Source: Nitrospinota bacterium
GTDB taxonomy: Bacteria; Nitrospinota; Nitrospinia; Nitrospinales; VA-1
Reading direction: 5' to 3'
DNA: 64,000 nt
NCBI GenBank assembly: GCA_009873655.1
Contig: WAIB01000010.1
Location: forward strand, 1-64,000
Shown here: piece after piece, positions 1 through 64,000 of the stretch
Layout: the number at the start of each line of letters is the position of its first letter
How positions within the stretch are numbered: position 1 is the stretch's first letter
Program-made: the position numbers and the translations under genes
Notes under the pieces: model-generated
Database searches by the model: none
What the model was told of the DNA's origin: nothing
Seen by the model: the letters and a program-made list of their open reading frames with translations, nothing else

Positions 1-2
1 CG

Positions 3-497
3 GGAGTGAGTGAGAAAAAATTGAGCAACATAAACAAAGCGATAGAAACAACCATCAATGTATCACGTAATGAATGGAAATACGTTGCGGAGATAGAAAC
101 CGAATTAGCCACCGATCTTCCTCTTGTTCCCTGTTATTTAAACGATATTAACCAGTTGATATTAAACTTAATTGTTAATGCGGCTCATGCAATAAAAGAT
201 AAATCATTTGAGAGTGAAAGCAATCTGGGCAAAATTACAATCAGTACAAAGGTGGAGGATGATAGTGTAGAAATTAGAATATCTGATACGGGGGCGGGAA
301 TACCCGAAGAGATCCGACCGAGAATCTTTGATCCATTTTTTACAACCAAAGAGGTTGGTCTGGGCACAGGGCAGGGATTATCTATAGCTCACACAATTGT
401 TGTAAAAAAACATCAGGGAACAATCGATTTCGAAACAGCAGTTGGCAAGGGAACCATTTTTATTATTAGGCTACCATTTGACAATAAAACAATTTAA
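3..497 (+). CDS. Sensor histidine kinase, C-terminal ATPase part (5' end outside window)
   Basis: This is the catalytic ATP-binding (HATPase_c) half of a two-component sensor kinase, which would phosphorylate its own histidine and pass the phosphate to a response regulator. The N box is visible ([10 protein letters not shown]), then the G1 box (DTGAGI), the F box (FDPFFTTK) and the G2 box ([10 protein letters not shown]). The order and spacing are those of the PAS/NtrB-like kinase class. The frame is open to the left edge of the window. A GTG at position 6 is in frame, but the dimerisation/His domain and any sensor domain must lie upstream, so the gene is cut by the window and is probably not short. 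No response regulator follows; about 700 bases of non-coding DNA come next. The stimulus cannot be told from this fragment. Confidence 0.88.
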
Positions 498-925
498 AAA
501 TGGAAAATCCAAAAAATAAATTATAAATTTGAATTTAAAAGATTTTTAAAAAATTTTGGTTTTTGAATCTATATTATTTTAGGTTCTCTGGATTTATAGA
601 AGGTATTTATTTAAAATAGGACACCCTTCCTATACCCCCCCACCCTTTCCTTTCATCAAATGACATTTATATATTTTTAATCTCAGACATTGCCTCCCCA
701 GTCACTAAAATATGTTGGTTCTATAAGGGTATAATGTGTTCATCATCACCAAAAAATTGAATATTGGCAATCCTATACTTGCAAGAATAATCCTACAAGT
801 AGAAAGTGCTGATATTAAATACGCTATTCTTAATGGATTGAGTAAAAACCATTGATAAACCGTCAGTTCCCATCACGCCTTCATACTAATAAACTTTACG
901 CATTCACCATTGCCATAAGCAGTCA

Positions 926-1054
926 TCACTCCTTAGCCTTAGCCTCCCGTTCATCTATCTCCTGCAGTAATTTAACAAGTCTGTACCCGGCATTCACATC
1001 TGCATGAATCTCCCTTCGCATTAACCTTGCTAGCTTTCTGTAAAACTCAGTCTG
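926..1054 (-). pseudogene. Remnant of a small unidentified gene
   Basis: Read on the minus strand, this gives an open stretch ending in TGA with a protein-like, helix-prone composition: NQTEFYRKLARLMRREIH, then VNAGYRLVKLLQEIDE and REAKAKE. The frame stays open only to about 1099. Its upstream end runs into the dispersed GC-rich motif at 1058-1078, and no ATG, GTG or TTG starts it, so it looks like the 3' end of a gene cut off by that element. I do not recognise the family. It could also be chance, but the composition is unlike the AT-rich DNA beside it. Confidence 0.35.
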
Positions 1055-1057
1055 ATT

Positions 1058-1078
1058 GCATCGTGCCCCGCAGGGGTA
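1058..1078 (-). repeat. Dispersed 21-bp palindromic motif, copy 1
   Basis: The minus strand reads TACCCCT-GCGGGGCA-CGATGC. The core is a CCCC/GGGG inverted repeat. Near-identical copies occur at 20978-20998 (minus) and 24551-24571 (plus), always outside genes. Confidence 0.6.
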
Positions 1079-1157
1079 GGACCCAGTTGTTGAAGAAACT
1101 TACTTTGGTTCAGCGTTTTTTTCCAACTCTAAAAATCTGGTTCCATTTTTTGAAGAT

Positions 1158-1186
1158 CTGAAAAAAGCCACCAATCAGACTATAAT
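1158..1186 (+). promoter_or_regulatory. Candidate sigma70 promoter of the symporter gene
   Basis: A -35-like CTGAAA and a perfect -10 TATAAT (1181-1186) are separated by 17 bases. Transcription would begin near 1193. That leaves a short leader before the ATG at 1216 and argues against the upstream TTG at 1195 as start codon. Confidence 0.5.
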
Positions 1187-1215
1187 CAGTTTACTTGAAA
1201 TTAAGTCCTGGAGTT

Positions 1216-2676
1216 ATGGTCATTTCTTCTCTCGATACCTTTATTGTTGGGATTTATATTGCGGGTATGCTTTTGATTGGCATCTATGTATCCCGGGGCA
1301 TAAAGAGCTTTGTCGACTTTGCACTCGCAGGACGGTTGCTGACAACTCCCTTACTCGCTGGAACTTTCATATCCACCTATTATGGGTTGGACGTAACTTT
1401 CGGTTCCTCAGAAACAGCTTATCTTGAAGGAATGTCTACGTTTTTTGTTTACAGCCTTCCTTTTTACGTGTGCTATCTGGCAGTCGCTATTTTAATTGTT
1501 CCCCGTATCTTTAAATTAAATGCAAGTACTATCCCTGAAACCATTACCCGTTTGTATGGAACTGGAGCTCGTATTCCGACGATTCTTGCGACGGTTTTTT
1601 ACAGCCTGCCGATTATTTCTGTTGCCGGACTCGGGATACTCGGGCATTTCTTTTTCGGGATTGATCCACTGGTCGCGGCGTTCCTCGGTGCAACCATTGC
1701 TGCCTTTTACACTTTCTTTGGAGGGTTGGTGGCCGATGTTCTGACAGACTCGATCCAGTTTTTTATCATGTGCATCACCCTTTCTTCAGCTGCTTTTTTT
1801 GCCATGACTGAGATTGGCTCGATGGATCAATTGAAGCTTTCGCTGGCCCCAGAATTTTTCGAACCGCTCGGCACATTATCAATAGCAGATATTATTGTCT
1901 ATACAGTGATCGCTTTAACCCCCCTTGTAGAACCCGCATTTTATCAGCGGATATTCGCATCGCGGTCTGCCAAGGCGGCCACCCAGGCTTTACTCCTCAG
2001 CACCGTGATATGGATAGCCTTCGACTGGATTGTCGTCTATCTTGGGATTGTTGGTAAATTTATGGTGACACAGGGAACACTTCCAGCAAGCCTGGACGAA
2101 TCGGAAATCATCCTGCACATCACGGCCAATCTATTACCCTCGGGTTTACTGGGACTTTTTATCGCAGGTTCCGTGGCCACCGCCATGTCGACGGTAGATT
2201 CCTACTCCCTAATCGCGGCCAGCAGCGTGGTTTATGACGGGTTCCATTTTTATAAAAAAAACGGTCTCACGGATAAGCAATTAATTAAATATACCCGGGT
2301 CGGCATCATAATATCGATCGCCCTTTCCCTGTTAATTTCCTATCAGTTTGAGCGAATTCGGGACGCCTGGATTTTTATGGCATCCATACTTGTTTCAGCC
2401 TTGTTCGTCCCGTTGATGGCGGGTTTTCTATTGAAGAATCCCGGAAAGCGGTCCGGCACCTACAGCATCTGGGCGGGTTTCTTTTCGGCGGCAGTCATTT
2501 TTATCCTGTTTGAAACCGTGGGAAGCTATGATCCCGTTCATGAGACACAAATATTCTCCCTGCCTGAATACGAAATACTTTTTCAGCGGGAACATTTACT
2601 TTTTGTGGCAGTGCCCCTATCCATTGCGGCCTTCATTATCGGATACCTTCAAGATTTGAAAGGGAGGAGGATATGA
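1216..2676 (+). CDS. Sodium:solute symporter (SSS family)
   Basis: This is a polytopic inner-membrane transporter of the SSS (PutP/Na+-solute) family that uses the sodium gradient to import an organic solute or ion. About 13 hydrophobic helices run along 486 residues, a normal length. The N-terminal SSS signature is visible (helix 1 IAGMLLIGIYVSRG, then FALAGRLLTTPLLAGTF). A later stretch, GLFIAGSVATAMSTVDSY, holds the conserved Ser/Thr-rich TM8 segment that forms the second sodium site. The ATG at 1216 was preferred over TTG at 1195 because it suits both the predicted promoter and a GGAG just upstream. The stop overlaps the start of a 38-residue membrane protein, so the two are probably co-translated. 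The substrate is unknown; the branch does not clearly match PutP, PanF or ActP. Confidence 0.85.
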   Translation: MVISSLDTFIVGIYIAGMLLIGIYVSRGIKSFVDFALAGRLLTTPLLAGTFISTYYGLDVTFGSSETAYLEGMSTFFVYSLPFYVCYLAVAILIVPRIFKLNASTIPETITRLYGTGARIPTILATVFYSLPIISVAGLGILGHFFFGIDPLVAAFLGATIAAFYTFFGGLVADVLTDSIQFFIMCITLSSAAFFAMTEIGSMDQLKLSLAPEFFEPLGTLSIADIIVYTVIALTPLVEPAFYQRIFASRSAKAATQALLLSTVIWIAFDWIVVYLGIVGKFMVTQGTLPASLDESEIILHITANLLPSGLLGLFIAGSVATAMSTVDSYSLIAASSVVYDGFHFYKKNGLTDKQLIKYTRVGIIISIALSLLISYQFERIRDAWIFMASILVSALFVPLMAGFLLKNPGKRSGTYSIWAGFFSAAVIFILFETVGSYDPVHETQIFSLPEYEILFQREHLLFVAVPLSIAAFIIGYLQDLKGRRI

Positions 2677-2789
2677 ATAATTTCACCTGGTTGTGCATCC
2701 TTATATTAAGCCTGGGGGTTTGCCTGATCTTTTTCTGGAGTATACTTGATTTGAATCGCCTGAAACAGAAATTCTGGAAAGATCCATAA
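2673..2789 (+). CDS. Small single-span membrane protein, translationally coupled to the symporter
   Basis: This 38-codon gene starts with an ATGA overlap on the symporter stop, behind a very strong ribosome-binding site (GGGAGGAGG, spacing 3). The product has one membrane helix (WLCILILSLGVCLIFFW) followed by a short basic, aromatic tail (NRLKQKFWKDP). Overlap, RBS and composition argue that it is real. I infer a helper or stability subunit of the transporter, by analogy with the small proteins that pair with other secondary transporters. I do not recognise a named family. A weak AAAAACC/GGTTTTT inverted repeat lies about 20 bases downstream. Confidence 0.65.
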   Translation: MNNFTWLCILILSLGVCLIFFWSILDLNRLKQKFWKDP

Positions 2790-2975
2790 CTCACCTTCTT
2801 TCTAAAAACCGGTCCGGAAAATGGGTTGGTTTTTTTGAGAAAGGCCAGAGGACTTGAGGAATCTTCGTTAAGTCTTTTTTTGCGATTCGCTAAAATGGCT
2901 GGAAATTAAATTATAATTCTGATGGAATGTAAAAAATTTTAAGCCCTGGCCTGACAGTAATTTCTTATCCATAAA

Positions 2976-3914
2976 ATGAAAAAAAATATTAATACCAAGT
3001 CGCATAAGCCTCCCCATTTTCCTTTTGAAGATCCTCCCTTTCGTCTATCCATGGGGCTGCTAAAAGTCCCTGAAGAAGAATGGTTTGAAATTTTTGATAT
3101 GCAGGAACGATCCCATCAATTGGCAGAAAAAAGAAAACTCCTCGCTGATTGTCACCAAGACATCTTTATGGCCCATCCCTCGTCCCTGGAAGCATCGAAA
3201 GAAGTTTTCAATAAGATGGTGGAACATTTACCGGCGGTCAGACCGGATTTGTATTCGCGAACAGGCGATGGCATTAAACTGGAACCTTATTCAGGTTATG
3301 AAGGAGAAGAATGGTCCACCGATCTCAAAACAAATCGATTTCATCCGCTGGACCTTGCGGCCAGATGGGTTCAGGAAGACCTCGTCATAATGCTGCCCCC
3401 TGATAAAAATCAATCTGGATGGTGGCTGGGAGCCGGGAGTGTGGCGTTTCCTTCGCGTTGGAGTTTAAAAGAAAAACTGGGAAGAACAATGGATATGATC
3501 CACGCGCCTGTTCCTTTTTATGAAGAGCAACTCCGGACACCCACCAATAACTTTTTGGATCAGATGCCCTCCGGTGAAATTTTTTCCCGGCGCAACTGGT
3601 CTATACACGATGACCCGACCTTGCGCCAGGATGGCACCAGGCAGGGGAAACGGGAAATAGAAATTACTTCAAAAAACGCAGGAGAAAAACTGTGGCTGAG
3701 GGTTGAACGTCAAACCCTGAGAAAACTTGAAATGACAGGGGCGGTATTATTTACAATCCGGATTCATTTAAGAAAACTAAAACATATTGTTCAATTTGAG
3801 GGAAGTGTAGGGCGGCTTTCCCAAGCCCTTTCTGATCTGCCGCCGGAAATGCACGCTTACAAACAAACCCAAACCTTGGCTGATTCTGTCCAGGCTTACC
3901 TTGATCAATTTTAA
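2976..3914 (+). CDS. DUF3445 heme-dependent oxidative N-demethylase family protein
   Basis: The 312-residue protein belongs to the DUF3445 family (also annotated heme-dependent oxidative N-demethylase-like), whose studied members act on methylated amines. Family features are the central GAGSVAFPSRWSLKEKLG segment, the following HAPVP, the RRNWSIHDDPTLR block and the C-terminal LWLRVERQTLRKL region. Length is typical. There is no signal peptide, so it is cytoplasmic. It stands alone, with no ferredoxin, reductase or amine gene beside it, so its substrate cannot be inferred. The last 4 bases overlap the 3' end of a small convergent gene. Family assignment is firm; the reaction is by analogy only. 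Confidence 0.8.
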   Translation: MKKNINTKSHKPPHFPFEDPPFRLSMGLLKVPEEEWFEIFDMQERSHQLAEKRKLLADCHQDIFMAHPSSLEASKEVFNKMVEHLPAVRPDLYSRTGDGIKLEPYSGYEGEEWSTDLKTNRFHPLDLAARWVQEDLVIMLPPDKNQSGWWLGAGSVAFPSRWSLKEKLGRTMDMIHAPVPFYEEQLRTPTNNFLDQMPSGEIFSRRNWSIHDDPTLRQDGTRQGKREIEITSKNAGEKLWLRVERQTLRKLEMTGAVLFTIRIHLRKLKHIVQFEGSVGRLSQALSDLPPEMHAYKQTQTLADSVQAYLDQF

Positions 3915-4129
3915 AGGGCGTGACCTTTTTGAACTAAAAAAGGGACCCCTTTGAGCTCACAATTAATTTTTCTTTTTTTCAAGAATCCCTTGCGCAATTG
4001 ATCCTTGCCAAAAATTTCAATAGCCGCTCTCAGGTTATCCACCATTAACTGTTTTTCCATTTCGTTTTTATACAGCTTGGGTTTTGCAGATTTACGGATT
4101 GCAGGGTTTTGTTCTAAAATTACAGACAT
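3911..4129 (-). CDS. Small basic protein of unknown function (72 aa)
   Basis: This 72-residue protein is not recognised. It is lysine-rich and probably helical in the middle (NLRAAIEIFGKDQLRKGFLKK), with no membrane segment and no cysteines in pairs. An AAGGA sits about 8 bases before the ATG. A second tiny gene with its own RBS (4151-4297) lies 21 bases upstream on the same strand, so the two probably form a small operon. It overlaps the end of the DUF3445 gene by 4 bases tail-to-tail. RBS, spacing and operon partner support it more than composition does. Confidence 0.55.
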   Translation of the reverse strand: MSVILEQNPAIRKSAKPKLYKNEMEKQLMVDNLRAAIEIFGKDQLRKGFLKKRKINCELKGVPFLVQKGHAL

Positions 4130-4150
4130 AATATTTTTCCTTAAACATTT

Positions 4151-4297
4151 TTATTTCGAGTCAATTCCGTAAAAAGTTGCCATCAACCGGGCCATGGGGC
4201 TCATCATTTTTGCCTTGGCCGAGGAATTTTTACCGGCTCCATCTGAGTTTTTAAGAACCTTGGATTTGGAATTCTGTTTTCTTATATTTGAAATCAT
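4151..4297 (-). CDS. Very small basic protein of unknown function (48 aa)
   Basis: A 48-codon frame starts at an ATG with AAAGG about 8 bases upstream. The N-terminal half is basic and low in complexity (Lys, Ser, Asn). The C-terminal half has a methionine-rich pattern, KMMSPMARLMATFYGIDSK. It ends 21 bases before the start of the 72-residue gene on the same strand. I do not recognise it. The short basic composition would suit a nucleic-acid or ribosome-associated peptide, but that is speculation. Confidence 0.45.
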   Translation of the reverse strand: MISNIRKQNSKSKVLKNSDGAGKNSSAKAKMMSPMARLMATFYGIDSK

Positions 4298-4467
4298 TGG
4301 ATTTACCTTTCAAAAGATTGATGTTAAATATTTATTTATAGTTATTGGCAACCCTCTTGCCAACTTTGCTTAAATTCTCATAGATTCACTGAATTGCCTT
4401 AAAATGGGGGCATCGAAAGGGTTTTCTGCGATTTAATGAAGAAAAGTAACCGATACGGGGACTCAAA

Positions 4468-5500
4468 ATGCATTCAGGCGCTAAATTTTTCGTGGGCTTT
4501 ATGACGATTTTGATGATTTCAGCCGGGGGGATTCGCCCTAGCATGGCGAAATGCCCCGTTAGAATGGGTTCCCTTTATCCTCCCGACCGTTTTTCGGTGA
4601 TCTCTGATCGGGGTTCCATAAAAAATTTTCCGGAAAACACCCTGCCTGCTTTGCGGGATGCTTTGAATGTAGGAGGGGCCAACGCTCTTGTAGTGGATTT
4701 ATCCCTGACATTGGATAAAAAGTGATTCTCTGGCGAGACAGGGTTCCAGATCGTTCCAACCCGGGACAAAATCCCTGGCGGCTTGAAAACTTCAAATCTT
4801 CCCGCACCAACGATTCTAAATCTGGAAAAAAATCCAGCGAGCTGACGTTGACCGAGTTTACCGACCGCTACGGGTATGAAAATAAAATCACGGCTGCCCA
4901 ATCCCGAGTGAAGATTCCAACCTTGAAGGATTTTATGGACTGGGCAACACAACAAGGCCAACTCAAATTGGTTTTATTTAAATTAGCGATGCCTAAAGAA
5001 AAAGTCATTTGGCTCCCGTTTTACTGGAAGAAATCATGAGAGTAGTCGGCACCTATTCTCCGGCACCTCATTTTGAATTTGTTTTTTTGACTCAGCATAA
5101 GGAAATTTTAAACATGGCAGGAAATTCTTTTAAAGAGTTTAAGTTTTCTTATGACCGGGAAATCAGCTCCGTCAAAATCATAAATTACCATGCCCACACT
5201 ACGGTGCCCATTGCCATGGAATTTAAAAACCGTTTTTCCAGCATTGGCCTAAAAGATAACCTGTCCATGCCATCCGACCCTGATCCCTGGGACATCTACA
5301 AATTCATCTTAACCTTGGACTTTAAACTTATAGACAATTACAAAGAAAGCACCGCCAATTATATTAAAATTATCAGCTGGACCTTCAATGACGAGAAAAA
5401 AATCAGGTGCCTGATTAACCTAGACGTAGATGGAATTGTAACCAACTACCCTGAACGGGTACCAAAAATAGCATTGGATATGGGAAAAATTTTAGATTGA
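4468..5500 (+). pseudogene. Decayed glycerophosphodiester phosphodiesterase (GDPD)-like gene, two frameshifts
   Basis: Three overlapping frames (4468-4725, 4722-5039, 5009-5500) together spell one exported GDPD-like protein: signal peptide, then FPENTLPALRDAL, a VVDLSLTLDKK strand, and the family's closing strand and loop (SWTFNDEKKIRCLINLDVDG, then IVTNYPERVPK). Each junction is explained by one missing base; the first falls in a run of five A after GAT, where six would restore DKKVIL. Catalytic residues of real GDPDs are also gone: HRG reads DRG, the metal-binding Glu of the E-x-D pair is Val, and the His of the later HD pair is Arg. So either this is a non-catalytic paralogue hit by sequencing errors, or a true pseudogene in advanced decay. 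A strong RBS is absent. Confidence 0.75.
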
Positions 5501-5545
5501 ATAACCTAAGTTGTGGAACCCATGAAATGGGATTATAATAGGCAT

Positions 5546-5932
5546 ATGAATAAACTTTCACAAATATCGAAAAAACCTTTTCTTGCCTGTGTCTTTTGTG
5601 TCATCTATTCGGCGGTTTCATTTGCCATCGCCCTGTTTGGAAACTGAAGCTGTATCCTCTTTCTTTTCTTTATTTCTCCTTTAACTTTCTCCAATTATTG
5701 CCGTTAAGATTTTACTTCTCCAAAGATAGGTTCTCTTCCTTCTTTGGTGTTTTGAGGTCAGCGCCATGCTGGCAAGGTTGGGGCATTCAAGCAGGAAGCA
5801 ATCCTTTTATTTGGCATCTCTATCCTGTCCGCTTTACCTTCCTCCATTACATTCCTATATTTCTTCGTTGTAGAAAACCATTTTAAACTTGATGATGACG
5901 CTATAAAAATTTTATGGTTAAATATTAAGTAG
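5546..5932 (+). pseudogene. Probable remnant of a small membrane protein gene, three in-frame stops
   Basis: One frame starting at ATG 5546 reads a plausible N-terminus (MNKLSQISKKPFLACVFCVI, then YSAVSFAIALFGN) and, after stops at 5645, about 5702 and 5753, resumes a convincing membrane segment with an acidic tail (AILLFGISILSALPSSITFL, then YFFVVENHFKLDDD and IKILWLNIK) before TAG at 5930. That three stops fall in one frame whose both ends look coding suggests an eroded gene of about 128 codons. The alternative frame at 5596-5886 is longer but has an unprotein-like composition. It could also be a functional 33-residue peptide. Confidence 0.4.
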
Positions 5933-5971
5933 TCATTAGTTTATATCCTTTCCTAACCAAAGGTGCTTGCC

Positions 5972-6574
5972 GTGAAAAAATCGATATTCGTCCTTACCTT
6001 TTTGTTTTTTTCTTTTTTAGCGTGTAACAGTTTCGGCCGCGAACTTCTCGTACTCAGCGGGGATAAATCGCAAAACTCCAAAAGATGGCAGGAAGAAGTT
6101 CTTCCTGAATACTCAATCAGTTCTCAGGGAAAAACCCTGCCGGCAAAGATCGTTCCGGTTAAAGGAAACCTTTTTCCTGAATGGCTTGCAAAGGCACTGG
6201 ATGAAGGACGGATCGGGGAAATTCTGGGGACACCTACTTTCCTGATATGGGACCCGAAAGAGGAAAAGGAAATCGGCCGCATTGAAGGTTACACGCAAAA
6301 GCCCAGGTTTTATTCTCAGCTGGAAGAAGCCATGCACCTGATCAGCCAGGGGCAACACCCGGGTAAAAGAGAAGGTTCGGGAAGCCATAACGAAGGTTCG
6401 GGAGGCGATCGACGCCGGGAAGAAGGGTCAGGGAACAGCAATAACATTATGGACCATATTTATAAAACCCCCGAGGAAGCCAAACGGGCATCGGAAGCAT
6501 TGGGGCTGGGAGGAGAAATTCATTCCCACCAGACTCCGGAGGGAACCATATACATGCCGGGAGCCACCATGTAA
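5972..6574 (+). CDS. Thioredoxin-fold lipoprotein
   Basis: The N-terminus is a lipoprotein signal with lipobox FLAC (Cys at residue 18), so the mature protein is probably membrane-anchored in the periplasm. The segment GTPTFLIWDPKEEKEIGRIE carries the cis-proline (TPTF) and following strand of a thioredoxin fold, as in SoxW-like or DsbE-like proteins, but I see no CxxC active site, so redox catalysis is doubtful. A glycine/serine/arginine-rich linker follows, then a C-terminal block, EEAKRASEALGLGGEIH, ending MPGATM. I chose GTG 5972 because AAAGG lies 8 bases upstream and it puts the signal peptide at the start. It is the only intact gene here, after two decayed ones. Confidence 0.7.
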   Translation: MKKSIFVLTFLFFSFLACNSFGRELLVLSGDKSQNSKRWQEEVLPEYSISSQGKTLPAKIVPVKGNLFPEWLAKALDEGRIGEILGTPTFLIWDPKEEKEIGRIEGYTQKPRFYSQLEEAMHLISQGQHPGKREGSGSHNEGSGGDRRREEGSGNSNNIMDHIYKTPEEAKRASEALGLGGEIHSHQTPEGTIYMPGATM

Positions 6575-6615
6575 CAACATTGTCCCCGATTTTTTTATAA
6601 GTTAAAAAGGGTTGT

Positions 6616-7614
6616 TTAATTCAGCGGCAAAAAAAATGAAATAAACCAGGTCATGGTTGGCCCCTTCACCTTTATGAATAATTCCAGGAGTTTGGGGTCG
6701 AAGTCGTCTGCCATTTGGCGGGTCATGAGGGTCAGGGTTTCCATGGTATTCAAGGCCTTCTTATAGGACCTTCGTGTGGTGAGGGCATCATAGACATCCA
6801 TAATTTTACATATCCTGGCATGCATCGATATTTCATCACCCGAAAGACCCTGTGGGTACCCTCCCCCTTTATATTTTTCGTGATGCTGTCCTGCCATGGC
6901 TATGACAATGTCTTTATAACAACACATATCCGCTAACATTTCCGCCCCTAATGAGGAATGGACTTTTATCCTTTCAAACTCCTCCTCATTCAATCTCCCG
7001 TTTTTATTGATCAGGTCAGCATCTACCTTCGATTTTCCCACATCGTGAAGCATTCCTCCGAACCCGAGCTGCTTCACATCCTCTTTGGGAAGCCTCACCT
7101 TGGTACCGAAAGTCATGCAATACAAACCCACGTTCACACTATGGGTGTGGGTATAATAGTCCTTGCTGGTTATTTGAGAAATACCCGCGAATCCGGCATC
7201 TGCAGTGGAAAGACATTCTTCCATCATTTCCATCACTTCTTCTGAGGACTCCAGGATCTTAGAGGAAGCGTTGTAGCTGAAAAATTCTTTCATTACCCCC
7301 TTGGAAACTTCATATACTTTTTTTGTTTTGGTTTTGACAGGAACATCTGGATTGTCCATGACCGAACGCAACGACTGCGTTGCAAAATGATAATATTTAA
7401 AAAGGTCCTCTTCTTTTATGAAAAAATCCTGGTCGATTTCTCCTTCTTCCAACAAACGTAAAACTTTATCCTGATGTTTGGGTTCGGTGCTGGCAAACTT
7501 TACGAAATTCTCCGAGTCCGACTGAATAAATATGTCAAAAGACTCACCACCTCCTTTAGCCAGAAACTCTAAATTAATCGGGCGAAAACTTTTTGATGCG
7601 GTTTCAGAAGACAT
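6616..7614 (-). CDS. HD-GYP domain protein, probable cyclic-di-GMP phosphodiesterase
   Basis: The C-terminal two thirds form an HD-GYP domain, which hydrolyses cyclic di-GMP. Visible are the metal-binding histidines around residue 156 (THTHSVNVG), the HD pair at residues 190-191 (GMLHDVGK), HH at 244-245 and the signature GGGYPQGLSG at 250-258. The first 150 residues carry no recognised REC, PAS or GAF motif and resemble the acidic N-terminal region often joined to soluble HD-GYP proteins. There is no membrane segment. It is transcribed alone, convergent with the thioredoxin-like lipoprotein gene. Since the core residues are all present, activity is likely; the signal sensed is unknown. Confidence 0.88.
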   Translation of the reverse strand: MSSETASKSFRPINLEFLAKGGGESFDIFIQSDSENFVKFASTEPKHQDKVLRLLEEGEIDQDFFIKEEDLFKYYHFATQSLRSVMDNPDVPVKTKTKKVYEVSKGVMKEFFSYNASSKILESSEEVMEMMEECLSTADAGFAGISQITSKDYYTHTHSVNVGLYCMTFGTKVRLPKEDVKQLGFGGMLHDVGKSKVDADLINKNGRLNEEEFERIKVHSSLGAEMLADMCCYKDIVIAMAGQHHEKYKGGGYPQGLSGDEISMHARICKIMDVYDALTTRRSYKKALNTMETLTLMTRQMADDFDPKLLELFIKVKGPTMTWFISFFLPLN

Positions 7615-7889
7615 ATTTAGTTTAAAAAATTCTCTTACAAAAAACGATCCATGTTTTAAAACAGGTTTATCACTCTATTGTAGCATCAAAATGTTTTAAC
7701 CCCAGCCTGGCTTTTTATATCAGAGGGATTGAAATTTAATATTTTTGATTTGATTTAATGAACTGGTTTTTTCGGAAACATAACCTTCGATTTTTCGTGG
7801 CTTTTCCCCGTCGAAAAATTAGATGAGAAAAAAAGGAGAGGCGAGAAGTCCGTTCAAAAAAATTTTCCAAATAAGAAAACAGGTGAAAA

Positions 7890-8321
7890 TTATTTTTTGA
7901 TGGATTCGCAAAGCGGAATACTTTTTGTGGGTTCGCTTAAAATGGTACCCACCGTAGAGGTTCTGAACATTTCCTCCATCAGGGCTATGGAATCATTCAA
8001 CCTTTTATGTAATCGACAAAGATTGGTTCCATGCGTTTTTAATTTTAACGGACAACTATTAATTTGTTTGATGGGATCCACCGCATTAATCACATTCAGC
8101 AACGGTAATTGTTCCGGGGGATGCGCAAGCATATACCCCCCGTGCAATCCCTTTTTGGAAAAAACCACCTCATGCTTCGCAAGCATCAATAAAACCTTGG
8201 AAAGATAATGTTCAGGGACCTTGGTTAACCTGGCAATCTCGGCGGTTGTATGAGGCTTGTCAGGATTTTGCGCTAAACCCACCACTGCTCTGAGAGCGTA
8301 CTCTGAAGTTTGAGATATCAT
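7890..8321 (-). CDS. Rrf2-family transcriptional regulator, NsrR-like candidate
   Basis: This 143-residue Rrf2-type repressor has the N-terminal winged helix (SEYALRAVVGLAQ, TAEIARLTKVPEHYLSKVL, and the wing KKGLHGGYML). Cysteines at 90, 102 and 138 could bind an Fe-S cluster, but the spacing is not the three-Cys pattern of classical NsrR, so the cofactor is uncertain. ATG 8321 is used because GGTGA sits six bases upstream; a longer frame to 8357 lacks an RBS. It is divergent from nirK. A 22-bp operator-like repeat between them (8392-8413) recurs at the ric promoter, so I infer that this protein is the NO- or redox-responsive regulator of both. Confidence 0.85.
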   Translation of the reverse strand: MISQTSEYALRAVVGLAQNPDKPHTTAEIARLTKVPEHYLSKVLLMLAKHEVVFSKKGLHGGYMLAHPPEQLPLLNVINAVDPIKQINSCPLKLKTHGTNLCRLHKRLNDSIALMEEMFRTSTVGTILSEPTKSIPLCESIKK

Positions 8322-8350
8322 AATTTCACCAATTAGAGATAAAAAAGACC

Positions 8351-8379
8351 TTGACATCTATTTTATCAGGTTTTATATT
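8351..8379 (+). promoter_or_regulatory. sigma70 promoter of nirK
   Basis: TTGACA (8351-8356) and TATATT (8374-8379) are separated by exactly 17 bases. Transcription would start near 8386, just before the inverted-repeat site at 8392-8413, which suits repression by a protein bound across the start of the transcript. Confidence 0.75.
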
Positions 8380-8391
8380 AAATACAATAAA

Positions 8392-8413
8392 AGATAAATT
8401 TATCTTTTTATCT
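8392..8413. promoter_or_regulatory. Operator-like inverted repeat shared with the ric promoter
   Basis: The site has the form AGATAAA-N8-TTTATCT and contains a nested 20-bp perfect palindrome, AAAAGATAAATTTATCTTTT (8389-8408). It matches the site at 62729-62750 at 19 of 22 positions with identical arm spacing. The AAGAT/ATCTT ends recall NsrR boxes (AAGATGYA half-sites), but the interior differs. It lies 12 bases downstream of the nirK -10 element. Confidence 0.7.
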
Positions 8414-8493
8414 ATATTATTTTCTGGGAAATTTACATTGCTTGATTTTTATCCTGAAGAACAACCCAAAACCCTTCAAAAGGAGTATTTATA

Positions 8494-9480
8494 ATGGCTA
8501 TTTTTAAACGGAAATGGAACTTTTTGATCCTGTTTCTCATTGCTGGGTTTTTGAACGGAACCCCCGCTTTCGCGGAAGTGGCCAAACTGACAACCGCCCC
8601 TGATGTTCCCCCGTCTCCAAAGCGAAGCAAAGCCGAAACCGTGATCATCCATTTACAGGCTAAAGAATATGTGGGGAATTTAACCAAAGATGTAAAATAT
8701 GGATTCTGGAGTTTTGGCGGAACCGTTCCAGGCCCCATGGCAAGAGCCCGTGTTGGCGACAGCATCGAATTTCACCTTTCCAATGCCAAGGAAAATACCC
8801 AACCCCACAATATTGATATCCATGCCGTAAATGGACCGGGCGGTGGGGCCTCATTCACCACCGTAGATCCGGGACAAGAGAAAATTTTCACTTTTAAAGC
8901 CAAGGCCGCAGGGCTCTTTATTTACCATTGTGCGGCCGGTTCGATTGTCGACCATATATCCAACGGCATGTATGGTTTGGTTCTGGTGGAACCCGCAGAC
9001 GGACTCCCCAAAGTAGACCGCGAATATTATGTTATGGAAAGTGAATTCTTCGCATCCGAACCGGAAAACGGCGTTGCTTCTTTTGACATCCAGAGAGGGC
9101 TCGACGAACACGCATCTCACGTCGTTTTTAACGGCAGGGAAGGCGGGTTGATGGGGGCCAACGCATTGAGGGCAAAAGCAGGTGAAACTGTTCGTATTTA
9201 TTTCGGTAACATCGGCCCCAACAGTATTTCATCTTTTCACATCATTGGTGAAATTTTTGACAAGGTTTATAACGAGGGAGGAATTGGTGGAGCCGCGGGT
9301 AAAAACATTCAAACCACATTGGTTCCTTCCGCGGGTGCAACGATTGTTGAATTTAAAGTGGATGCACCGGGAACCTATGCCCTGGTAGACCATAGCATCT
9401 ACCGCGTCGCCAAAGGTGCCATCGGGCACCTGGTGGCTGAAGGCGATGACAACCCAAAAGTAATCCGTCAAGGAAAGTAA
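8494..9480 (+). CDS. nirK: Copper-containing nitrite reductase
   Basis: NirK reduces nitrite to nitric oxide in the periplasm. The 328-residue precursor has a signal peptide ending AFA near residue 27 and two cupredoxin domains. All ligands are visible. Type 1 copper: His105, Cys146, His154, Met159. Type 2 copper: His110, His145, His300. The catalytic Asp108 (in PHNIDIH) and His249 (SSFHIIGE) are also present. Length fits the two-domain class with no fused cytochrome. AAGGAG lies 9 bases before the ATG. A sigma70 promoter, an operator-like repeat and a strong terminator (9506-9540) make it a single-gene unit, divergent from an Rrf2 regulator. In nitrite oxidisers NirK is common, but its role there is unsettled. 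Here it should yield NO, which fits the shared site with ric. Confidence 0.96.
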   Translation: MAIFKRKWNFLILFLIAGFLNGTPAFAEVAKLTTAPDVPPSPKRSKAETVIIHLQAKEYVGNLTKDVKYGFWSFGGTVPGPMARARVGDSIEFHLSNAKENTQPHNIDIHAVNGPGGGASFTTVDPGQEKIFTFKAKAAGLFIYHCAAGSIVDHISNGMYGLVLVEPADGLPKVDREYYVMESEFFASEPENGVASFDIQRGLDEHASHVVFNGREGGLMGANALRAKAGETVRIYFGNIGPNSISSFHIIGEIFDKVYNEGGIGGAAGKNIQTTLVPSAGATIVEFKVDAPGTYALVDHSIYRVAKGAIGHLVAEGDDNPKVIRQGK

Positions 9481-9505
9481 CCGGTTACAAAACACCACCC
9501 GTTTT

Positions 9506-9540
9506 AAGCCCTGATGATACTTCATCAGGGCTTTTCCTTT
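9506..9540 (+). terminator. Rho-independent terminator of nirK
   Basis: A perfect 12-bp stem (AAGCCCTGATGA / TCATCAGGGCTT) with a four-base loop is followed by TTCCTTT, 26 bases after the nirK stop. Confidence 0.9.
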
Positions 9541-9693
9541 TTGCGCGATCCCTCCCCGTACCTTTTATGTAATCAACTCCAGGCTCAACCGACTATTATT
9601 CGATAAACATTTTCTTTAAAGTTGAAGACCACCTGTTAATAAAGTAAATTAAATTCAAAATTTTCATCTGGAAAAAAACGAGGAGATGGTTTT

Positions 9694-11328
9694 ATGAAAG
9701 CATCGGATCTATTTGTACGTTCCCTCGAACACGAGGAGGTCGAATATATTTTTGGAATTCCGGGCGAAGAAAATCTCGATATTCTTGAATCGCTAAGGGA
9801 ATCAAAAATCAAACTGATTTTAACCCGGCATGAACAGGCAGCGGGGTTCATGGCCGCCACCTATGGAAGACTGACGGGAAAGGTGGGGGTCTGCCTTTCC
9901 ACACTGGGTCCCGGTGTTACCAATTTTGTAACCTCGGGAGCCTATGCCCAACTGGGTGCTATGCCTGTTCTCATGATCTCGGGACAAAAACCCATCAAGA
10001 AAAGCAAACAGGGACAATTCCAAATCATTGATGTGGTTGAGATGATGAAACCTTTGACAAAATTTACCAAACAAATTGTGCATGGAAATAATATTCCTGT
10101 TCTGGTCCACGAAGCAATGCGCCTGGCGAGGGAAGAACGACCGGGTGCGGTCCACCTGGAACTGCCGGAAGATATTGCCGCTGAAGATTGTAACGTGAAA
10201 CCGTTTGACCCGGTTTTTTTCCGCCGCCCTCAAGCTGACGAACTAACAATTGGAAAAGCATGTGAAATGATTCGCCAGGCAGAAATGCCCCTTCTGCTGA
10301 TCGGCGCCGGGGCAAACAGAAACCGGACTTGCGAAGCACTGAAAAAATTAATAGACAAAACCGGGTTGTATTTCTTCAACACTCAAATGGGAAAGGGTGT
10401 GGTGGATGAACGACTCCCGACATTTCTGGGAACGGCTGCGCTTTCCGCCGATGACTACCTGCATTGCGCCATTGATCGCGCCGATTTGATTATCAACGTG
10501 GGTCACGATGTCATCGAAAAACCTCCCTTTTTCATGTCTCCGGGCGGAACCAAAGTCATTCACATAAACTACTTCTCCGCCAAGGTCGATGAAATTTACT
10601 TTCCTCAATTGAACGTGGTGGGAGACATTGCCGACAGCATACATCGGCTGGCCGACAAAATGGATAAATGCAAGGGCTGCGACTATTTCCACCGTGTCAA
10701 GGAAGAGGTGGAAGCGCATGTTAGAATGGGCAGCGATGACACCCACTTTCCCATTCGTCCGCAACACCTGGTGGCCGAGGTAAGAAATGCCATGCCAGAC
10801 GATGGAATCATTGCCCTGGACAATGGGGTTTATAAAATCTGGTTTGCAAGGAATTACAAGGCCTACCGGCCCAATACGGTTTTACTGGACAACGCCCTGG
10901 CGACCATGGGTGCCGGTCTGCCCTCGGCAATGGGAGCAAAAATTGTTCACCCCGATAGAAAAGTAATGGCCATTTGCGGAGACGGGGGTTTCATGATGAA
11001 CTCCCAGGAACTGGAAACCGCAGTGAGATTAAAAATGAACCTGGTCGTGGTGATCCTCCGTGACGATGCCTATGGGATGATCAAATGGAAACAGGCAGGA
11101 ATGGGATTTCAAAGTTTCGGACTGGATTATGGAAACCCCGATTTCGTAAAATACGCCGAAGCTTATGGAGCCAACGGGCATCGTGTAAAATCCAGCGAGC
11201 AGTTGCCTGTTCTTTTTAACGAATGCCTGAATGGGTCGGGAGTCCATCTCATAGAAGTTCCCGTCGACTACTCTGAAAACGAAAAAGTTCTGATTGAAGA
11301 ATTGAAATCCAAAACCTGTATATTATGA
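9694..11328 (+). CDS. Thiamine-diphosphate enzyme, acetolactate synthase-like
   Basis: This is a full-length (544 aa) ThDP-dependent enzyme of the acetolactate synthase/POX family. The N-terminal PYR domain carries the catalytic glutamate in RHEQAAGFMA, a central cofactor-fold domain follows, and the PP domain has the ThDP/Mg motif starting GDGGFMMNSQE near residue 430. It resembles catabolic acetolactate synthase (two pyruvate to acetolactate plus CO2) and has no IlvN-type regulatory subunit beside it. GAGGAG lies about 8 bases before the ATG. The next gene, 24 bases downstream, is an aldehyde dehydrogenase. That pairing suits a 2-oxoacid decarboxylation giving an aldehyde then oxidised, so alternatives are a 2-oxoacid decarboxylase or 2-hydroxyacyl-CoA lyase-like enzyme. 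The substrate is not readable from sequence. Confidence 0.85.
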   Translation: MKASDLFVRSLEHEEVEYIFGIPGEENLDILESLRESKIKLILTRHEQAAGFMAATYGRLTGKVGVCLSTLGPGVTNFVTSGAYAQLGAMPVLMISGQKPIKKSKQGQFQIIDVVEMMKPLTKFTKQIVHGNNIPVLVHEAMRLAREERPGAVHLELPEDIAAEDCNVKPFDPVFFRRPQADELTIGKACEMIRQAEMPLLLIGAGANRNRTCEALKKLIDKTGLYFFNTQMGKGVVDERLPTFLGTAALSADDYLHCAIDRADLIINVGHDVIEKPPFFMSPGGTKVIHINYFSAKVDEIYFPQLNVVGDIADSIHRLADKMDKCKGCDYFHRVKEEVEAHVRMGSDDTHFPIRPQHLVAEVRNAMPDDGIIALDNGVYKIWFARNYKAYRPNTVLLDNALATMGAGLPSAMGAKIVHPDRKVMAICGDGGFMMNSQELETAVRLKMNLVVVILRDDAYGMIKWKQAGMGFQSFGLDYGNPDFVKYAEAYGANGHRVKSSEQLPVLFNECLNGSGVHLIEVPVDYSENEKVLIEELKSKTCIL

Positions 11329-11352
11329 CCGCCAAAAATAAAGGATGTTCCC

Positions 11353-12741
11353 ATGACTGAAAAGCTAAAAGTCCTTTCTCCTTACGATGGACATTTAATT
11401 AAAGAAATTGATTTAGATGATGAGACTCGTATAGAAGAAGCCCTAACCGCCGCCCACGAATTGGAACAAAATAAGCCGATTCCCACTCCCGAGAGAATTT
11501 CCATTCTCAATAAAACGGCCGATCTGGTTGAAGCAAGGGCTGAAGAGTTTGCCCGGCAGGCTGCAGAAGAAGGCGGCAAACCCCTGATCGATTCGCGAAT
11601 AGAACTCGCCCGGGCAGTACAGGGAATCAGGGAAGCCGCAAATTCAATCGGCCAGCTTACGGGACATGAAATTCCCATGAACCTGACGGCTTCATCCATG
11701 AACCGGATGGCTTTCACTACCCGTGAACCCATTGGCATCGTTGCCGCGATCAGCGCATTCAATCACCCTTTCAACCTGATCGTTCACCAGGTGGTACCCG
11801 CTGTAGCAGTAGGTTGCCCGGTGATTGTCAAACCCGCACGCACCACTCCCCTGTCTTGCCTGAATCTTGTCAATTGCCTGTACGAGGCAGGGTTACCCAA
11901 AAACTGGGTTCAAGTTATTGTCTGTAAAGGATCGCTGGCTGAAAAAATGGCCACCGATCCAAGGGTTTCTTTTCTGACCTTCATCGGTTCGGGAGAAGTG
12001 GGCTGGGGCCTGCGATCCAAACTGGCCCAAGGTGCACGCTGCGCGTTAGAGCATGGCGGTGCCGCACCTGTCATTGTGGAACCGGATGCCGATATTGAGG
12101 ACGCGCTTCCTCTACTGGCGAAAGGGGGATTTTATCATGCAGGCCAGGTCTGCGTTTCGGTGCAACGCGTTTTTGTGCACGAAGAGATCGTTGAAAATTT
12201 TTCCAATAAACTGGTGGATATCGCAAAAAGGTTAGTGGTCGGCGATCCCACTGATGAAAAAACAGAGGTGGGGCCCCTCATCCAAAAAGGCGAAGTCGAG
12301 CGGATCCATAAATGGGTTGAGGAAGCCAAGGCAGCTGGTGGAAAAATTTTAACGGGGGGTAATCCAATCGGAGATACCTGTTATGAACCTACCGTTATTT
12401 TGAATCCCCCATATGATTCCAATGTATCACAATGTGAAATTTTTGGCCCCGTCATCAATATTTATTCATACAAAAACAGAAGCGATGCCATAAAACTTGC
12501 CAATGACGTTCCGTTCTCGTTTCAAGCAGCCGTTTTTACAAAAGATATCAATGCCGCTTTAGAATCGGCAAAGAACCTGAACGCGGCAGCCGTAATGGTA
12601 AACGACCATACCGCATTCCGGGTCGATTGGATGCCGTTTGCGGGTAGAAAATCTTCAGGACTCGGTGTCGGGGGAATTTTGCCCACCATGATTGAAATGA
12701 CAGAAGAAAAACTGATTGTATTCAGGTCTAAATTAATTTAA
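11353..12741 (+). CDS. NAD(P)-dependent aldehyde dehydrogenase
   Basis: This member of the aldehyde dehydrogenase superfamily has 462 residues. The oxyanion-hole Asn is in SAFNHPFN (residue 137), the general-base Glu in ALEHGGAAP (233), the catalytic Cys in GQVC (267), and the dinucleotide loop in FIGSGEVG. The C-terminus has the family's FAGRKSSGLGVGG. The sequence is nearer to the succinate-semialdehyde/lactaldehyde-type dehydrogenases than to CoA-acylating ones. AAGGA lies 7 bases before the ATG, and the gene follows the acetolactate synthase-like enzyme after 24 bases, so the two are probably one operon acting in sequence. It ends convergent with the formylglycine-type gene. The aldehyde is unknown. 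Confidence 0.88.
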   Translation: MTEKLKVLSPYDGHLIKEIDLDDETRIEEALTAAHELEQNKPIPTPERISILNKTADLVEARAEEFARQAAEEGGKPLIDSRIELARAVQGIREAANSIGQLTGHEIPMNLTASSMNRMAFTTREPIGIVAAISAFNHPFNLIVHQVVPAVAVGCPVIVKPARTTPLSCLNLVNCLYEAGLPKNWVQVIVCKGSLAEKMATDPRVSFLTFIGSGEVGWGLRSKLAQGARCALEHGGAAPVIVEPDADIEDALPLLAKGGFYHAGQVCVSVQRVFVHEEIVENFSNKLVDIAKRLVVGDPTDEKTEVGPLIQKGEVERIHKWVEEAKAAGGKILTGGNPIGDTCYEPTVILNPPYDSNVSQCEIFGPVINIYSYKNRSDAIKLANDVPFSFQAAVFTKDINAALESAKNLNAAAVMVNDHTAFRVDWMPFAGRKSSGLGVGGILPTMIEMTEEKLIVFRSKLI

Positions 12742-12753
12742 ACGACGTTTGTT

Positions 12754-14079
12754 CTAATCTGCCGCACACCTGAATCCTGTTCCGTCGGATTGCAATTGAA
12801 AATGGGAATTCATTCTATTGGCTGACCTCATTTGCCCAGCCTTTTTATTCCAGCTCCCTCCCCTGTTCACCTTTTGCGTGATGGAGAATGAACCCACGCA
12901 ATCGACTCCGCTGCAGGCATCGAGTTCGGGACGAGGACCACGGGGATTTTTCTCGGGACTCATCAGATAATAATTTTCAGCTACCGGCATCCAGTCAAAA
13001 ACCCATTCACTGACATTTCCGGCCATGTCATAAAGCCCAAAAGCATTGGGAGGAAAAGACCCTACCGGCGAAGTATTTTTAAAACCATCGGTTTTATCCG
13101 GGTCTCTCGAATTAAGATCGCATTCCCGGTCGCAAAAATTTCCCTCTTTTCCGGTCACCTTTTCTCCCCAGTAGTACTCACTTTTCGTTCCGCCTCGTGC
13201 TGCGAATTCCCATTCAGCTTCTGTCGGCAAACGCATCCCCTGTTTTTTGCAATAATCCCTTGCATCTTCCCATGCGACACTATCTACCGGCAGGTCCGCC
13301 CCGGGGAACTGCGATGGGTTGAAGCCCATTACACTTTGAAAAAATTTTTGCCTGACTTCATACTTTCCGATCTTAAAAGAGGACAGGCATACCTTGTGAA
13401 CGGGACGCTCATCGGAGTTCCCTGAGTCGCTTCCCATTTGAAAACAGCCCTCTTTTATAACAACCATTTCCTCTTCCGGTTTATCCTGGCTTGTCGAAAT
13501 CGCCATTTTTTGAACTTTCGCTTTTAGAGCCGTGACCAGCTCGCGAGTCGCTGTTGGAATTCCGTGATACTTTATCCGGTACCGGCTCTTAGGCAACAAT
13601 TCCATTTTCCCTGTACTCATTATAAAAACCCGAAAATGAGGAACCGGGCCCAAAGCATCCTGCTTTACAAACTGGCTGATATCCTCATCCACTTCACCGG
13701 ACTCATCCATTGCCATAACGGTTTCATCCACCAGTTCCGCTTTTCGACCCTTGGTTTCACCCTTGGCAAATACCAGGATCGTTCTTCCCCTGGCCTCGGG
13801 CATAGCAAGAATTCGATTGAGAAGATCTTCCGCTTCCTTGAGTTTTTTCAATTCGATCTTCGTATCCGCTTGAGCACGGAGGACCTTATAATTGTCCGAG
13901 TCTTTCCTTAAAACCCGATCAAACAACTTCTCGGCCTCGAGGTATTTACCTTCAGAAAAAGCCTTTTCGCCCCTTGCGAAAATTTTAACCAGTTCCTGTG
14001 CATGTATAACGGATGAGAAAAATAATAAGAGCAGGAGTTGTCCTGATAAAATTTTGAAAATCTTGGCAAACTTATCCAT
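12754..14079 (-). CDS. Exported TPR protein with a formylglycine-generating-enzyme-like (SUMF1) domain
   Basis: A signal peptide is followed by TPR-like helices (residues about 25-90, EKAFSEGKYLEAEKLFDRVL), a middle region of unknown fold and a C-terminal FGE-sulfatase domain from about residue 200: FQMGSDSGNSDERPVHKVCL, LPTEAEWEFAARGG, FGLYDMAGNVSEW, NRGGSWNKKAG. Aerobic FGEs use a redox Cys pair near the C-terminus. Here the equivalent stretch reads GQMRSANRMN with no Cys, so I infer a non-catalytic ligand-binding or scaffold role. Extra cysteines (FCDREC, ACSGVDC) could form disulfides. ATG 14079 was chosen because AGGA lies 8 bases before it; the frame opens 8 codons earlier without an RBS. 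It is convergent with the aldehyde dehydrogenase. Confidence 0.82.
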   Translation of the reverse strand: MDKFAKIFKILSGQLLLLLFFSSVIHAQELVKIFARGEKAFSEGKYLEAEKLFDRVLRKDSDNYKVLRAQADTKIELKKLKEAEDLLNRILAMPEARGRTILVFAKGETKGRKAELVDETVMAMDESGEVDEDISQFVKQDALGPVPHFRVFIMSTGKMELLPKSRYRIKYHGIPTATRELVTALKAKVQKMAISTSQDKPEEEMVVIKEGCFQMGSDSGNSDERPVHKVCLSSFKIGKYEVRQKFFQSVMGFNPSQFPGADLPVDSVAWEDARDYCKKQGMRLPTEAEWEFAARGGTKSEYYWGEKVTGKEGNFCDRECDLNSRDPDKTDGFKNTSPVGSFPPNAFGLYDMAGNVSEWVFDWMPVAENYYLMSPEKNPRGPRPELDACSGVDCVGSFSITQKVNRGGSWNKKAGQMRSANRMNSHFQLQSDGTGFRCAAD

Positions 14080-14372
14080 GGGGAGATTCCTATAAATCGA
14101 CATTTTTATCTATTAAAAAAAATGGTTTCGAAAGGAAAAATACAAGGTATCAAAATGATTTTTTTCTTCAGAAAACCATAATTTTTTAATCTAAAAAGAT
14201 TGCATGACCCTGGGCTGCCGCATTAAAATTAACTCGGATCCCAGGATATCACTTAGTATAGATGAATTAAAAACCGCTAACAGGTTAAGTTTAACAAAAA
14301 TTTTCACACTATAATAAACACCTTGTTTATTAGTCCGTTACAGGCCCAAAAACATTCACCGCAAATTTCAAA

Positions 14373-14750
14373 ATGAAACTTATTATAAAAAATATTAAAA
14401 ACTTAAAAATTTTTTTTGCAGCTTTATTATTAATCATGAGCTGCACCCATGTAGACGAAGACCCATTAAACTTGCGAGTGGGGGCAGAACCATCCGCAAA
14501 AATGCGGAACGACGAAGGTATAAAACATTTTAAAGCAGGAAGAAATTATGATGCCCTTTTGCAATTCAACCAGGCAAATTTGGCCGACCCCACTTCGGGA
14601 GAAATTCATTTTAACCTGGGGCTTGCGCTTTGGAACGAAAATAAAAAGGAAAAAGCCATAAAGCATTTCAAACAAGCGAAAAAACTGGCCAAAGGAAACC
14701 CCAAGATTTTACAGTCGAAATTAATCCAAAAAATCCTTCAAGAAAATTAA
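14373..14750 (+). CDS. TPR lipoprotein
   Basis: The N-terminus is a lipoprotein signal (FFAALLLIMSC, lipobox Cys about residue 24). The mature part carries two TPR-like helical pairs: EGIKHFKAGRNYDALLQFNQ, then IHFNLGLALWNENKKEKAIK. It is 125 residues, lysine-rich at the end. Such small lipoproteins generally assist envelope complexes by protein-protein contact. It stands alone between the FGE-like gene and DAHP synthase, with about 290 bases of AT-rich DNA upstream. No partner can be inferred. Confidence 0.75.
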   Translation: MKLIIKNIKNLKIFFAALLLIMSCTHVDEDPLNLRVGAEPSAKMRNDEGIKHFKAGRNYDALLQFNQANLADPTSGEIHFNLGLALWNENKKEKAIKHFKQAKKLAKGNPKILQSKLIQKILQEN

Positions 14751-14953
14751 AAAAGCATTTCGACTTTTTTTATAATTATAAATCAACCAGGCTTAAATTC
14801 CTTCAAACCCAGTCTTTGAATTCTGGCAGTAAGAGCGGTTGGCCGCGTAACCCTGTTCCCAATCCCCAAATAAATAAAAGTCTGGCAATAAAATTAAATT
14901 AGCCTTTCTGAAATGTTATACTGTCGCTAACATTTTAAATCGAAGGCCTTTTT

Positions 14954-15970
14954 ATGATCATTGTAATGTCCCCGGGTGCCACCCCCGAACAAATAGAGGA
15001 AGTTGAAAAATCAATTAAAGAATTCGGGTACACCCCGCACGAAATTCAAGGAGTCGAGCGAAAAGTCATAGGTGCTGTTGGGGATGAACGGAACAAAGGC
15101 AGACTTCAGTCCATCGAAACGATGGCAGGGGTGGAAAGCGTCTTTCCCATTCTAAAACCTTATAAGCTTGCCAGCCGGGAAATAAAAGAAGTCAACTCGG
15201 TGATTCAAGCCGATGGGGTCTCTGTAGGAGACAAGAGAATCGCCATCATCGCCGGACCTTGCTCGGTAGAAAGCAAAGACCAGATTTGCACCACAGCGGA
15301 ACTGGTAAAAGAAGCCGGAGCCAATTTTCTCCGGGGAGGCGCATATAAACCCCGGACCTCCCCTTATAGTTTTCAGGGGATGGAAGAAGACGGGCTCAAG
15401 TTGCTGGCAGAGGCCAAAGCCGTATCCGGGCTTCCCATCGTAACGGAAATCATGAATCCCAGAGAAATTGAACTGGTTGAAAAATATGCGGATGTCCTGC
15501 AGGTCGGGGCCAGGAATATGCAGAATTTTTCCCTGCTGAAAGAACTGGGCCGAGTAAACAAGCCCATCCTGTTAAAGCGGGGCATGATGAACACGATTAA
15601 AGAGTTTTTAATGTCAGCCGAGTATATTCTGTCGGAAGGGAACAGCGAAGTCATCCTTTGCGAAAGGGGCATCCGCACTTTTGAAACCGCCACACGAAAT
15701 ACCCTCGATATAAGTTGCATACCGGTCCTGAAAAAGGAGACCCATTTGCCCATTATCATTGATCCCAGCCACGCTACAGGACATTGGGATTTGGTGGAAT
15801 CCATGTCCCGGGCCTGCATTGCGGCGGGGGCGGATGGCCTGATCATCGAGGTTCACCCCGACCCGGTCAAAGCGTTTTCGGATGGACCGCAATCTCTAAA
15901 GCCTTCCAAATTTTCCCGGCTCATGAAAAGCCTGCGACCTTTTGCGGAATTAATGGGGCGCACCCTCTGA
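14954..15970 (+). CDS. aroF: 3-deoxy-7-phosphoheptulonate (DAHP) synthase, type I-beta with N-terminal regulatory domain
   Basis: This enzyme condenses phosphoenolpyruvate and erythrose 4-phosphate, the first step of the shikimate pathway. The 338-residue protein has the Thermotoga-type architecture: a ferredoxin-like (ACT-like) N-terminal domain of about 70 residues that binds aromatic amino acids for feedback control, then the TIM barrel with [25 protein letters not shown], the LLKRGM lysine/arginine strand and [10 protein letters not shown]. All active-site blocks are intact. It appears to be a single gene. A weak TATACT -10 candidate lies at 14917-14922, about 30 bases upstream of the start. 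Confidence 0.93.
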
Positions 15971-16092
15971 TCAGCACCGCAAAACATACCGCTAACCTCT
16001 TGAATTCCTAAGCTTTTAGGTTTATTCTAAATCTGGCTTTTGTTAATTCCGGGGCGTCATTCAAAGACCTCGAATTTTGCGTAGAATCCAGA

Positions 16093-18804
16093 ATGAATGA
16101 ACTCTATTCAACCAATCGCAATCTTTCCGAATCCTATCGGAAGAAACTTCAGGAAAAAATTTCCACCCTCGACCAGTCAAAAATATTTTCCGATCAAGAC
16201 GAGATCAACCCGCAAAAATATTATTTGGATTTCAAAGACCGCGCCCTGGATTTTGTTTCCAAAGAAACCGAACATCTCAAAAAGGAATGTCTTAAATCGG
16301 ATAATTCCCATCTTATCCTTCTCAATCAAACCGCACTGGTCGATACCATCGTTAAAGCGGCTTTTGTTTCTGCATTGGGGTTTTTCAATAAACAAAACCA
16401 GCAGAATTTAACTCCGGAAACAGCACCGATCGCCCTTCTTGCCTGCGGAGGCTATGGTCGGGAGGAAATGTATTTTCGGTCCGATGTAGACGTGCAGATT
16501 GTTTCCCAGGGTTCCCTGAACGAAGAGGAAAAAAAGTGGACAGAGGAAATCATCCGTCATTTTGAATATCTTTTTATTTTTCAAAATATTTTCCCGGCCT
16601 CAAGCAATTCCTGGTACACGGATAATGAATCTTTTCAAAAAGAACTGAGCAGGCAAAACATAACCCGGTTTATTGGCCTGCTCGAGAACCGTTTTGTTAC
16701 TGGAAATATTTTTGTCTACAAGGAATTTAAAAGCTCAATAAAAACCTTAAGTCTTTTGCATCAAGATGAAATCACCAAACACTGTTTGAGTCACGGGGGT
16801 TATTATGAAGTTCAAAATACCGTTTTCAAGCAGGAACCTGACATAAAAGAGGAACTGCAGAGATTATACTGGGCTCTCACTTCCGTCAGGATTATTCAAA
16901 AAATAGAAAAGACCAACCAGTTCGAATTATTAAACGACCTGTTCGCCAGAAACCTGATCAGCCCGCTTGCCTATAAAAGCATGCAAAAGGGATTCAACTT
17001 CCTCTCGAAGGTAAGGCTCCTGTTGCACACAATACAACGTGGAGCGCACAGGGATTTAATGAGCTACGAAGTGAGGGAAACCATAGCGCAGTCCATGGGT
17101 TATGACGTGAAGGCGTTTTTTCAGGACTATTTTTTCGAAGCCGTTTATCCACTTAAAAGATTCAGCCGCAACCTTTATTCCGAAAGCCTGGCCTCAGACA
17201 CCAAGAAACAAAAGAATCTTTCAGAATATTTTTCGTTAAATACCCAGAACCAGATTTATTTTGAAAAGGAACCGGAGTTTTTATTTTCAAAAAACCCTCA
17301 CTGGTTTTTTAAAGTTTTCATATGGGTCGCAGAAAGAAATTACAACCTTTCCTATGAAGTAACCCGGGCCATTGAGCAACATGTCGATCAAGCCTATCCT
17401 ATTTTTTCAGACGACAGTTCTCAGCTAGATATTCAAAATTGCTTTCATCGTATTATCCGAGGCAAGTATTTTTCAAAAGCCCTTCGCCTGTTGCATGAAT
17501 TTGAGATTCTGGAAAACTTTTTGATTCCAGAGTTTAAAAACCTCCGCGGACTGCTACAAGACATCTACGTCCACAAATTTCCTACCGATATTCACATCCT
17601 TTCCGCTTTGGATGCTTTGAATGAATTGGAGTTCAGAAAAACAGCAGACCCTTTCCTTGCCGAGCTTTACCATTCCCAGAGAGATAAAACCGCTCTCAAG
17701 CTTGCTGTTTTGCTTCATGATATCGGTAAGGGAGTCAAGGTGGGTGAACAAAATGAAGAACTGGTTGGAGCCCGATTGATTCCTAAAATCCTTAGAAACC
17801 TGGGTTATGGCAATAAACCGAAAAGGATAGATGATGTGGCTTTTCTCGTTGAGAAACATCTAACTCTTTACGACTTGATGTTACTCGACCCGGAGGCAGA
17901 TGACACCTATGACATGGTTTTGGATCTGGTCGACCATGATAAGGAAAGGCTTAAAATGCTGGTTCTGCTCACCCATGCAGATCGGGGTGGAACAAAAATG
18001 GATATGTCCCGCACCCAGATCGATCAACTGAAACTTTTTTATCAGTACACCCTGCATCATAAAAGGCGTGAAAGCGTTCCAAACGCATTAAAGCTTGAAT
18101 TTTTAAAAATGGTGCGTCTGCCTCGCGAGTTACAATCGCAACTGGAATTTTATTACAAATTCAGCCAGTCAAAAAAACCCTTCATGGCTGAAATGCTGTT
18201 CAATCCGGGACAACCTTCTGACTTGATTGTATGTACCCACGATACGCAGGGATTTCTACATAAAGTGTCTGCGGTACTGGCCTTCAATCAATTGGATATT
18301 GTACAAGCCAATATTCAAACCATGAAAGACAAGGTATTCGATGTATTCAAAGTGATCAATACTTCAGGCGAACCTATCGACTATGGTGATTTCTTTTTTA
18401 TTCAAGAACGAATCCAGGAAGACCTGCATCGAATATTTATTGAAAAACAACCCCTTCCGGCTATTTTTGCCGGTAGGAAATTCGGACATAAAATTGAGGG
18501 AACCCGTTTTCAAAATGTTAAACTGAAGATGAAAACAATCGGACGCTCCGTAAAGCTTGCGACTCATAATCTGCCGGGAACATTTATGATGGAGGCAAAA
18601 GTATTTTCTGATGCCAATATGGAGTGCCAGAAAGCCGTACTACATACACATCAGGGAACCGCCTCCAATGTATTTTATTTGCGCCCAAATGATGTGGCTG
18701 AAATAATGAACCATCAGGACCATTTCATCAAAACATTTACCAGGGCTTTAACACCCTTGATCAATGGGGAATCTGTCTTTTTACATGAAGAGATAAAAAA
18801 TTAA
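16093..18804 (+). CDS. glnD: [Protein-PII] uridylyltransferase/uridylyl-removing enzyme
   Basis: GlnD senses glutamine and modifies the PII signal protein to set nitrogen metabolism. The 903-residue length is normal. Domains in order: nucleotidyltransferase with LLACGGYGREEMYFRSDVD (residues about 116-133), a GlnD linker, an HD phosphohydrolase domain with LLHDIGKG near residue 540, and two C-terminal ACT domains (THDTQGFLHKVSAVLAFN; ATHNLPGTFMMEAKVF), the second somewhat diverged. Both catalytic sites keep their metal ligands. No PII gene (glnB/glnK) or glutamine synthetase lies in the window. A TPR protein gene follows after 16 bases and is probably co-transcribed. Confidence 0.93.
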   Translation: MNELYSTNRNLSESYRKKLQEKISTLDQSKIFSDQDEINPQKYYLDFKDRALDFVSKETEHLKKECLKSDNSHLILLNQTALVDTIVKAAFVSALGFFNKQNQQNLTPETAPIALLACGGYGREEMYFRSDVDVQIVSQGSLNEEEKKWTEEIIRHFEYLFIFQNIFPASSNSWYTDNESFQKELSRQNITRFIGLLENRFVTGNIFVYKEFKSSIKTLSLLHQDEITKHCLSHGGYYEVQNTVFKQEPDIKEELQRLYWALTSVRIIQKIEKTNQFELLNDLFARNLISPLAYKSMQKGFNFLSKVRLLLHTIQRGAHRDLMSYEVRETIAQSMGYDVKAFFQDYFFEAVYPLKRFSRNLYSESLASDTKKQKNLSEYFSLNTQNQIYFEKEPEFLFSKNPHWFFKVFIWVAERNYNLSYEVTRAIEQHVDQAYPIFSDDSSQLDIQNCFHRIIRGKYFSKALRLLHEFEILENFLIPEFKNLRGLLQDIYVHKFPTDIHILSALDALNELEFRKTADPFLAELYHSQRDKTALKLAVLLHDIGKGVKVGEQNEELVGARLIPKILRNLGYGNKPKRIDDVAFLVEKHLTLYDLMLLDPEADDTYDMVLDLVDHDKERLKMLVLLTHADRGGTKMDMSRTQIDQLKLFYQYTLHHKRRESVPNALKLEFLKMVRLPRELQSQLEFYYKFSQSKKPFMAEMLFNPGQPSDLIVCTHDTQGFLHKVSAVLAFNQLDIVQANIQTMKDKVFDVFKVINTSGEPIDYGDFFFIQERIQEDLHRIFIEKQPLPAIFAGRKFGHKIEGTRFQNVKLKMKTIGRSVKLATHNLPGTFMMEAKVFSDANMECQKAVLHTHQGTASNVFYLRPNDVAEIMNHQDHFIKTFTRALTPLINGESVFLHEEIKN

Positions 18805-18820
18805 TTGGCGTTTTTTAATT

Positions 18821-19492
18821 ATGAACCGGAAACAACAACCGACATTTTCCCCATTGCTGATTTTATCTGCAATCATCACTCTGGCATTGGCTCCTTTTTC
18901 AAACGCGGATGCTGCCTCTCTCAAAGAAGCCATTGAACTCGACAGGGACGGCTTTTATGAGGAAGCTATTGAGCAATGGGAAAAATTACAATTGGATTCG
19001 CCTGAAAATATCAGGCTCTTGGCCGGACTGAAAATTTCGGGCACCCACGCCAAACTGGGTAACCTGGCCCGTGCGGAAGAAGTTTCCAAAGCCCTGACCC
19101 TGAGCCACCCCCAGCGATACGAATCCTGGTTCAGTTATGCCAACGCTTCCGGGGCCCTTAAAAAATATTCTCAGGCTGTAACCGCATTCAAAAAAAGCAT
19201 TGAGCTCAACCCGGAAGAAGCATTGGGAAAGGTGGGACTGGCATTCGTTTTTTTTGGAAATGAAAAACCCGACCTCGCCGTGGAGGAATTAAAAGGGGCC
19301 ATGAAAATTTTCAAGGCCAACAAAAATATCTCCTGGTATCGGGATTGCCGCCTGGCAATAAGACAGATTAAAGATTTCGCCCGATTTCCCCCCAAATTTG
19401 CCAATCTTTGGCTGGAAAAAAATCTTAAGCGAATCCAGGATACCTTTGAAAACTCCGTTCTTGATTTTGAAAGCATTCTGGAAACCAGGTAA
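18821..19492 (+). CDS. Exported TPR-repeat protein
   Basis: A signal peptide with likely cleavage after ADA (LTLALAPFSNADA) leads into a periplasmic protein of about 190 residues made of TPR-like helical pairs: YEEAIEQWEKLQLDSPENIR, LGNLARAEEVSKALTLSHP, YSQAVTAFKKSIELNPEEAL, KPDLAVEELKGAMKIFKAN. It follows glnD by 16 bases on the same strand, but location and domain type give no reason to link it to nitrogen control. The TPRs would bind a partner protein; none is identifiable. The gene is followed by 500 non-coding bases with a strong terminator at 19685. Confidence 0.72.
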   Translation: MNRKQQPTFSPLLILSAIITLALAPFSNADAASLKEAIELDRDGFYEEAIEQWEKLQLDSPENIRLLAGLKISGTHAKLGNLARAEEVSKALTLSHPQRYESWFSYANASGALKKYSQAVTAFKKSIELNPEEALGKVGLAFVFFGNEKPDLAVEELKGAMKIFKANKNISWYRDCRLAIRQIKDFARFPPKFANLWLEKNLKRIQDTFENSVLDFESILETR

Positions 19493-19600
19493 GCCCCCCC
19501 AAAAATACCAAAATGAAACCCGGTGGGGTTTCCAGTCTCCCAAATATTATTAAAAATTTTTAATTCAAGGTTAATATTGTTTTAATTTTGTTCCTATAGA

Positions 19601-19719
19601 ATCGACACAGTACTTTTTCTCCTCCTTTCTGGGGGTACGGATTTGGTTCCAAGGCCAGGTTCTACCCCCATATCCTCCACATTTGGGGAACAGACAGCGT
19701 CTGTTCCCCTTTTGTTTTT
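19601..19719 (+). ncRNA. Candidate structured small RNA or long 3' UTR
   Basis: A C/T-rich single-stranded stretch is followed by a GGGGGTA/TACCCCC stem (19631-19637 with 19663-19669), then a perfect terminator hairpin. A TATAGA just upstream (about 19597) could be a -10 element, but no good -35 is visible. It does not carry the conserved motifs I know for 4.5S RNA or tmRNA. It may be a stand-alone RNA or the 3' end of the glnD transcript. Confidence 0.3.
19685..19719 (+). terminator. Strong rho-independent terminator
   Basis: An 11-bp perfect stem (GGGGAACAGAC / GTCTGTTCCCC) with loop AGC is followed by TTTTGTTTTT. It lies 192 bases after the nearest stop codon, unusually far, which is why a separate transcript is suspected. 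Confidence 0.88.
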
Positions 19720-19991
19720 ATAGAATTCCCCAATCCACCCATTAAAAAATAAATCTTTATTAATTAACTAGTTAAGGATCCAGACCGGGGGGAAACTGAA
19801 TAAAACACAACGAAACAAAGGTTTATATTTCAGGCCATTTAAGATACAATCTGGATTCCGTTGAAATGGAAACAAAAAATTAATTTAAATTATTTGCCTC
19901 CGGGGATTTTTAAAATTGCCCTGACAGGCAAAAATCGGGATTTCGCGCCGGCATCCCTTTCCAAAGAAAGGTGCAGGGTAGAAAGATAAAT

Positions 19992-20573
19992 ATGGGAAAA
20001 AAATCAAAATACAATCTGGTTTGGATGGATTGTGAAATGACCGGGCTTGATGTTGAAAAAGAGGTCCTCATAGAAATTGCCACCCTGATTACAGACAGCG
20101 AATTGAATGTATTGGAAGAAGGACCCTGCATCGCCATCCACCAGAGAAACGAAATCCTCGAGAAAATGGATGAATGGAATACCAAACATCACAATGCATC
20201 CGGCCTGGTGAAAAGAGTCCAGGAATCATTGATCAGTGAAGCGGAAGCAGAGAAAAAAACCCTGGCTTTTATTAAAAAATATTGTCCAAAGGGAACCTCC
20301 CCCTTATGCGGAAATTCCATACATCAAGACCGTAAATTTCTCCAAAAATATATGCCGGAAATGCATGATTATTTTCATTACCGGAGCATTGATGTAACTT
20401 CAATAAAAGAGTTGGTAAACAGGTGGTATCCCACCGGACCCAAATTCCCCAAAAAAAGTCAGGAACATGTGGCATTGATAGATATCCGGGAATCTTTACA
20501 GGAGTTGATTTTTTATCGGGAAAATTATTTTATTCCTCAGGAAGCCGGTGTTCCGGAATCCACTCCCATTTAA
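19992..20573 (+). CDS. orn: Oligoribonuclease
   Basis: Orn degrades two-to-five-nucleotide RNA and pGpG, the product of cyclic-di-GMP breakdown. It is a DEDDh 3'-5' exonuclease. Exo I is visible in LVWMDCEMTGLD, exo II around GNSIHQDRKFLQKYMPE, and the His/Asp of exo III in EHVALIDIRESLQEL. ATG 19992 gives 193 residues, near the usual 180; the frame opens earlier at a GTG (19971) that would add seven residues and lacks support. A small secreted-type protein follows 8 bases after the stop. The HD-GYP protein elsewhere in the window would supply pGpG, linking the two biochemically though not by operon. Confidence 0.93.
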   Translation: MGKKSKYNLVWMDCEMTGLDVEKEVLIEIATLITDSELNVLEEGPCIAIHQRNEILEKMDEWNTKHHNASGLVKRVQESLISEAEAEKKTLAFIKKYCPKGTSPLCGNSIHQDRKFLQKYMPEMHDYFHYRSIDVTSIKELVNRWYPTGPKFPKKSQEHVALIDIRESLQELIFYRENYFIPQEAGVPESTPI

Positions 20574-20581
20574 TTTCAAAC

Positions 20582-20851
20582 ATGAATAAAGGCGCAATTA
20601 TAACAATCGGATTTTTGCTATTGGTTGCAAGCGTTTCCATAGACCTGCTTTGGACGGGGAACAAATACCAGTGCGAAATCTGCGTAAAATACAAAGATCA
20701 AATTGTCTGTCAAAAAGTGAAAGGGATGGAAAAAAAGGATACCATCATGACAGGCATCAGCACCGCTTGCGGAGCGGTGGCAAACGGCATGACCGAATCT
20801 ATCGAATGCCAGGCCCAACCTCTTGAAAAAATGGTCTGCGAGGACATCTAG
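20582..20851 (+). CDS. Small exported or membrane-anchored cysteine-rich protein
   Basis: This 89-residue product starts 8 bases after orn. It has an N-terminal hydrophobic helix (IITIGFLLLVASVSIDLLW) and then a small domain with paired cysteines (YQCEICVKYKDQIVCQ, STACGAVANGM, SIECQAQP, MVCEDI). The cysteine pattern suggests disulfides outside the cytoplasm rather than metal binding. A longer frame from 20423 overlaps orn and is not needed. I do not recognise a named family. The position suggests co-transcription with orn. Confidence 0.65.
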   Translation: MNKGAIITIGFLLLVASVSIDLLWTGNKYQCEICVKYKDQIVCQKVKGMEKKDTIMTGISTACGAVANGMTESIECQAQPLEKMVCEDI

Positions 20852-20909
20852 CCCCACTAGCGTGGGGAGGCAACGAGCCCCTTGAACAATTTACAGCTTT
20901 TGAAAATCA

Positions 20910-21018
20910 CCCTCACCCAAATCTTCCAGGAAGCTTTAAGTCCCTTCTCCCCTGGAGGGCGTTAAATTTTACCTTTGGCTTCGTGCCCCGCAGGGGTAAG
21001 AAGGCCGGGATGAGGGGG
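20910..21018. repeat. Imperfect palindromic repeat element of about 110 bp
   Basis: The left arm runs from CCCTCACCC through CTTCTCCCCTGGAGGGC. The right arm runs from GCCCCGCAGGGG through GGCCGGGATGAGGGG and is largely its reverse complement. The design resembles the CCCTCACCC...GGGTGAGGG palindromic elements scattered between genes in many bacterial genomes. It lies between convergent genes, so it could also serve as a two-way transcription end. Confidence 0.6.
20978..20998 (-). repeat. Dispersed 21-bp palindromic motif, copy 2
   Basis: The minus strand reads TACCCCT-GCGGGGCA-CGAAGC, identical to copy 1 except for one base. It forms part of the right arm of the larger palindrome at 20910-21018. 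Confidence 0.6.
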
Positions 21019-21066
21019 TATGCAGTTGAACCCATTCTTTACTTATGGATTCATAAAATTTCCGCG

Positions 21067-21777
21067 CTATTCGGCGCAAATGAGGTCGTAGACCTGCTGG
21101 TATTTTTCTTCAACCCTTCCCAGGTCAAAACGAAAACGGTCTTTGTCCATTTTTTCGTTGGTTTCCCAATCCCATAACCGGCATCCATCGGGACTGATTT
21201 CATCACCCAGGAGCACTTCGCCTTTATGTCGGCCGAACTCCAGCTTGAAATCGACCAGTCTTATTTTTCGTTCCTTAAAAAACTCCACCATCAGTTTATT
21301 GACCCTGAGTCCTGCCGACTTCAAAATCTCAACCTCTTCTTTGGTGGCCCAGCCGAAAACGTCAACATGACATTCGTTGATCATGGGATCGCCTAAAGGA
21401 TCACTTTTGTAAAAGAACTCCATAACGGGTTGCTCATCAAAAATCCTTCCTTCTTCGATGCCCAACCGCTTGCACAAACCTCCTGCTGCGACATTTCTAA
21501 GTACCACTTCTACGGGAATTATCTCGAGGTTTTTTACCAGCATTTCCCTGTCATTGAGGGATTTTACAAAATGTGTTTTCACCCCGTTTTCTTCCAGGTA
21601 TTCAAATATACGACTGGATATATGGTTGTTCATCACCCCTTTATCGACGATCGTCCCCTTTTTTTTCCCATTAAATGCGCTCGCATCGTCCTTAAAATAC
21701 TGAATCAACAAATCCGGGTCAGAGGTTTTGTGCAAAATTTTTGCCTTGCCTTCATAAATCTTTTCTAGTTTTTCCAT
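21067..21777 (-). CDS. purC: Phosphoribosylaminoimidazole-succinocarboxamide (SAICAR) synthase
   Basis: PurC joins aspartate to CAIR using ATP in purine synthesis. The 236-residue length is typical of the bacterial monofunctional enzyme. Conserved blocks are LEKIYEGKAKILHKT, FKDDASAFNGKK, PVEVVLRNVAAGGLCKRLG, LVDFKLEFGR and LGDEISPDGCRLWD. It starts 10 bases downstream of purB on the same strand, so the two steps that add and then remove the aspartate carbon skeleton are encoded together. The gene ends facing the small cysteine-rich protein gene, with a palindromic element between. Confidence 0.96.
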   Translation of the reverse strand: MEKLEKIYEGKAKILHKTSDPDLLIQYFKDDASAFNGKKKGTIVDKGVMNNHISSRIFEYLEENGVKTHFVKSLNDREMLVKNLEIIPVEVVLRNVAAGGLCKRLGIEEGRIFDEQPVMEFFYKSDPLGDPMINECHVDVFGWATKEEVEILKSAGLRVNKLMVEFFKERKIRLVDFKLEFGRHKGEVLLGDEISPDGCRLWDWETNEKMDKDRFRFDLGRVEEKYQQVYDLICAE

Positions 21778-21787
21778 AACAATCTCT

Positions 21788-23083
21788 TTAACTTTTAAAG
21801 ATCCGGTTAAAAATGATATTTATATTTTTGAATTGAGCTTTCAAGTTAAATATCTTATCGATCTCCTGCTCAGTCATTAATTCGCGGATTTTTTTATCTT
21901 TTTTAAGCAGCTTTAAAAAATTTGTTCCTTTGGTCCAGGATTGCATCGCATTTTTCTGAACCAGCCGGTAAGCTTCTTCGCGGGTGATGCCTTTATCGAC
22001 CAATGACAGTAATACACTTTGGGAAAAAATCAGGCCTTCTGTCTTTTCCAGATTGCGCATCATGTTTTCCGGATAAACAATCAAACGCTCCATCATTGTT
22101 GTCATTTTCCTTAACATATAATGGATGAGAATGGTACTGTCGGGCCCAATTACCCTTTCCACTGAAGAGTGGCTGATATCCCTTTCGTGCCAGAGCGGCA
22201 TGTTTTCAAGGGCCGCAAACGCATTTGCCCGGACGATTCGCGCCAGGCCGCACATTTGTTCCGACACCACGGGATTTCTTTTATGAGGCATGGCAGAAGA
22301 CCCTTTTTGTCCACTCGAAAAAAATTCTTCCGCCTCCAGAACTTCGGTTCTTTGAAGATGCCGGATTTCCGTCGCGATTTTATCAATGGTACCGGCAACA
22401 ATCGCCAAAGTGGTAAAAAATTCTGCGTGCCGGTCTCGTTGAATAATCTGTGTCGAAACCGGTGCTGGTTTTAATCCCAGCTTGGAACACACATATTTTT
22501 CCACCTCCGGGTGTATGCAGGCAAATGTTCCAACCGCACCTGAGATTTGACCGTAGGAAATACTTTGCCGGGCGCGCTTCACTCTCTCAATGTTGCGTCC
22601 TACTTCTTCATACCAGTTTGCCACCTTCAGCCCAAAAGTAAGAGGCTCGGCATGGATTCCATGAGAACGGCCCATGGTCGGGGTCATTTTATGTTTCAAA
22701 GCCTGGGTTTTCAAAGCTCCCTGAAAAGCCTTTAGTTCCTTTAAAATAAGAGTGGAAGCCTGCTTCAACTGGACTGCCAATGCCGTGTCGAGCACATCCG
22801 AAGAAGTCATACCCAGGTGCATATAGCGGGCCGAGTCTCCCACGTATTCCGCAACGCATGTGAGAAAAGCGATGACGTCATGCTTGACTTCCCTTTCAAT
22901 TTCATCAATACGCTCTACCTTGAAATCAGATTTTTCCTGAATATCTTTTAAAGCGGATTTGGGAATTTCCCCGCGCTTCGCCAATGCTTCACACGCAAGA
23001 ATTTCAATTTTCAACCAGATTTTAAATTTGTTCTGCGGCTCCCAGATGGAAGCCATTTCGGGAAGTGTGTAACGTGGAATCAA
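21788..23083 (-). CDS. purB: Adenylosuccinate lyase
   Basis: PurB releases fumarate from SAICAR and from adenylosuccinate. The fumarase/aspartase-fold signature loop is GSSAMPHKRNPVVSEQM; TSSDVLDTALAVQLK and the His-bearing MGRSHGIHAEP are also present. The frame stays open 30 codons further upstream, but that extension is hydrophobic and unlike the family. The TTG at 23083 (reading MIPRYTLPEM) gives 431 residues, the same as Bacillus PurB. A GGGG lies about nine bases before it. A sigma70-like promoter sits at 23161-23189. purC follows after 10 bases. Confidence 0.94.
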   Translation of the reverse strand: MIPRYTLPEMASIWEPQNKFKIWLKIEILACEALAKRGEIPKSALKDIQEKSDFKVERIDEIEREVKHDVIAFLTCVAEYVGDSARYMHLGMTSSDVLDTALAVQLKQASTLILKELKAFQGALKTQALKHKMTPTMGRSHGIHAEPLTFGLKVANWYEEVGRNIERVKRARQSISYGQISGAVGTFACIHPEVEKYVCSKLGLKPAPVSTQIIQRDRHAEFFTTLAIVAGTIDKIATEIRHLQRTEVLEAEEFFSSGQKGSSAMPHKRNPVVSEQMCGLARIVRANAFAALENMPLWHERDISHSSVERVIGPDSTILIHYMLRKMTTMMERLIVYPENMMRNLEKTEGLIFSQSVLLSLVDKGITREEAYRLVQKNAMQSWTKGTNFLKLLKKDKKIRELMTEQEIDKIFNLKAQFKNINIIFNRIFKS

Positions 23084-23160
23084 AATAAAATACCCCAAAA
23101 AAGGAAATAATCCCGAAAAGACGAAGGGAAAATTCATTAATATGATATAAATGCCCGAAT

Positions 23161-23189
23161 ATATTAAACACAAATTTCTGGTAAATCAA
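23161..23189 (-). promoter_or_regulatory. Candidate sigma70 promoter of purB-purC
   Basis: On the minus strand TTGATT and TAATAT are separated by 17 bases. The predicted leader of about 70 bases before the TTG start leaves room for regulation, but I see no purine riboswitch core. Confidence 0.5.
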
Positions 23190-23192
23190 TAA

Positions 23193-23681
23193 ATGAACAC
23201 AACATTACATGTTTGCTTTGTATGTCATGGAAATATTTGCCGTTCCCCGCTTGCGCAGGGGGTAATGGAAACACTGGTAAAACAAGAGGGAATGGAAAAA
23301 TCCATCCTGGTCAGTTCGGCAGGGGTCAGCGGATGGCATGTTGGCGAACCGCCTGACAACCGGATGCAGGCGACCGCCCAAAAACACGGGGTGACACTCA
23401 ACAGCCGGGCACGTCATTTTCAAGCACACGATTTTAAACAAATTGACCTGGTTTTAGCCATGGACCATAGCAATCACGAAACTCTAAGGGCGATGCGGCC
23501 ATTGACGGAAACACGAGACAAACTTTATTTGTTCCGAAAATTTGATCCCAATAATAAAGGCGACCTGGAAGTCCCCGATCCTTATTATGGCGATGGGAGA
23601 GGATTCGAACTTGTTTTTGAAATGGTTGAAAGAACCTGCCCGAAAATTCTGGATCATTTAAAAACAATGCTCCAGATATGA
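23193..23681 (+). CDS. Low-molecular-weight protein-tyrosine-phosphatase family
   Basis: This 162-residue cytoplasmic phosphatase has the P-loop CHGNICRSP at residues 11-19 (Cys11 nucleophile, Arg17) and the general acid in VPDPYYGDG near residue 130. Family members remove phosphate from tyrosine. Some bacterial ones beside fructosamine kinases instead hydrolyse ribulosamine 5-phosphate or erythrulosamine 4-phosphate. Here the stop overlaps the start of a fructosamine-kinase-type gene by four bases, so I favour a role in protein deglycation over tyrosine signalling. No tyrosine kinase or capsule genes are nearby. It is divergent from purB. Confidence 0.88.
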   Translation: MNTTLHVCFVCHGNICRSPLAQGVMETLVKQEGMEKSILVSSAGVSGWHVGEPPDNRMQATAQKHGVTLNSRARHFQAHDFKQIDLVLAMDHSNHETLRAMRPLTETRDKLYLFRKFDPNNKGDLEVPDPYYGDGRGFELVFEMVERTCPKILDHLKTMLQI

Positions 23682-24550
23682 AAGATGAAATCAACAAATT
23701 ACTGGAACCCCTGCTGGGAGCCACCGTAAAATCCACTTACTCAACGGGAGGGGGAAGCATCAATCAAACACAGGTACTGGAATTAACCAATGGGGAACGG
23801 GTTTTCATGAAGCATAATTCGAATCCCCCTACCGATTTTTTTTTAGCTGAAGTAAAGGGCCTTCGCCTTCTCGCACAGGCTGAGAACGGACCGAGAATTC
23901 CCAAACCCATTGCTCTTCAATCCGGCTCACGTCCCACTTTCCTTATAATGGAGTACCTCGAAAATTCCAGCGAAAGCAAAAATTTTTCTGACCGGCTTGC
24001 CCGGGCTCTCGCCGAACTCCACCGAATAAGTCAGGATCATTTTGGACTGGACCATGATAATTTTATAGGCAGCACCCCGCAAAAGAATGACCTCGAAAAG
24101 GATGGAATCGTTTTTTTTCGAGACCAGAGAATTGAGTTTCAGAGGCAACTCGCTCGAAAGGCGGGCCTTCTGCCTGCTGCCATCGACAAAAAAATCGATT
24201 CACTTTGTGAGAATTTAAACCGGTATATGGATACCACTGGAGAAAAACCCGCACTGATGCATGGAGACCTTTGGTCCGGAAATTATTTCCCAGACTCAAA
24301 AGGGAACCCCTGCATATTTGATCCTGCGGTGTATTATGGGTTGCGCGAGGCAGATATAGCGATGACAGAACTTTTTGGCAGGTTACCGCAAAGGTTTTAC
24401 GATGCGTACCATGAAGCTTTTCCCATGAATCCCGGTTACCCGGAAAGAAAAGACTTGTACAATCTCTACCATTTATTGAACCACCTGAACCTCTTTGGCG
24501 GTTCTTATTTGTCTTCCGTGCAACAAGCGGTCAACCGGTATGCCCACTAG
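23678..24550 (+). CDS. Fructosamine/ketosamine-3-kinase family protein
   Basis: These kinases phosphorylate sugar adducts on protein amines so that they fall off, repairing glycation. The 290-residue protein has the aminoglycoside-phosphotransferase fold: nucleotide loop STGGGSINQTQ, Lys in VFMKHNS, catalytic loop LMHGDLWSGNYF (about residues 193-204), metal-binding FDPAVYYG and READIAM. Length and motifs match the bacterial YniA/ribulosamine kinase group. It overlaps the phosphatase gene by four bases, implying translational coupling. A dispersed GC-rich motif begins directly after the stop. Confidence 0.9.
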   Translation: MKDEINKLLEPLLGATVKSTYSTGGGSINQTQVLELTNGERVFMKHNSNPPTDFFLAEVKGLRLLAQAENGPRIPKPIALQSGSRPTFLIMEYLENSSESKNFSDRLARALAELHRISQDHFGLDHDNFIGSTPQKNDLEKDGIVFFRDQRIEFQRQLARKAGLLPAAIDKKIDSLCENLNRYMDTTGEKPALMHGDLWSGNYFPDSKGNPCIFDPAVYYGLREADIAMTELFGRLPQRFYDAYHEAFPMNPGYPERKDLYNLYHLLNHLNLFGGSYLSSVQQAVNRYAH

Positions 24551-24571
24551 TACCCCTACGGGGCATGAAGG
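24551..24571 (+). repeat. Dispersed 21-bp palindromic motif, copy 3
   Basis: It reads TACCCCT-ACGGGGCA-TGAAGG, two transitions away from the GC core of copies 1 and 2. It starts immediately after the kinase stop codon and might act as part of the transcript end. Confidence 0.55.
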
Positions 24572-24696
24572 CTAAGGAAGCCTACAACACGTGGGTGGCA
24601 GAAAGGCCACGGATAATAAATTTTTGGGAATTTTAAGAGGCAAAACAATGTTGTCGGTCTATTTGGGTATCGACCTGCTGGCCCTGCGCCTGGCAG

Positions 24697-25455
24697 TTAG
24701 AAGCCGCCCCCGATTTTGGCAATAAAGGTATTCAGCTCCCTTTCAACGGGACCGTCCCAGTTTTTCTTTTCTTCCGCTAAGGTGGTCAACACCGACTTAC
24801 CTTCGCTGATTTCCATCGCATCCGCAATGCTGACCAGAATTCGGGTACCGTACCTTTCCACCAGTTCGTGTTCTTCCGCCGCTCGAAATGCCACCTTGGA
24901 ACCAAGGATCATGGCCCATGCCTGGATGACAGCCACCTGGGTGGATTCTCTAAAACGCAGGGATTCAAGCTCTTCCATATAAGTTTCCGCATCGATTTCC
25001 CCGCTTTCAAATTTTTCAATCAATTGCTGCAAGCTCTCTTCCTTGGAATCAACTTTTTGAAAAATATATTCAAAAAATTTGGCTTCAAATTTTTTGAGTT
25101 CCCCCATGTTCCAGGGGCACCTGAAATCCAACTCCACATCACTGGTGGTTTTTCTGGCTTCTCTTTCAATTTTATAAAGACAATCCGGACACCTTTTGCC
25201 CGAATCATGACTGAATTCACCGCCACAATGACAGGCAGCCAAAACCGTTTGAAAAGCCAGGGCCAGGGCTTCTCCCTTCAGGCCCAAAACTTTACGGAAG
25301 GCCACTCTCACCGGATTCGCGCGTGAAACGCTCAAATGGTTGGAGCAACTGGAACAGTATATGGCATAGGTGGTTTTATCTTCCTCCGGCTCAATCAACG
25401 GCTCAAAGACCTCGGGACAAAGAATGCATTGAACCTCTTTTTGAAAAGTATCCAC
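24697..25455 (-). CDS. Zinc-ribbon-type protein of unknown function
   Basis: I do not recognise this 252-residue protein. The N-terminal third carries four Cys pairs that could bind two zinc ions or Fe-S clusters: CILC (residues 10-13), CSSC (34-37), CHCGG and CPDC. A middle acidic helical region and a C-terminal part of mixed helices follow. There is no membrane segment or signal peptide. It lies 155 bases downstream of the ferredoxin oxidoreductase operon on the same strand but beyond that operon's strong terminator, so it is probably transcribed on its own. Confidence 0.6.
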   Translation of the reverse strand: MDTFQKEVQCILCPEVFEPLIEPEEDKTTYAIYCSSCSNHLSVSRANPVRVAFRKVLGLKGEALALAFQTVLAACHCGGEFSHDSGKRCPDCLYKIEREARKTTSDVELDFRCPWNMGELKKFEAKFFEYIFQKVDSKEESLQQLIEKFESGEIDAETYMEELESLRFRESTQVAVIQAWAMILGSKVAFRAAEEHELVERYGTRILVSIADAMEISEGKSVLTTLAEEKKNWDGPVERELNTFIAKIGGGF

Positions 25456-25555
25456 GGTAAAAGTTTTCGTTAATGTTTAATAATAGATCCAGACTTTATT
25501 ATTGGATGAAAAATAATCCCCCAAGTTCCAAAAAACAAGCCGCCCGCTACTGATG

Positions 25556-25588
25556 GCAAAAAAAAACCCATGGCTGAAAGCCATGGGT
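25556..25588 (-). terminator. Rho-independent terminator of the 2-oxoacid:ferredoxin oxidoreductase operon
   Basis: On the minus strand an 11-bp perfect stem (AACCCATGGCT / AGCCATGGGTT) with loop TTC is followed by seven or more T. It lies 22 bases after the ferredoxin stop. Confidence 0.92.
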
Positions 25589-25610
25589 TGAAACTTTTTT
25601 GCGGAGCAAA

Positions 25611-25892
25611 CTAGCCGGAATAGGCTTGACCCAGATCTGCGGTTTCAGATTCCTTACCCCCCTTAATAACCTTGCCCGTAGTCGGGTCAACAGGGAACAT
25701 CGTAATGGCATTATGGGTACTGCATACGACCTTGCATAAATCACAACCCTTGCAGCGAGGCTCAATTACGAGGGCTTTCGTCGTTGATTCATCCAATAAA
25801 ATACAGTCGGCTTCGGGACAGTACATAATGCACAGTCGGCAACCCTTTTCAGCGATACATTTTTCGTTATCAACCCACGCTACGTTATACAC
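25611..25892 (-). CDS. 2-oxoacid:ferredoxin oxidoreductase, delta (ferredoxin-like) subunit
   Basis: This 93-residue protein carries two [4Fe-4S] cluster motifs: CIAEKGCRLCIMYCPE near the start and CKGCDLCKVVCSTH in the middle. It passes electrons between ferredoxin and the catalytic subunits. The start is GTG, with AGGAG ten bases upstream. It is last in a five-gene operon (epsilon-like, alpha, beta, gamma, delta), separated from gamma by 126 bases that contain a strong hairpin. A perfect terminator follows. In the reductive TCA cycle the complex would carboxylate acetyl-CoA or succinyl-CoA. Confidence 0.92.
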   Translation of the reverse strand: MYNVAWVDNEKCIAEKGCRLCIMYCPEADCILLDESTTKALVIEPRCKGCDLCKVVCSTHNAITMFPVDPTTGKVIKGGKESETADLGQAYSG

Positions 25893-25917
25893 TTGAACAA
25901 TCTCCTAATCTAAAAAT

Positions 25918-25946
25918 AATTAAACCCCACAAGTGGGGGTTTAATT
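25918..25946 (-). promoter_or_regulatory. Intra-operon hairpin upstream of the delta subunit gene
   Basis: An 11-bp stem (AATTAAACCCC / GGGGTTTAATT) is followed on the minus strand by ATTTTTAG and then the delta RBS. It resembles a weak terminator or a processing/stability hairpin and could give the small ferredoxin a different expression level from the large subunits. Confidence 0.6.
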
Positions 25947-26018
25947 CCCCGCAGCTTGCCGCATTTATGAAAAACCTTGAACCAGATTGCAATCCTACCG
26001 AGTGCAGCCTGTTTTTTG

Positions 26019-26705
26019 TTAGACGGTTATCAAATTCAGATTTTCCTGCTTTTCTGCCCACTCAGAAGACATTTTGTAGGACTCTGTAATACATTCCAAA
26101 TTAGCCTTGAGCAGCATTTCTTTCTTGGCGTATTTCTTTTTAATTGCTTCGTCAAGTGTAGCCGTACCCCCTGACGCAACATACCTTTTTCCAAAGCGGT
26201 CCTGAAGGGCTCCATCCAAGGCTTCCAGACTCACTACTTTGGTCACCCCGGCACAGGCACCGATCATCGCCATGTTGGTAGAAAGCTCGGTTTTCCCGAT
26301 TTCCAGGGCCAGTTTGGTGGCATCGTGATTGAGCACTGCGACATTAAGAGCCTCCAACCGCTGGTGGTCCTCTTCGGACAACAGGTCATCACTCGTGTTA
26401 ATAATGACGATTCCATTTTCTTTAATACCAGAGTAAAACGGCGCCGTGTAGCTCTTCTGCATGGTAATAACCTGGGGGTGGAAGACCATAATGACGTCCG
26501 GGTAAACCAGCTCACCCCGGTCATAAATGCGTTCCGTCCCAATCCTGGCATAACTTTCTGCAGGAGCCATTCGCTTTTCAGCTCCAAAAAAAGGATTAGA
26601 AATAGAGTACTTCCCATCCTTATTTGCTGCCATGGCCAGAAGATGCGCCGCTGTTACCGCACCCTGACCTCCTAATCCGGAAATTCGGATATTCATCCTG
26701 CTCAT
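26019..26705 (-). CDS. 2-oxoacid:ferredoxin oxidoreductase, gamma subunit
   Basis: The gamma subunit (228 residues) opens with the family's glycine loop, ISGLGGQGAVTAAHLLA, followed by FFGAEKRMAPAESYARIG and VYPDVIMVFHP. It contributes part of the CoA-binding architecture. An AGGAG lies about 11 bases before the ATG. It begins 20 bases after the beta gene and is followed by the hairpin and then the delta gene. The sequence type is that of the five-subunit enzymes of reductive TCA bacteria rather than the two-subunit kind. Pyruvate versus 2-oxoglutarate specificity cannot be read directly. Confidence 0.9.
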   Translation of the reverse strand: MSRMNIRISGLGGQGAVTAAHLLAMAANKDGKYSISNPFFGAEKRMAPAESYARIGTERIYDRGELVYPDVIMVFHPQVITMQKSYTAPFYSGIKENGIVIINTSDDLLSEEDHQRLEALNVAVLNHDATKLALEIGKTELSTNMAMIGACAGVTKVVSLEALDGALQDRFGKRYVASGGTATLDEAIKKKYAKKEMLLKANLECITESYKMSSEWAEKQENLNLITV

Positions 26706-26725
26706 AGTATTTCTACTCCTATTTC

Positions 26726-27631
26726 TTAAGCGTTAACCGGCTTTTTTGCTTTAGCCGCTTTTTTTCTTGCTTTGGTTTCTTCTTTTATAGAATCAAGAAG
26801 TTTCTGCGCTTCTTCTGTGATGTACTCTTTTTGAACAAAACGGCCGCCAATGGATTCGGACTCTTTCATCTCATCCAGACCTTCCATACTCTGTTTACCA
26901 ATTTCAAGAATACACGGAGTATAAAGCTGAACAAATGTGGGGCCTACTTCGCGCGCTACATAAATAGCGTTTTTGATAGCCTGCTCAACTCGATTAGGCT
27001 TACTGACGGTCAACAGAGCGACATAAGCACAACCCGCTTCGCGTGCAATTTCCGGCAGTCGAACTTTTTCAAAGTTCTTTCCGTTGGGGGCCATTTTGGC
27101 AACAAACCCTTTTTGCATCAAACCACTTTCCTGGCCACCCGTATTCGCGTAAAGCTCATTGTCAAAACAAATGGTGGTGAATTTTTCCTGACGGAACCAG
27201 GACTGCATGGTCATGTCCAGCCCGATATCAACGGTAGCACCGTCACCCGCCAGAACCACGACATCTTTTTCAACATCGGGGAACCGGGCTTTCAATGTCC
27301 GCTTCAAACCCGATGCAATGGCGTTCTGGTTGCCAAACAAAGAGTGGATGTTGTGCACCGCAACATGAGGGAAAACCAGACTGGTACAGCCTGTCGAACC
27401 CACAAACACGGTATCTTCCGGCGCTGGCAAGCTGGCCAGAATATAACGGAAAGCGATGGACTCGGGGCAACCGGCACACAAAGAATGCTGTTCGATCAAC
27501 TCTTTGGAAGAACCGATGTCTTTCCAGCCACGATCCTGATTACCGAAGGTCGCTGTTTCAACCAGCTCCTGATATTCCGGCGGCATGATATCAGCCAAAT
27601 CCTCACATAAAACAATCTTTTCCTTGCTCAT
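26726..27631 (-). CDS. 2-oxoacid:ferredoxin oxidoreductase, beta (ThDP-binding) subunit
   Basis: The beta subunit (301 residues) binds thiamine diphosphate: VVVLAGDGATVDIGLDM and DNELYANTGGQESG form the cofactor site. An N-terminal HSLCAGCPESIAFRY supplies cysteines for a [4Fe-4S] cluster, as in pyruvate-type enzymes. A lysine/alanine-rich tail (KKAAKAKK) ends it. The RBS AAAGGGG precedes the ATG. It lies between alpha (54 bases upstream) and gamma (20 bases downstream). The beta type resembles the pyruvate:ferredoxin oxidoreductase branch, but the five-subunit 2-oxoglutarate enzymes of Hydrogenobacter-like organisms share it. Confidence 0.93.
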   Translation of the reverse strand: MSKEKIVLCEDLADIMPPEYQELVETATFGNQDRGWKDIGSSKELIEQHSLCAGCPESIAFRYILASLPAPEDTVFVGSTGCTSLVFPHVAVHNIHSLFGNQNAIASGLKRTLKARFPDVEKDVVVLAGDGATVDIGLDMTMQSWFRQEKFTTICFDNELYANTGGQESGLMQKGFVAKMAPNGKNFEKVRLPEIAREAGCAYVALLTVSKPNRVEQAIKNAIYVAREVGPTFVQLYTPCILEIGKQSMEGLDEMKESESIGGRFVQKEYITEEAQKLLDSIKEETKARKKAAKAKKPVNA

Positions 27632-27685
27632 AAATTCCCCTTTAAATTTAATTCCCGTACGGGAAAGACGACTTAGTTGATAAAT

Positions 27686-28930
27686 CTAGCCAAGGCTCAC
27701 TGCTTCCGCAGTTTCCATGCCCAGATGTTTTTTAATTTCATCTACAATCACTTCAGAAGGCATCGTCATGCCGCCTGCAACATGAGGTCCGGCATAGACC
27801 CTTTCGTTGTCAGGAATGCAGGCCTTGATTTCACGAGCCAGCCATCCGCCAACATTGAATTCAGGAACAAAAATATGTTTTGCCTTTTTGGTTGCCTGTC
27901 GAACTTCCTCATACGGGAAGGGACGAATGGTTTTGATTTTAACCAGTCCTACCTTGATTCCTTCCTGTTCCAGCAACCGAATTGCTTCACGACTCTGTGA
28001 AACAGCCGTTCCAGAGCTGACCACAAGAATTTCCCGATCGGTATTATGCTCATCGATCAGACCGTCCAACAGCGGGATGGTGTGCTTGCGGGAACGCTCA
28101 ACCGCCGCCTTGATTTCCTGTTGCCAGGAAGCATGAGTGGCGTAACTGATGTAGTTCGATTTCATTACAAACGGATCGCGCATCATGCGAATCGGTGCGG
28201 TTTCCATATCCATGACCGGTTGCGGATTTCTATACGGATCATAAGGGGTCAGGCATATATCATCCGGCGGAAGCTCAACCGTGTCTTTGGTATGAGTCAC
28301 AAAGAAGCCGTCACAACAAGTTGCAATCGGAACATGAACATCAGGCTGTTCCGCTACAATGAACCCCTTCAAAATAAAATCAAACAAATCCTGAGCGGTT
28401 TCTGCGTGCCATACCAGCATTCCCGTTTCAAGAAGGTAATGCATTTCCAGAGTGTCGGGCTGAATACTCAATGGAGAGTTAATGCCCCGGCAAGTCACAC
28501 AAACCTGAATCGGCAATCGCGACCCGGCCCACATGGGGAAGTTTTCCATGGCCCTGAGAGTTCCCGGACCGGCAGTGGTCGTGAAAACACGGTGTCCACC
28601 GAAAGCCGCTCCCGCACATTGACCCATAACCGCGAACTCACTCTCGCCACGGAAATACTCATCCAGATAACCTTCCGAATAAAGCTCACCGATCAAAGCC
28701 GCCGCTTCACTCTGTGGGGTGATGGGATAGGCAACCGAAGTTCCTACGCTGGCAATCTTGATCGCGGCACGAATCACCTCACTCCCGGTCAGGAAGCTGG
28801 GTGTCTGTTTTGCCTTATAAAAGATATCGTTGACATCCGTGTAGGTCTGGCCTTTCTGGTTTTTCTGGCCTAGTTTCACATGTTTTGAAGCTATGATTTT
28901 TCTATCACTAGTTTCAACTTGTTTATTCAT
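27686..28930 (-). CDS. 2-oxoacid:ferredoxin oxidoreductase, alpha subunit
   Basis: The alpha subunit (414 residues) contains the PYR-type domain and substrate pocket: VAYPITPQSEAAALIGE, FTTTAGPGTLRAMENFPMW, RLPIQVCVTCRGINSPLSI and DGFFVTHTKD. The C-terminal part (ILVVSSGTAVSQSREAIRLL) is the regulatory/transketolase-C-like domain. GGGAG lies about 8 bases before the ATG. It follows the CODH-epsilon-like gene after 94 bases. The unusual N-terminal 45 residues before SEVIRAAIKIA look like an extension and could mark the five-subunit group. Confidence 0.93.
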   Translation of the reverse strand: MNKQVETSDRKIIASKHVKLGQKNQKGQTYTDVNDIFYKAKQTPSFLTGSEVIRAAIKIASVGTSVAYPITPQSEAAALIGELYSEGYLDEYFRGESEFAVMGQCAGAAFGGHRVFTTTAGPGTLRAMENFPMWAGSRLPIQVCVTCRGINSPLSIQPDTLEMHYLLETGMLVWHAETAQDLFDFILKGFIVAEQPDVHVPIATCCDGFFVTHTKDTVELPPDDICLTPYDPYRNPQPVMDMETAPIRMMRDPFVMKSNYISYATHASWQQEIKAAVERSRKHTIPLLDGLIDEHNTDREILVVSSGTAVSQSREAIRLLEQEGIKVGLVKIKTIRPFPYEEVRQATKKAKHIFVPEFNVGGWLAREIKACIPDNERVYAGPHVAGGMTMPSEVIVDEIKKHLGMETAEAVSLG

Positions 28931-29024
28931 AAAATTTACTCCCGCAAAAAGAGTGCTTTGAAATGTTCAAAAAACGACTTTTAATCTTTAGCCCTATTAA
29001 TTCTATAAATTCACGAAGGTCGCC

Positions 29025-29660
29025 TTATGGGGTTAAAGGACCGGACGGACCCATTACAAACTGAGTAAAGGGTTCGGCCTGGGATTCCACGCCCTCCGAT
29101 TTCAACTTTTTAATCTTTGCCGTGAGCTTTTGGATCATGTTGAGATCTGCATCACGAAAAGAAAGACAGGCATCTTCATGCCCGGCCATGGCACACATCG
29201 CTATTGTATAACAACTCGTCCCGCCACGAATAATCTTTAGGGATAAATTCGCCATATGGCAGTGCACCCCGATAAAGATACAGACATCAATCTTGTTATG
29301 CCAGATCGTCAAATTGGGGTGGTTGGGGTTGATCTCATATTCCTGAATAATCTTGGGGTATTTGGGTCGGTAATCTGCCATGGGGATCAATCGCATCGGA
29401 GCTTCAACCGCCAGCTCACGGAGCGCCTTGGCTTTTTCAGCCACATGATCGGTCCATTTCCACAGCACTAAAGGGCCCGGAAATATGGTTGGAACTTTGG
29501 CTGCCAGAATCTTTCTTGCAGCTAAATCATATGCATCATCCTCTGGTACCAGTTTACCTCCAATATGGGCTTCACCGGGATCCGGCAAAACATTTCCCAT
29601 CGTTGCTGCAGCTGGAGGTAAAAATGCCTCCGGGCCAGCTTTGACCTCGTAGTTGCTCAT
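29025..29660 (-). CDS. CODH/ACS epsilon (CO dehydrogenase beta)-like subunit of the oxidoreductase operon
   Basis: This 211-residue protein, first in the operon, resembles the epsilon subunit of CO dehydrogenase/acetyl-CoA synthase: GGKLVPEDDAYDLAARKIL, PTIFPGPLVLWKWTDHVAEK, and NKIDVCIFIGVHCHMANLSL. In five-subunit pyruvate/2-oxoglutarate:ferredoxin oxidoreductases of reductive TCA bacteria a fifth subunit (PorE/ForE) of this kind is found. Its biochemical role is poorly known; in archaeal CODH the epsilon subunit assists electron transfer. Several cysteines (VHCH, SCYTIAMCAM, DACLSF) are present but not in a classical cluster motif. A consensus promoter lies about 50 bases upstream. Confidence 0.85.
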   Translation of the reverse strand: MSNYEVKAGPEAFLPPAAATMGNVLPDPGEAHIGGKLVPEDDAYDLAARKILAAKVPTIFPGPLVLWKWTDHVAEKAKALRELAVEAPMRLIPMADYRPKYPKIIQEYEINPNHPNLTIWHNKIDVCIFIGVHCHMANLSLKIIRGGTSCYTIAMCAMAGHEDACLSFRDADLNMIQKLTAKIKKLKSEGVESQAEPFTQFVMGPSGPLTP

Positions 29661-29989
29661 TCTTGTAATCCTTAGTCTTTTAAGTTAAATGTGAAGAAAA
29701 AGAGCTTAATAATAAACCAGCCCAAAAATGTTGTCAAACCTTAATAATTAAAATGTTTAGCCCCTTTTTCACGGTGTATTTTCAGTATATCCCGTCAAAC
29801 GGATTAAGCATAAGGCTAAATGCCCAAGAACCCGTCTTAAGAAGGTGAAAGTGGAGTTCCAAATCCCAGAATAACGGGGTTAACTAATTAATTTTCAAGG
29901 GATAAAAGGACATTTTTCTTGGCAATTCTTACATGCCGGCCAACAACAAGAGGCAAAAGAAAATTGGGACACTCCCCCCCCCTCACGAA
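29661..29989. other. Non-coding region holding the oxidoreductase operon promoter
   Basis: The left part holds the sigma70 promoter of the minus-strand operon (29709-29737). The rest is AT-rich with no convincing frame. The neighbouring ferritin-like gene ends at the right edge. Confidence 0.5.
29709..29737 (-). promoter_or_regulatory. Consensus sigma70 promoter of the 2-oxoacid:ferredoxin oxidoreductase operon
   Basis: On the minus strand TTGACA and TATTAT are separated by exactly 17 bases. The match is near-perfect, which suits strong constitutive expression of a central carbon-fixation complex. The leader is about 40 bases. Confidence 0.85.
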
Positions 29990-30511
29990 TTAAAACTTTT
30001 CTTTCAAACCTTCCAGGAGGGCCAGGTGTTTCTTTTCTTCCACCATTAAATGCGAAAAAATGGCTTTCACATCGAGTTTTTTTTCATTTTCCAGTAATTG
30101 GCTCAAAATGTTTATGGAACGTTTTTCAGATTCAATTCCATATTCCAAGGCTTCGACATCGCTTTTATATTTCTGCACTTCTTTCGTTTCAGAGGCGGGG
30201 AAAATTTTCCCCTTCAACTCCTCGTTGACAAATGAATCGACTCGTCTTCGGGCTTTCCCTTTGCCGGAAATAGCAGGCTGCAAAAACTGAACCTTGTTTT
30301 GCAGAGTCTGAATATGATCCCTTTCTTCCTCTGCCAACCTTAAAAACATGTCCCTCACTCTTGTGTCAGAAACATTTTTTGCTGCCTTCTCATAAAAACC
30401 AAGGCCTTCTTTTTCGATGAACAAACTGATCTCGATGGCATCGATACACTGAAACGACGTGGTTCTCGAATCATTTTCCGACCCGGTTTCTTTATTGGTT
30501 TCTTTAACCAT
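29990..30511 (-). CDS. Ferritin-like/rubrerythrin-type di-iron protein
   Basis: A four-helix ferritin-like protein of 173 residues. Carboxylate and histidine ligands recur in the expected spacing: EISLFIEKEGLGFYEKAA, FLRLAEEERDHIQTL, EYGIESEKRSINIL and HLMVEEKKHLALLEGL. There is no C-terminal rubredoxin domain (no CxxC), so it is the short COG1633-type, likely in peroxide or iron handling. A 22-residue polar N-terminal extension precedes the first helix. It is transcribed alone from beyond position 30511 and lies upstream of the oxidoreductase operon in the same orientation. Confidence 0.83.
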   Translation of the reverse strand: MVKETNKETGSENDSRTTSFQCIDAIEISLFIEKEGLGFYEKAAKNVSDTRVRDMFLRLAEEERDHIQTLQNKVQFLQPAISGKGKARRRVDSFVNEELKGKIFPASETKEVQKYKSDVEALEYGIESEKRSINILSQLLENEKKLDVKAIFSHLMVEEKKHLALLEGLKEKF

Positions 30512-30865
30512 GTGCTCTCCAAAAATAAATGGTTCCGTTAATCTACCATATCTTTTTATGGCCCATCATTAGAATCTTGAAAAACCCGGCAAGTTCGAAT
30601 TTCTCTAAAAAAAATAATATGTTATAGTAAATGCAAGTTGCGGGATCCCTCCCGCTCCCGAAGAAACTGAATGGTTTTTTCTAAAAAATGTTGAAAGCCA
30701 TAAAGTTTATTTTTAGAAACTTTAAAACCAGAATTTTCCTTAAAAACGCCCATTGCCTGCAGGCGTTACCTGATACTTCAGGAAGAAGGAATCAATAATT
30801 TCCAGAATTTTGAAGAACACTTTCCACCGTAATATTTTGAGAACCCTTACTGGCAGGCATTGTCT
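30512..30865 (+). other. Non-coding region with three hairpins upstream of rnhA
   Basis: After a possible -10 (TATAGT near 30623) come three stems: GCGGGA/TCCCGC (30640-30655), TAAAGTTT/AAACTTTA (30701-30724) and AACGCC/GGCGTT (30745-30767). No reading frame is convincing. The series could be a structured leader of rnhA or a small RNA; none matches a riboswitch core I know. Confidence 0.35.
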
Positions 30866-31297
30866 GTGAAATCGGTTGAAATTTTTACAGACGGGGGATG
30901 CAGGGGGAATCCCGGTCCTGGCGGCTATGGTTGTATCATCCGGGATGGCGATCATGTTCTTGAACTTAAAGGAGCCCACCCGCAAACCACAAACAACATC
31001 ATGGAAATGACCGCAGCCATTGTTGCCTTAAAAAAACTGAGTGAACCTCACAAAGTAACCCTGTCCACAGACTCACAGTATCTGGTAAAGGGTATGACCG
31101 AATGGATCAACGGGTGGATCAAGAAAGGCTGGAAGACCGCCTCTCGGCAACCGGTAAAAAACAAGGAATTGTGGCAGGAACTCCACGACCTGGGCAAAAA
31201 GCATGAGATTACCTGGGTCTGGGTGAAAGGCCATGCCGGTCACCCGGAAAATGAACGTTGCGACCAATTGGCAAATGAAGCCATGACTAATATTTAA
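30866..31297 (+). CDS. rnhA: Ribonuclease HI
   Basis: RNase HI cuts RNA in RNA-DNA hybrids. The four acidic catalytic residues are visible: Asp in [19 protein letters not shown], Glu in [12 protein letters not shown], Asp in [12 protein letters not shown] and Asp in [11 protein letters not shown]; the flexible-loop His is in KGHAGHPE. The start is probably GTG 30866 ([11 protein letters not shown]), which has an AGG eight bases upstream and matches the usual N-terminus; TTG 30860 is a less likely alternative. The length of 143 residues is normal. It is followed 56 bases later by mltA in the same direction. Confidence 0.95.
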
Positions 31298-31353
31298 CGC
31301 GTGTTTTCCGATAACAAAACTAGAACCCATTTAAAACCCACGGGGGAGCTCCT

Positions 31354-32700
31354 GTGTTCCTAAGCCAAAGACAATTCGATTCTCTCTGTAGAAAATTCCA
31401 CCTGGCAATTCCACAGCTGATCATTTTCGGATTATTTTTTCTGATCGCCTCCTGTTCTACCCAGGGTCCCAGCCGATCGGGGAACCTGTATCCGGAGAAA
31501 CCTGAAAGGTATGGGAAAAACCGGAACTATAAATTCGACTACCGCAAAAACAGGTTATTAAAAAAAGAAAAAGAAATCCCCTCTGAAGTAAAAGCAGATA
31601 TGGGGTCCATCGCGGACCTTAAAGGATTCAAAGACGATATGAACCCCGCATCCCTTAAGCGGGTTATCAATAACCAGCTGGGGGTGATGTACGAACAAGA
31701 CCCGGCTTCTCCGGTGCGCCTTGGGGATTTTACCCTCACCCGGGGCCGGTTGATTGAAACGCTTGAAGCGTTTCAAGAACTTTTGCAAAAAAATCTTTCC
31801 CAGGAAGAGTTCGATAAAAAAATTGCGGAAGAGTTTTCGCTCTACCGGGTAGGAAAAGGAAAAAATAAAAAAGTCCTCTTCACCGGTTATTACCGGCCTG
31901 TGATCCCGGCAAGCCCGGTTCCTTCGCCTCGTTATCGATACCCGATTTACCAGATGCCGGACAAAGATTTCCATATGGTAAAAAAGCAGGAGGGCATTCG
32001 GCTGGTAGGGTCCAACACAGGGATAAAAAAAATCAGCCAACGTGAATCTGGAGAAAGCTGGAGAAACCTCACTCGTGAGGAAATTGACCGAAAAGGGGCA
32101 CTTAGTAATCAGGGGCTGGAAGTGGCCTGGCTGGAAAACGAACTCGAACGTTATTTCCTGCATATCCAGGGATCAGGAGTCCTGGAGTTTCCAGATGGAA
32201 CCCGGCAGGGGGTTCGCTATCAGGGGTCCAACAAATACTCTTATAACGGAATTGGCAAACTGATGATCCGTGACGGCGTCATCACAACCGGTCAGGGATC
32301 CATGCAGGGTATTAAAAAGTATTTCGCCCAAAACCCCAAGGACATCCCTAAATATCTCAATCAGAACAAACGCTATATCTTTTTCTCACTCACCGACGAG
32401 GGGGCCATCGGCTCTGGCGGGGGAGAGCTGGTTGGGGGAAGGTCCATTGCTACCGACAAGTCGATCTATCCCGCAGGCGGGCTGGCCTTTGTTAAAGTGC
32501 GCCAGCCGGTACTCGATGCCAGCAATGAAATAAAATACTGGAAACCGATTACCCGTTTTGTTCTGGACCAGGATACGGGAAGTGCCATTCGCGGTAAGGG
32601 ACGGGCCGATTTATATTTTGGAACCGGCCGGAAAGCCGGAGCCATGGCGGGTCACTACCATGAAAAAGCGGAAGTCTATTACCTTATCAAGAAAAGCTGA
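31354..32700 (+). CDS. mltA: Membrane-bound lytic murein transglycosylase A
   Basis: MltA cleaves peptidoglycan glycan strands from the inner face of the outer membrane. The precursor has a lipoprotein signal (LIIFGLFFLIASC). The MltA barrel domain is clear: FTGYYRPVIPASPVPS, ENELERYFLHIQGSGVLEF, KYSYNGIGKLMI. The 3D domain with catalytic aspartates follows: FVLDQDTGSAIRGKGRADLY, then FGTGRKAGAMAGH. At 448 residues it is longer than the E. coli enzyme (365); the extra length is a basic and acidic linker after the lipobox. The start is GTG with GGGGGAG ahead. Confidence 0.93.
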   Translation: MFLSQRQFDSLCRKFHLAIPQLIIFGLFFLIASCSTQGPSRSGNLYPEKPERYGKNRNYKFDYRKNRLLKKEKEIPSEVKADMGSIADLKGFKDDMNPASLKRVINNQLGVMYEQDPASPVRLGDFTLTRGRLIETLEAFQELLQKNLSQEEFDKKIAEEFSLYRVGKGKNKKVLFTGYYRPVIPASPVPSPRYRYPIYQMPDKDFHMVKKQEGIRLVGSNTGIKKISQRESGESWRNLTREEIDRKGALSNQGLEVAWLENELERYFLHIQGSGVLEFPDGTRQGVRYQGSNKYSYNGIGKLMIRDGVITTGQGSMQGIKKYFAQNPKDIPKYLNQNKRYIFFSLTDEGAIGSGGGELVGGRSIATDKSIYPAGGLAFVKVRQPVLDASNEIKYWKPITRFVLDQDTGSAIRGKGRADLYFGTGRKAGAMAGHYHEKAEVYYLIKKS

Positions 32701-32855
32701 TCCCTTTTTGTTGAATGAAATTGATTGATCTGCACCGCCCCCCATCCTCCAAAAAAACCACCACTCTCCATAGCCCTCTTCCGTTTCTTTGGGTGGGTTT
32801 TTCTTAATGATCCAAATTTCCCCAAAAACTGTAACTATTGAAAGAAAAAAGCTGC

Positions 32856-33398
32856 TCAAACTTCGCTGAACAAAGATACCAGCCGCTTGTCGATAAAATC
32901 CATTCTTTCATCTGAAACCATCAACTGTTCCTTTTCCGGATCTCCTTTTACGGCGGAATAGTCCAGGTTGGCCGGGTTGCGCTTGATCATGCACGCAAAG
33001 GTGATGGTCTCCGGTTTTTCTTCCACTTCCAGGTAATCGACGGCGCGGATAAACGAATGACCCGTTGTTACAATATCATCCACGATCAACCAGTGCGTGT
33101 CGGCGGGATAAGCCGGAACGGGAACCTGTGCATAGTCCAGTCTTTTTTTGGGCATGATATGAAAGGGCAGGTTCATGAGCTTGGAAAGCTGGTGACCGAT
33201 GCGAATGCCCTCGGTTTCACAGCCCACCACCACATCGAATTTTTCATGGTTCTTTTGCCAGGCCAGGAGTTTTTTAAGCAGCACTTCGCAGTAAGCCTCG
33301 TTCATGGCATCCGTCAAGTCACCGTACTCATAGGTATACGTCGACTTGACGCCGGAACTGAGTGTAAAATTTCCCTTATGAATTATTCTTGAAAACAC
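32856..33398 (-). CDS. pyrE: Orotate phosphoribosyltransferase-type PRTase
   Basis: PyrE transfers ribose 5-phosphate from PRPP to orotate. The 180-residue protein has the PRPP loop HWLIVDDIVTTGHSFIRAV and the N-terminal GNFTLSSGVKSTYTYEY, typical of orotate PRTases. KKRLDYAQVP provides the catalytic-loop lysine and arginine. It starts at GTG 33398, with GGGGG nine bases upstream. The gene lies 55 bases downstream of pcm on the same strand; no other pyr genes are in the window. The C-terminal 40 residues are less typical, so a related PRTase activity cannot be excluded. Confidence 0.75.
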   Translation of the reverse strand: MFSRIIHKGNFTLSSGVKSTYTYEYGDLTDAMNEAYCEVLLKKLLAWQKNHEKFDVVVGCETEGIRIGHQLSKLMNLPFHIMPKKRLDYAQVPVPAYPADTHWLIVDDIVTTGHSFIRAVDYLEVEEKPETITFACMIKRNPANLDYSAVKGDPEKEQLMVSDERMDFIDKRLVSLFSEV

Positions 33399-33453
33399 TT
33401 TTACTAACCCCCGTTAAAGCAACGTTTCCGTCTGAAACGTCCATATCGCCATT

Positions 33454-34125
33454 TTATTTTTCCGGCCAGCCGTATTTTCCAACCAGGGGAACAAATTTGC
33501 AATCACCAATTTCTTTCCGGTTCACCCTGTTGCCTTTTTTGGTCAAAAGAATGAGCTTTTGTTGGTCTGCATCGCCTGCCGGTGCTACGAGCCTTCCTCC
33601 TTCTCCCAGCTGTTTGATCAATGCTTCGGGAATTTCTTTTGCGGATGCGGTCACAATTATTGCGTCAAAGGGTGCCTGGTCCGGCCAACCGTAAGTACCA
33701 TCAAACATTTTAAAAACGATATTGGAATAACCCAATTCCTCAAGGGTTTTCTGGGCTTTGCGAGAGAGAGCATTGATCCGTTCGATGGTGAAAACCTGAG
33801 CGGCCAGTTCCGCTACCACCGCTGTCTGGTAGCCCGAGCCTGTACCAATTTCCAATACCCGCTCATCTCCTTTCAACCCCAAAGCGGCTGTCATGCTTGC
33901 AACGATATAGGGTTGGGAAATCGTCTGATTTTCTCCAATGGGCAATGGCGTATCTCCATAAGCCCGGTGTTGCAAAGAGTCAAGTGTGAAAAGATGCCGC
34001 GGCACCCGACTCATCACTTCGAGCAAGCGCAAATCTTTTATTCCCCGGTCTCCCAACTGCTCTTCGACCATTTTACGGCGCTGTCCTGCATGCGAATGAA
34101 TCGCTTCAGGGCTCAATCGGTTCAT
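33454..34125 (-). CDS. pcm: Protein-L-isoaspartate O-methyltransferase
   Basis: Pcm methylates isoaspartyl residues formed by ageing so that they can revert. The 223-residue protein has the pre-motif GENQTISQPYIVASM, SAM motif I RVLEIGTGSGYQTAVV, FTIERINALSRKA (motif II) and FDAIIVTASAKEIPEAL (post-motif). Length and motifs are standard. A small conserved hypothetical gene lies 67 bases upstream on the same strand and the PyrE-like gene 55 bases downstream. Together with the LMW-phosphatase/fructosamine kinase pair, the window carries two separate protein-repair functions. Confidence 0.94.
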   Translation of the reverse strand: MNRLSPEAIHSHAGQRRKMVEEQLGDRGIKDLRLLEVMSRVPRHLFTLDSLQHRAYGDTPLPIGENQTISQPYIVASMTAALGLKGDERVLEIGTGSGYQTAVVAELAAQVFTIERINALSRKAQKTLEELGYSNIVFKMFDGTYGWPDQAPFDAIIVTASAKEIPEALIKQLGEGGRLVAPAGDADQQKLILLTKKGNRVNRKEIGDCKFVPLVGKYGWPEK

Positions 34126-34192
34126 AAAATATTATTCGGCAAAATTCAAAAACTGGTTTTTGTTAATTTATGAGCGGGCTGCTCTTTGAAAT

Positions 34193-34504
34193 TCAATTTA
34201 TTGGATGGATATTTTCCAGATCTTCAATCTCTCGTCCAGAACCCTGGAGTGAACCAAGATCCGGGTCGGGCAAAGCGTCCAGCATTTTCGGGTTTTGATA
34301 AAAAACCCACTCCCAGCGATCCATTCGTTCATCGTATTTCAGGAGGTAAATATTATCATCGTCTGCTTTGATCTTGAAATAGCGCGAACCTTCCCCATAC
34401 CAACGGTCAATAATTTCTTCCACCTTGTAACGGCAGTTACTGAGGGAGAAGGCCACCGGTCTTTCATTTAATTTTGAGGATGTATAACACTCTACCTTTA
34501 ACAT
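34193..34504 (-). CDS. Conserved small protein of unknown function
   Basis: This 103-residue cytoplasmic protein has a compact beta-rich core pattern: RYKVEEIIDRWYGEGSRYFK, ADDDNIYLLKYDERMDRWEW. The repeated aromatic and charged residues suggest a small barrel or SH3-like fold. I know similar short proteins as unnamed hypotheticals in several anaerobic and chemolithotrophic bacteria but cannot name a family. It is upstream of pcm, 67 bases apart, possibly in the same transcript. There is no signal peptide. Confidence 0.6.
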   Translation of the reverse strand: MLKVECYTSSKLNERPVAFSLSNCRYKVEEIIDRWYGEGSRYFKIKADDDNIYLLKYDERMDRWEWVFYQNPKMLDALPDPDLGSLQGSGREIEDLENIHPIN

Positions 34505-34675
34505 GAGGCCATGTTATGACTTTCGAACTGAATTGTAAACTATTTTCTCCTACCTCTTACCTCAACAAAACGAAAGAAAAACAGGGCCATAACTCCACCC
34601 ACCGCTTCCTGCCCATTCCGAATATTTATTGTTATAATCCATCGGCATCAGACCTTGCAAGAAACCATTGAAATC

Positions 34676-35545
34676 ATGCTCACACCGGAGAAAAAAAATA
34701 TCGAAGAGCATCTGCAATTCCTTGTTGGAGAAAGGAATCCTTTTACGAAACCGGAACACCTGGAAAAAACCCGTCTCTATATCGCAAAGCAATTCGAGAC
34801 GTTCGGATTGTCTGTAACTGAAGATGCCGTAGACTATGAAGGCAGCCGTTCCTTCAATATTTTTGGCAAGGGTAAAAATTCGGGAGAGAAACCCTTCGTG
34901 CTTGCCGCCCATTATGATACCAAACCAGGAACTCCGGGGGCCGATGACAATGCAAGCGCTGTGGCGGCATTACTGGAAATTTCACGGTGCCTTGCGGACC
35001 AAACTTTCCCAGTCCCCCTCATTTTTGCCGCATTCACTCTAGAAGAATATGGGTTTATAGGGTCCCATCAATTCATAAAAAAGGCCGCCGCGGAAAACAT
35101 GACTTTCAGCGGCATGATATCTTTAGAAATGCTGGGATATAAAGTCTCAACCCCTCACTCACAGAGCTATCCCGCTTATGTCGATGCAGAAAAATATCCC
35201 GATAGCGGAGATTTCATCGCGGTGGTGGGCAACGAACCCTCAGTGAATCTGGTACGAAGTCTGGCTAATGGAATGAAAAAGCATGTTCCTTCTTTGAAGG
35301 TAGAAACACTGGTGGTACCCGGAACAGGAGAAAACTTTACCGAAGTGCGCCTGAGCGACCATTCCCCTTTTTGGGATGCGGGAATTCCAGCGGTAATGGT
35401 CACCGACACCGCGTTTTTTCGCAATCCCCATTACCACCAGCCCTCAGACACTGTGGACACATTGGATATGGATTTCATCCGGGAAAATGCCGAAGCGGTG
35501 ACTGAAACTTTAAAAACCCTGCTGCACAAAAAAGAAGCGGCATGA
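34676..35545 (+). CDS. M28-family zinc aminopeptidase
   Basis: This is a co-catalytic zinc peptidase of the M28 family. Metal ligands and catalytic residues are visible: VLAAHYDTKPGTPGADDNAS (His, Asp, bridging Asp), FTLEEYGFIG (base Glu and ligand Glu) and the last His in FRNPHYHQPSDTVDT. At 289 residues it is a compact version with no signal peptide, so it is probably cytoplasmic. ATG 34676 was preferred to TTG 34655, though neither has a clear RBS. Its stop overlaps the start of the giant AsmA-like gene by four bases, implying translational coupling. The biological substrate is unknown. Confidence 0.83.
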   Translation: MLTPEKKNIEEHLQFLVGERNPFTKPEHLEKTRLYIAKQFETFGLSVTEDAVDYEGSRSFNIFGKGKNSGEKPFVLAAHYDTKPGTPGADDNASAVAALLEISRCLADQTFPVPLIFAAFTLEEYGFIGSHQFIKKAAAENMTFSGMISLEMLGYKVSTPHSQSYPAYVDAEKYPDSGDFIAVVGNEPSVNLVRSLANGMKKHVPSLKVETLVVPGTGENFTEVRLSDHSPFWDAGIPAVMVTDTAFFRNPHYHQPSDTVDTLDMDFIRENAEAVTETLKTLLHKKEAA

Positions 35546-38500
35546 GAAAGAACAAAACAAATCCGGCAAGCAAGGAAAAAGAACCGGAAAGCGAAGCACC
35601 TGTCCGCGAGGCTAAAAAACCATCGCTGGCTGCAAAGCTTTTAAAAGGATGGGTCTATTTTTTCTTCTTTCTTTTTGTGCTGATCGCAGGAATCGGGCTG
35701 GTACTGGAATATTATTTTCCAGCAGAAGAAATTCGAGTTCTCGCAGAAAAAGAAGGCACCCGGCAACTCAAGCTACCCCTCGCAATTAAAAAAATAAAGT
35801 TCAGCCTGCTTAGCGGCATTCGAGTTGATGGATTGGTATTGGGCCCTTCGGCAAAACCTATCGCAAGTGTCCAGACCATGTTATTGGACTACGATCTTTC
35901 CCAATTAATACAGGGGCACCTCGTAATCAACCAGGTTCTCATTGACCAGCCCCAAGTGATCGCGATATCCCAAAAGGGGGTGTGGAATTTTCAACCGCTT
36001 TTGGATCTGGGGGGTTCAAAAAATACCCCCGCTCCCTCAACCACAGGCACTCCTGCATTGCCGCTTACAAAAATCGATTTACAGCAACTCAAGATTCAAA
36101 ATATCGGGGCCACCCTGGTGATGGATGACCAGATTTCCGCCATCATCAAGGGGCTCAGCCTGGAAGCAAAAGGAAAAGCCGGCAGGGACAAATTGGATCT
36201 CACGTTGCGAGTCTTGATGCATCCTGAAAAAGATGCCAACATTTTATTCAAAAATCAAAAAGAGAAGCTTTATTTTGAGTCCAAAACCACTACCGACCTG
36301 ACCTTCTCCGCCAGGGACTTAAATAAGCTGAATGTTTCAGGCAGATTCGGCTTTAACGAGAACCAAGTTAAACTGGGGGATGCTCTTCCCTCCCCCGACC
36401 TGGAAGGGAGCCTGTCAGCGGAAGTTCAACTGCAACCTGAGCGCATCCATCTCTCTGCATTCTCTCTGAAACTGGATGACAAAAACAAAATCGCTTTCTC
36501 CACCAAAATAAAAAACTTTTCGACCGCGCCAGCAATAGAAACGCAGATAGAAAAGGTTTCGTTCCGACTCTCCGACATTTTGAGATGGGGGGCCAAGTGG
36601 CTCCCCCCCATTTCCGGCAACGGGACTTTGGAAGCGGAAAACCTGGGTATCCAGGCGGAACTCCCCGGATTCAAACCCGAAAATATTTCCTTAAAAGGCG
36701 GCTCTTTATCAACCCGGGATCTGGCCCTGGATTATTCAGATTTCAAAATTCATATCCGAGGTCTTGATTCCTCACTCAAAATCAACGAGGCCATTTTAAA
36801 AAAAGGAAAACCCGCTAAAGTTTCTGCGGAGTTAAAAATGCAGCTTGTAAAAGGCCGGGCCGAGGAAGCCGAAATTCGCAACTGGAAACAAAAACTCACC
36901 TTGGACGCAGGAGGCCCTGAACTTTCAAAAATTAAAATGGGTTTTAATACCGATATCGGTTCGTTGCATTACCAACACCCTCTTTCAAAAAAGGTGAGCT
37001 TGCCGTTTCATGCCAAAGGCTCTCTAAGCGGAGATTTGAAAAGAGGGGATTTAAAACTACAAAAAATCTCATATCAGTCGGGGAAATTCTTAAAGGGAAA
37101 TCTTTCAGGGGAAATAAAGGAAGAGAAATCGGTTCAACTGCAAAAAGGCATTTCCTTAAACATCTCAGAGGCATTAAAAATCTTGCCCCGGGAAATTTCA
37201 AGCAAGATTCCTAAAGCGGAAGCATCGGGTCAAACACAAGTTTCATTTTCTGTTTCAGGCAAATTAAATTCAAAATTTCAGCCCACCCATCTCCACACAA
37301 ATGCAGAAATCAATTTAAACCAGGTTTCGGCAAAACTGGATGAACCCCGTATTGAGGTTGAAGGATTAAACACCTCTCTAACATTCCCATTGGATTATGA
37401 GGTTGAACATGGGGTGAAAATTCCCATCCTGGAGATCGAAACAAAACTGAAACATATCCAGGCTTTGAACAACTGGAACCTCAAAAATTTTTCATCAAAT
37501 ATAAAATTGAACTCCGAATCTTTTTACAACCTTAAATCTGATTTCGGCACCCTGCCTGTCAAATTGAACTCACAAATCAAACTCGGCAAATTGATTTCCA
37601 CACAACCCGAACTTTCACTGGCTGACTTTAAGACAGATGCGCTCTTAAAAGGAGATTTGCGGCCGAATGATTTCCGCAACAGCCGGTTAGAAGGAAAGGT
37701 GTCAATTCGAAACCTTAATGCCCTGAAAAAAATTCAAGTTGGAAAAGTTGACTCCCAGTTCTCATTGCAGGTCCATGATAAATCTTTATCGCGAATTCAT
37801 CTTTCCCAAAAAACCAAAGTCACATCCATAAACGAAGACGACTTGAAATTAAGCCTGAAAGAAATGAGTATCGAGTCTCTTTCCCGCAAAGATTTATTGA
37901 ATGGAAACTTTGACCTCGACAAATTCAGATTGAACGCGCCTGGCCTTGTTGCTTTTCACCTGAAAGGAAATGCAAAGAACTGGGGAGAAAACTTTGAACT
38001 CGAAAACACCGTAGACGGCTTTGAACTCGCATCTATTTTGAGGAACATTCCAGAGGACACTAAAAAAAGTCTTGGCATTAAAGACCTGGGTGGAAAGATA
38101 CAGCTGACTTTCCAAACTCATGGGGAATTGCCTCCCGCAAACAACAAAGATTTAAAACCTTTTGAAAGGTGGAAAAAATTATTCGCTTCCCTCGGCCCGA
38201 ACAACCTCCCCCCCCTTGAGATTTCAAGTCGATTCCAATTGCTAAACGGTAAAGCGGGCCATTTGGATAAAAACATCAGGGGAGTGAACCTGGAAACCCA
38301 ATTGAATTTTAAAAACGGCTCCGCAAATTTATCCGGAAAAACTTCCGGCAACCTCCAGGGAATGGAAATTTTTGAAACCTTGCCTCTGTACCCGGAATTT
38401 GAATTCCATTACCAACTGGAAAACCTGAACACTCTCATCCTGGCAAAACATCAGCTCAATCTGAAAAACAGGGGACTGAGTCATAAACTGGGAGGGAAAG

Positions 38501-39564
38501 TGGACGGACTCAAAGTCCTGTTGAAAGGACCTTTTGAACTTCCCCGGATATTAAAAAATATCAATATTGCCCTTAACAATGAAATCAATCTGAAAATCGA
38601 AAAAGAAATGAAGGAAGAATTATTTGGAAACATAAATGCCAGGGGCGAACTATATACAGTACAAAAAATCAAACAAGTCGCCGGAGAAAGGATAGATCTT
38701 GAGGGACAACTTGGGTTCAATCATTTCAGTGCTGAGATCCCCTCGGTAGTTGAATTGAAAAATTTGACCGGCAACTTTCCATTCAGCAAATCCCTTTTAC
38801 TTTCCTCCGACTCTACTTCCGGAAATGCTGTCTCACCCGCGCAAAAAAGTTTTTACAAACAGTTGCGGGAGTTTTCCCGTTACAAAAATAATATCAAGAT
38901 GGACTCCCTGGAAATATCCGGTCAAAAAATTGAAAATATTGGCATGGATGCTGTGTTCAAGGACAACCGGCTCACTGCGGACAAATTTATTTTCGATGTT
39001 TTAGGCGGAACGGTGGGAGGACATTTTTCTTTCACACAAACATCAAGCGGACCTACCCTGAAATTTGTCACGGAATTTGCCAAAATCGATTCATCCCGGC
39101 TACTACCGCAAAACCAGGAAAAAAATATCGACTCGAAAATTGACGGCAATATGGAAATAGCTGTTCAGGTAGAAACGGCTGATGTCTCTTTGGATAAATT
39201 GTCTTTAAAAATAGCGATTACAAAAATCGGTGCGGAAACCTTAGATCGCCTTCTGCTTTATATTGATCCGGAAGAAAGCAAACCGGCCATTGTGGACACA
39301 CGCGCAAAACTCAAAATCGCATCACCTCATCGTGTTTTGATCTCCCTGGGAAATGGAAATTTGAATATGGAAGCCTGGCTGAAGAGTGATTTGCTGGGAA
39401 TCATTAAAGCGCCGGAATTGAAAAGAATTCCCGTGGCGGGACTCAAACAATTCGCGGCAATCAATGAGAAACTGCACTCGCTTAAAGGAACATTAGAACT
39501 ATTGAATATTGTAGCTGCGAAAAGAATTGTGTTTGAAAACGAAAAACCGGTTTTCAAAAACTGA
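35542..39564 (+). CDS. Giant AsmA-like (TamB/YhdP-type) inner-membrane-anchored envelope protein
   Basis: This 1340-residue protein has one N-terminal membrane helix (WVYFFFFLFVLIAGIGLVLEY, about residues 38-60 preceded by a basic cytoplasmic tail) and a very long, beta-rich periplasmic part. The start matches AsmA-type proteins: a basic patch, then IRVDGLVLGPSAKPIASVQT. AsmA-like proteins bridge inner and outer membranes and are thought to carry phospholipids through a hydrophobic groove. Repeated short strands such as DLNKLNVSGRFGF fit this. It overlaps the M28 gene by four bases and ends facing the Arg/Gln-rich gene. A second giant AsmA-like protein is at 49784. Confidence 0.8.
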   Translation: MRKNKTNPASKEKEPESEAPVREAKKPSLAAKLLKGWVYFFFFLFVLIAGIGLVLEYYFPAEEIRVLAEKEGTRQLKLPLAIKKIKFSLLSGIRVDGLVLGPSAKPIASVQTMLLDYDLSQLIQGHLVINQVLIDQPQVIAISQKGVWNFQPLLDLGGSKNTPAPSTTGTPALPLTKIDLQQLKIQNIGATLVMDDQISAIIKGLSLEAKGKAGRDKLDLTLRVLMHPEKDANILFKNQKEKLYFESKTTTDLTFSARDLNKLNVSGRFGFNENQVKLGDALPSPDLEGSLSAEVQLQPERIHLSAFSLKLDDKNKIAFSTKIKNFSTAPAIETQIEKVSFRLSDILRWGAKWLPPISGNGTLEAENLGIQAELPGFKPENISLKGGSLSTRDLALDYSDFKIHIRGLDSSLKINEAILKKGKPAKVSAELKMQLVKGRAEEAEIRNWKQKLTLDAGGPELSKIKMGFNTDIGSLHYQHPLSKKVSLPFHAKGSLSGDLKRGDLKLQKISYQSGKFLKGNLSGEIKEEKSVQLQKGISLNISEALKILPREISSKIPKAEASGQTQVSFSVSGKLNSKFQPTHLHTNAEINLNQVSAKLDEPRIEVEGLNTSLTFPLDYEVEHGVKIPILEIETKLKHIQALNNWNLKNFSSNIKLNSESFYNLKSDFGTLPVKLNSQIKLGKLISTQPELSLADFKTDALLKGDLRPNDFRNSRLEGKVSIRNLNALKKIQVGKVDSQFSLQVHDKSLSRIHLSQKTKVTSINEDDLKLSLKEMSIESLSRKDLLNGNFDLDKFRLNAPGLVAFHLKGNAKNWGENFELENTVDGFELASILRNIPEDTKKSLGIKDLGGKIQLTFQTHGELPPANNKDLKPFERWKKLFASLGPNNLPPLEISSRFQLLNGKAGHLDKNIRGVNLETQLNFKNGSANLSGKTSGNLQGMEIFETLPLYPEFEFHYQLENLNTLILAKHQLNLKNRGLSHKLGGKVDGLKVLLKGPFELPRILKNINIALNNEINLKIEKEMKEELFGNINARGELYTVQKIKQVAGERIDLEGQLGFNHFSAEIPSVVELKNLTGNFPFSKSLLLSSDSTSGNAVSPAQKSFYKQLREFSRYKNNIKMDSLEISGQKIENIGMDAVFKDNRLTADKFIFDVLGGTVGGHFSFTQTSSGPTLKFVTEFAKIDSSRLLPQNQEKNIDSKIDGNMEIAVQVETADVSLDKLSLKIAITKIGAETLDRLLLYIDPEESKPAIVDTRAKLKIASPHRVLISLGNGNLNMEAWLKSDLLGIIKAPELKRIPVAGLKQFAAINEKLHSLKGTLELLNIVAAKRIVFENEKPVFKN

Positions 39565-39568
39565 TTGA

Positions 39569-40213
39569 TTACCGGCGGCCTCTGCCTCTGGGTCCCCCGC
39601 CACCCCGGCTGCCTCGGTTTTGTCCGCCTTGTTGCCGTTGCGGCCGTTGTCCCCGAAAATTTCCCTGACCCCCTTGCCGTTGCTGACGTTGTCCTTGTAA
39701 ATTTTCTCTACGCCCCTGTCGTCGATCCTGCCTGGCATCACGGCGGTCCTGACGTTTTTCTTGAAATTGCTCTCTTCTGTCTTGCCGTCGTTCCTGTCTT
39801 GCATCCCGACGTTCCTGACGTTTTTCTTGAAACTGCTCTTTACGGTCCTGTCTTCGTTCCTGCCTGGCGTCGCGTCGATCCTGACGTTTTTCTCGAAATT
39901 GCTTTCTTCTGTCTTGCCGGCGTTCCTGTCTTGCGTCCCGCCGTTCCTGACGTTTTTCTCGAAACTGCTCTCTTCTGTCTTGCCGGCGTTCCTGCCTTGC
40001 GTCCCGGCGTTCCTCCCGGTTTTGCCGAAATTCTTCTCTTCTTTTTTGAATTTCTTCCCTGCGCTGTTGTTGCTCTTCCTGCCGTTGCTGGCGTCTTCCT
40101 TCAAAAGCTTCCCTTCGAGTATCTTCCGTGCCCTCTATAGAATCCTGGCCCCAGGCCACACTCGCACTCAAACCTAAAAAAATAAATGTCCACACAGATA
40201 GCCATGTTTTCAT
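39569..40213 (-). CDS. Exported Arg/Gln/Glu-rich tandem-repeat protein
   Basis: A signal peptide (TFIFLGLSASVAWG) leads to about 190 residues made almost wholly of Arg, Gln and Glu. Four full copies of a 22-residue unit (RRDARQERRQDRREQFREKR plus two) and one degenerate copy run from about residue 70 to 179; the end is Gly/Arg-rich (GGGGPRGRGRR). Predicted structure is a single long charged helix or disordered chain, then a flexible tail. Because repeats keep two other frames open, the strand was chosen by the signal peptide and by AAAGGGG seven bases before ATG 40213. No function is known; binding of polyanions or surfaces is a guess. Confidence 0.65.
   Translation of the reverse strand: MKTWLSVWTFIFLGLSASVAWGQDSIEGTEDTRREAFEGRRQQRQEEQQQRREEIQKRREEFRQNREERRDARQERRQDRREQFREKRQERRDARQERRQDRRKQFREKRQDRRDARQERRQDRKEQFQEKRQERRDARQERRQDRREQFQEKRQDRRDARQDRRQGRRENLQGQRQQRQGGQGNFRGQRPQRQQGGQNRGSRGGGGPRGRGRR
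39680..40009. repeat. Coding 66-bp tandem repeats (four full copies plus one degenerate)
   Basis: Each 66-bp unit encodes 22 residues of the Arg/Gln-rich protein. Differences between units are mostly single bases (for example Arg/Lys or Glu/Asp changes), which fits duplication by slippage followed by drift. Unit number probably varies between strains. Confidence 0.75.
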
Positions 40214-40241
40214 CACTCACCCCTTTCTCAGAAAGGAAAAA

Positions 40242-41126
40242 CTATTTTTGGGAAGACTTGTTTAGCTGGCTCATAACCGTTTCGGTTTCTGCTTCTACTT
40301 CCTCGCGCTTTCTCCATTCCCATACCTTTAAATGGGCACCCATATAATAGGTATGGTCGAGCAGAGACTCCCCATCCATAACCCCCCAGCGACCATCTTC
40401 AACTTCAGTCAAAGCTTCGTAAATGGGATTTTCTACGGAAGTGTAGAGCAACTCAAGATCCTGCGGGCTTACTTTTTGTCCCAACAAAATTTTAACTGAC
40501 GAATCATCAATTTCAAAATCCGCCTGAATGGCTTTCAGCGCCTCCGATCTGGACTTGCCTTCTTTAATACCCTCCTGCCATTTTTCCTCAATGGTTTTAT
40601 TTCTTTTCGCAAAAGGGTAATGGGTGTAACCCAGGCTTTTACCAACATGGAAATCCATATCCGGGAAATACAGATACGACCAATCTTCGAAGTCCACTTC
40701 CGCTGCTTCCGACACCTCCATTTCTTTTGCTTTTTCAGGGGATTCGACCAGCATTCGGTTATAAAACTGAACGAATTCATTCATACTTTCAAAAACCACC
40801 GAGTGGTAAAAGGAGTTCATCCGGTACCAGTTATTGGAAGAGTTTTGGGCGTTCAACAATTTTCTAAGCATCTGAACGAGTGTTTCCGCATCGGCAAACT
40901 GGCTGGAGATGGGGAAAAAATTCTGTAAAAACTGCGTAAGTTTCTCACTATCGCCGGAATCGATAGTTTCCTGCAGCTGGTTTTTTACATATTCCAAGGA
41001 GTGCTTGACCAAATTGACATGGTTGAGCTTGCGCTGATAATCCATATACTGCTTGATTTCGTCATTTTCACTCTCTTTGGGGTTTGCCGGTTTGTTTTGG
41101 GTAATATCTAGCGCAAAAGCAAGCAT
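40242..41126 (-). CDS. Protein of unknown function (294 aa)
   Basis: I do not recognise this soluble protein. It is acidic and mostly helical, with aromatic-rich stretches: NWYRMNSFYHSVVFESM, DWSYLYFPDMDFHVGKSLGY, and DHTYYMGAHLKVWEWRKREE. It has no cysteine pairs, membrane helix or clear signal (the first 12 residues, MLAFALDITQNK, are too short). It lies 28 bases upstream of the Arg/Gln-rich gene on the same strand, so the two could be co-transcribed, although only the latter has an export signal. Codon use is like its neighbours. Confidence 0.6.
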   Translation of the reverse strand: MLAFALDITQNKPANPKESENDEIKQYMDYQRKLNHVNLVKHSLEYVKNQLQETIDSGDSEKLTQFLQNFFPISSQFADAETLVQMLRKLLNAQNSSNNWYRMNSFYHSVVFESMNEFVQFYNRMLVESPEKAKEMEVSEAAEVDFEDWSYLYFPDMDFHVGKSLGYTHYPFAKRNKTIEEKWQEGIKEGKSRSEALKAIQADFEIDDSSVKILLGQKVSPQDLELLYTSVENPIYEALTEVEDGRWGVMDGESLLDHTYYMGAHLKVWEWRKREEVEAETETVMSQLNKSSQK

Positions 41127-41479
41127 AAGGGTTTTCTTCCAATTCGTTTTTAAAGGAAACTAAATCAAATGTATTGAATAGTTTATAAGATAATTTAAAT
41201 TCCCCCCTCCTGTCAACCCGGGCCACGCCCTGTGGAAATAGGTCCATACCCGAAATTCTGGCATTTACCATCAGCCTTTAATTTAAATTTCATTCCTAAT
41301 TTTCCCAGACGCCGTCCGGGAGTTGCACCATCCAGAAGCTTGAAAGTTTTCTTATCGTGATAAAGGCACCGACCCAATATAATCCAGCATCACGCCGGGT
41401 TGACAAGGATGTTGGGGTCTGTTAGCGTAACTCCCATTGTTTTATCTATTTATTAATCTTTTTTGGATGTATTAAAAGT
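41127..41479. other. Non-coding region before hflK
   Basis: No reading frame is supported. It holds a TCCC-A-GAC/GTC-C-GGGA hairpin near 41305-41323 and, at 41400-41428, a promoter candidate pointing to hflK. Confidence 0.4.
41400..41428 (+). promoter_or_regulatory. Candidate promoter of hflK-hflC
   Basis: A perfect -35 TTGACA is followed after 17 bases by TAGCGT, which keeps only the T, A and final T of a -10. It is plausible but weak, and would give a leader of about 45 bases. Confidence 0.35.
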
Positions 41480-42544
41480 ATGCCCTGGGACGATTTACAT
41501 GATTCGAAAGAACCTGATGACAGGTTTAGAAATAGAGGACCTCAAGGTGGAGGGGGACAGGGAGGACCTCAAAAACCCCCGTTTGAAATTCCTCAGTTAA
41601 AGATTCCTCAATTCAAACCCTCTATGTTGTTGGGGGTCATTCTACTTTTACTTGTTGTCTGGATCATTCCGGGTACCTTTTATTTCGTAGAGCCTGATGA
41701 AGAAGGGGTGGTAACGCGGTTTGGAAAATTCAGCCGAACCACATCACCGGGTTTGCATTTCAAATTTCCATCTCCAATAGAGCATGCGGCAACACCAAAA
41801 ATCACACAGATAAGACGGGCAGAAATTGGTTTCCGGGCGGCCCCCGGGCGGCCCACTCAAAGAGTCCCTGCAGAATCGCTCATGCTTACCGGTGATCAAA
41901 ACATTGTCGACATCAATCTGGTGGTCCAATATCGGATAATGGATTCGGTGGCTTACCTGTTTAATGTCCGCCGACCCCATAAACTGATTCGCGATTCGGC
42001 AGAAACGGTAATTCGTGGAATCACAGGCAGTAAAAAAATCGATGAAGCTTTGACCACTGGGAAAGCCGAAATACAGGTTCTGGCAAAAGATCAGATTCAG
42101 GGTCTTCTTGATAAATACGAATCAGGGCTGCAAGTCGTCACCATTCAGCTTCAAGATGTGAACCCACCCGAACAGGTGGCAGATTCATTCAAGGACGTAG
42201 TACGAGCCCGCGAAGACAAAGAGAGAATGATCAATGAAGCGCAGGGCTATCGAAATGCAGTGATTCCTGAAGCCCGTGGGCAGGCCGCACAAATCGTTCG
42301 AGTCGCGGAAGGTTACCGGGAAGAAAAAATCAAAAAAGCCGAAGGTGATGCCAAACGATTTCTTCAGCAATATGAAGAGTATAAAAAAGCCCCTGACATT
42401 ACCCGCAAAAGGATATATCTGGAAACAATGGAAGAAATCCTCCCTGATATAAACAAGGTGGTCATGGAAAGTAAAAAAGGCGGTGGGGTCTTACCCATCC
42501 TCCCATTAGGCAAAAACCCCATATTGGGAGGTGATAAAAAATAG
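41480..42544 (+). CDS. hflK: FtsH protease modulator, HflK subunit
   Basis: HflK and HflC form a large periplasmic SPFH-domain cage around the FtsH protease and restrain it. The 354-residue protein has a glycine-rich cytoplasmic tail (RGPQGGGGQGG), one membrane helix (MLLGVILLLLVVWIIPGTFY), then the SPFH/band-7 domain: VEPDEEGVVTRFGKF, PGLHFKFPSP, VDINLVVQYRI. A long helical region (AREDKERMINEAQGYRNAVI) and a short hydrophobic end close it. hflC follows after two bases. FtsH itself is not in the window. Confidence 0.93.
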   Translation: MPWDDLHDSKEPDDRFRNRGPQGGGGQGGPQKPPFEIPQLKIPQFKPSMLLGVILLLLVVWIIPGTFYFVEPDEEGVVTRFGKFSRTTSPGLHFKFPSPIEHAATPKITQIRRAEIGFRAAPGRPTQRVPAESLMLTGDQNIVDINLVVQYRIMDSVAYLFNVRRPHKLIRDSAETVIRGITGSKKIDEALTTGKAEIQVLAKDQIQGLLDKYESGLQVVTIQLQDVNPPEQVADSFKDVVRAREDKERMINEAQGYRNAVIPEARGQAAQIVRVAEGYREEKIKKAEGDAKRFLQQYEEYKKAPDITRKRIYLETMEEILPDINKVVMESKKGGGVLPILPLGKNPILGGDKK

Positions 42545-42546
42545 CC

Positions 42547-43398
42547 ATGAAACAAAACACTTTTATTATCGCGGTCGTTATTGCCATCATCATTCTTTCG
42601 TCATCCATGTTTACGGTACACATGACGCAAAGCGTGATTGTGCTGGAATTGCAGAAACCTAAAAAAACGATAACAGAACCCGGGCTTTACTTTAAAATCC
42701 CGTTTTTCCAGCAGGTTAAATATTTTTCCAGGCAACTCCTGGACAACGATTCTCCTCCAGCGGAAGTTATAACCAGGGATAAGAAAAACCTGTTAATAGA
42801 CAATTTCACCATGTTCCGCATAAATGATCCCCTGAAATTCCTTGAAACGGTCCGTGGCGAGCAGGGTGCCCGTGCACGTCTGGATGATATTGTTTATTCT
42901 GAACTTCGTGTAGAAATCGGTCAGCATGACTTGATTGATATAGTTACAGAAACTCGTGACACCATCATGACCAAGGTAACCAAGGAAGCAAATAAAAAAG
43001 CCGCGGAATATGGACTCGAAGTCATCGAAGTAAGAATCAAACGTACGGATTTGCCTCCTGAAATCGCTAATTCCATTTTCAACCGAATGCGTACCGAGCG
43101 TGAACGGATTGCCATGGAATACCGGTCGGAGGGAAAAGAAGAAGCCACCAAAATTCGCGCTGAAACAGATAAAGAGAAAACCATTCTCGTCGCCGAAGCC
43201 TATAAGCAGGAACAGGCGATCCGGGGTGAAGGCGATGGTATGGCGACAAAAATTTACGCGGACGCTTTTGCGAAAGACCCCAAGTTTTTCTCGTTTATGA
43301 GATCTATGGAAGCGTATAAAAAATCGTTAAAAAAAGATACTACTCTCCTGATGTCTGAGGAGTCCGATTTTCTTGGATTCCTTAATAAATCTAAATAA
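42547..43398 (+). CDS. hflC: FtsH protease modulator, HflC subunit
   Basis: The 283-residue partner of HflK starts with a membrane helix (FIIAVVIAIIILSSSMF), then the SPFH domain: SVIVLELQKPKKTITEPGLY, FKIPFFQQVKYF, DNFTMFRINDPLKFLETV. Its typical HflC helix contains GLEVIEVRIKRTDLP and MRTERERIAMEYRSEGKEEA. The C-terminal YADAFAKDPKFFSFMRSMEA, then YKKSL, is diagnostic of HflC. Only two bases separate it from hflK. trkA starts 80 bases downstream on the same strand but probably has its own promoter. Confidence 0.93.
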   Translation: MKQNTFIIAVVIAIIILSSSMFTVHMTQSVIVLELQKPKKTITEPGLYFKIPFFQQVKYFSRQLLDNDSPPAEVITRDKKNLLIDNFTMFRINDPLKFLETVRGEQGARARLDDIVYSELRVEIGQHDLIDIVTETRDTIMTKVTKEANKKAAEYGLEVIEVRIKRTDLPPEIANSIFNRMRTERERIAMEYRSEGKEEATKIRAETDKEKTILVAEAYKQEQAIRGEGDGMATKIYADAFAKDPKFFSFMRSMEAYKKSLKKDTTLLMSEESDFLGFLNKSK

Positions 43399-43478
43399 CC
43401 TGCTCCCCTGATACTGGGGTGGAAAAAATAACAGGAACCTCTTATTATAGTGATGGGATTTCTTTTCTATAAGGTCGC

Positions 43479-44846
43479 ATGAGAATACTCATTGTTGGCG
43501 CGGGAATAGTCGGGTTCAATCTTGCTCAGGAACTTTCGCAAGAAGGTCATGACGTCGCCATTGTGGATATGGACCTGGACCGCACACGGAGAATCTCGGA
43601 TACGTTGGACGTCATGGCGATTCATGGCAATGCCTGCAAGCCCAGCGTATTGGTCAGGGCAGGTATTAAATCCACCGAAATGTTGATTGCCGTGACCGAA
43701 AAAGACGAGATCAACCTACTCGCCTGTTCTTTAGCTTCCCGATTTAACGTTCCAAACAGGTTTGCCCGTCTACGTGACATGGAATTTACCACCAACGGGG
43801 CTGTCCTTTCTCCTCAAGACCTGTTTATTGACCAGGCGATCAATCCCCCGCAAATAATGATTGAGACCATTCTCAAATTTCTGGAAACTCCGGGGGTGGT
43901 CAACGTGGCTGAATTCGCTGACGGGGAGGTTCTTTTGCGAGAATTCGACGTTCCCGAAAACGCTCCCATTTCCGGGAAATCCATTCAGGACATCCGCAAT
44001 ATCACTTTGATGGAATCCTTTTTAATCGTGGCCATTGTCCGAAATGGGGAACTTGTTCTCCCCAAGGATGAAGATATCATTCATTCCGGCGACCGGTTTT
44101 ACACACTTGTCGATAAAGAATTCCTGCCTTTTTTGCTTCCCATGCTGAACAAAACTCTGGATGAGGTTGAAAAGGTAATCATATACGGCGCAACCCCTAT
44201 GGCGATTCATCTTGCGAAGGCTTTGGAAGAACAGGGTCACGATGTCCGCATTATTGAACCCTCCAGAGAAATGGCCCACGTCGCAGCGGATGCTTTAAAG
44301 AAAACCGTGGTGATGCATGGCAGTGGAACCGATATGGATTTGTTCAATGAGATTAATATGAAAGAAGCTGATTTTTTTCTGGCTCTTTCCGATGACGATG
44401 AAAACAATATCCTCTCTGCGTTGCTTGCCAAAAAATATGGAGCCAAACGGGCTCTCGTAATCACCAACGATCCGGAATACCTGCCTATTCTAGATTCCAT
44501 TGGAATGGATATCACCATCAATCCCAGGTTAATAACCGTCAGTGCTATTTTGAAGCATCTAAGAAAAGGTCGGGTGATGTCTGTATTCAAGCTGATTGAA
44601 GATGCCGAGGTCATGGAAATTGGAGTCGAACCCGACTCCTCCATCGTGGACAAGCAAATTTCAAAAATCAAATTTCCCAAAGAGGCCATCATCGGTGCCA
44701 TTCTAAGAAAAGGGGAAATGCTGATTCCTAACGATGAAATCACCCTGGAAGCCGGCGACTCCGTCATACTGGTCGCCCTGCCCGGGGCTATAGAAAAAAT
44801 TGAAAAACTCTTTGACCGCAAGCGCTCCTTTCTCCCCTTTCGATGA
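43479..44846 (+). CDS. trkA: Trk potassium uptake system, NAD-binding subunit TrkA
   Basis: TrkA is the cytoplasmic gating ring of the Trk potassium channel. The 455-residue protein has two tandem RCK units. The first Rossmann motif is ILIVGAGIVGFNLAQEL near the start, with the NAD-binding acid in VAIVDMDLDR. The second is VIIYGATPMAIHLAKAL after residue 225. Each is followed by a TrkA-C domain (SGKSIQDIRN; VDKQISKIKFPKEA). AAGG lies six bases before the ATG. The stop overlaps the start of trkH by four bases. Confidence 0.95.
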   Translation: MRILIVGAGIVGFNLAQELSQEGHDVAIVDMDLDRTRRISDTLDVMAIHGNACKPSVLVRAGIKSTEMLIAVTEKDEINLLACSLASRFNVPNRFARLRDMEFTTNGAVLSPQDLFIDQAINPPQIMIETILKFLETPGVVNVAEFADGEVLLREFDVPENAPISGKSIQDIRNITLMESFLIVAIVRNGELVLPKDEDIIHSGDRFYTLVDKEFLPFLLPMLNKTLDEVEKVIIYGATPMAIHLAKALEEQGHDVRIIEPSREMAHVAADALKKTVVMHGSGTDMDLFNEINMKEADFFLALSDDDENNILSALLAKKYGAKRALVITNDPEYLPILDSIGMDITINPRLITVSAILKHLRKGRVMSVFKLIEDAEVMEIGVEPDSSIVDKQISKIKFPKEAIIGAILRKGEMLIPNDEITLEAGDSVILVALPGAIEKIEKLFDRKRSFLPFR

Positions 44847-46315
44847 ATATCCAGGCGATATTAAATGTTGTTGGAGTTTTATTAATTCTTCTTTCCGCTC
44901 TTCTACTGGCCCCGCTGGGGGTTTCCATGTACTACGGGCACCCGGCTCTCGAAGGTTATATTACGGAAACCCTTGCGTTCAGCATGACCTTTGCAGGAGG
45001 TCTTGTAACGGGCCTCCTGTTTTGGAAACTATTCCCCTCGGGGATTGAAAAGCTTCGGGACCGGGAGGGGTTTGCGATTGTCGCTTCATCATGGATGGCC
45101 ATGTCCGCCTTTGGCGCTCTTCCTCTTTACCTCACTGGAATCTGCCCTGATTATATCGACGCATTATTTGAAAGCACCAGCGGCTTCACAACTACGGGAG
45201 CATCCATCCTCATCGATATCGATGCGGTGCCTCGTGGAATCCTCTTCTGGAGAAACCTGATGCAGTGGGTGGGGGGAATGGGAATCATCCTGCTCTCTTT
45301 GGCCATTTTCCCGATGCTGGGAATCGGCAGCTTCCATTTATTCAAAGCAGAAATTCCCGGTGGATCCACCGTGGAACAGATGCAACCCCGATTGGCGGAG
45401 ACCGCAAAAATTCTTTGGAAAACGTATCTCGCTTTGACCGTCATTGAGATCATCGCTTTGCTTTTCGCTGGTTTGGATTTATTCGATGCAGTGTGCCACA
45501 CCTTCTCCACCGTAGCCACAGGCGGCTTTTCACCCCACAATGGCAGTGTGGGTGTTTTTAATAATATTTTTATTGAAGCCATTGTGATCTTGTTCATGTT
45601 TTTTGGAGGGATCAATTTTGCCCTGCATTCGCAAATAGTCAGAGGGAATTTCGCAGGCGCATTAAAAAACCCGGAGTTTCGGGCCTACTGTTCCATGTTG
45701 ATAATAGGAATTCTGCTGGTGACCTGGGGGCTCACCCGGGTATACCCTGACGGCCATGCAGGAGAAGCGTTCAGGAATGCCACTTTCACCGTGGTTTCTA
45801 TTCAAACGACAACCGGGTTCGTTACGGACGATTTTAATTTATGGCCTGAGTATTTAAAGCTCCTGATTCTGGGAATAATGATGGTTGGCGGCTGCTCGGG
45901 TTCAACAAGTGGTTCTTTTAAAGTTATCCGTTTTATTATCCTTATAAAAATCATACTAAGAGAGCTCACCAAACTGGTTCATCCACGGGCCATATTTCAT
46001 GTGAAAGTGGGAGATAAAACCATCAGTCCGGATGACCTGTCGAATGTTGCAGCCTTGACATTTCTTTTCATGGGAATTTCAGCCCTAAGCTCCGTTTTAC
46101 TTTCATTCATGGGGGTTGATTTGACCACTGCAATTTCTGCATCCATTGCTTCTCTGTTTAATATCGGTCCCGGCCTGGGTGCCGTAGGAGCGATGGGCAA
46201 TTACGCCTCTATACCCGCCATGGGGAAGGGAATCCTCATTACCTGCATGTTATTGGGAAGGCTTGAAATTTATGGCATTCTCCTTCTTTTACTTCCTATT
46301 GCCTGGCGCAAATAA
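44843..46315 (+). CDS. trkH: Trk potassium uptake system, membrane subunit TrkH
   Basis: TrkH (490 residues) is the potassium-conducting subunit, built of four M1-P-M2 repeats. The selectivity loops are visible as STSGFTTTGAS (first), STVATGGFSPHN (second), SIQTTTGFVTDDF (third) and SLFNIGPGLGAVG (fourth); the glycine in each is the filter residue. The helix pair at MVGGCSGSTSGSFKVIRFII is typical of the family's third unit. It overlaps trkA by four bases. The 165 bases after it hold no gene but contain a hairpin upstream of oadA. Confidence 0.95.
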   Translation: MNIQAILNVVGVLLILLSALLLAPLGVSMYYGHPALEGYITETLAFSMTFAGGLVTGLLFWKLFPSGIEKLRDREGFAIVASSWMAMSAFGALPLYLTGICPDYIDALFESTSGFTTTGASILIDIDAVPRGILFWRNLMQWVGGMGIILLSLAIFPMLGIGSFHLFKAEIPGGSTVEQMQPRLAETAKILWKTYLALTVIEIIALLFAGLDLFDAVCHTFSTVATGGFSPHNGSVGVFNNIFIEAIVILFMFFGGINFALHSQIVRGNFAGALKNPEFRAYCSMLIIGILLVTWGLTRVYPDGHAGEAFRNATFTVVSIQTTTGFVTDDFNLWPEYLKLLILGIMMVGGCSGSTSGSFKVIRFIILIKIILRELTKLVHPRAIFHVKVGDKTISPDDLSNVAALTFLFMGISALSSVLLSFMGVDLTTAISASIASLFNIGPGLGAVGAMGNYASIPAMGKGILITCMLLGRLEIYGILLLLLPIAWRK

Positions 46316-46428
46316 GATTTGATTTTGCCAGGGCAATAACTTAGAATTTCGTGTCCCCAGCCAGAGTCTTTACTTTTTTTATCTAAATAAATATTTCTTG
46401 CTGGTATCTTTTTGTATTTGTTTAATTT

Positions 46429-46460
46429 TTCAGAGGGTCCAGGGCAAACGCGCCTCTGAA
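46429..46460 (+). promoter_or_regulatory. Hairpin in the oadA leader
   Basis: The stem TTCAGAGG/CCTCTGAA has a 16-base loop and is followed by TTTTC, six bases before the AGGGA ribosome site. It could be a weak attenuator or an mRNA-stability hairpin for the decarboxylase operon. Confidence 0.35.
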
Positions 46461-46480
46461 TTTTCAGGGAATCATGGAGA

Positions 46481-48268
46481 ATGGAAACAAAACCTTTAAA
46501 AGTCACCGAACTCGTCCTCCGGGACGCTCACCAATCTCTTCTAGCTACCCGGATGAAAACAGAAGATATGCTGCCCATTGCAGAAAAGCTCGACCAGGTG
46601 GGTTTTTTCTCAGTGGAAATGTGGGGTGGAGCTACATTTGATACCTGCATCCGCTTTCTGAATGAAGACCCCTGGGAAAGAGCCCGGGCTCTCAAAAAGA
46701 GGATGCCCAAAACTCCCTTCCAAATGCTGCTTCGAGGCCAGAATGCAGTGGGTTACCGGCATTATGCGGATGATGTTGTCGAAAGATTTGTCAAACAATC
46801 CGTTGAAGTGGGCATCAATATCTTCAGAATCTTTGATGCTCTCAACGATTTCCGAAATATAGAAACCGCAGTAAACACCGTTAAAAAATGCGGGGAAACG
46901 GTTGAAGGCTGTATCAGTTATACCGTCAGTCCCGTCCATAATATTGAGCTTTATGTTCAAATGGGGAAAGACCTTGAAAACATGGGGTCGGATATCCTTT
47001 GTATAAAAGATATGGCGGGCCTGCTGACTCCCAGTGTGACCAAAGACCTCATCACAGAATTGAAGAAAAACGTCAAGCTGCCGATCCATCTACATTCGCA
47101 CGCAACCACCGGCCTTGCGGGAATGAATTTTCAATGCGCGATCGAAGCCGGAGTTGACATGGTGGACACCGCCATCTCCTGCCTATCCATGGGGACATCT
47201 CATTACGCCACCGAATGTATTGTGGCAGCTTTGAAAGGAACTCCGCGCGATACCGGATTGGATCTGAGCCTGCTCGAGGAAATCAACGATTACTTTAAAG
47301 AAGTTAAGAAAAATTATGCTGAGTTTGAAAGTGATTTCAAAGGGGTGGACATCAACATTCTCAAGTCACAGATTCCCGGTGGAATGATTTCCAATATGGA
47401 AAACCAGTTGCGGGAGCAGAATGCCCTCGACAAGCTGGATGAAGTACTGGAGGAAGTACCGCGTGTGAGAAAAGATATGGGTTACCCTCCCCTGGTTACC
47501 CCGACCAGCCAGATAGTGGGTTCGCAGGCCACGCTGAATGTTCTGACAGGCGAGCGCTATAAGGTAATCACCAAGGAAACCCGGCAATGTGTGATGGGCA
47601 ATTACGGTAAACTTCCCGCCCCCATTGATGAAGGGCTTCTAAAGAAAGTGGCCGGGGACAAAAAAGTGACAGACTGCCGCCCCGCCGACTTGCTTGAACC
47701 CGAATGGGAAGGGGTCTGTAAAGAACTGGGAGATAAATATACCAGCGAAGAAGACCGGTTAACCTACGCGTTGTTTCAAAAAGTAGCCCTGAAGTTTTTT
47801 GAGAACCGGGGGAAACCCGCCCCAGCGAGCAAGCCTGCGGCCGCAAAAGCGGCCCCTGCAAGCGCACCTGCAAGTCCTGCTGCCGCACCCGCACCTCAAG
47901 GGGGTTCGTCCGTTTATCAAGTCAGAGTTAATGGAAAAGATTTTACAGTGGAAGTGGCAGCGGGGGGATCAGGAACAATGGCCCCTGCACCGGTTGCTGC
48001 CGCACCTGCTGCTGCCGCGCCTGCAGCACCCGCACCCGCACCTGCTTCGGGAGGAGGGACCCCGTTGACGGCTCCCTTACCCGGGTCGATTTTCTCACTA
48101 AAATGTAAAGTGGGGGATGTGGTAAACCCAGGGGATACGATTCTAATAATGGAATCCATGAAAATGGAAAGTGAAGTGAAGGCCCAGCAGGCTGGCACCA
48201 TTCAATCCATTTTGGTTAAAGAAGGTGATAATGTTCAGACCGGCGATCAATTGGCAATCATAGGGTAA
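46481..48268 (+). CDS. oadA: Oxaloacetate decarboxylase, alpha (carboxyltransferase and biotin carrier) subunit
   Basis: OadA moves CO2 from oxaloacetate to biotin. Together with OadB and OadG it pumps sodium out. The 595-residue protein starts with the carboxyltransferase TIM barrel: [53 protein letters not shown] and the metal-binding [22 protein letters not shown] domain follows. Then comes an Ala/Pro-rich linker (about residues 448-530), and the biotinyl domain with [13 protein letters not shown]; the biotinylated lysine is near residue 561. AGGGA lies 10 bases before the ATG. Pyruvate carboxylase subunit B looks similar, but the next two genes identify it as the sodium pump. Confidence 0.93.
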
Positions 48269-49503
48269 TGGAATTCAGCTTCGGTGCATCCGCATCAAAA
48301 ATAATTCATAGCACGGGTTTTTCCGATCTAGCCGGGGGCGATCTGATAATGATCGCTGTTGCCTGCACATTGGTCTACCTCGCCATCTGGAAAAAGTTTG
48401 AACCCCTTTTGCTGCTTCCAATGGGATTCGGCTGCCTTCTCGCAAACCTGCCATTGAGCATGATGGCGGCCACCGATTCAGGTGGACTGCTGAACTTTTT
48501 CTATCAAGGGGTCAAACACGAAATTCTTCCCCCGATTATTTTTATGGGAGTGGGAGCCCTAACTGATTTCGGCCCCCTGCTGGCCAACCCTACAACACTG
48601 CTATTGGGTGCTGCCGCGCAGATCGGTGTCTACACAACTCTGATTGGAGCGGTCTATTTAGGGTTTAACATGCAGGAGGCAGCCGCGATCGGCATCATTG
48701 GTGGAGCCGACGGCCCTACCTCCATTTTTATAGCCAGTAAACTCGCGCCCCATTTGCTGGCACCCATAGCCGTTGCGGCATATTCCTATATGTCCCTCGT
48801 TCCCCTGATTCAACCGCCGATCATGAAACTTCTGACCACGGAAGAGGAACGAAAAATAAAAATGGCCCAGTTAAAGCCCATTTCACAAACGGTGAAAATC
48901 GTGTTCCCTGTTGTCGTGACCTTTGTCTGTTGTCTCCTGTTACCGGGAGTCACCCCTCTTCTTGGCATGTTTATGCTGGGGAATCTGTTCCGTGAATCGG
49001 GAGTAACGCAACGTCTGCATGAAACAACAGAAACCCATCTGATCAATATTATGACTATTATGCTGGCTCTATCCGTAGGCTCATCAATGACCGGCGATTC
49101 TTTTTTACGGTTGGAGACCATAAAAATTATTGTGCTGGGTTTGCTGGCATTTGGGTTTGCCACTGCAGGTGGACTGATCTTCGGGAAAATCATGTGCAAA
49201 ATGTCAGGGGGAAAAGTGAATCCCTTAATTGGTTCCGCCGGAGTTTCCGCGGTTCCCATGGCGGCCCGGGTATCACAAAAAGTAGGAGCTGATGCCGACT
49301 CTTCAAACTTTTTACTGATGCATGCCATGGGTCCCAATGTTGCAGGCGTAATAGGGAGCGCGGTTGCAGCCGGTATTTTCGTTTCGCTTTTTGGCGATAT
49401 GGGTGGAGCAGCGGATACCCATGCGGCTCTTGCTCCGGTGATAGGAAATCCGGAACCAGGAATTCAAGCGCTTGCCACCGTTGTGGATGCGATTAAGCAA
49501 TAA
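48268..49503 (+). CDS. oadB: Oxaloacetate decarboxylase, beta (sodium-translocating) subunit
   Basis: OadB is the membrane subunit that decarboxylates carboxybiotin and exports sodium ions. It has 411 residues and about nine or more membrane segments. Recognisable are [20 protein letters not shown], the conserved [14 protein letters not shown] (with the sodium-binding Asp), [20 protein letters not shown] and [18 protein letters not shown]. Its ATG shares one base with the oadA stop. The sequence matches the shared beta family of oxaloacetate, methylmalonyl-CoA and glutaconyl-CoA decarboxylases; the oadA partner makes oxaloacetate the likely substrate. Confidence 0.95.
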
Positions 49504-49515
49504 AGGAAAATTAAA

Positions 49516-49776
49516 ATGGAAGTCAGTGTCCTTGCAGCAGTCAATGTTTCAATTCTCGCAATGACTGTAATCTTTGTAGTTCTAACCATCCTTATCTTTA
49601 CCATTCAGATGCTGGTAAAGTTTATTCCCTACGAAGAACCTGCGGCTTCCCAAAAAGTTTCTACCGGCAGTCCTTCCGGACAGGATGACCAGGTGGCAGT
49701 GATAACCGCAACCCTGGCGGCCCATATGGGGAAAAGACCGGACGAATTCAGGATTGTCAATATTCAATCCCGTTAA
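49516..49776 (+). CDS. oadG: Oxaloacetate decarboxylase, gamma (anchor) subunit
   Basis: The 86-residue gamma subunit holds the complex together. It has one N-terminal membrane helix (ILAMTVIFVVLTILIFTIQM), a short linker (EPAASQKVSTGSPSG) and the conserved C-terminal tail DQVAVITATLAAHMGKRPDE, followed by FRIVNIQSR. In enterobacteria gamma binds zinc through His/Asp near the tail. Only one His is visible here, so that role may be reduced. It follows oadB by 12 bases. Order is A-B-G, whereas the classical enterobacterial order is G-A-B. It ends seven bases from the convergent giant AsmA-like gene. Confidence 0.85.
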   Translation: MEVSVLAAVNVSILAMTVIFVVLTILIFTIQMLVKFIPYEEPAASQKVSTGSPSGQDDQVAVITATLAAHMGKRPDEFRIVNIQSR

Positions 49777-49783
49777 CTGGTAT

Positions 49784-52700
49784 TTATTTGCTTTCTTCGG
49801 TGGAAGGAGCGGGCGGGTTTTCAATTTTTGGCAGTGACTCAAGAATTCCAACCGGAGTCTGCAGGATACCCTGAAAAATGCCCATTACTTTTTTTCCTAA
49901 TGAAGTAAAGGGAATCGGTGAAATCTCAGGATCATCAAAATCACCTTTGACCGTGTAATAGGTTTTTAGCAGACTTTTCTCATCCCCTGCGGTCAAAATT
50001 TTCCCAACAAGTGGAATTTTTGTCAGGAACCGGTCCAGTTGGGCCAGTGGTGCGACGCCTACCACTGTATCCATTTGATTTTTGCTCAAATCAAATGTTC
50101 CTACGATCGAGGTCCTGCGGTCTTTGGTTTCAAAAATAAAATTTTCAGTTTCAAAAATCCCGTTCTTTGGAATAAAGTCTCCCGAAAGCTGTTTAAAAGG
50201 GGAACGGCTATCTTTACTGGGGGGTAATGAACCTGGTGAAGAACCAAATAATTTGTTGACTCCGTGCTTCAGCTTTTCTTTATCAATCATACCCGATTGG
50301 ATATCCAACGAAATATTTCCCGACAACGACTGGGAAACTTCCTTCCAGTCTTTTCCTTTTCCCTTTAACTTTGCATCAAATTTTTTAACATCTCCACTCA
50401 AGCTGTTTTTAAACACATCACCAAACAGGGCGAAAACATTTTCCGTTTCAACATCTTTTGCTTTGACCCTTCCTTCAAAAATGCTCACCCCATTTTCGTC
50501 GATGGTCAAATTTCCAGAGCTTTTAACCAATGGGTTCGTCCCTACACTCCAATCCTTGAGTTCCAGGGACTTGTTATTCAGGGAAATTTTTCCTGTGACA
50601 TTATTTAATTGCAGCATCTTAAAACTTAACTCTCCAACGTCAAAATCCAGCCTCCCTTTACCTTGTTTGAAAAAATTTGTCCGGGTAAACAAGTCTATCA
50701 GTTTTACATCTTTTTCCTGGGAGGCAGGTAATAGTTCGTTGATATCGAGTTTTTCACCGGTAAAAATCAATTCTAAATTTGGAGAATCACCAAGCTGATA
50801 AAGTCCGCTGAAGTTTAGCTTGCTGTTTGGAGAAGAAACATTGGCCGAGCGGATATCAAACCTTTTTTTCTTAAACCCCACTTCGGCGTTGAGAATAAGG
50901 TCAGACGATAAATTTTTTGGCTTGATCTTCAGATTAATCAGATCCATTTTTCCTTCGAAACGCGAATCTTCTATCTGGTTTAAATTTCCATCTCCGGAAA
51001 TATCAAAATTAATGGAGCCCTCCGCTGTCCAGGACTCGGAAATTTGATCGGAGGGATAGGCTTTAAATTCTTTCGAGGCCAATTGAATTGAAAAATTCCG
51101 GTTATCCAAATCGGGAATCTGCATTGATCCGGAAATTTTGTTGCCCCCTAATTCATACACCCAATTTTCTATATTGAGTCCTTCTTTTTCCGTGAGCGAG
51201 CCTTTCGCTTTAAACTGGTTTAGAGCGTTTTCTTTTTTCTGGACCAGTCCTGGAATTTTGTATCCCGCCCTTGTCAAATCCGCCTGTTGCTCAAACTTAA
51301 AGTCTTCAGGGGTCCCATAAATATTCATGGAAACATGAGCGGAACCGGAATAGTCAAAATCACTGAAAACGGGAATATCTTTCAGGTCGGAATTCTGAAA
51401 AGCAGGAAGGTTCAAGCGCAGGGAAAATTCGGGTGCATATTTATTTTGACGTCCGATCTCCCCTTCCAGATGCAGGGAGGAATTGCCATACCGGCCCAAA
51501 ACATTTTCCAATCGAATTTTTTCATCATTATATGCAATCATTCCATTCAAATCCGTCATGGCCTGCGATCGATCTCTATATTTCATCGAAAGGTTCTTTA
51601 ACTTGATTTTTCCCCATTCCTTTTCCGTCTCCGGTTTTTCGGGGTTCCCCTTAAACTCATAGTCGACAAGCACCCCTCCAGATGTAAAATCAAGGCCTTC
51701 CTGCAATGCCAGCAACGCATCTTCAGAATCTTCTTCAATGATCCAATGCAAATCGCTGAAGTCAAGATGATAAAGGGCGGTGGCTTTTTCAAGAGGCTCC
51801 CCATTGCTTAAACCAAGCTCACCATTCAATTGGCTGAATTTGCTGTTGGAAAAATTTCCGGAAAGGTCTTTATATTGAATAATCCGGATCCAGGGTTCAT
51901 TTTTTCTTTGAACCACTTCCGGGGTATGGGTATAGATTATTTTGCCATTCAGGTTTTCAATTCTGGGTTCGAGTTCTTCGTCTTTCAGTGAAACAGATTG
52001 AAGGTCAATGACCCCCGCTATCGCAAGTTTGTCGAAGTCTTCCAGGGGCCCTTTGACATCTAACCTTAGATTTGCCGAGCCTTCTAAGTCAGAATAAATG
52101 GAAATTGCATCGTGAATAGGGTGTCCTTTAAAGGCTTTTTTCAGAGTACTGTGGAATTGGGCTATATCAACGGTATTCTCTAAAGACATGTCAGCAACAG
52201 GCCGGGTCAGGAAATTTTTTATGCTTCCCTGCAAATTGGCCAGCGGCTGTTTTTCATAACGGGCTTTTTGAATATGGAAGCTGCTGTTGCCCTTATCAAC
52301 CTTAAAGGTTCCAGTTACTTTTTGCAGAGGAGGAAGAGGTCTGTGCCAGTCTACCTTTCGCATCTCGACTTCACCGGAAATCTTTTTCCGGTTCTCGGGT
52401 TTAGATATCTCCCTGAGTTGCTTCAGGGTTCCATTAAATTTAAACGAATTAAATTTTATCGATCCATTTTTGAAAGTCTTTTGGATGACTTCGTGGTAGC
52501 CCTCGGGAAATATTTTCAAGGGGAGATAATCGATACTTTTGTTAATCTGGAAGGGGTCGGTTTTCAGGTCTATGGAAACAGCGGGATCCTTTGAAAATAT
52601 ATCTTTTAAAGATCCACTTGCTTTAAATTTGAAAGGCCCGGCATCCGTTTTCAATTCTTCGATGGTAATGGCGTCCTTTTCCATGGAGATCTTATACTCA

Positions 52701-53623
52701 AGTCCACCTCGGTGCGGGATACGCGCATCTCTTAAAACCGCTCTTTCCGGTTTTGTCTCAGAGGAATACTTTAAGACTCCCTCGGTTTTGAGCGCCCCTC
52801 CCAAACTTCCGGAGAAACTGGAATTTATAGACAACCAACTGTCCAAGGGTGTTTTTGTTAAAACTTTTTTCAAATAGGGTTGGAACCTGGAAACATTCAA
52901 GGGATTTATACGGATATCACCATCTATTGAAATTCCCGTAAACCCTTTCTCTTCGGAAAAATTGTCAAACTTACCCGAAACTTGAAATGCTGTAGAAGAT
53001 CCTGAATCAGGAATTTCACCTTTTAAGGAAAACTGAAACGGGGATTTTAAAAGGCTTTTTCTGAGGGTAAATTGAATGTGGTCCATCTCCAGGGGAAGAG
53101 GCTTGCCTTTGGGCTGGTCTAAATAGTCCAGAAAATGGATAGAACCATCTTCCACCATAACCTGATTCATCAGGCTGACACGGAGTACTTTGAACAACTG
53201 GCTGTCTTCGGGCTGGGAAATCCATTTCTTAACATCCCCTAAACTAAATTCTCCCGATGCATTCCGAACCACCCTGAGAGACGAACCCTGAATTATTATT
53301 TGTTTGACTTCTATCCGGTTCTCCAGAAGCGGTAGAAGTTTCACCACCACCCAAACGCTTCGCGCTGTCAATTCCGGTTTTTTATCCCAACGGGATAGAA
53401 CGGAAACGTCTTTGAGGAGAATGCTGAGCCCTCGGACAATATCCATCTCCGCATCCCCAATGGAAACTTGCCGGCCCGTTAGCTCTTCCATTTTTTCTAT
53501 GGCAAGATGCTTTACTTCCCCTAAATTACGAAGCTGGTAATAGGCAAGGGAAAAAATGGAAAACACGCCGATCAGCAAAACGAAGAAGGAATAAAAAATT
53601 ACCCTTTTTTTTGAAATCGACAT
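49784..53623 (-). CDS. Giant AsmA-like (YhdP-type) envelope protein
   Basis: This is a 1279-residue protein with an N-terminal membrane helix (VIFYSFFVLLIGVFSIFSLA) and a long beta-rich periplasmic region. The AsmA start motif is complete: MEELTGRQVSIGDAEMDIV, then GLSILLKDVSVLSRWDKKP. The C-terminal region (FIPKNGIFETENFIFETKDR, then STIVGTFDLSKNQMDTVVGV-like with LTKIPLVGKILTAGDEKSLL) is the AsmA-like C-terminal domain of YhdP-type proteins, where phospholipid transport between membranes has been demonstrated. It is distinct in sequence from the giant at 35542. It is convergent with oadG and transcribed alone. Confidence 0.84.
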   Translation of the reverse strand: MSISKKRVIFYSFFVLLIGVFSIFSLAYYQLRNLGEVKHLAIEKMEELTGRQVSIGDAEMDIVRGLSILLKDVSVLSRWDKKPELTARSVWVVVKLLPLLENRIEVKQIIIQGSSLRVVRNASGEFSLGDVKKWISQPEDSQLFKVLRVSLMNQVMVEDGSIHFLDYLDQPKGKPLPLEMDHIQFTLRKSLLKSPFQFSLKGEIPDSGSSTAFQVSGKFDNFSEEKGFTGISIDGDIRINPLNVSRFQPYLKKVLTKTPLDSWLSINSSFSGSLGGALKTEGVLKYSSETKPERAVLRDARIPHRGGLEYKISMEKDAITIEELKTDAGPFKFKASGSLKDIFSKDPAVSIDLKTDPFQINKSIDYLPLKIFPEGYHEVIQKTFKNGSIKFNSFKFNGTLKQLREISKPENRKKISGEVEMRKVDWHRPLPPLQKVTGTFKVDKGNSSFHIQKARYEKQPLANLQGSIKNFLTRPVADMSLENTVDIAQFHSTLKKAFKGHPIHDAISIYSDLEGSANLRLDVKGPLEDFDKLAIAGVIDLQSVSLKDEELEPRIENLNGKIIYTHTPEVVQRKNEPWIRIIQYKDLSGNFSNSKFSQLNGELGLSNGEPLEKATALYHLDFSDLHWIIEEDSEDALLALQEGLDFTSGGVLVDYEFKGNPEKPETEKEWGKIKLKNLSMKYRDRSQAMTDLNGMIAYNDEKIRLENVLGRYGNSSLHLEGEIGRQNKYAPEFSLRLNLPAFQNSDLKDIPVFSDFDYSGSAHVSMNIYGTPEDFKFEQQADLTRAGYKIPGLVQKKENALNQFKAKGSLTEKEGLNIENWVYELGGNKISGSMQIPDLDNRNFSIQLASKEFKAYPSDQISESWTAEGSINFDISGDGNLNQIEDSRFEGKMDLINLKIKPKNLSSDLILNAEVGFKKKRFDIRSANVSSPNSKLNFSGLYQLGDSPNLELIFTGEKLDINELLPASQEKDVKLIDLFTRTNFFKQGKGRLDFDVGELSFKMLQLNNVTGKISLNNKSLELKDWSVGTNPLVKSSGNLTIDENGVSIFEGRVKAKDVETENVFALFGDVFKNSLSGDVKKFDAKLKGKGKDWKEVSQSLSGNISLDIQSGMIDKEKLKHGVNKLFGSSPGSLPPSKDSRSPFKQLSGDFIPKNGIFETENFIFETKDRRTSIVGTFDLSKNQMDTVVGVAPLAQLDRFLTKIPLVGKILTAGDEKSLLKTYYTVKGDFDDPEISPIPFTSLGKKVMGIFQGILQTPVGILESLPKIENPPAPSTEESK

Positions 53624-53832
53624 ATAAGAGGATAGGTGAAAAAGGTTACAATAACCTGAATTTGTTCTTAGAGGAGGAACAAGATCAATTTTTATTGCTG
53701 AAAAACAACGGGCGAAACCTTCGGCAAAATAAACCCATTGTTTTCATAAAGTTATAGTTCATTTGCGGCCCTACGTCCAGAAAATTCCAAGGCCCCGATA
53801 ATCTGAAATATCAAGGATACATTCCCTGAAAT

Positions 53833-54594
53833 ATGGATTCTTTCGACAATTCTACTGTTTTCGGGCTCAACCCGGTAATGGAAGCCCTTAAAGCTCAAAA
53901 ACGCCGTTGCTACAAGCTCATTCTGGAAAAGGGTAAATCTCAGGCACGGTTGAAATCGTTGATCGAATTGGCCCATGAAAATAAAGTGCCTATTGAAACG
54001 ATCCCAAAAACCACATTCCAAAAAAAATACCGCAACCACAACCATCAGGGAGTAATAGGAATTTTTGCTATCATCAAAGCCCTGGAACTTGAGGAACTGA
54101 TCCAGCAGGCTTTTAAAAGATCTGCGTTACCAACCCTGGCCGCGCTGGACAGTATTCAAGACCCGCACAACCTGGGTGCCATCATCCGCTCTGCAGAAAC
54201 ACTGGGAATCCACGGAATCATCCTTCCCAAAAATCGCACTTCAGCTATAAACGAGACCGTTGCGAAATGCTCTTCTGGTGCTATTGAGCATCTTCCCATA
54301 TCATGGGTAACAAACTTAACTCGTGGAATCGAACAGTTGAAGGAAGCCGGGTTCTGGATTGCCGGCATAGCTCCCGATGGAGAGATTCCCTGTTATCAAT
54401 ACAAATTTGACGCGCCAATGGTTCTACTCATCGGTGGAGAAGAAAAAGGGATTCGACCCTTATTGAAAAAATCATGCGATGTCACCCTGAAAATACCCAT
54501 GGAAGGCTCATTGGAGTCTCTGAACGCATCCGCTGCCGCGGCAGTGGTCTTTTACGAGGCCTTGCGACAAAAAAATCCTGTAAATAAAAACTGA
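53833..54594 (+). CDS. rlmB: 23S rRNA (guanosine-2'-O-)-methyltransferase, TrmH/RlmB family
   Basis: The SPOUT-type enzyme methylates ribose 2'-O in 23S rRNA. An N-terminal SpoU substrate-binding domain begins VFGLNPVMEALKAQKRRCYK. The knotted methyltransferase domain follows with motif 1 LDSIQDPHNLGAIIRSAETL, motif 2 LLIGGEEKGIRPLL and motif 3 IPMEGSLESLNASAAAAVVF. The length of 253 matches RlmB. The rpsU gene lies just downstream on the other strand. TrmH tRNA methylation is a possible alternative, but the N-terminal domain favours RlmB. Confidence 0.9.
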   Translation: MDSFDNSTVFGLNPVMEALKAQKRRCYKLILEKGKSQARLKSLIELAHENKVPIETIPKTTFQKKYRNHNHQGVIGIFAIIKALELEELIQQAFKRSALPTLAALDSIQDPHNLGAIIRSAETLGIHGIILPKNRTSAINETVAKCSSGAIEHLPISWVTNLTRGIEQLKEAGFWIAGIAPDGEIPCYQYKFDAPMVLLIGGEEKGIRPLLKKSCDVTLKIPMEGSLESLNASAAAAVVFYEALRQKNPVNKN

Positions 54595-54685
54595 TTCACC
54601 AACCTTTTTGGGTGATAATTCGGGACGCTCTGAATGAGATATGAAAATTTGAACGCACCTGAGTCCGGGAGAGAAAAATCGAACC

Positions 54686-54889
54686 TTAGATTCGGTTGTA
54701 AGACCGCATTCTACGCATAGCGGCTTTTCTTTTTTTCTTAGCTTCCTTCTGCTTACGCTTTTTCTTTACAGAGGGCTTTTCGTAAAAACGACGGCGTTTT
54801 AACTCTTTTAACAACCCTTCTTTGGTCATTTGTCTTTTAAGAACTTTTAACGCTTTTTCAACCTGATTTTGGTAAACTGTTACTTCCAA
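54686..54889 (-). CDS. rpsU: 30S ribosomal protein S21
   Basis: S21 joins the small subunit platform near the anti-Shine-Dalgarno region. The 67-residue basic protein has the family pattern VEKALKVLKRQMTKEGLLKE, LKRRRFYEKPSVKKKRKQKE, AAMRRMRSYNR. The start codon is TTG, unusual for an abundant protein, but a full AGGAGG sits eight bases ahead. A sigma70 promoter at 55005-55033 gives a leader of about 110 bases, long enough for regulation. It is convergent with rlmB. Confidence 0.96.
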   Translation of the reverse strand: MEVTVYQNQVEKALKVLKRQMTKEGLLKELKRRRFYEKPSVKKKRKQKEAKKKRKAAMRRMRSYNRI

Positions 54890-55004
54890 TAACCTTTACC
54901 TCCTAGCTAGATGAATAAAATAACCCTTTGGCGTATTGATAAAAATCATGCTTCTACAACAAACCACGCGCCTGTAGGCAACCTTTTTTGGCATGAAGCT
55001 TTGA

Positions 55005-55033
55005 ATTATCAACAAAATTTCCAATAAAGTCAA
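55005..55033 (-). promoter_or_regulatory. sigma70 promoter of rpsU
   Basis: On the minus strand TTGACT and GATAAT are separated by 17 bases. The region overlaps the space upstream of the divergent ChaN-like gene, so the two transcripts may influence each other. Confidence 0.65.
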
Positions 55034-55045
55034 TAGCTTAAAATT

Positions 55046-56251
55046 ATGAGCCCAAACCCGGTCACGCAAACCATACGAATCGTACTTACCATATTGTTTT
55101 TGTTCTGGTTACTTCTTTTCGCCAGGGAAGGCCGGACCGAGGAATTCGCGGTTCCAAACTCGGGTTCTCCCTATCTGAATCTGGGCGATCTTCATACCGG
55201 CCAGATCCTGCATTTACCCACCGGTTTGACCGTCACATTCGACCAGATGTTGGACTCAATTAATCCTTCCCGAGTGATTTATGTAGGTGAAACCCACGAC
55301 AATATTGAAGCGCACAAAGTACAGCTTAAAATCATAAAAAGATTATCCGAGAAGCATCCCGTAGCCATCGGATTGGAAATGTTTCGACGTTCATCCCAGG
55401 AAAAACTCGACCAGTGGAATTCAGGCCAACTCTCTAAAAGCGAATTTAAAACCCTCTTTCATACAAACTGGGGCACGGGTTACAGACTTTATCAACCCAT
55501 TTTTGATTTTGCGCGGGCAAAAAATTTGCCTTTAATAGGGTTGAAATCGTCTCAAAATGTTGAAAACAGTTTTCGCTCCGGTGACCCCGCCCCCAACGGC
55601 ACGTTTTACCCTGAATTGGATGACCAGGACCCTTACCATCGAGCCTTTTCAATGGCCGCTTTTGGTGGCCACCGCGGAACCGAAAAAGCCCTTGAGAAGC
55701 CCTATCGCATGTTGCTTCTCTGGGAAGAGACGATGGCTCAAACCGTTTCACAATTCTTAACCAACCCAAAATATAAAAACACAAAGCTGGTTGTTCTTAG
55801 CGGGGGATTTCATGTGCAGTACGGATTCGGCATCCCCAAACGGGCCTACCGAAGAGTGCCGCACGCCTATTCCATCATCCAGCCTACGGTGACCCACATC
55901 CCCGAAGAATTGAAGAACAGGGAAATGGAAGTTGAAAAAGTATCGATCCCTCTTTTTGCAGCTGACTATGCCTGGAAGGTTGATTACAAAGTACCGGATA
56001 ACGTGCGTTTAGGGGTAAGGCTGGCAAAGAAAAATGCGGGTGTAACAATTATGGAAGTAATGGAAAACACCAACGCCGAAAGAGCCGGAATTCTTAAGGG
56101 GGACTTATTGCTGAGTATGGATGGAAAAAATATTTCTCGCGTAGAAGAGATTTTGGAACAATTGCAATCCAAAAGTTTCGACGACCATTCCATCTTCCGG
56201 ATCCAGCGTAATGGTAAAGAGCAAAAAGTGGAAGTGGTGTTTATAAAATAA
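55046..56251 (+). CDS. ChaN-like (heme-binding iron-regulated) protein with C-terminal PDZ domain
   Basis: After a signal peptide (VLTILFLFWLLLFAREGRTEE) comes a ChaN-type domain (Cofac_haem_bdg family), whose E. coli and Campylobacter members bind heme at the outer membrane. Family marks are VIYVGETHDNIEAHKVQLK, HPVAIGLEMFRRSSQEKLDQ, WGTGYRLYQPIFDFARAKNL and VLSGGFHVQYGFGIPKR. From about residue 310 a PDZ domain follows (VRLGVRLAKKNAGVTIMEV, NAERAGILKGDLLLSMDG). There is no lipobox, so it is probably free in the periplasm. The PDZ fusion points to a protein partner or chaperone-like role. Confidence 0.85.
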   Translation: MSPNPVTQTIRIVLTILFLFWLLLFAREGRTEEFAVPNSGSPYLNLGDLHTGQILHLPTGLTVTFDQMLDSINPSRVIYVGETHDNIEAHKVQLKIIKRLSEKHPVAIGLEMFRRSSQEKLDQWNSGQLSKSEFKTLFHTNWGTGYRLYQPIFDFARAKNLPLIGLKSSQNVENSFRSGDPAPNGTFYPELDDQDPYHRAFSMAAFGGHRGTEKALEKPYRMLLLWEETMAQTVSQFLTNPKYKNTKLVVLSGGFHVQYGFGIPKRAYRRVPHAYSIIQPTVTHIPEELKNREMEVEKVSIPLFAADYAWKVDYKVPDNVRLGVRLAKKNAGVTIMEVMENTNAERAGILKGDLLLSMDGKNISRVEEILEQLQSKSFDDHSIFRIQRNGKEQKVEVVFIK

Positions 56252-56265
56252 ATCCTTTGAGATTT

Positions 56266-58587
56266 TCAGGTTTTCAACTTATTGAAAATTGAATAGAGCT
56301 CCCTGTTTTGAATGGCAGAAAGTTTGCCAACCACTTTTTCCAACCTTCGGCTTTCCAGCTGTTTATTGACACCCTTGATCTTTAAATTATATTTTCTGTA
56401 ATTTTCCGACGATTTGTCCAAACCCTCGACAAACCTTGTCCAATGAATAATAGCCAGGGGGAAATTCCTGATTGAGAAATGATAGTCCCCCAGGTTCCTG
56501 TTAACTTCCCCGTTTTTAAAATTGATCAACAAGGCATCGTAAAAAGCAGCCAGGGCTTCTTCCTTCTTTCCTATGCTTTCATAGGATATGCCTTGTTCAA
56601 TTAAAAAACTCTCGTCTGTTGAATTGTAATCATTCAGCTTTTTATAATCGTCTAATGCCAAAAGCCAGTTTTTATTTTTAAAATATTTTCTTACACGTAT
56701 TTTTAAACTGCTAATTTCGTCCTTTTTTACCTGGATTAATGCAGTCAGCCTGGAAATTTCATTCTGGACCTTTACCCGCTTTTCCCGGTTTTCCTCCAAT
56801 GGAAGAATTGCCTTTAGTGAAGCCAGTATCCTTCCCGGCCTGCTCAGGTCCCTGTAGTAAAGTCTTATAAGATTCCTGCGGGGTGATGGATCCGAAGGAT
56901 CTGCAAGAATACTGTATTGAAGATGGCGAATGGCCTCATCAAACTTTCCACGTTTTTCTTCTACCTCGGAAAGCATCCGATGCAACTCGGCATCAAGGGG
57001 TTTTATCAGAACCGCTCTTTTTAAAATCTCCCCTGCCTTTTCATCATTGTTTTGCAGCAAATAATAAGCGTAGAGTTTATAGATCATGTCCAGCCCGCCC
57101 TTGCTTTCATGATCCACAAAAGTTCTTCTTTCCGAATCCCAGCAGTCTATTCCATATTTTTCTGCTTTTTCCAGGTCAAACCATTTTTCTCCAAACCCGT
57201 AATAGCCTAAGCTCCAGTTACAATAGTCTACATAGCGTATAACCACCTGGTTTTCGGGAATCTTGAATCCATACAAACAAATTAATAAAACCATTGTCAT
57301 CAATCCGAACGGTTTCACCTTCCTTTGTTTTATCCAGTCTATTGCCCGCCCCAAAGCATAGGCTGCAAATAAAATAAAAAAGGGGATAACAGGGAGCCTG
57401 AATCGCGACACCACGTGAAATAAAACCACGGAAAGAATCAAACTCCCCAAAAAAGAATAAAGCAAAAACAGTTTTTCTTTTTTCAAAACTGCCAAAACCA
57501 CGCCTATCAATCCAAGAGAAGAATACAGGGAAAAGTGACTCAATAAATGGGGCAACAACCTCGACGATTCGAGATACAGATTGATGGAAAGATTGGATGC
57601 GGCTTCAAGGTCGTTAAAGAAAAAATAAATTTTTCGCAAATACATTCCAATAAAGCCCAAAGGGTTGTCCAATAGTTGTTGAAAAATAAACGCAATTGGA
57701 GAAAGGTTTTCCAGTTTATATTTTTCCTGGAAATGGGCTAACAATCCCGCATCAAAACCCACACCGGGATAATCAAAAAAATTTCCCGCCAGGAAAGCGG
57801 TGGGGCCACTGGAATCAAAAAACACAAACCTCCCGTGGACCAGATAACACTGGATTAAAAGAGGAATCAAAGACAGGACAAGAGGCACCAAAAACTGCAG
57901 CCAGCTTTTAAATCTTACCTTCCCATCCATTCCCCGGAATACATACTTATGGAGAAAGAACACAATAAAGGGTAAACAAAGAAATGTATTCGGCCGCGAT
58001 TGAAAAAACAGGGAAAGAGCCAGAGAAGAAATTAAAAGCTTCAGGGGAGTGGGAGCCTCCTGCAACTTCAGCAAAAGGTAAAAAGAAAGAATTCCGAGAA
58101 AAGTTATAAACGCGGCTCTCAGTATGATGCCTTCATAAATTATTTCATTTGAATAGAATGCGAATCCGGCATAGGCAATCAATGCAACGCGTTTATCAAA
58201 CAGGTGTCTTCCTATCAAATACAGCAACACCGCTCCCAGGGCACCAAAAAGAAACTGTATGCCGTAAATCGCATAAAAATTTCTGCCAAAAACCCAATAA
58301 ATTATTCCAAGAAAATATTTGTACAGAGGGGAATAGCTGTTGTTAGGAGACAAAGCCAGCCAATCCCCTCCTGCAAAACTTTTTGCCCCTTCATCAAAAT
58401 TGTAATGGTCATAGACAGAAAGGATATTGTCGAAGAAGGGAAGTTGTGCAAGTTCGAACAGGTAAAATATTCGAACCGCGAGAGCGACAAAGAAAAGGGA
58501 AGTCAAAAATAAAAATGACGGGTTTCGGGTTTTTGCCATTTTGGAATTGTAGGTTTTAGATTCCTGCATTATCCCAGGATTGCTCAC
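56266..58587 (-). CDS. GT39/ArnT-type membrane glycosyltransferase fused to TPR repeats
   Basis: The 773-residue protein begins with a PMT/ArnT-like membrane domain of about 11-12 helices. The acidic pair that binds sugar and metal is probably in DHYNFDEGAKSF near residue 60; further family traits are LYKYFLGIIYWVFGRNF and SRPNTFLCLPFIVFF. Such enzymes move sugars from polyprenyl phosphate onto lipid or protein outside the membrane. From about residue 480 the protein is a series of TPR-like repeats (FDEAIRHLQYSILADPSDPS; KEEALAAFYDALLINFKNGE), an unusual fusion. The start is GTG 58587, eight bases after the ABC ATPase stop; ATG 58569 is possible. It ends a five-gene run. Confidence 0.8.
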   Translation of the reverse strand: MSNPGIMQESKTYNSKMAKTRNPSFLFLTSLFFVALAVRIFYLFELAQLPFFDNILSVYDHYNFDEGAKSFAGGDWLALSPNNSYSPLYKYFLGIIYWVFGRNFYAIYGIQFLFGALGAVLLYLIGRHLFDKRVALIAYAGFAFYSNEIIYEGIILRAAFITFLGILSFYLLLKLQEAPTPLKLLISSLALSLFFQSRPNTFLCLPFIVFFLHKYVFRGMDGKVRFKSWLQFLVPLVLSLIPLLIQCYLVHGRFVFFDSSGPTAFLAGNFFDYPGVGFDAGLLAHFQEKYKLENLSPIAFIFQQLLDNPLGFIGMYLRKIYFFFNDLEAASNLSINLYLESSRLLPHLLSHFSLYSSLGLIGVVLAVLKKEKLFLLYSFLGSLILSVVLFHVVSRFRLPVIPFFILFAAYALGRAIDWIKQRKVKPFGLMTMVLLICLYGFKIPENQVVIRYVDYCNWSLGYYGFGEKWFDLEKAEKYGIDCWDSERRTFVDHESKGGLDMIYKLYAYYLLQNNDEKAGEILKRAVLIKPLDAELHRMLSEVEEKRGKFDEAIRHLQYSILADPSDPSPRRNLIRLYYRDLSRPGRILASLKAILPLEENREKRVKVQNEISRLTALIQVKKDEISSLKIRVRKYFKNKNWLLALDDYKKLNDYNSTDESFLIEQGISYESIGKKEEALAAFYDALLINFKNGEVNRNLGDYHFSIRNFPLAIIHWTRFVEGLDKSSENYRKYNLKIKGVNKQLESRRLEKVVGKLSAIQNRELYSIFNKLKT

Positions 58588-58595
58588 GGAAATTT

Positions 58596-59387
58596 TTATT
58601 TGAGGCCGGGGCCCTCTTTCCCCGGCCCGGTGGAACGCAGGGAATCAAGAAGGGATGCAAAATCGGAATCGCCGGTGAGTTTGAGAAATACCTCTTCCAG
58701 GTCTCCGTGTTCCTGTTTTGCCTGCGAACGCAATTGATCCACCGTACCCATGGCTACGATTCTCCCTTTTTGGATGATGCCCACCCGGTGACACATATTT
58801 TCAGCCACACCCAGTGAATGGGTAGACAAAAAAATGGTGGTTCCTCCTGCGCACAAATCCTGAAACAACTGTTTCACCTGCCGGGCCCCCTTCGGGTCCA
58901 GCCCCACCAGAGGCTCATCAACCACCAATACGGTCGGGTTATGAATCAATGCTCCGGAGATGATCAACTTTTGCTTCATTCCATGTGAATAACCCTCAAT
59001 CAGTTCATCAGCGAAACCATCCAAATCGAAAAAGTTCAGAAACTTTTCCGCCCGGTCATGAGCCACATTTATTTCCATGGAATAAAGCCCGGCTACGAAC
59101 TCCAAATATTCCCAGCCTGTCAACTTATCGTAGAGGAAAGGTCGGTCGGGTATATAGCCGATTATTTTTTTTACTTCGAGAGGGTTTTTGAACAGGTCCA
59201 TGCCATCAATATGAATGGAACCGGATGTCGGCTTCAGTAAACCGACCAATAATTTTATGGTAGTGGTTTTCCCCGCTCCATTTGGCCCCAGGAAACCAAA
59301 CAGTTCTCCCCTTGGAATTTCAAGATCCAACCCGTCCACCGCGGTAACGGAATCGTATTTTTTGGTCAACCCCTTGATGGAAATCAT
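58596..59387 (-). CDS. ABC transporter ATP-binding protein (gliding/DrrA type)
   Basis: The ATPase has 263 residues with all functional motifs: Walker A LGPNGAGKTTTIKLL, Q-loop region IGYIPDRPFLYD, a signature loop YSHGMKQKLIISGAL (a Ser-His-Gly-Met variant of LSGGQ), Walker B VLVVDEPLVGLDPKG and switch His in FLSTHSLG. The subtype is that of DrrA/NatA-like exporters of the ABC-2 class. No permease gene is adjacent or elsewhere in the window, so its membrane partner must be encoded elsewhere or the protein serves another function. It is close to the glycosyltransferase gene downstream and acylphosphatase upstream. Confidence 0.9.
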   Translation of the reverse strand: MISIKGLTKKYDSVTAVDGLDLEIPRGELFGFLGPNGAGKTTTIKLLVGLLKPTSGSIHIDGMDLFKNPLEVKKIIGYIPDRPFLYDKLTGWEYLEFVAGLYSMEINVAHDRAEKFLNFFDLDGFADELIEGYSHGMKQKLIISGALIHNPTVLVVDEPLVGLDPKGARQVKQLFQDLCAGGTTIFLSTHSLGVAENMCHRVGIIQKGRIVAMGTVDQLRSQAKQEHGDLEEVFLKLTGDSDFASLLDSLRSTGPGKEGPGLK

Positions 59388-59405
59388 GAGGTAAAATTTT
59401 GGCGG

Positions 59406-59678
59406 TCAGGAACGAATTTCAAAGGATTTAAAATTTTGCAATGAGATCGGACTGAGGTCCAGCGACGTGACATTTGCCGCAGGGGTTCCTTTGCGGCACC
59501 AGGAAATAAAAATTTCGAGTTGAGATTTTTCCCCTTCCGCATGAATTTCTACCGTTCCTTCGGGTCTGTTCTTAACCCAGCCCAGAATACCAAGTTCATC
59601 GGCTCTTTCTTTAGTTCCAGCACGGAACCAAACCCCTTGAACCCGACCATGAACAAGGATGTGGATGGCCTCTATCAT
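59406..59678 (-). CDS. acyP: Acylphosphatase
   Basis: The 90-residue enzyme hydrolyses acyl phosphates such as 1,3-bisphosphoglycerate and carbamoyl phosphate. The catalytic loop HGRVQGVWFRAGTKERAD contains the phosphate-binding Arg, and the catalytic Asn is in GWVKNRPEGTVEI. A single domain of normal length. It lies 18 bases upstream of the ABC ATPase on the same strand and 16 bases after the 79-residue gene, so it belongs to the cluster, but no metabolic link is evident. Confidence 0.92.
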   Translation of the reverse strand: MIEAIHILVHGRVQGVWFRAGTKERADELGILGWVKNRPEGTVEIHAEGEKSQLEIFISWCRKGTPAANVTSLDLSPISLQNFKSFEIRS

Positions 59679-59694
59679 TGCAGTTTATGGATCT

Positions 59695-59934
59695 TCAACT
59701 CTTTTTCCTGAAAGCGTCGTCAAACAAATGTTGAACTTCACGATAGGTCTTAAATTTATTCCCATCTGAAATTTTTTCACCGAATTTTCCCAGGTCGCGC
59801 ATGATGCGCTGAAACTCCTGGGTCTGACCTTTGAAATTATCAATCAACGGACGAAAATACTGTTGTTCGTCTTCGTCCAGACGATCACAAATAATTCGTA
59901 GTCGGGCTTTTAATGGTTCAAAATCTTTTTCCAT
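59695..59934 (-). CDS. Small helical protein of unknown function
   Basis: A 79-residue, mainly helical, strongly charged protein with no cysteine pair or membrane helix: EPLKARLRIICDRLDEDEQQ, FRPLIDNFKGQTQEFQRIMR, HLFDDAFRKKS. I do not recognise the family. It lies 51 bases after the cNMP-binding gene and 16 before acylphosphatase, inside a run of same-strand genes. The length and coiled-coil tendency suit a small adaptor, which is a guess. Confidence 0.6.
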   Translation of the reverse strand: MEKDFEPLKARLRIICDRLDEDEQQYFRPLIDNFKGQTQEFQRIMRDLGKFGEKISDGNKFKTYREVQHLFDDAFRKKS

Positions 59935-59985
59935 TTTTTAATCACAAGATCGAATAAATAAGAAGGGGAATCCAGTAGTCGGGAA

Positions 59986-60318
59986 TCACTGACCTTTTTT
60001 CTTGCGCTCTATCATAATCTTCTTTAAACGCAGGGCAGCAGGGTTATCTTCAGGAAGAGCCAGGTATTTGTCGCGGGTTAAAATTGCTACCTCAACATCT
60101 TCTGTGGCAACCACCGAGGCCGTACGAGCATCATTGGAGATCATGGCCATTTCGCCAAAAAGATCATTCTCTTTCAGGTTCGCCAGAACTTTTTTGTTGC
60201 CATTGGCATCTGTTACAAACACTTCAACCTTTCCTTTTTTAATGAGAAAGGCACTGGTTCCGTGAGTGCCCTGGCGGACAATGGTCTTGCCCTTTCTGTA
60301 CTCTTTGATAACAAACAT
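59986..60318 (-). CDS. Stand-alone cyclic-nucleotide-binding-domain protein
   Basis: The whole 110-residue protein is one cNMP-binding (Crp-type) beta-roll: KGKTIVRQGTHGTSAFLIKK, GKVEVFVTDANGNKKVLANL, and the phosphate cassette DLFGEMAMISNDARTASVVA. In the cassette the expected Arg-Ser/Thr-Ala pattern is present as ARTAS, so ligand binding is plausible. There is no helix-turn-helix, channel or kinase, so it would act by binding another protein. It heads the five-gene minus-strand cluster ending in the GT39 gene, which makes it a candidate regulator of that cluster's products. Confidence 0.88.
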   Translation of the reverse strand: MFVIKEYRKGKTIVRQGTHGTSAFLIKKGKVEVFVTDANGNKKVLANLKENDLFGEMAMISNDARTASVVATEDVEVAILTRDKYLALPEDNPAALRLKKIMIERKKKGQ

Positions 60319-60474
60319 GGCCTTTTATCAACCTAGTTAGCTCTCAACAGTAACGCTACCAATATAAAAAAATGGGGGCCCAAATTCAATCCCAATCAAG
60401 GAAGATAAAAAAACTCAAATATTTATTGGAAAATTTTCTGATTTTTCTTTGGCCCACGTTTTCCAGCGATCCCC

Positions 60475-60963
60475 TCATTTTTGCCCGCCAAAACCCGGGT
60501 AACTCAGGAAATAACGTTTCAATTGTCGTTGAGTTGAACGTATTTTTCGATGATTTCTCTTTTGGGTGTACAAATGCTGCGCCATTTGCATATGGTGGAT
60601 AGCTTTTTCACCCTCCTTCAAATGATCGTAAGCAATGCTTAAATTATAATGGATCAATGCGGATTTTGGGTTCAGGCTTAAAGCCTCCTTGTATGCCTGC
60701 ACCTCTTCTTTATGTTTGCCTAATGTCAAATAAGCCAGGCCCAACTCAAAATAAGATTGGAAATCCATTGGGTCCTGTTGGATGATGGCTTTCTGTCGGA
60801 ATATTTCCTGCTGCGCTGTTTTTCGGTAAGTTTGGAAATCCGTTTCACCTCCATACACACTCGGACAGCCCCATGACAAAAACAAACCAAGCAGGATAAA
60901 AAATACCCCCTTGTTTTCAGAGGTAATATCAAACAAAATATGTGGCTTGCAATCCTGGATCAT
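60475..60963 (-). CDS. Exported TPR protein
   Basis: A 162-residue protein with an N-terminal hydrophobic segment (GVFFILLGLFLSWGC) preceded by 18 polar residues. The start may be mis-set, but no closer ATG, GTG or TTG is visible. Two TPR units follow: FELGLAYLTLGKHKEEVQAY and IHYNLSIAYDHLKEGEKAIH, then a basic tail (QRQLKRYFLSYPG). It is divergent from the aldo/keto reductase gene after 34 bases. Function unknown; TPRs imply protein contacts in the periplasm. Confidence 0.68.
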   Translation of the reverse strand: MIQDCKPHILFDITSENKGVFFILLGLFLSWGCPSVYGGETDFQTYRKTAQQEIFRQKAIIQQDPMDFQSYFELGLAYLTLGKHKEEVQAYKEALSLNPKSALIHYNLSIAYDHLKEGEKAIHHMQMAQHLYTQKRNHRKIRSTQRQLKRYFLSYPGFGGQK

Positions 60964-60997
60964 CTAATGAATGTAACATTTTTCTATTGAGGCCAGA

Positions 60998-61981
60998 ATG
61001 AAATATAGAAAATTTGGCAAAACAGACAGACAAATATCAGAAATCGGATTGGGTACCTGGCAATTAGGAGCTGACTGGGGAAATGTCGATGATTCCACCG
61101 CTGAAAAAGTTCTGGCAACTGCAATTGATGCGGGAGTCAATTTTTTTGATACTGCCGACTGCTACGGTGAAGGTTTGTCCGAAACCCGGCTTGGGAAATT
61201 CTTGAATTCAATCTCCCGGGAAGTATTCATCGCTACAAAGCTTGGCCGGTTTCCAAAACCCGGTGGATCTGATAATTTTTCAATACAACAGTTTCGCCTG
61301 CATACGGAAAACTCGCTCAAACGCCTTGGCATTGAATGTCTCGACCTCACCCAGGTACACTGCCCGCCCACAGAGTTGATCAAGCAGGGAGAAATGTTCC
61401 ACTGGTTACGTACTTTAAAAAAGGAAGGGAAAATAAAGGAATTCGGAGTCAGTGTTGAGTCCATGGAAGAGGCGGAGATCTGTCTCAAACAAGAGGGTCT
61501 CTGTTCCCTGCAGATCATTTTCAATGTGTTACGGCAAAAACCAATAGATACTCTTTTTGATTTGGCCTTGAAAAAACAGGTGGCCCTGATCATCCGTCTG
61601 CCACTGGCATCCGGGCTTCTTTCCGGAAGTTTAAATACGACAAGCACCTTTGCTTTCGACGATCATCGCAACTTCAATCGAAACGGTGAACATTTCAATG
61701 TCGGTGAAACCTTTTCCGGTCTTCCTTTCGAAAAAGGTGTTGAAATTATCAGTCGGCTGGAACCATTGATCCCGGATGATTTATCCTTATCTCTAGCCGC
61801 CTTAAGATGGATTCTTGATTTTGAAGCGGTTTCCGTGATTATTCCCGGGTCCAAGTCCCCAAAACAAGTCCTGCAAAATTGCCAGGCAAGCGACCTTAAG
61901 CCTCTTTCCGCAAATTTTCATGAAACATTGAAGCAATTTTACAAACAGGATGTTGCCCCGCACATTCGAGGAAAGTATTAA
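60998..61981 (+). CDS. Aldo/keto reductase
   Basis: This NADPH-dependent oxidoreductase of the AKR family has 327 residues and a TIM-barrel pattern: EIGLGTWQLGADWGN, VNFFDTADCYGEG (catalytic Asp and Tyr), FIATKLGRF (catalytic Lys), LDLTQVHCPP (His) and the C-terminal cofactor strand SVIIPGSKSPKQV. It is of the YghZ/MocA-like group that lacks a clear substrate. GAGG lies six bases before the ATG. Its end overlaps the convergent ric gene by four bases. Confidence 0.9.
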   Translation: MKYRKFGKTDRQISEIGLGTWQLGADWGNVDDSTAEKVLATAIDAGVNFFDTADCYGEGLSETRLGKFLNSISREVFIATKLGRFPKPGGSDNFSIQQFRLHTENSLKRLGIECLDLTQVHCPPTELIKQGEMFHWLRTLKKEGKIKEFGVSVESMEEAEICLKQEGLCSLQIIFNVLRQKPIDTLFDLALKKQVALIIRLPLASGLLSGSLNTTSTFAFDDHRNFNRNGEHFNVGETFSGLPFEKGVEIISRLEPLIPDDLSLSLAALRWILDFEAVSVIIPGSKSPKQVLQNCQASDLKPLSANFHETLKQFYKQDVAPHIRGKY

Positions 61982-62676
61982 TTCACAGGCTTAATTTTCT
62001 CGAATAAGATATTGTTCTCCTTATGAATATGAAGGTGTGTATCCTTTTCAAGAAATTTCAACTCCTCGTACAATAGCCGAAAAGACTGGCACCCCTCTTC
62101 GGGAACTTTAAATCCGGCTGTTATTTCCCTTATATTTTTCAGCAAATCGCCAGCTTGATCATGTTCCTTCAACATGACCCGAATGGGTCCGGAAACGGCT
62201 TTCATATTTTGGCCCAGCTCTTCTGATTCAAGTTTTCTTATTAGAGGAAATAAAACCCGCTCTTCTTTCAATAAGTGCGGCTCAAGTTCTTCCCGCAACT
62301 CTGCAAACTTTACTTCTAAAACGATTAGCTCCGGGAAACGATCCCCATGCGCGGATAAAACTTTTGTGAGCAATTCCGCAATTCGAGGCAAGGCTTTTTT
62401 AAGATATTCATGATGCTCCGATTCAATCTGCAATGTCAGTTGTCCCGGGGTAACAGAATTTAAATCTCCCTCCTGACCTGTTTTAGGATTCTCTAACCCC
62501 CTTAACCGGTTTAACACATCTTCAGGTTCAAGACCGGTATCCAGACAGGCGTTTTCAAGAGAGGTCTCTCCCCCACAGCAAAAATCGATGGATAAATCTT
62601 CAAAAGTTTGGGCGCATAGAATATTGTCTTCTACAAACTCCCCCACCTTGGTTTGGGTACTCCAGTTGGAATTCAT
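61978..62676 (-). CDS. Iron-sulfur cluster repair di-iron protein (RIC; YtfE/ScdA family)
   Basis: RIC proteins repair Fe-S and di-iron centres after nitric oxide or peroxide damage. The 232-residue protein has the ScdA N-terminal domain with DFCCGGETSLE (Cys33-Cys34) and a hemerythrin-like four-helix domain with the di-iron ligands: EHHEYLK (His88/89), EPHLLKEERVLFP (His134, Glu138), LKEHDQAG (His172) and THLHIHKENNILF (His and Glu about 214-220). The promoter carries the same inverted repeat as nirK. It is convergent with the aldo/keto reductase (4-base overlap). An Nfu-type Fe-S scaffold is divergent from it, which fits an Fe-S maintenance locus. Confidence 0.93.
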   Translation of the reverse strand: MNSNWSTQTKVGEFVEDNILCAQTFEDLSIDFCCGGETSLENACLDTGLEPEDVLNRLRGLENPKTGQEGDLNSVTPGQLTLQIESEHHEYLKKALPRIAELLTKVLSAHGDRFPELIVLEVKFAELREELEPHLLKEERVLFPLIRKLESEELGQNMKAVSGPIRVMLKEHDQAGDLLKNIREITAGFKVPEEGCQSFRLLYEELKFLEKDTHLHIHKENNILFEKIKPVN

Positions 62677-62728
62677 AATTGTCTCCCTTTTTCACTTTTT
62701 TTCGAAAAAATCCGTCTCGCCAAAAAAA

Positions 62729-62750
62729 AGATAAAAATATCCTTTTATCT
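62729..62750. promoter_or_regulatory. Operator-like inverted repeat at the ric promoter
   Basis: The site AGATAAA-N8-TTTATCT lies inside longer 12-bp perfect arms (AAAAAGATAAAA at 62725-62736 and TTTTATCTTTTT at 62743-62754). It matches the nirK/rrf2 site at 19 of 22 positions with equal spacing. It begins nine bases downstream of the ric -10 element. Confidence 0.72.
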
Positions 62751-62759
62751 TTTTATTTG

Positions 62760-62788
62760 AATATAAACCTGTTAAAATAAAATTTCAA
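62760..62788 (-). promoter_or_regulatory. sigma70 promoter of ric
   Basis: On the minus strand TTGAAA and TATATT are separated by exactly 17 bases. The inverted repeat follows directly, across the expected transcription start, as at nirK. Confidence 0.72.
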
Positions 62789-62899
62789 GGCAAAATCCTA
62801 TTTTGCTTGAAAAAAACTATTTAAAAACTTTTTGAACCCCCGTTGGCGAGAACCCATCTTAAAAGATGAATGGAGTAAAACTTTTTCAATGAGAATGGG

Positions 62900-63487
62900 A
62901 TGTCTGAAAATTATAAAGTTAAAGAAATAGAACTCACACCTAACCCGAGGGCGGTGAAATTCATATTAGACCAGGTCGTTTTGGAATCAGGCTCAAAAAC
63001 AATTGAGGCAGGGGCCTATTTGGAAACCGATGTCTTTGCGACCCATATTTTTGATTTAGGCATCGTCGACCTGGTTTATTGCCGGGAAAATTTTATCTCC
63101 ATTACCCTCCAATCTCCTGACCTGTGGGTTGTTTTTAAGGATAAAATAAAAAACATCATTGAAGCAGACTTAAAAAAATACGAAGAAGGAGATGATGAGG
63201 TCTCCTCCTCAATCCTCGATGATTTTGATAAGGAAAAATATCCAGAACTCTCAGATGACGAAAAGGTAATCATTGTTGAAGCGATTCTCGATGAATCTGT
63301 ACGGCCCGCGTTGGCCAATGACGGGGGAGGTCTTGAAGTCATTGAAGTCGAAGGACCCATTGTTCGAATTCGGTATCAAGGTGCCTGTGGTGGTTGCCCC
63401 AGTGCAAGCGGCGGCACTCTTCGGGTTATAGAAAATCACTTGAAGTCCCAACTCGATCCTGAAATCAAGGTACACACATATACTTAA
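62900..63487 (+). CDS. Nfu/NifU-type iron-sulfur cluster carrier
   Basis: The 195-residue protein has an N-terminal Nfu-N domain (ELTPNPRAVKFILDQ, the LTPNP motif being characteristic) and a C-terminal NifU-like domain with the cluster-binding CxxC: VRPALANDGGGLEVIEVEG, then YQGACGGCPSASGG. It would carry a [4Fe-4S] cluster between scaffold and client proteins. An acidic linker (EEGDDEVSSSILDDFDKEKY) separates the domains. It is divergent from ric, which suits a shared role in Fe-S maintenance; whether the AGATAAA site also governs it is open, since it lies 150 bases upstream. Confidence 0.9.
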   Translation: MSENYKVKEIELTPNPRAVKFILDQVVLESGSKTIEAGAYLETDVFATHIFDLGIVDLVYCRENFISITLQSPDLWVVFKDKIKNIIEADLKKYEEGDDEVSSSILDDFDKEKYPELSDDEKVIIVEAILDESVRPALANDGGGLEVIEVEGPIVRIRYQGACGGCPSASGGTLRVIENHLKSQLDPEIKVHTYT

Positions 63488-63707
63488 TTGATTTTTTTGA
63501 ATTAACACATCCTCCCTCCAGCCCACCCGACAAGCCTGATTTACAGTTAAAATCCATCGCAATTTTGCAACAAATTGACCCTCCTATCCCTCAAATAATC
63601 AAATATTTATAAAAACTTCCTTTGTTTTTATTGACCTTTCGACATATCAAAGGGTTGATGGAGCTAAATATTTAAGTAATAATTAGTTATCCAACGAAGA
63701 AAAAATA

Positions 63708-64000
63708 ATGAACACAAAAATTTTCTTTCAAATCTTAACTTTGGTTGCGCTTTGTCTTTTTGGGTCCAATTTCAATTCAGCCTGGGCCATTGAGAACAAG
63801 AGCCGGGTGGTTTCGGGGTATTGGCAATCGGATACGACAAGCTATACTTTCATTGCCGTGTCTCACTCTTCCTTGTCCGGTCTCGCATCCCAAATCGGGC
63901 TGGTCGTGAATGCAATACAAAGTGACCAGACCGCTTTTGGAACCGCCGTAACCTTTACAATTTCAGCGGGCTCGACCCAACGGTTGTTTGTTGCTCGGAC
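63708..64000 (+). CDS. Secreted protein, 3' end outside window
   Basis: A frame open to the right edge starts at ATG 63708 and reads a clear signal peptide (QILTLVALCLFGSNFNSAWA, cleavage near residue 29), then VVSGYWQSDTTSYTFIAV and SLSGLASQIGLVVNAIQ. The mature part is Ser/Thr-rich and looks like a beta-sandwich surface or periplasmic protein. Family is not recognisable from 97 residues. About 220 bases of AT-rich non-coding DNA precede it. Confidence 0.65.
   Translation, partial: MNTKIFFQILTLVALCLFGSNFNSAWAIENKSRVVSGYWQSDTTSYTFIAVSHSSLSGLASQIGLVVNAIQSDQTAFGTAVTFTISAGSTQRLFVAR

Follow-up and report, generated by a model that had tools for sequence, protein, structure and literature searches.

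We found that two promoter regions lying 54 kb apart, one between the divergent genes rrf2 and nirK and the other before ric, share an operator-like element of 22 bp. It is quite likely, judging from the sequence comparisons presented here, that these sites are the operators at nirK, ric and rrf2 of a putative NsrR-like, NO-relieved repressor belonging to a distinct Rrf2 subfamily. The host is a marine nitrite-oxidizing bacterium of the family Nitrospinaceae, phylum Nitrospinota, and the window is the whole stretch of its DNA that was analyzed (64,000 nucleotides).

Genes at the two loci

The genes named in an earlier reading made from the DNA alone (the sequence-only reading), namely an Rrf2-family gene, nirK and ric, all scored above the cut-offs of their domain or family models. 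The genes at the two loci are:

7890-8321 (stop codon included), minus strand: rrf2, a regulator of 143 aa (MISQTSEYALR...) with a C-x6-H-x4-C-x2-H motif; PF02082, E 7e-25
8494-9480, plus strand: nirK, copper nitrite reductase; TIGR02376 300.2, cut-off 296.3
61978-62676, minus strand: ric (ytfE/scdA/dnrN family), di-iron Fe-S cluster repair protein; TIGR03652 229.9, cut-off 204.7
62900-63487, plus strand: nfuA-like Fe-S scaffold gene; PF01106 and PF08712

The start of rrf2 was placed at 8321 (minus strand) and not at 8357, as MISQT... is conserved in all 30 orthologs, and the window's Rrf2 is the one PF02082 protein detected in the genome. The nfuA-like gene is divergent from ric and has the operator-bearing intergenic region in common with it; the same divergent pair surrounds the site in three relatives (G034, G060, G064), and the nfuA-like gene may be an extra co-regulated target. 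Between nfuA and the ric promoter, at 62833-62856, there is also a stem-loop of ten pairs with a T-rich tail after it on the minus strand. The genome has a second nirK, 60% identical (L239, G000:C10:3922-4842), at which no operator was found (best candidate, 3 mismatches). Searches of the same genome found no homolog of trHb (truncated globin), no NO reductase (PF22085) and no Hcp (PF03063).

Occurrence of the site in the genome

The genome was scanned by pattern searches (2.53 Mb in 59 contigs, about 92% complete). The pattern AGATAAA-N8-TTTATCT occurs with identical spacing and 0 mismatches in its 14 specified bases at rrf2//nirK (AGATAAATTTATCTTTTTATCT, 8392-8413) and at ric (AGATAAAAATATCCTTTTATCT, 62729-62750), and the two 22-mers agree at 19 of 22 bases, just as the sequence-only reading had counted when it proposed the shared site. 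Exact matches were not scattered: these two, both at NO genes, were the only ones, with none at 1 mismatch. The looser pattern RGATAWA-N8-TWTATCY returned the same two sites only (control, 0), and dinucleotide-preserving shuffles of the window (n=100) gave an expectation of 0.00 exact matches. At 2 mismatches the genome held 26 matches versus 33 for the reversed control, which is background, and no further regulon members were found in this genome by that search.

Anatomy of the operators and promoters

Although the outer arms of the site are present as first described, the N8 between them is not free: RGAT stands at positions 9-12, and conservation of this middle RGAT led us to give up the view of the site as a simple dyad with an N8 spacer. 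The consensus from 54 sites is RGATAAAnRGATATnTTTATCY, its information content being inflated since sites were admitted with up to 2 mismatches and their orientation was set by the middle GAT. Three RGAT half-sites make up the composite operator (RGATnnnnRGATnnnnnnATCY), and the third half-site within the N8 creates two nested dyads, RGAT-N14-ATCY (22 bp) and RGAT-N6-ATCY (14 bp). The control elements are:

8337-8359, no strand: O1, second operator-like site, AGATAAAAAAGACCTTGACATCT; inner 14-bp dyad AGACCTTGACATCT at 8346-8359
8351-8356, plus strand: nirK promoter -35, TTGACA; conserved in relatives
8360-8387, minus strand: proposed rrf2 promoter, facing that of nirK, read from the sequence; extended -10 TGATAAAAT (hexamer 8365-8360), -35-like TTGTAT (8387-8382), 16-bp spacer
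8374-8379, plus strand: nirK promoter -10, TATATT, 17-bp spacer; sigma70 match
8392-8413, no strand: O2, main operator, AGATAAATTTATCTTTTTATCT; 22-bp outer dyad and perfect 14-bp inner dyad AGATAAATTTATCT (8392-8405)
62729-62750, no strand: ric operator, AGATAAAAATATCCTTTTATCT; exact match
62760-62788, minus strand: ric promoter, TTGAAA-17-TATATT; sigma70 match

Both sites had been described as lying just downstream of sigma70 promoters, and this holds: TTGACA-17-TATATT at 8351-8379 agrees at 11 of 12 positions, with the operator 12 bp past the -10, and TTGAAA-17-TATATT at 62788-62760 agrees at 10 of 12, with the operator 9 bp past it. Taken singly, promoter matches this good are no commoner than chance predicts (shuffled regions contain 0.9-1.0 on average), so they gain weight through conservation only.

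O1 was absent from the earlier listing. Its inner dyad contains the nirK -35 box, and its outer arm is 1 bp longer in this genome than in the O1 of relatives. The element is also present before rrf2, trHb or nirK in relatives and in other phyla. O1 starts 46 bp upstream of the start of O2 here, and this spacing is repeated before trHb of G063, G009 and G010 despite diverged intervening sequence; O1 and O2 stand at fixed spacing around the promoter in Armatimonadota and Planctomycetota as well. A TGnTATAAT-like element directly before O1 recurs among rrf2 orthologs. If, as we infer, the rrf2 promoter lies between O1 and O2 and faces that of nirK, each operator would cover one start region. An O1-type element (GGATATTGACATCT; L254, G004:C8:6707-6720) was also observed upstream of another nirK copy (6940-7866).

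Conservation of the operator in Nitrospinota

The relatives compared were 77 genomes of the phylum Nitrospinota, in which the exact pattern gave 18 matches (reversed control, 3). Fifteen of the 18 lie before rrf2/nirK, ric (one of them a decayed copy in G060) or trHb. The other three were set aside as non-regulon matches: one before a phosphoribosyltransferase gene (G042:C85), one in a cysteine desulfurase gene (G054:C172) and one in a pth-like gene (G072:C107), all named by eye. The G060 copy, from the same genus as the window (L025, G060:C2:80824-81497), has an exact operator before a ric frame broken by several stops, reflecting either decay or an assembly error.

The site was found upstream of nearly all 30 rrf2 orthologs, across genera. 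G006 is the clearest exception at rrf2, yet it has the site at ric; G064 has no clear O2 at nirK (3 mismatches) and keeps O1 and the ric site; G050 has no clear site before ric. Among genomes where ric has its own promoter, the site precedes ric in 19 of the 20 that bear rrf2 versus 0 of the 6 in which rrf2 was not detected (p=3e-5), five of these six being at least 94% complete. Comparison of orthologous promoters thus bore out the proposed link, in that relatives keeping rrf2 keep the site and it is absent before ric where rrf2 was not found.

A single divergent cluster unites rrf2, ric, trHb and nirK in several relatives, with the orders rrf2//ric (G024, G026, G029, G050), rrf2//ric-nirK (G004, G009), rrf2//trHb-ric (G046, G047, G057), rrf2//trHb-ric-nirK (G011) and rrf2//trHb-nirK (G010). 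Elsewhere the genes are scattered and the operator is kept; in the window's genus ric adjoins nfuA, 54 kb off, and retains it. Copies of nirK unlinked to rrf2 or ric mostly have no site. In relatives, trHb too belongs to the putative regulon. In G041, G042, G044 and G063 (L019, L030, L021, L026) the operator-bearing trHb operon has a gene for an unusual fusion of protoglobin with a PsiE membrane domain, and in G063 one for a further globin as well. In addition, a second trHb in G009 diverges from a second rrf2 paralog (G009:C25:27194-28316), and nothing closely resembling the 22-bp site was seen there.

The ric and nirK promoters are alike beyond the operator, which suggests shared descent, and the ric, trHb and nirK promoters may derive partly from one ancestral promoter, in which case their sites are not fully independent events. 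This likeness, together with the background level of the pattern at 2 mismatches, is what could be said for an AT-rich coincidence or a functionless leftover of promoter duplication. We find that explanation scarcely credible: shuffled sequence held no exact match, and the site is conserved across genera, the order and phyla even though its flanks have diverged. Conservation across genera excludes chance.

Related loci in other phyla

The same Rrf2 subfamily, with C-x6-H-x4-C-x2-H retained, occurs in Planctomycetota, Armatimonadota and Melainabacteria/Obscuribacterales. Of 58 regions upstream of rrf2 homologs, 15 contain a dyad with gap N6 and 11 one with gap N14, where the Markov model gave averages of 0.94 and 0.92 (at most 4 in 300). 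As related loci among the 58 are not independent, more weight falls on how these two gaps compare with the others than on any p-value. A distal site paired with a proximal one at 54 bp (measured between outer ends, in rrf2 orientation) is a recurring arrangement, seen in Armatimonadota and in one Pirellulales genome.

ric is a neighbor in 21 scanned rrf2 loci, Nitrospinota included. A sample of 44 upstream neighbors, nearly all outside Nitrospinota, held hemerythrin/ScdA (8), qNOR-type NorB (6) and rubredoxin (4), with one each of NnrS, protoglobin and flavin reductase domains; an Hmp-like reductase is also among the neighbors in other phyla. In Melainabacteria/Obscuribacterales (L158, L162-L163, L165-L166, L168, L172-L173, L190) ric lies just upstream of rrf2 in the same direction, and several of these loci carry a different recurrent dyad, AAACAA-N4-TTGTTT, before rrf2.

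The sites could in principle belong to another DNA-binding protein, with rrf2 as a mere neighbor and target. This is very improbable, because the presence of the site tracks that of rrf2, the operator geometry goes with this Rrf2 subfamily in other phyla where the neighbors differ, and 22-bp dyads fit known Rrf2 operators (23-25 bp).

The Rrf2 protein and its class

The protein belongs to the Rrf2 superfamily (PF02082 88 bits, cut-off 30; TIGR00738 99.4, cut-off 73.3), and NCBIfam models place it in no named subfamily: IscR (TIGR02010, 45.3; cut-off 207.55), RirA (NF008886, 40.2; 193) and CymR (NF047409, 39.1; 195) all scored below threshold. The sequence-only reading had proposed an NsrR-like NO regulon whose box departs from the classical one (AAGATGYA). 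The NO-gene targets, the operator geometry and the conservation support this, but the protein is not NsrR by sequence: it scores 41.5 bits with the NsrR equivalog NF008240 (cut-off 182), and C-x6-H-x4-C-x2-H, the pattern shared with the homologs in other phyla, stands in place of NsrR's C-x5-C-x5-C, with C90 and C102 kept and the middle residue Thr or other. Nor does the consensus RGATAAAnRGATATnTTTATCY contain an AAGATGYATTT-type NsrR box. The acidic fourth ligand that NsrR has near residue 8 is represented by E7, which is aligned with RsrR E8 and is invariant, along with C90, H97, C102 and H105, in the 30-sequence alignment of orthologs.

A distinct Rrf2 subfamily is the best reading. The protein probably contains an Fe-S cluster, for which the predicted ligands are E7, C90, C102 and one of the histidines; the absence of the middle NsrR cysteine makes the cluster less than certain. 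In the AlphaFold model (mean pLDDT 87.7) the nearest fold neighbors are, in order, RsrR, CymR, IscR and NsrR. The [2Fe-2S] ligands of RsrR are E8, H33 and two cysteines; the glutamate and two cysteines are there in Rrf2, and H33 is T33.

These features bear on a further alternative, in which Rrf2 binds the sites but senses iron, Fe-S cluster status or redox (like RirA, IscR or RsrR) instead of NO, with ric and nfuA as cluster-maintenance targets. The operator region common to the divergent ric and nfuA would suit it, as would a redox sensor as the closest solved fold and a glutamate at the E8 position with just two cysteines, as in RsrR. However, the recurrent targets are NO-specific (nirK, trHb, qNOR, NnrS, RIC), the H33 ligand is replaced by threonine, and nfuA is outside the rrf2//ric clusters of order-level relatives. 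On balance we regard this alternative as unlikely, and prefer a repressor relieved by NO.

Proposed regulation by NO

In the preferred reading, a cluster-loaded Rrf2 dimer (7890-8321) would bind RGATnnnnRGATnnnnnnATCY immediately past the -10 elements of nirK and ric. At rrf2//nirK it would also occupy O1, which overlies the nirK -35 box and the start region of the proposed rrf2 promoter. Binding at both operator types would keep nirK, ric and rrf2 shut. NO, formed from nitrite by NirK or chemically, would then damage the cluster and release Rrf2, turning the genes on; in relatives the regulon would also include the truncated globin. Binding, repression, the cluster and NO as the signal are all inferred. 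Repression agrees with the placement of operators just past the -10 and across the -35 box, and targets that make, repair or remove NO would fit NO as the signal, the operators standing at genes of NO production, repair and detoxification (nirK, ric and trHb, with ric, norB and nnrS as neighbors in other phyla). A point against this reading is that NO would raise NirK in a genome where neither NO reductase nor Hcp was found, giving positive feedback unless NO is removed by NirK itself or by other sinks.

Nitrospinaceae are major marine nitrite oxidizers, and their nirK is widespread and of unsettled function (PMC3578206). If the model is true, NirK in an NO-defence regulon with no detected NO reductase suggests that it may serve NO handling and not denitrification. 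A regulon joining nirK to RIC and globins makes this question testable and predicts NO-induced expression. The regulon logic is not new: Proteobacteria are known to have NsrR regulons that include nirK, ric and globins (Rodionov et al. 2005, PMC1274295). Tentatively, we propose that this is a separate NO-sensor lineage in Rrf2, with an unusual Cys/His/Glu ligand set and a composite two-operator code, present in at least Nitrospinota, Planctomycetota, Armatimonadota and Melainabacteria, which places the NirK of Nitrospinaceae in an NO-defence regulon. The Rrf2 family would thereby gain an operator code found throughout the lineage and, probably, a new set of cluster ligands. The literature searched, which covered few subscription papers, yielded no description of this subfamily or of its ligand pattern, operator code or place in Nitrospinota.

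Comparison with known systems

IscR has the Rrf2 fold in common with the protein described here, which falls under the IscR equivalog cut-off (45.3 vs 207.55) and has NO genes as its targets. The C-x2-H ending of the motif in the present protein resembles the last Cys and His of IscR.

RsrR of Streptomyces venezuelae (PMC5015018; 6hsd, 6y42) is, among solved structures, the nearest in both fold and sequence (25% identity). It likewise has a glutamate in the N-terminal region as a potential ligand, a divergent gene and paired operators between facing genes. It differs in being a redox sensor tied to NAD(P)H metabolism (PMC5015018), in its H33 ligand, which is Thr here, and in its 11-3-11 motif.

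The NsrR of Thermus thermophilus (PMC5748679) is similarly a lineage-specific NsrR-like regulator. It is encoded next to nir/nor genes and has a palindrome of its own (CTTGACCNNGGTCATGG) and a partner carrying a RIC domain. In contrast to the present case it has three conserved cysteines, acts as both repressor and activator, uses a different box and targets nirS, nirJ and norC.

The nearest parallel in logic is the NsrR regulon (PMC1274295), with an Rrf2-family repressor and nirK, ric (dnrN/ytfE), globins, nnrS and norB as targets. In its box, gATGyAT-N5-ATrCATc, GAT to ATC spans 19 bp, near the 20 bp seen here. Unlike that regulon, the half-site here is GATAAA and not GATGYAT, there is an extra conserved middle RGAT and a second operator, and the regulator, far under the NsrR equivalog cut-off, is without the middle of the three cluster cysteines.
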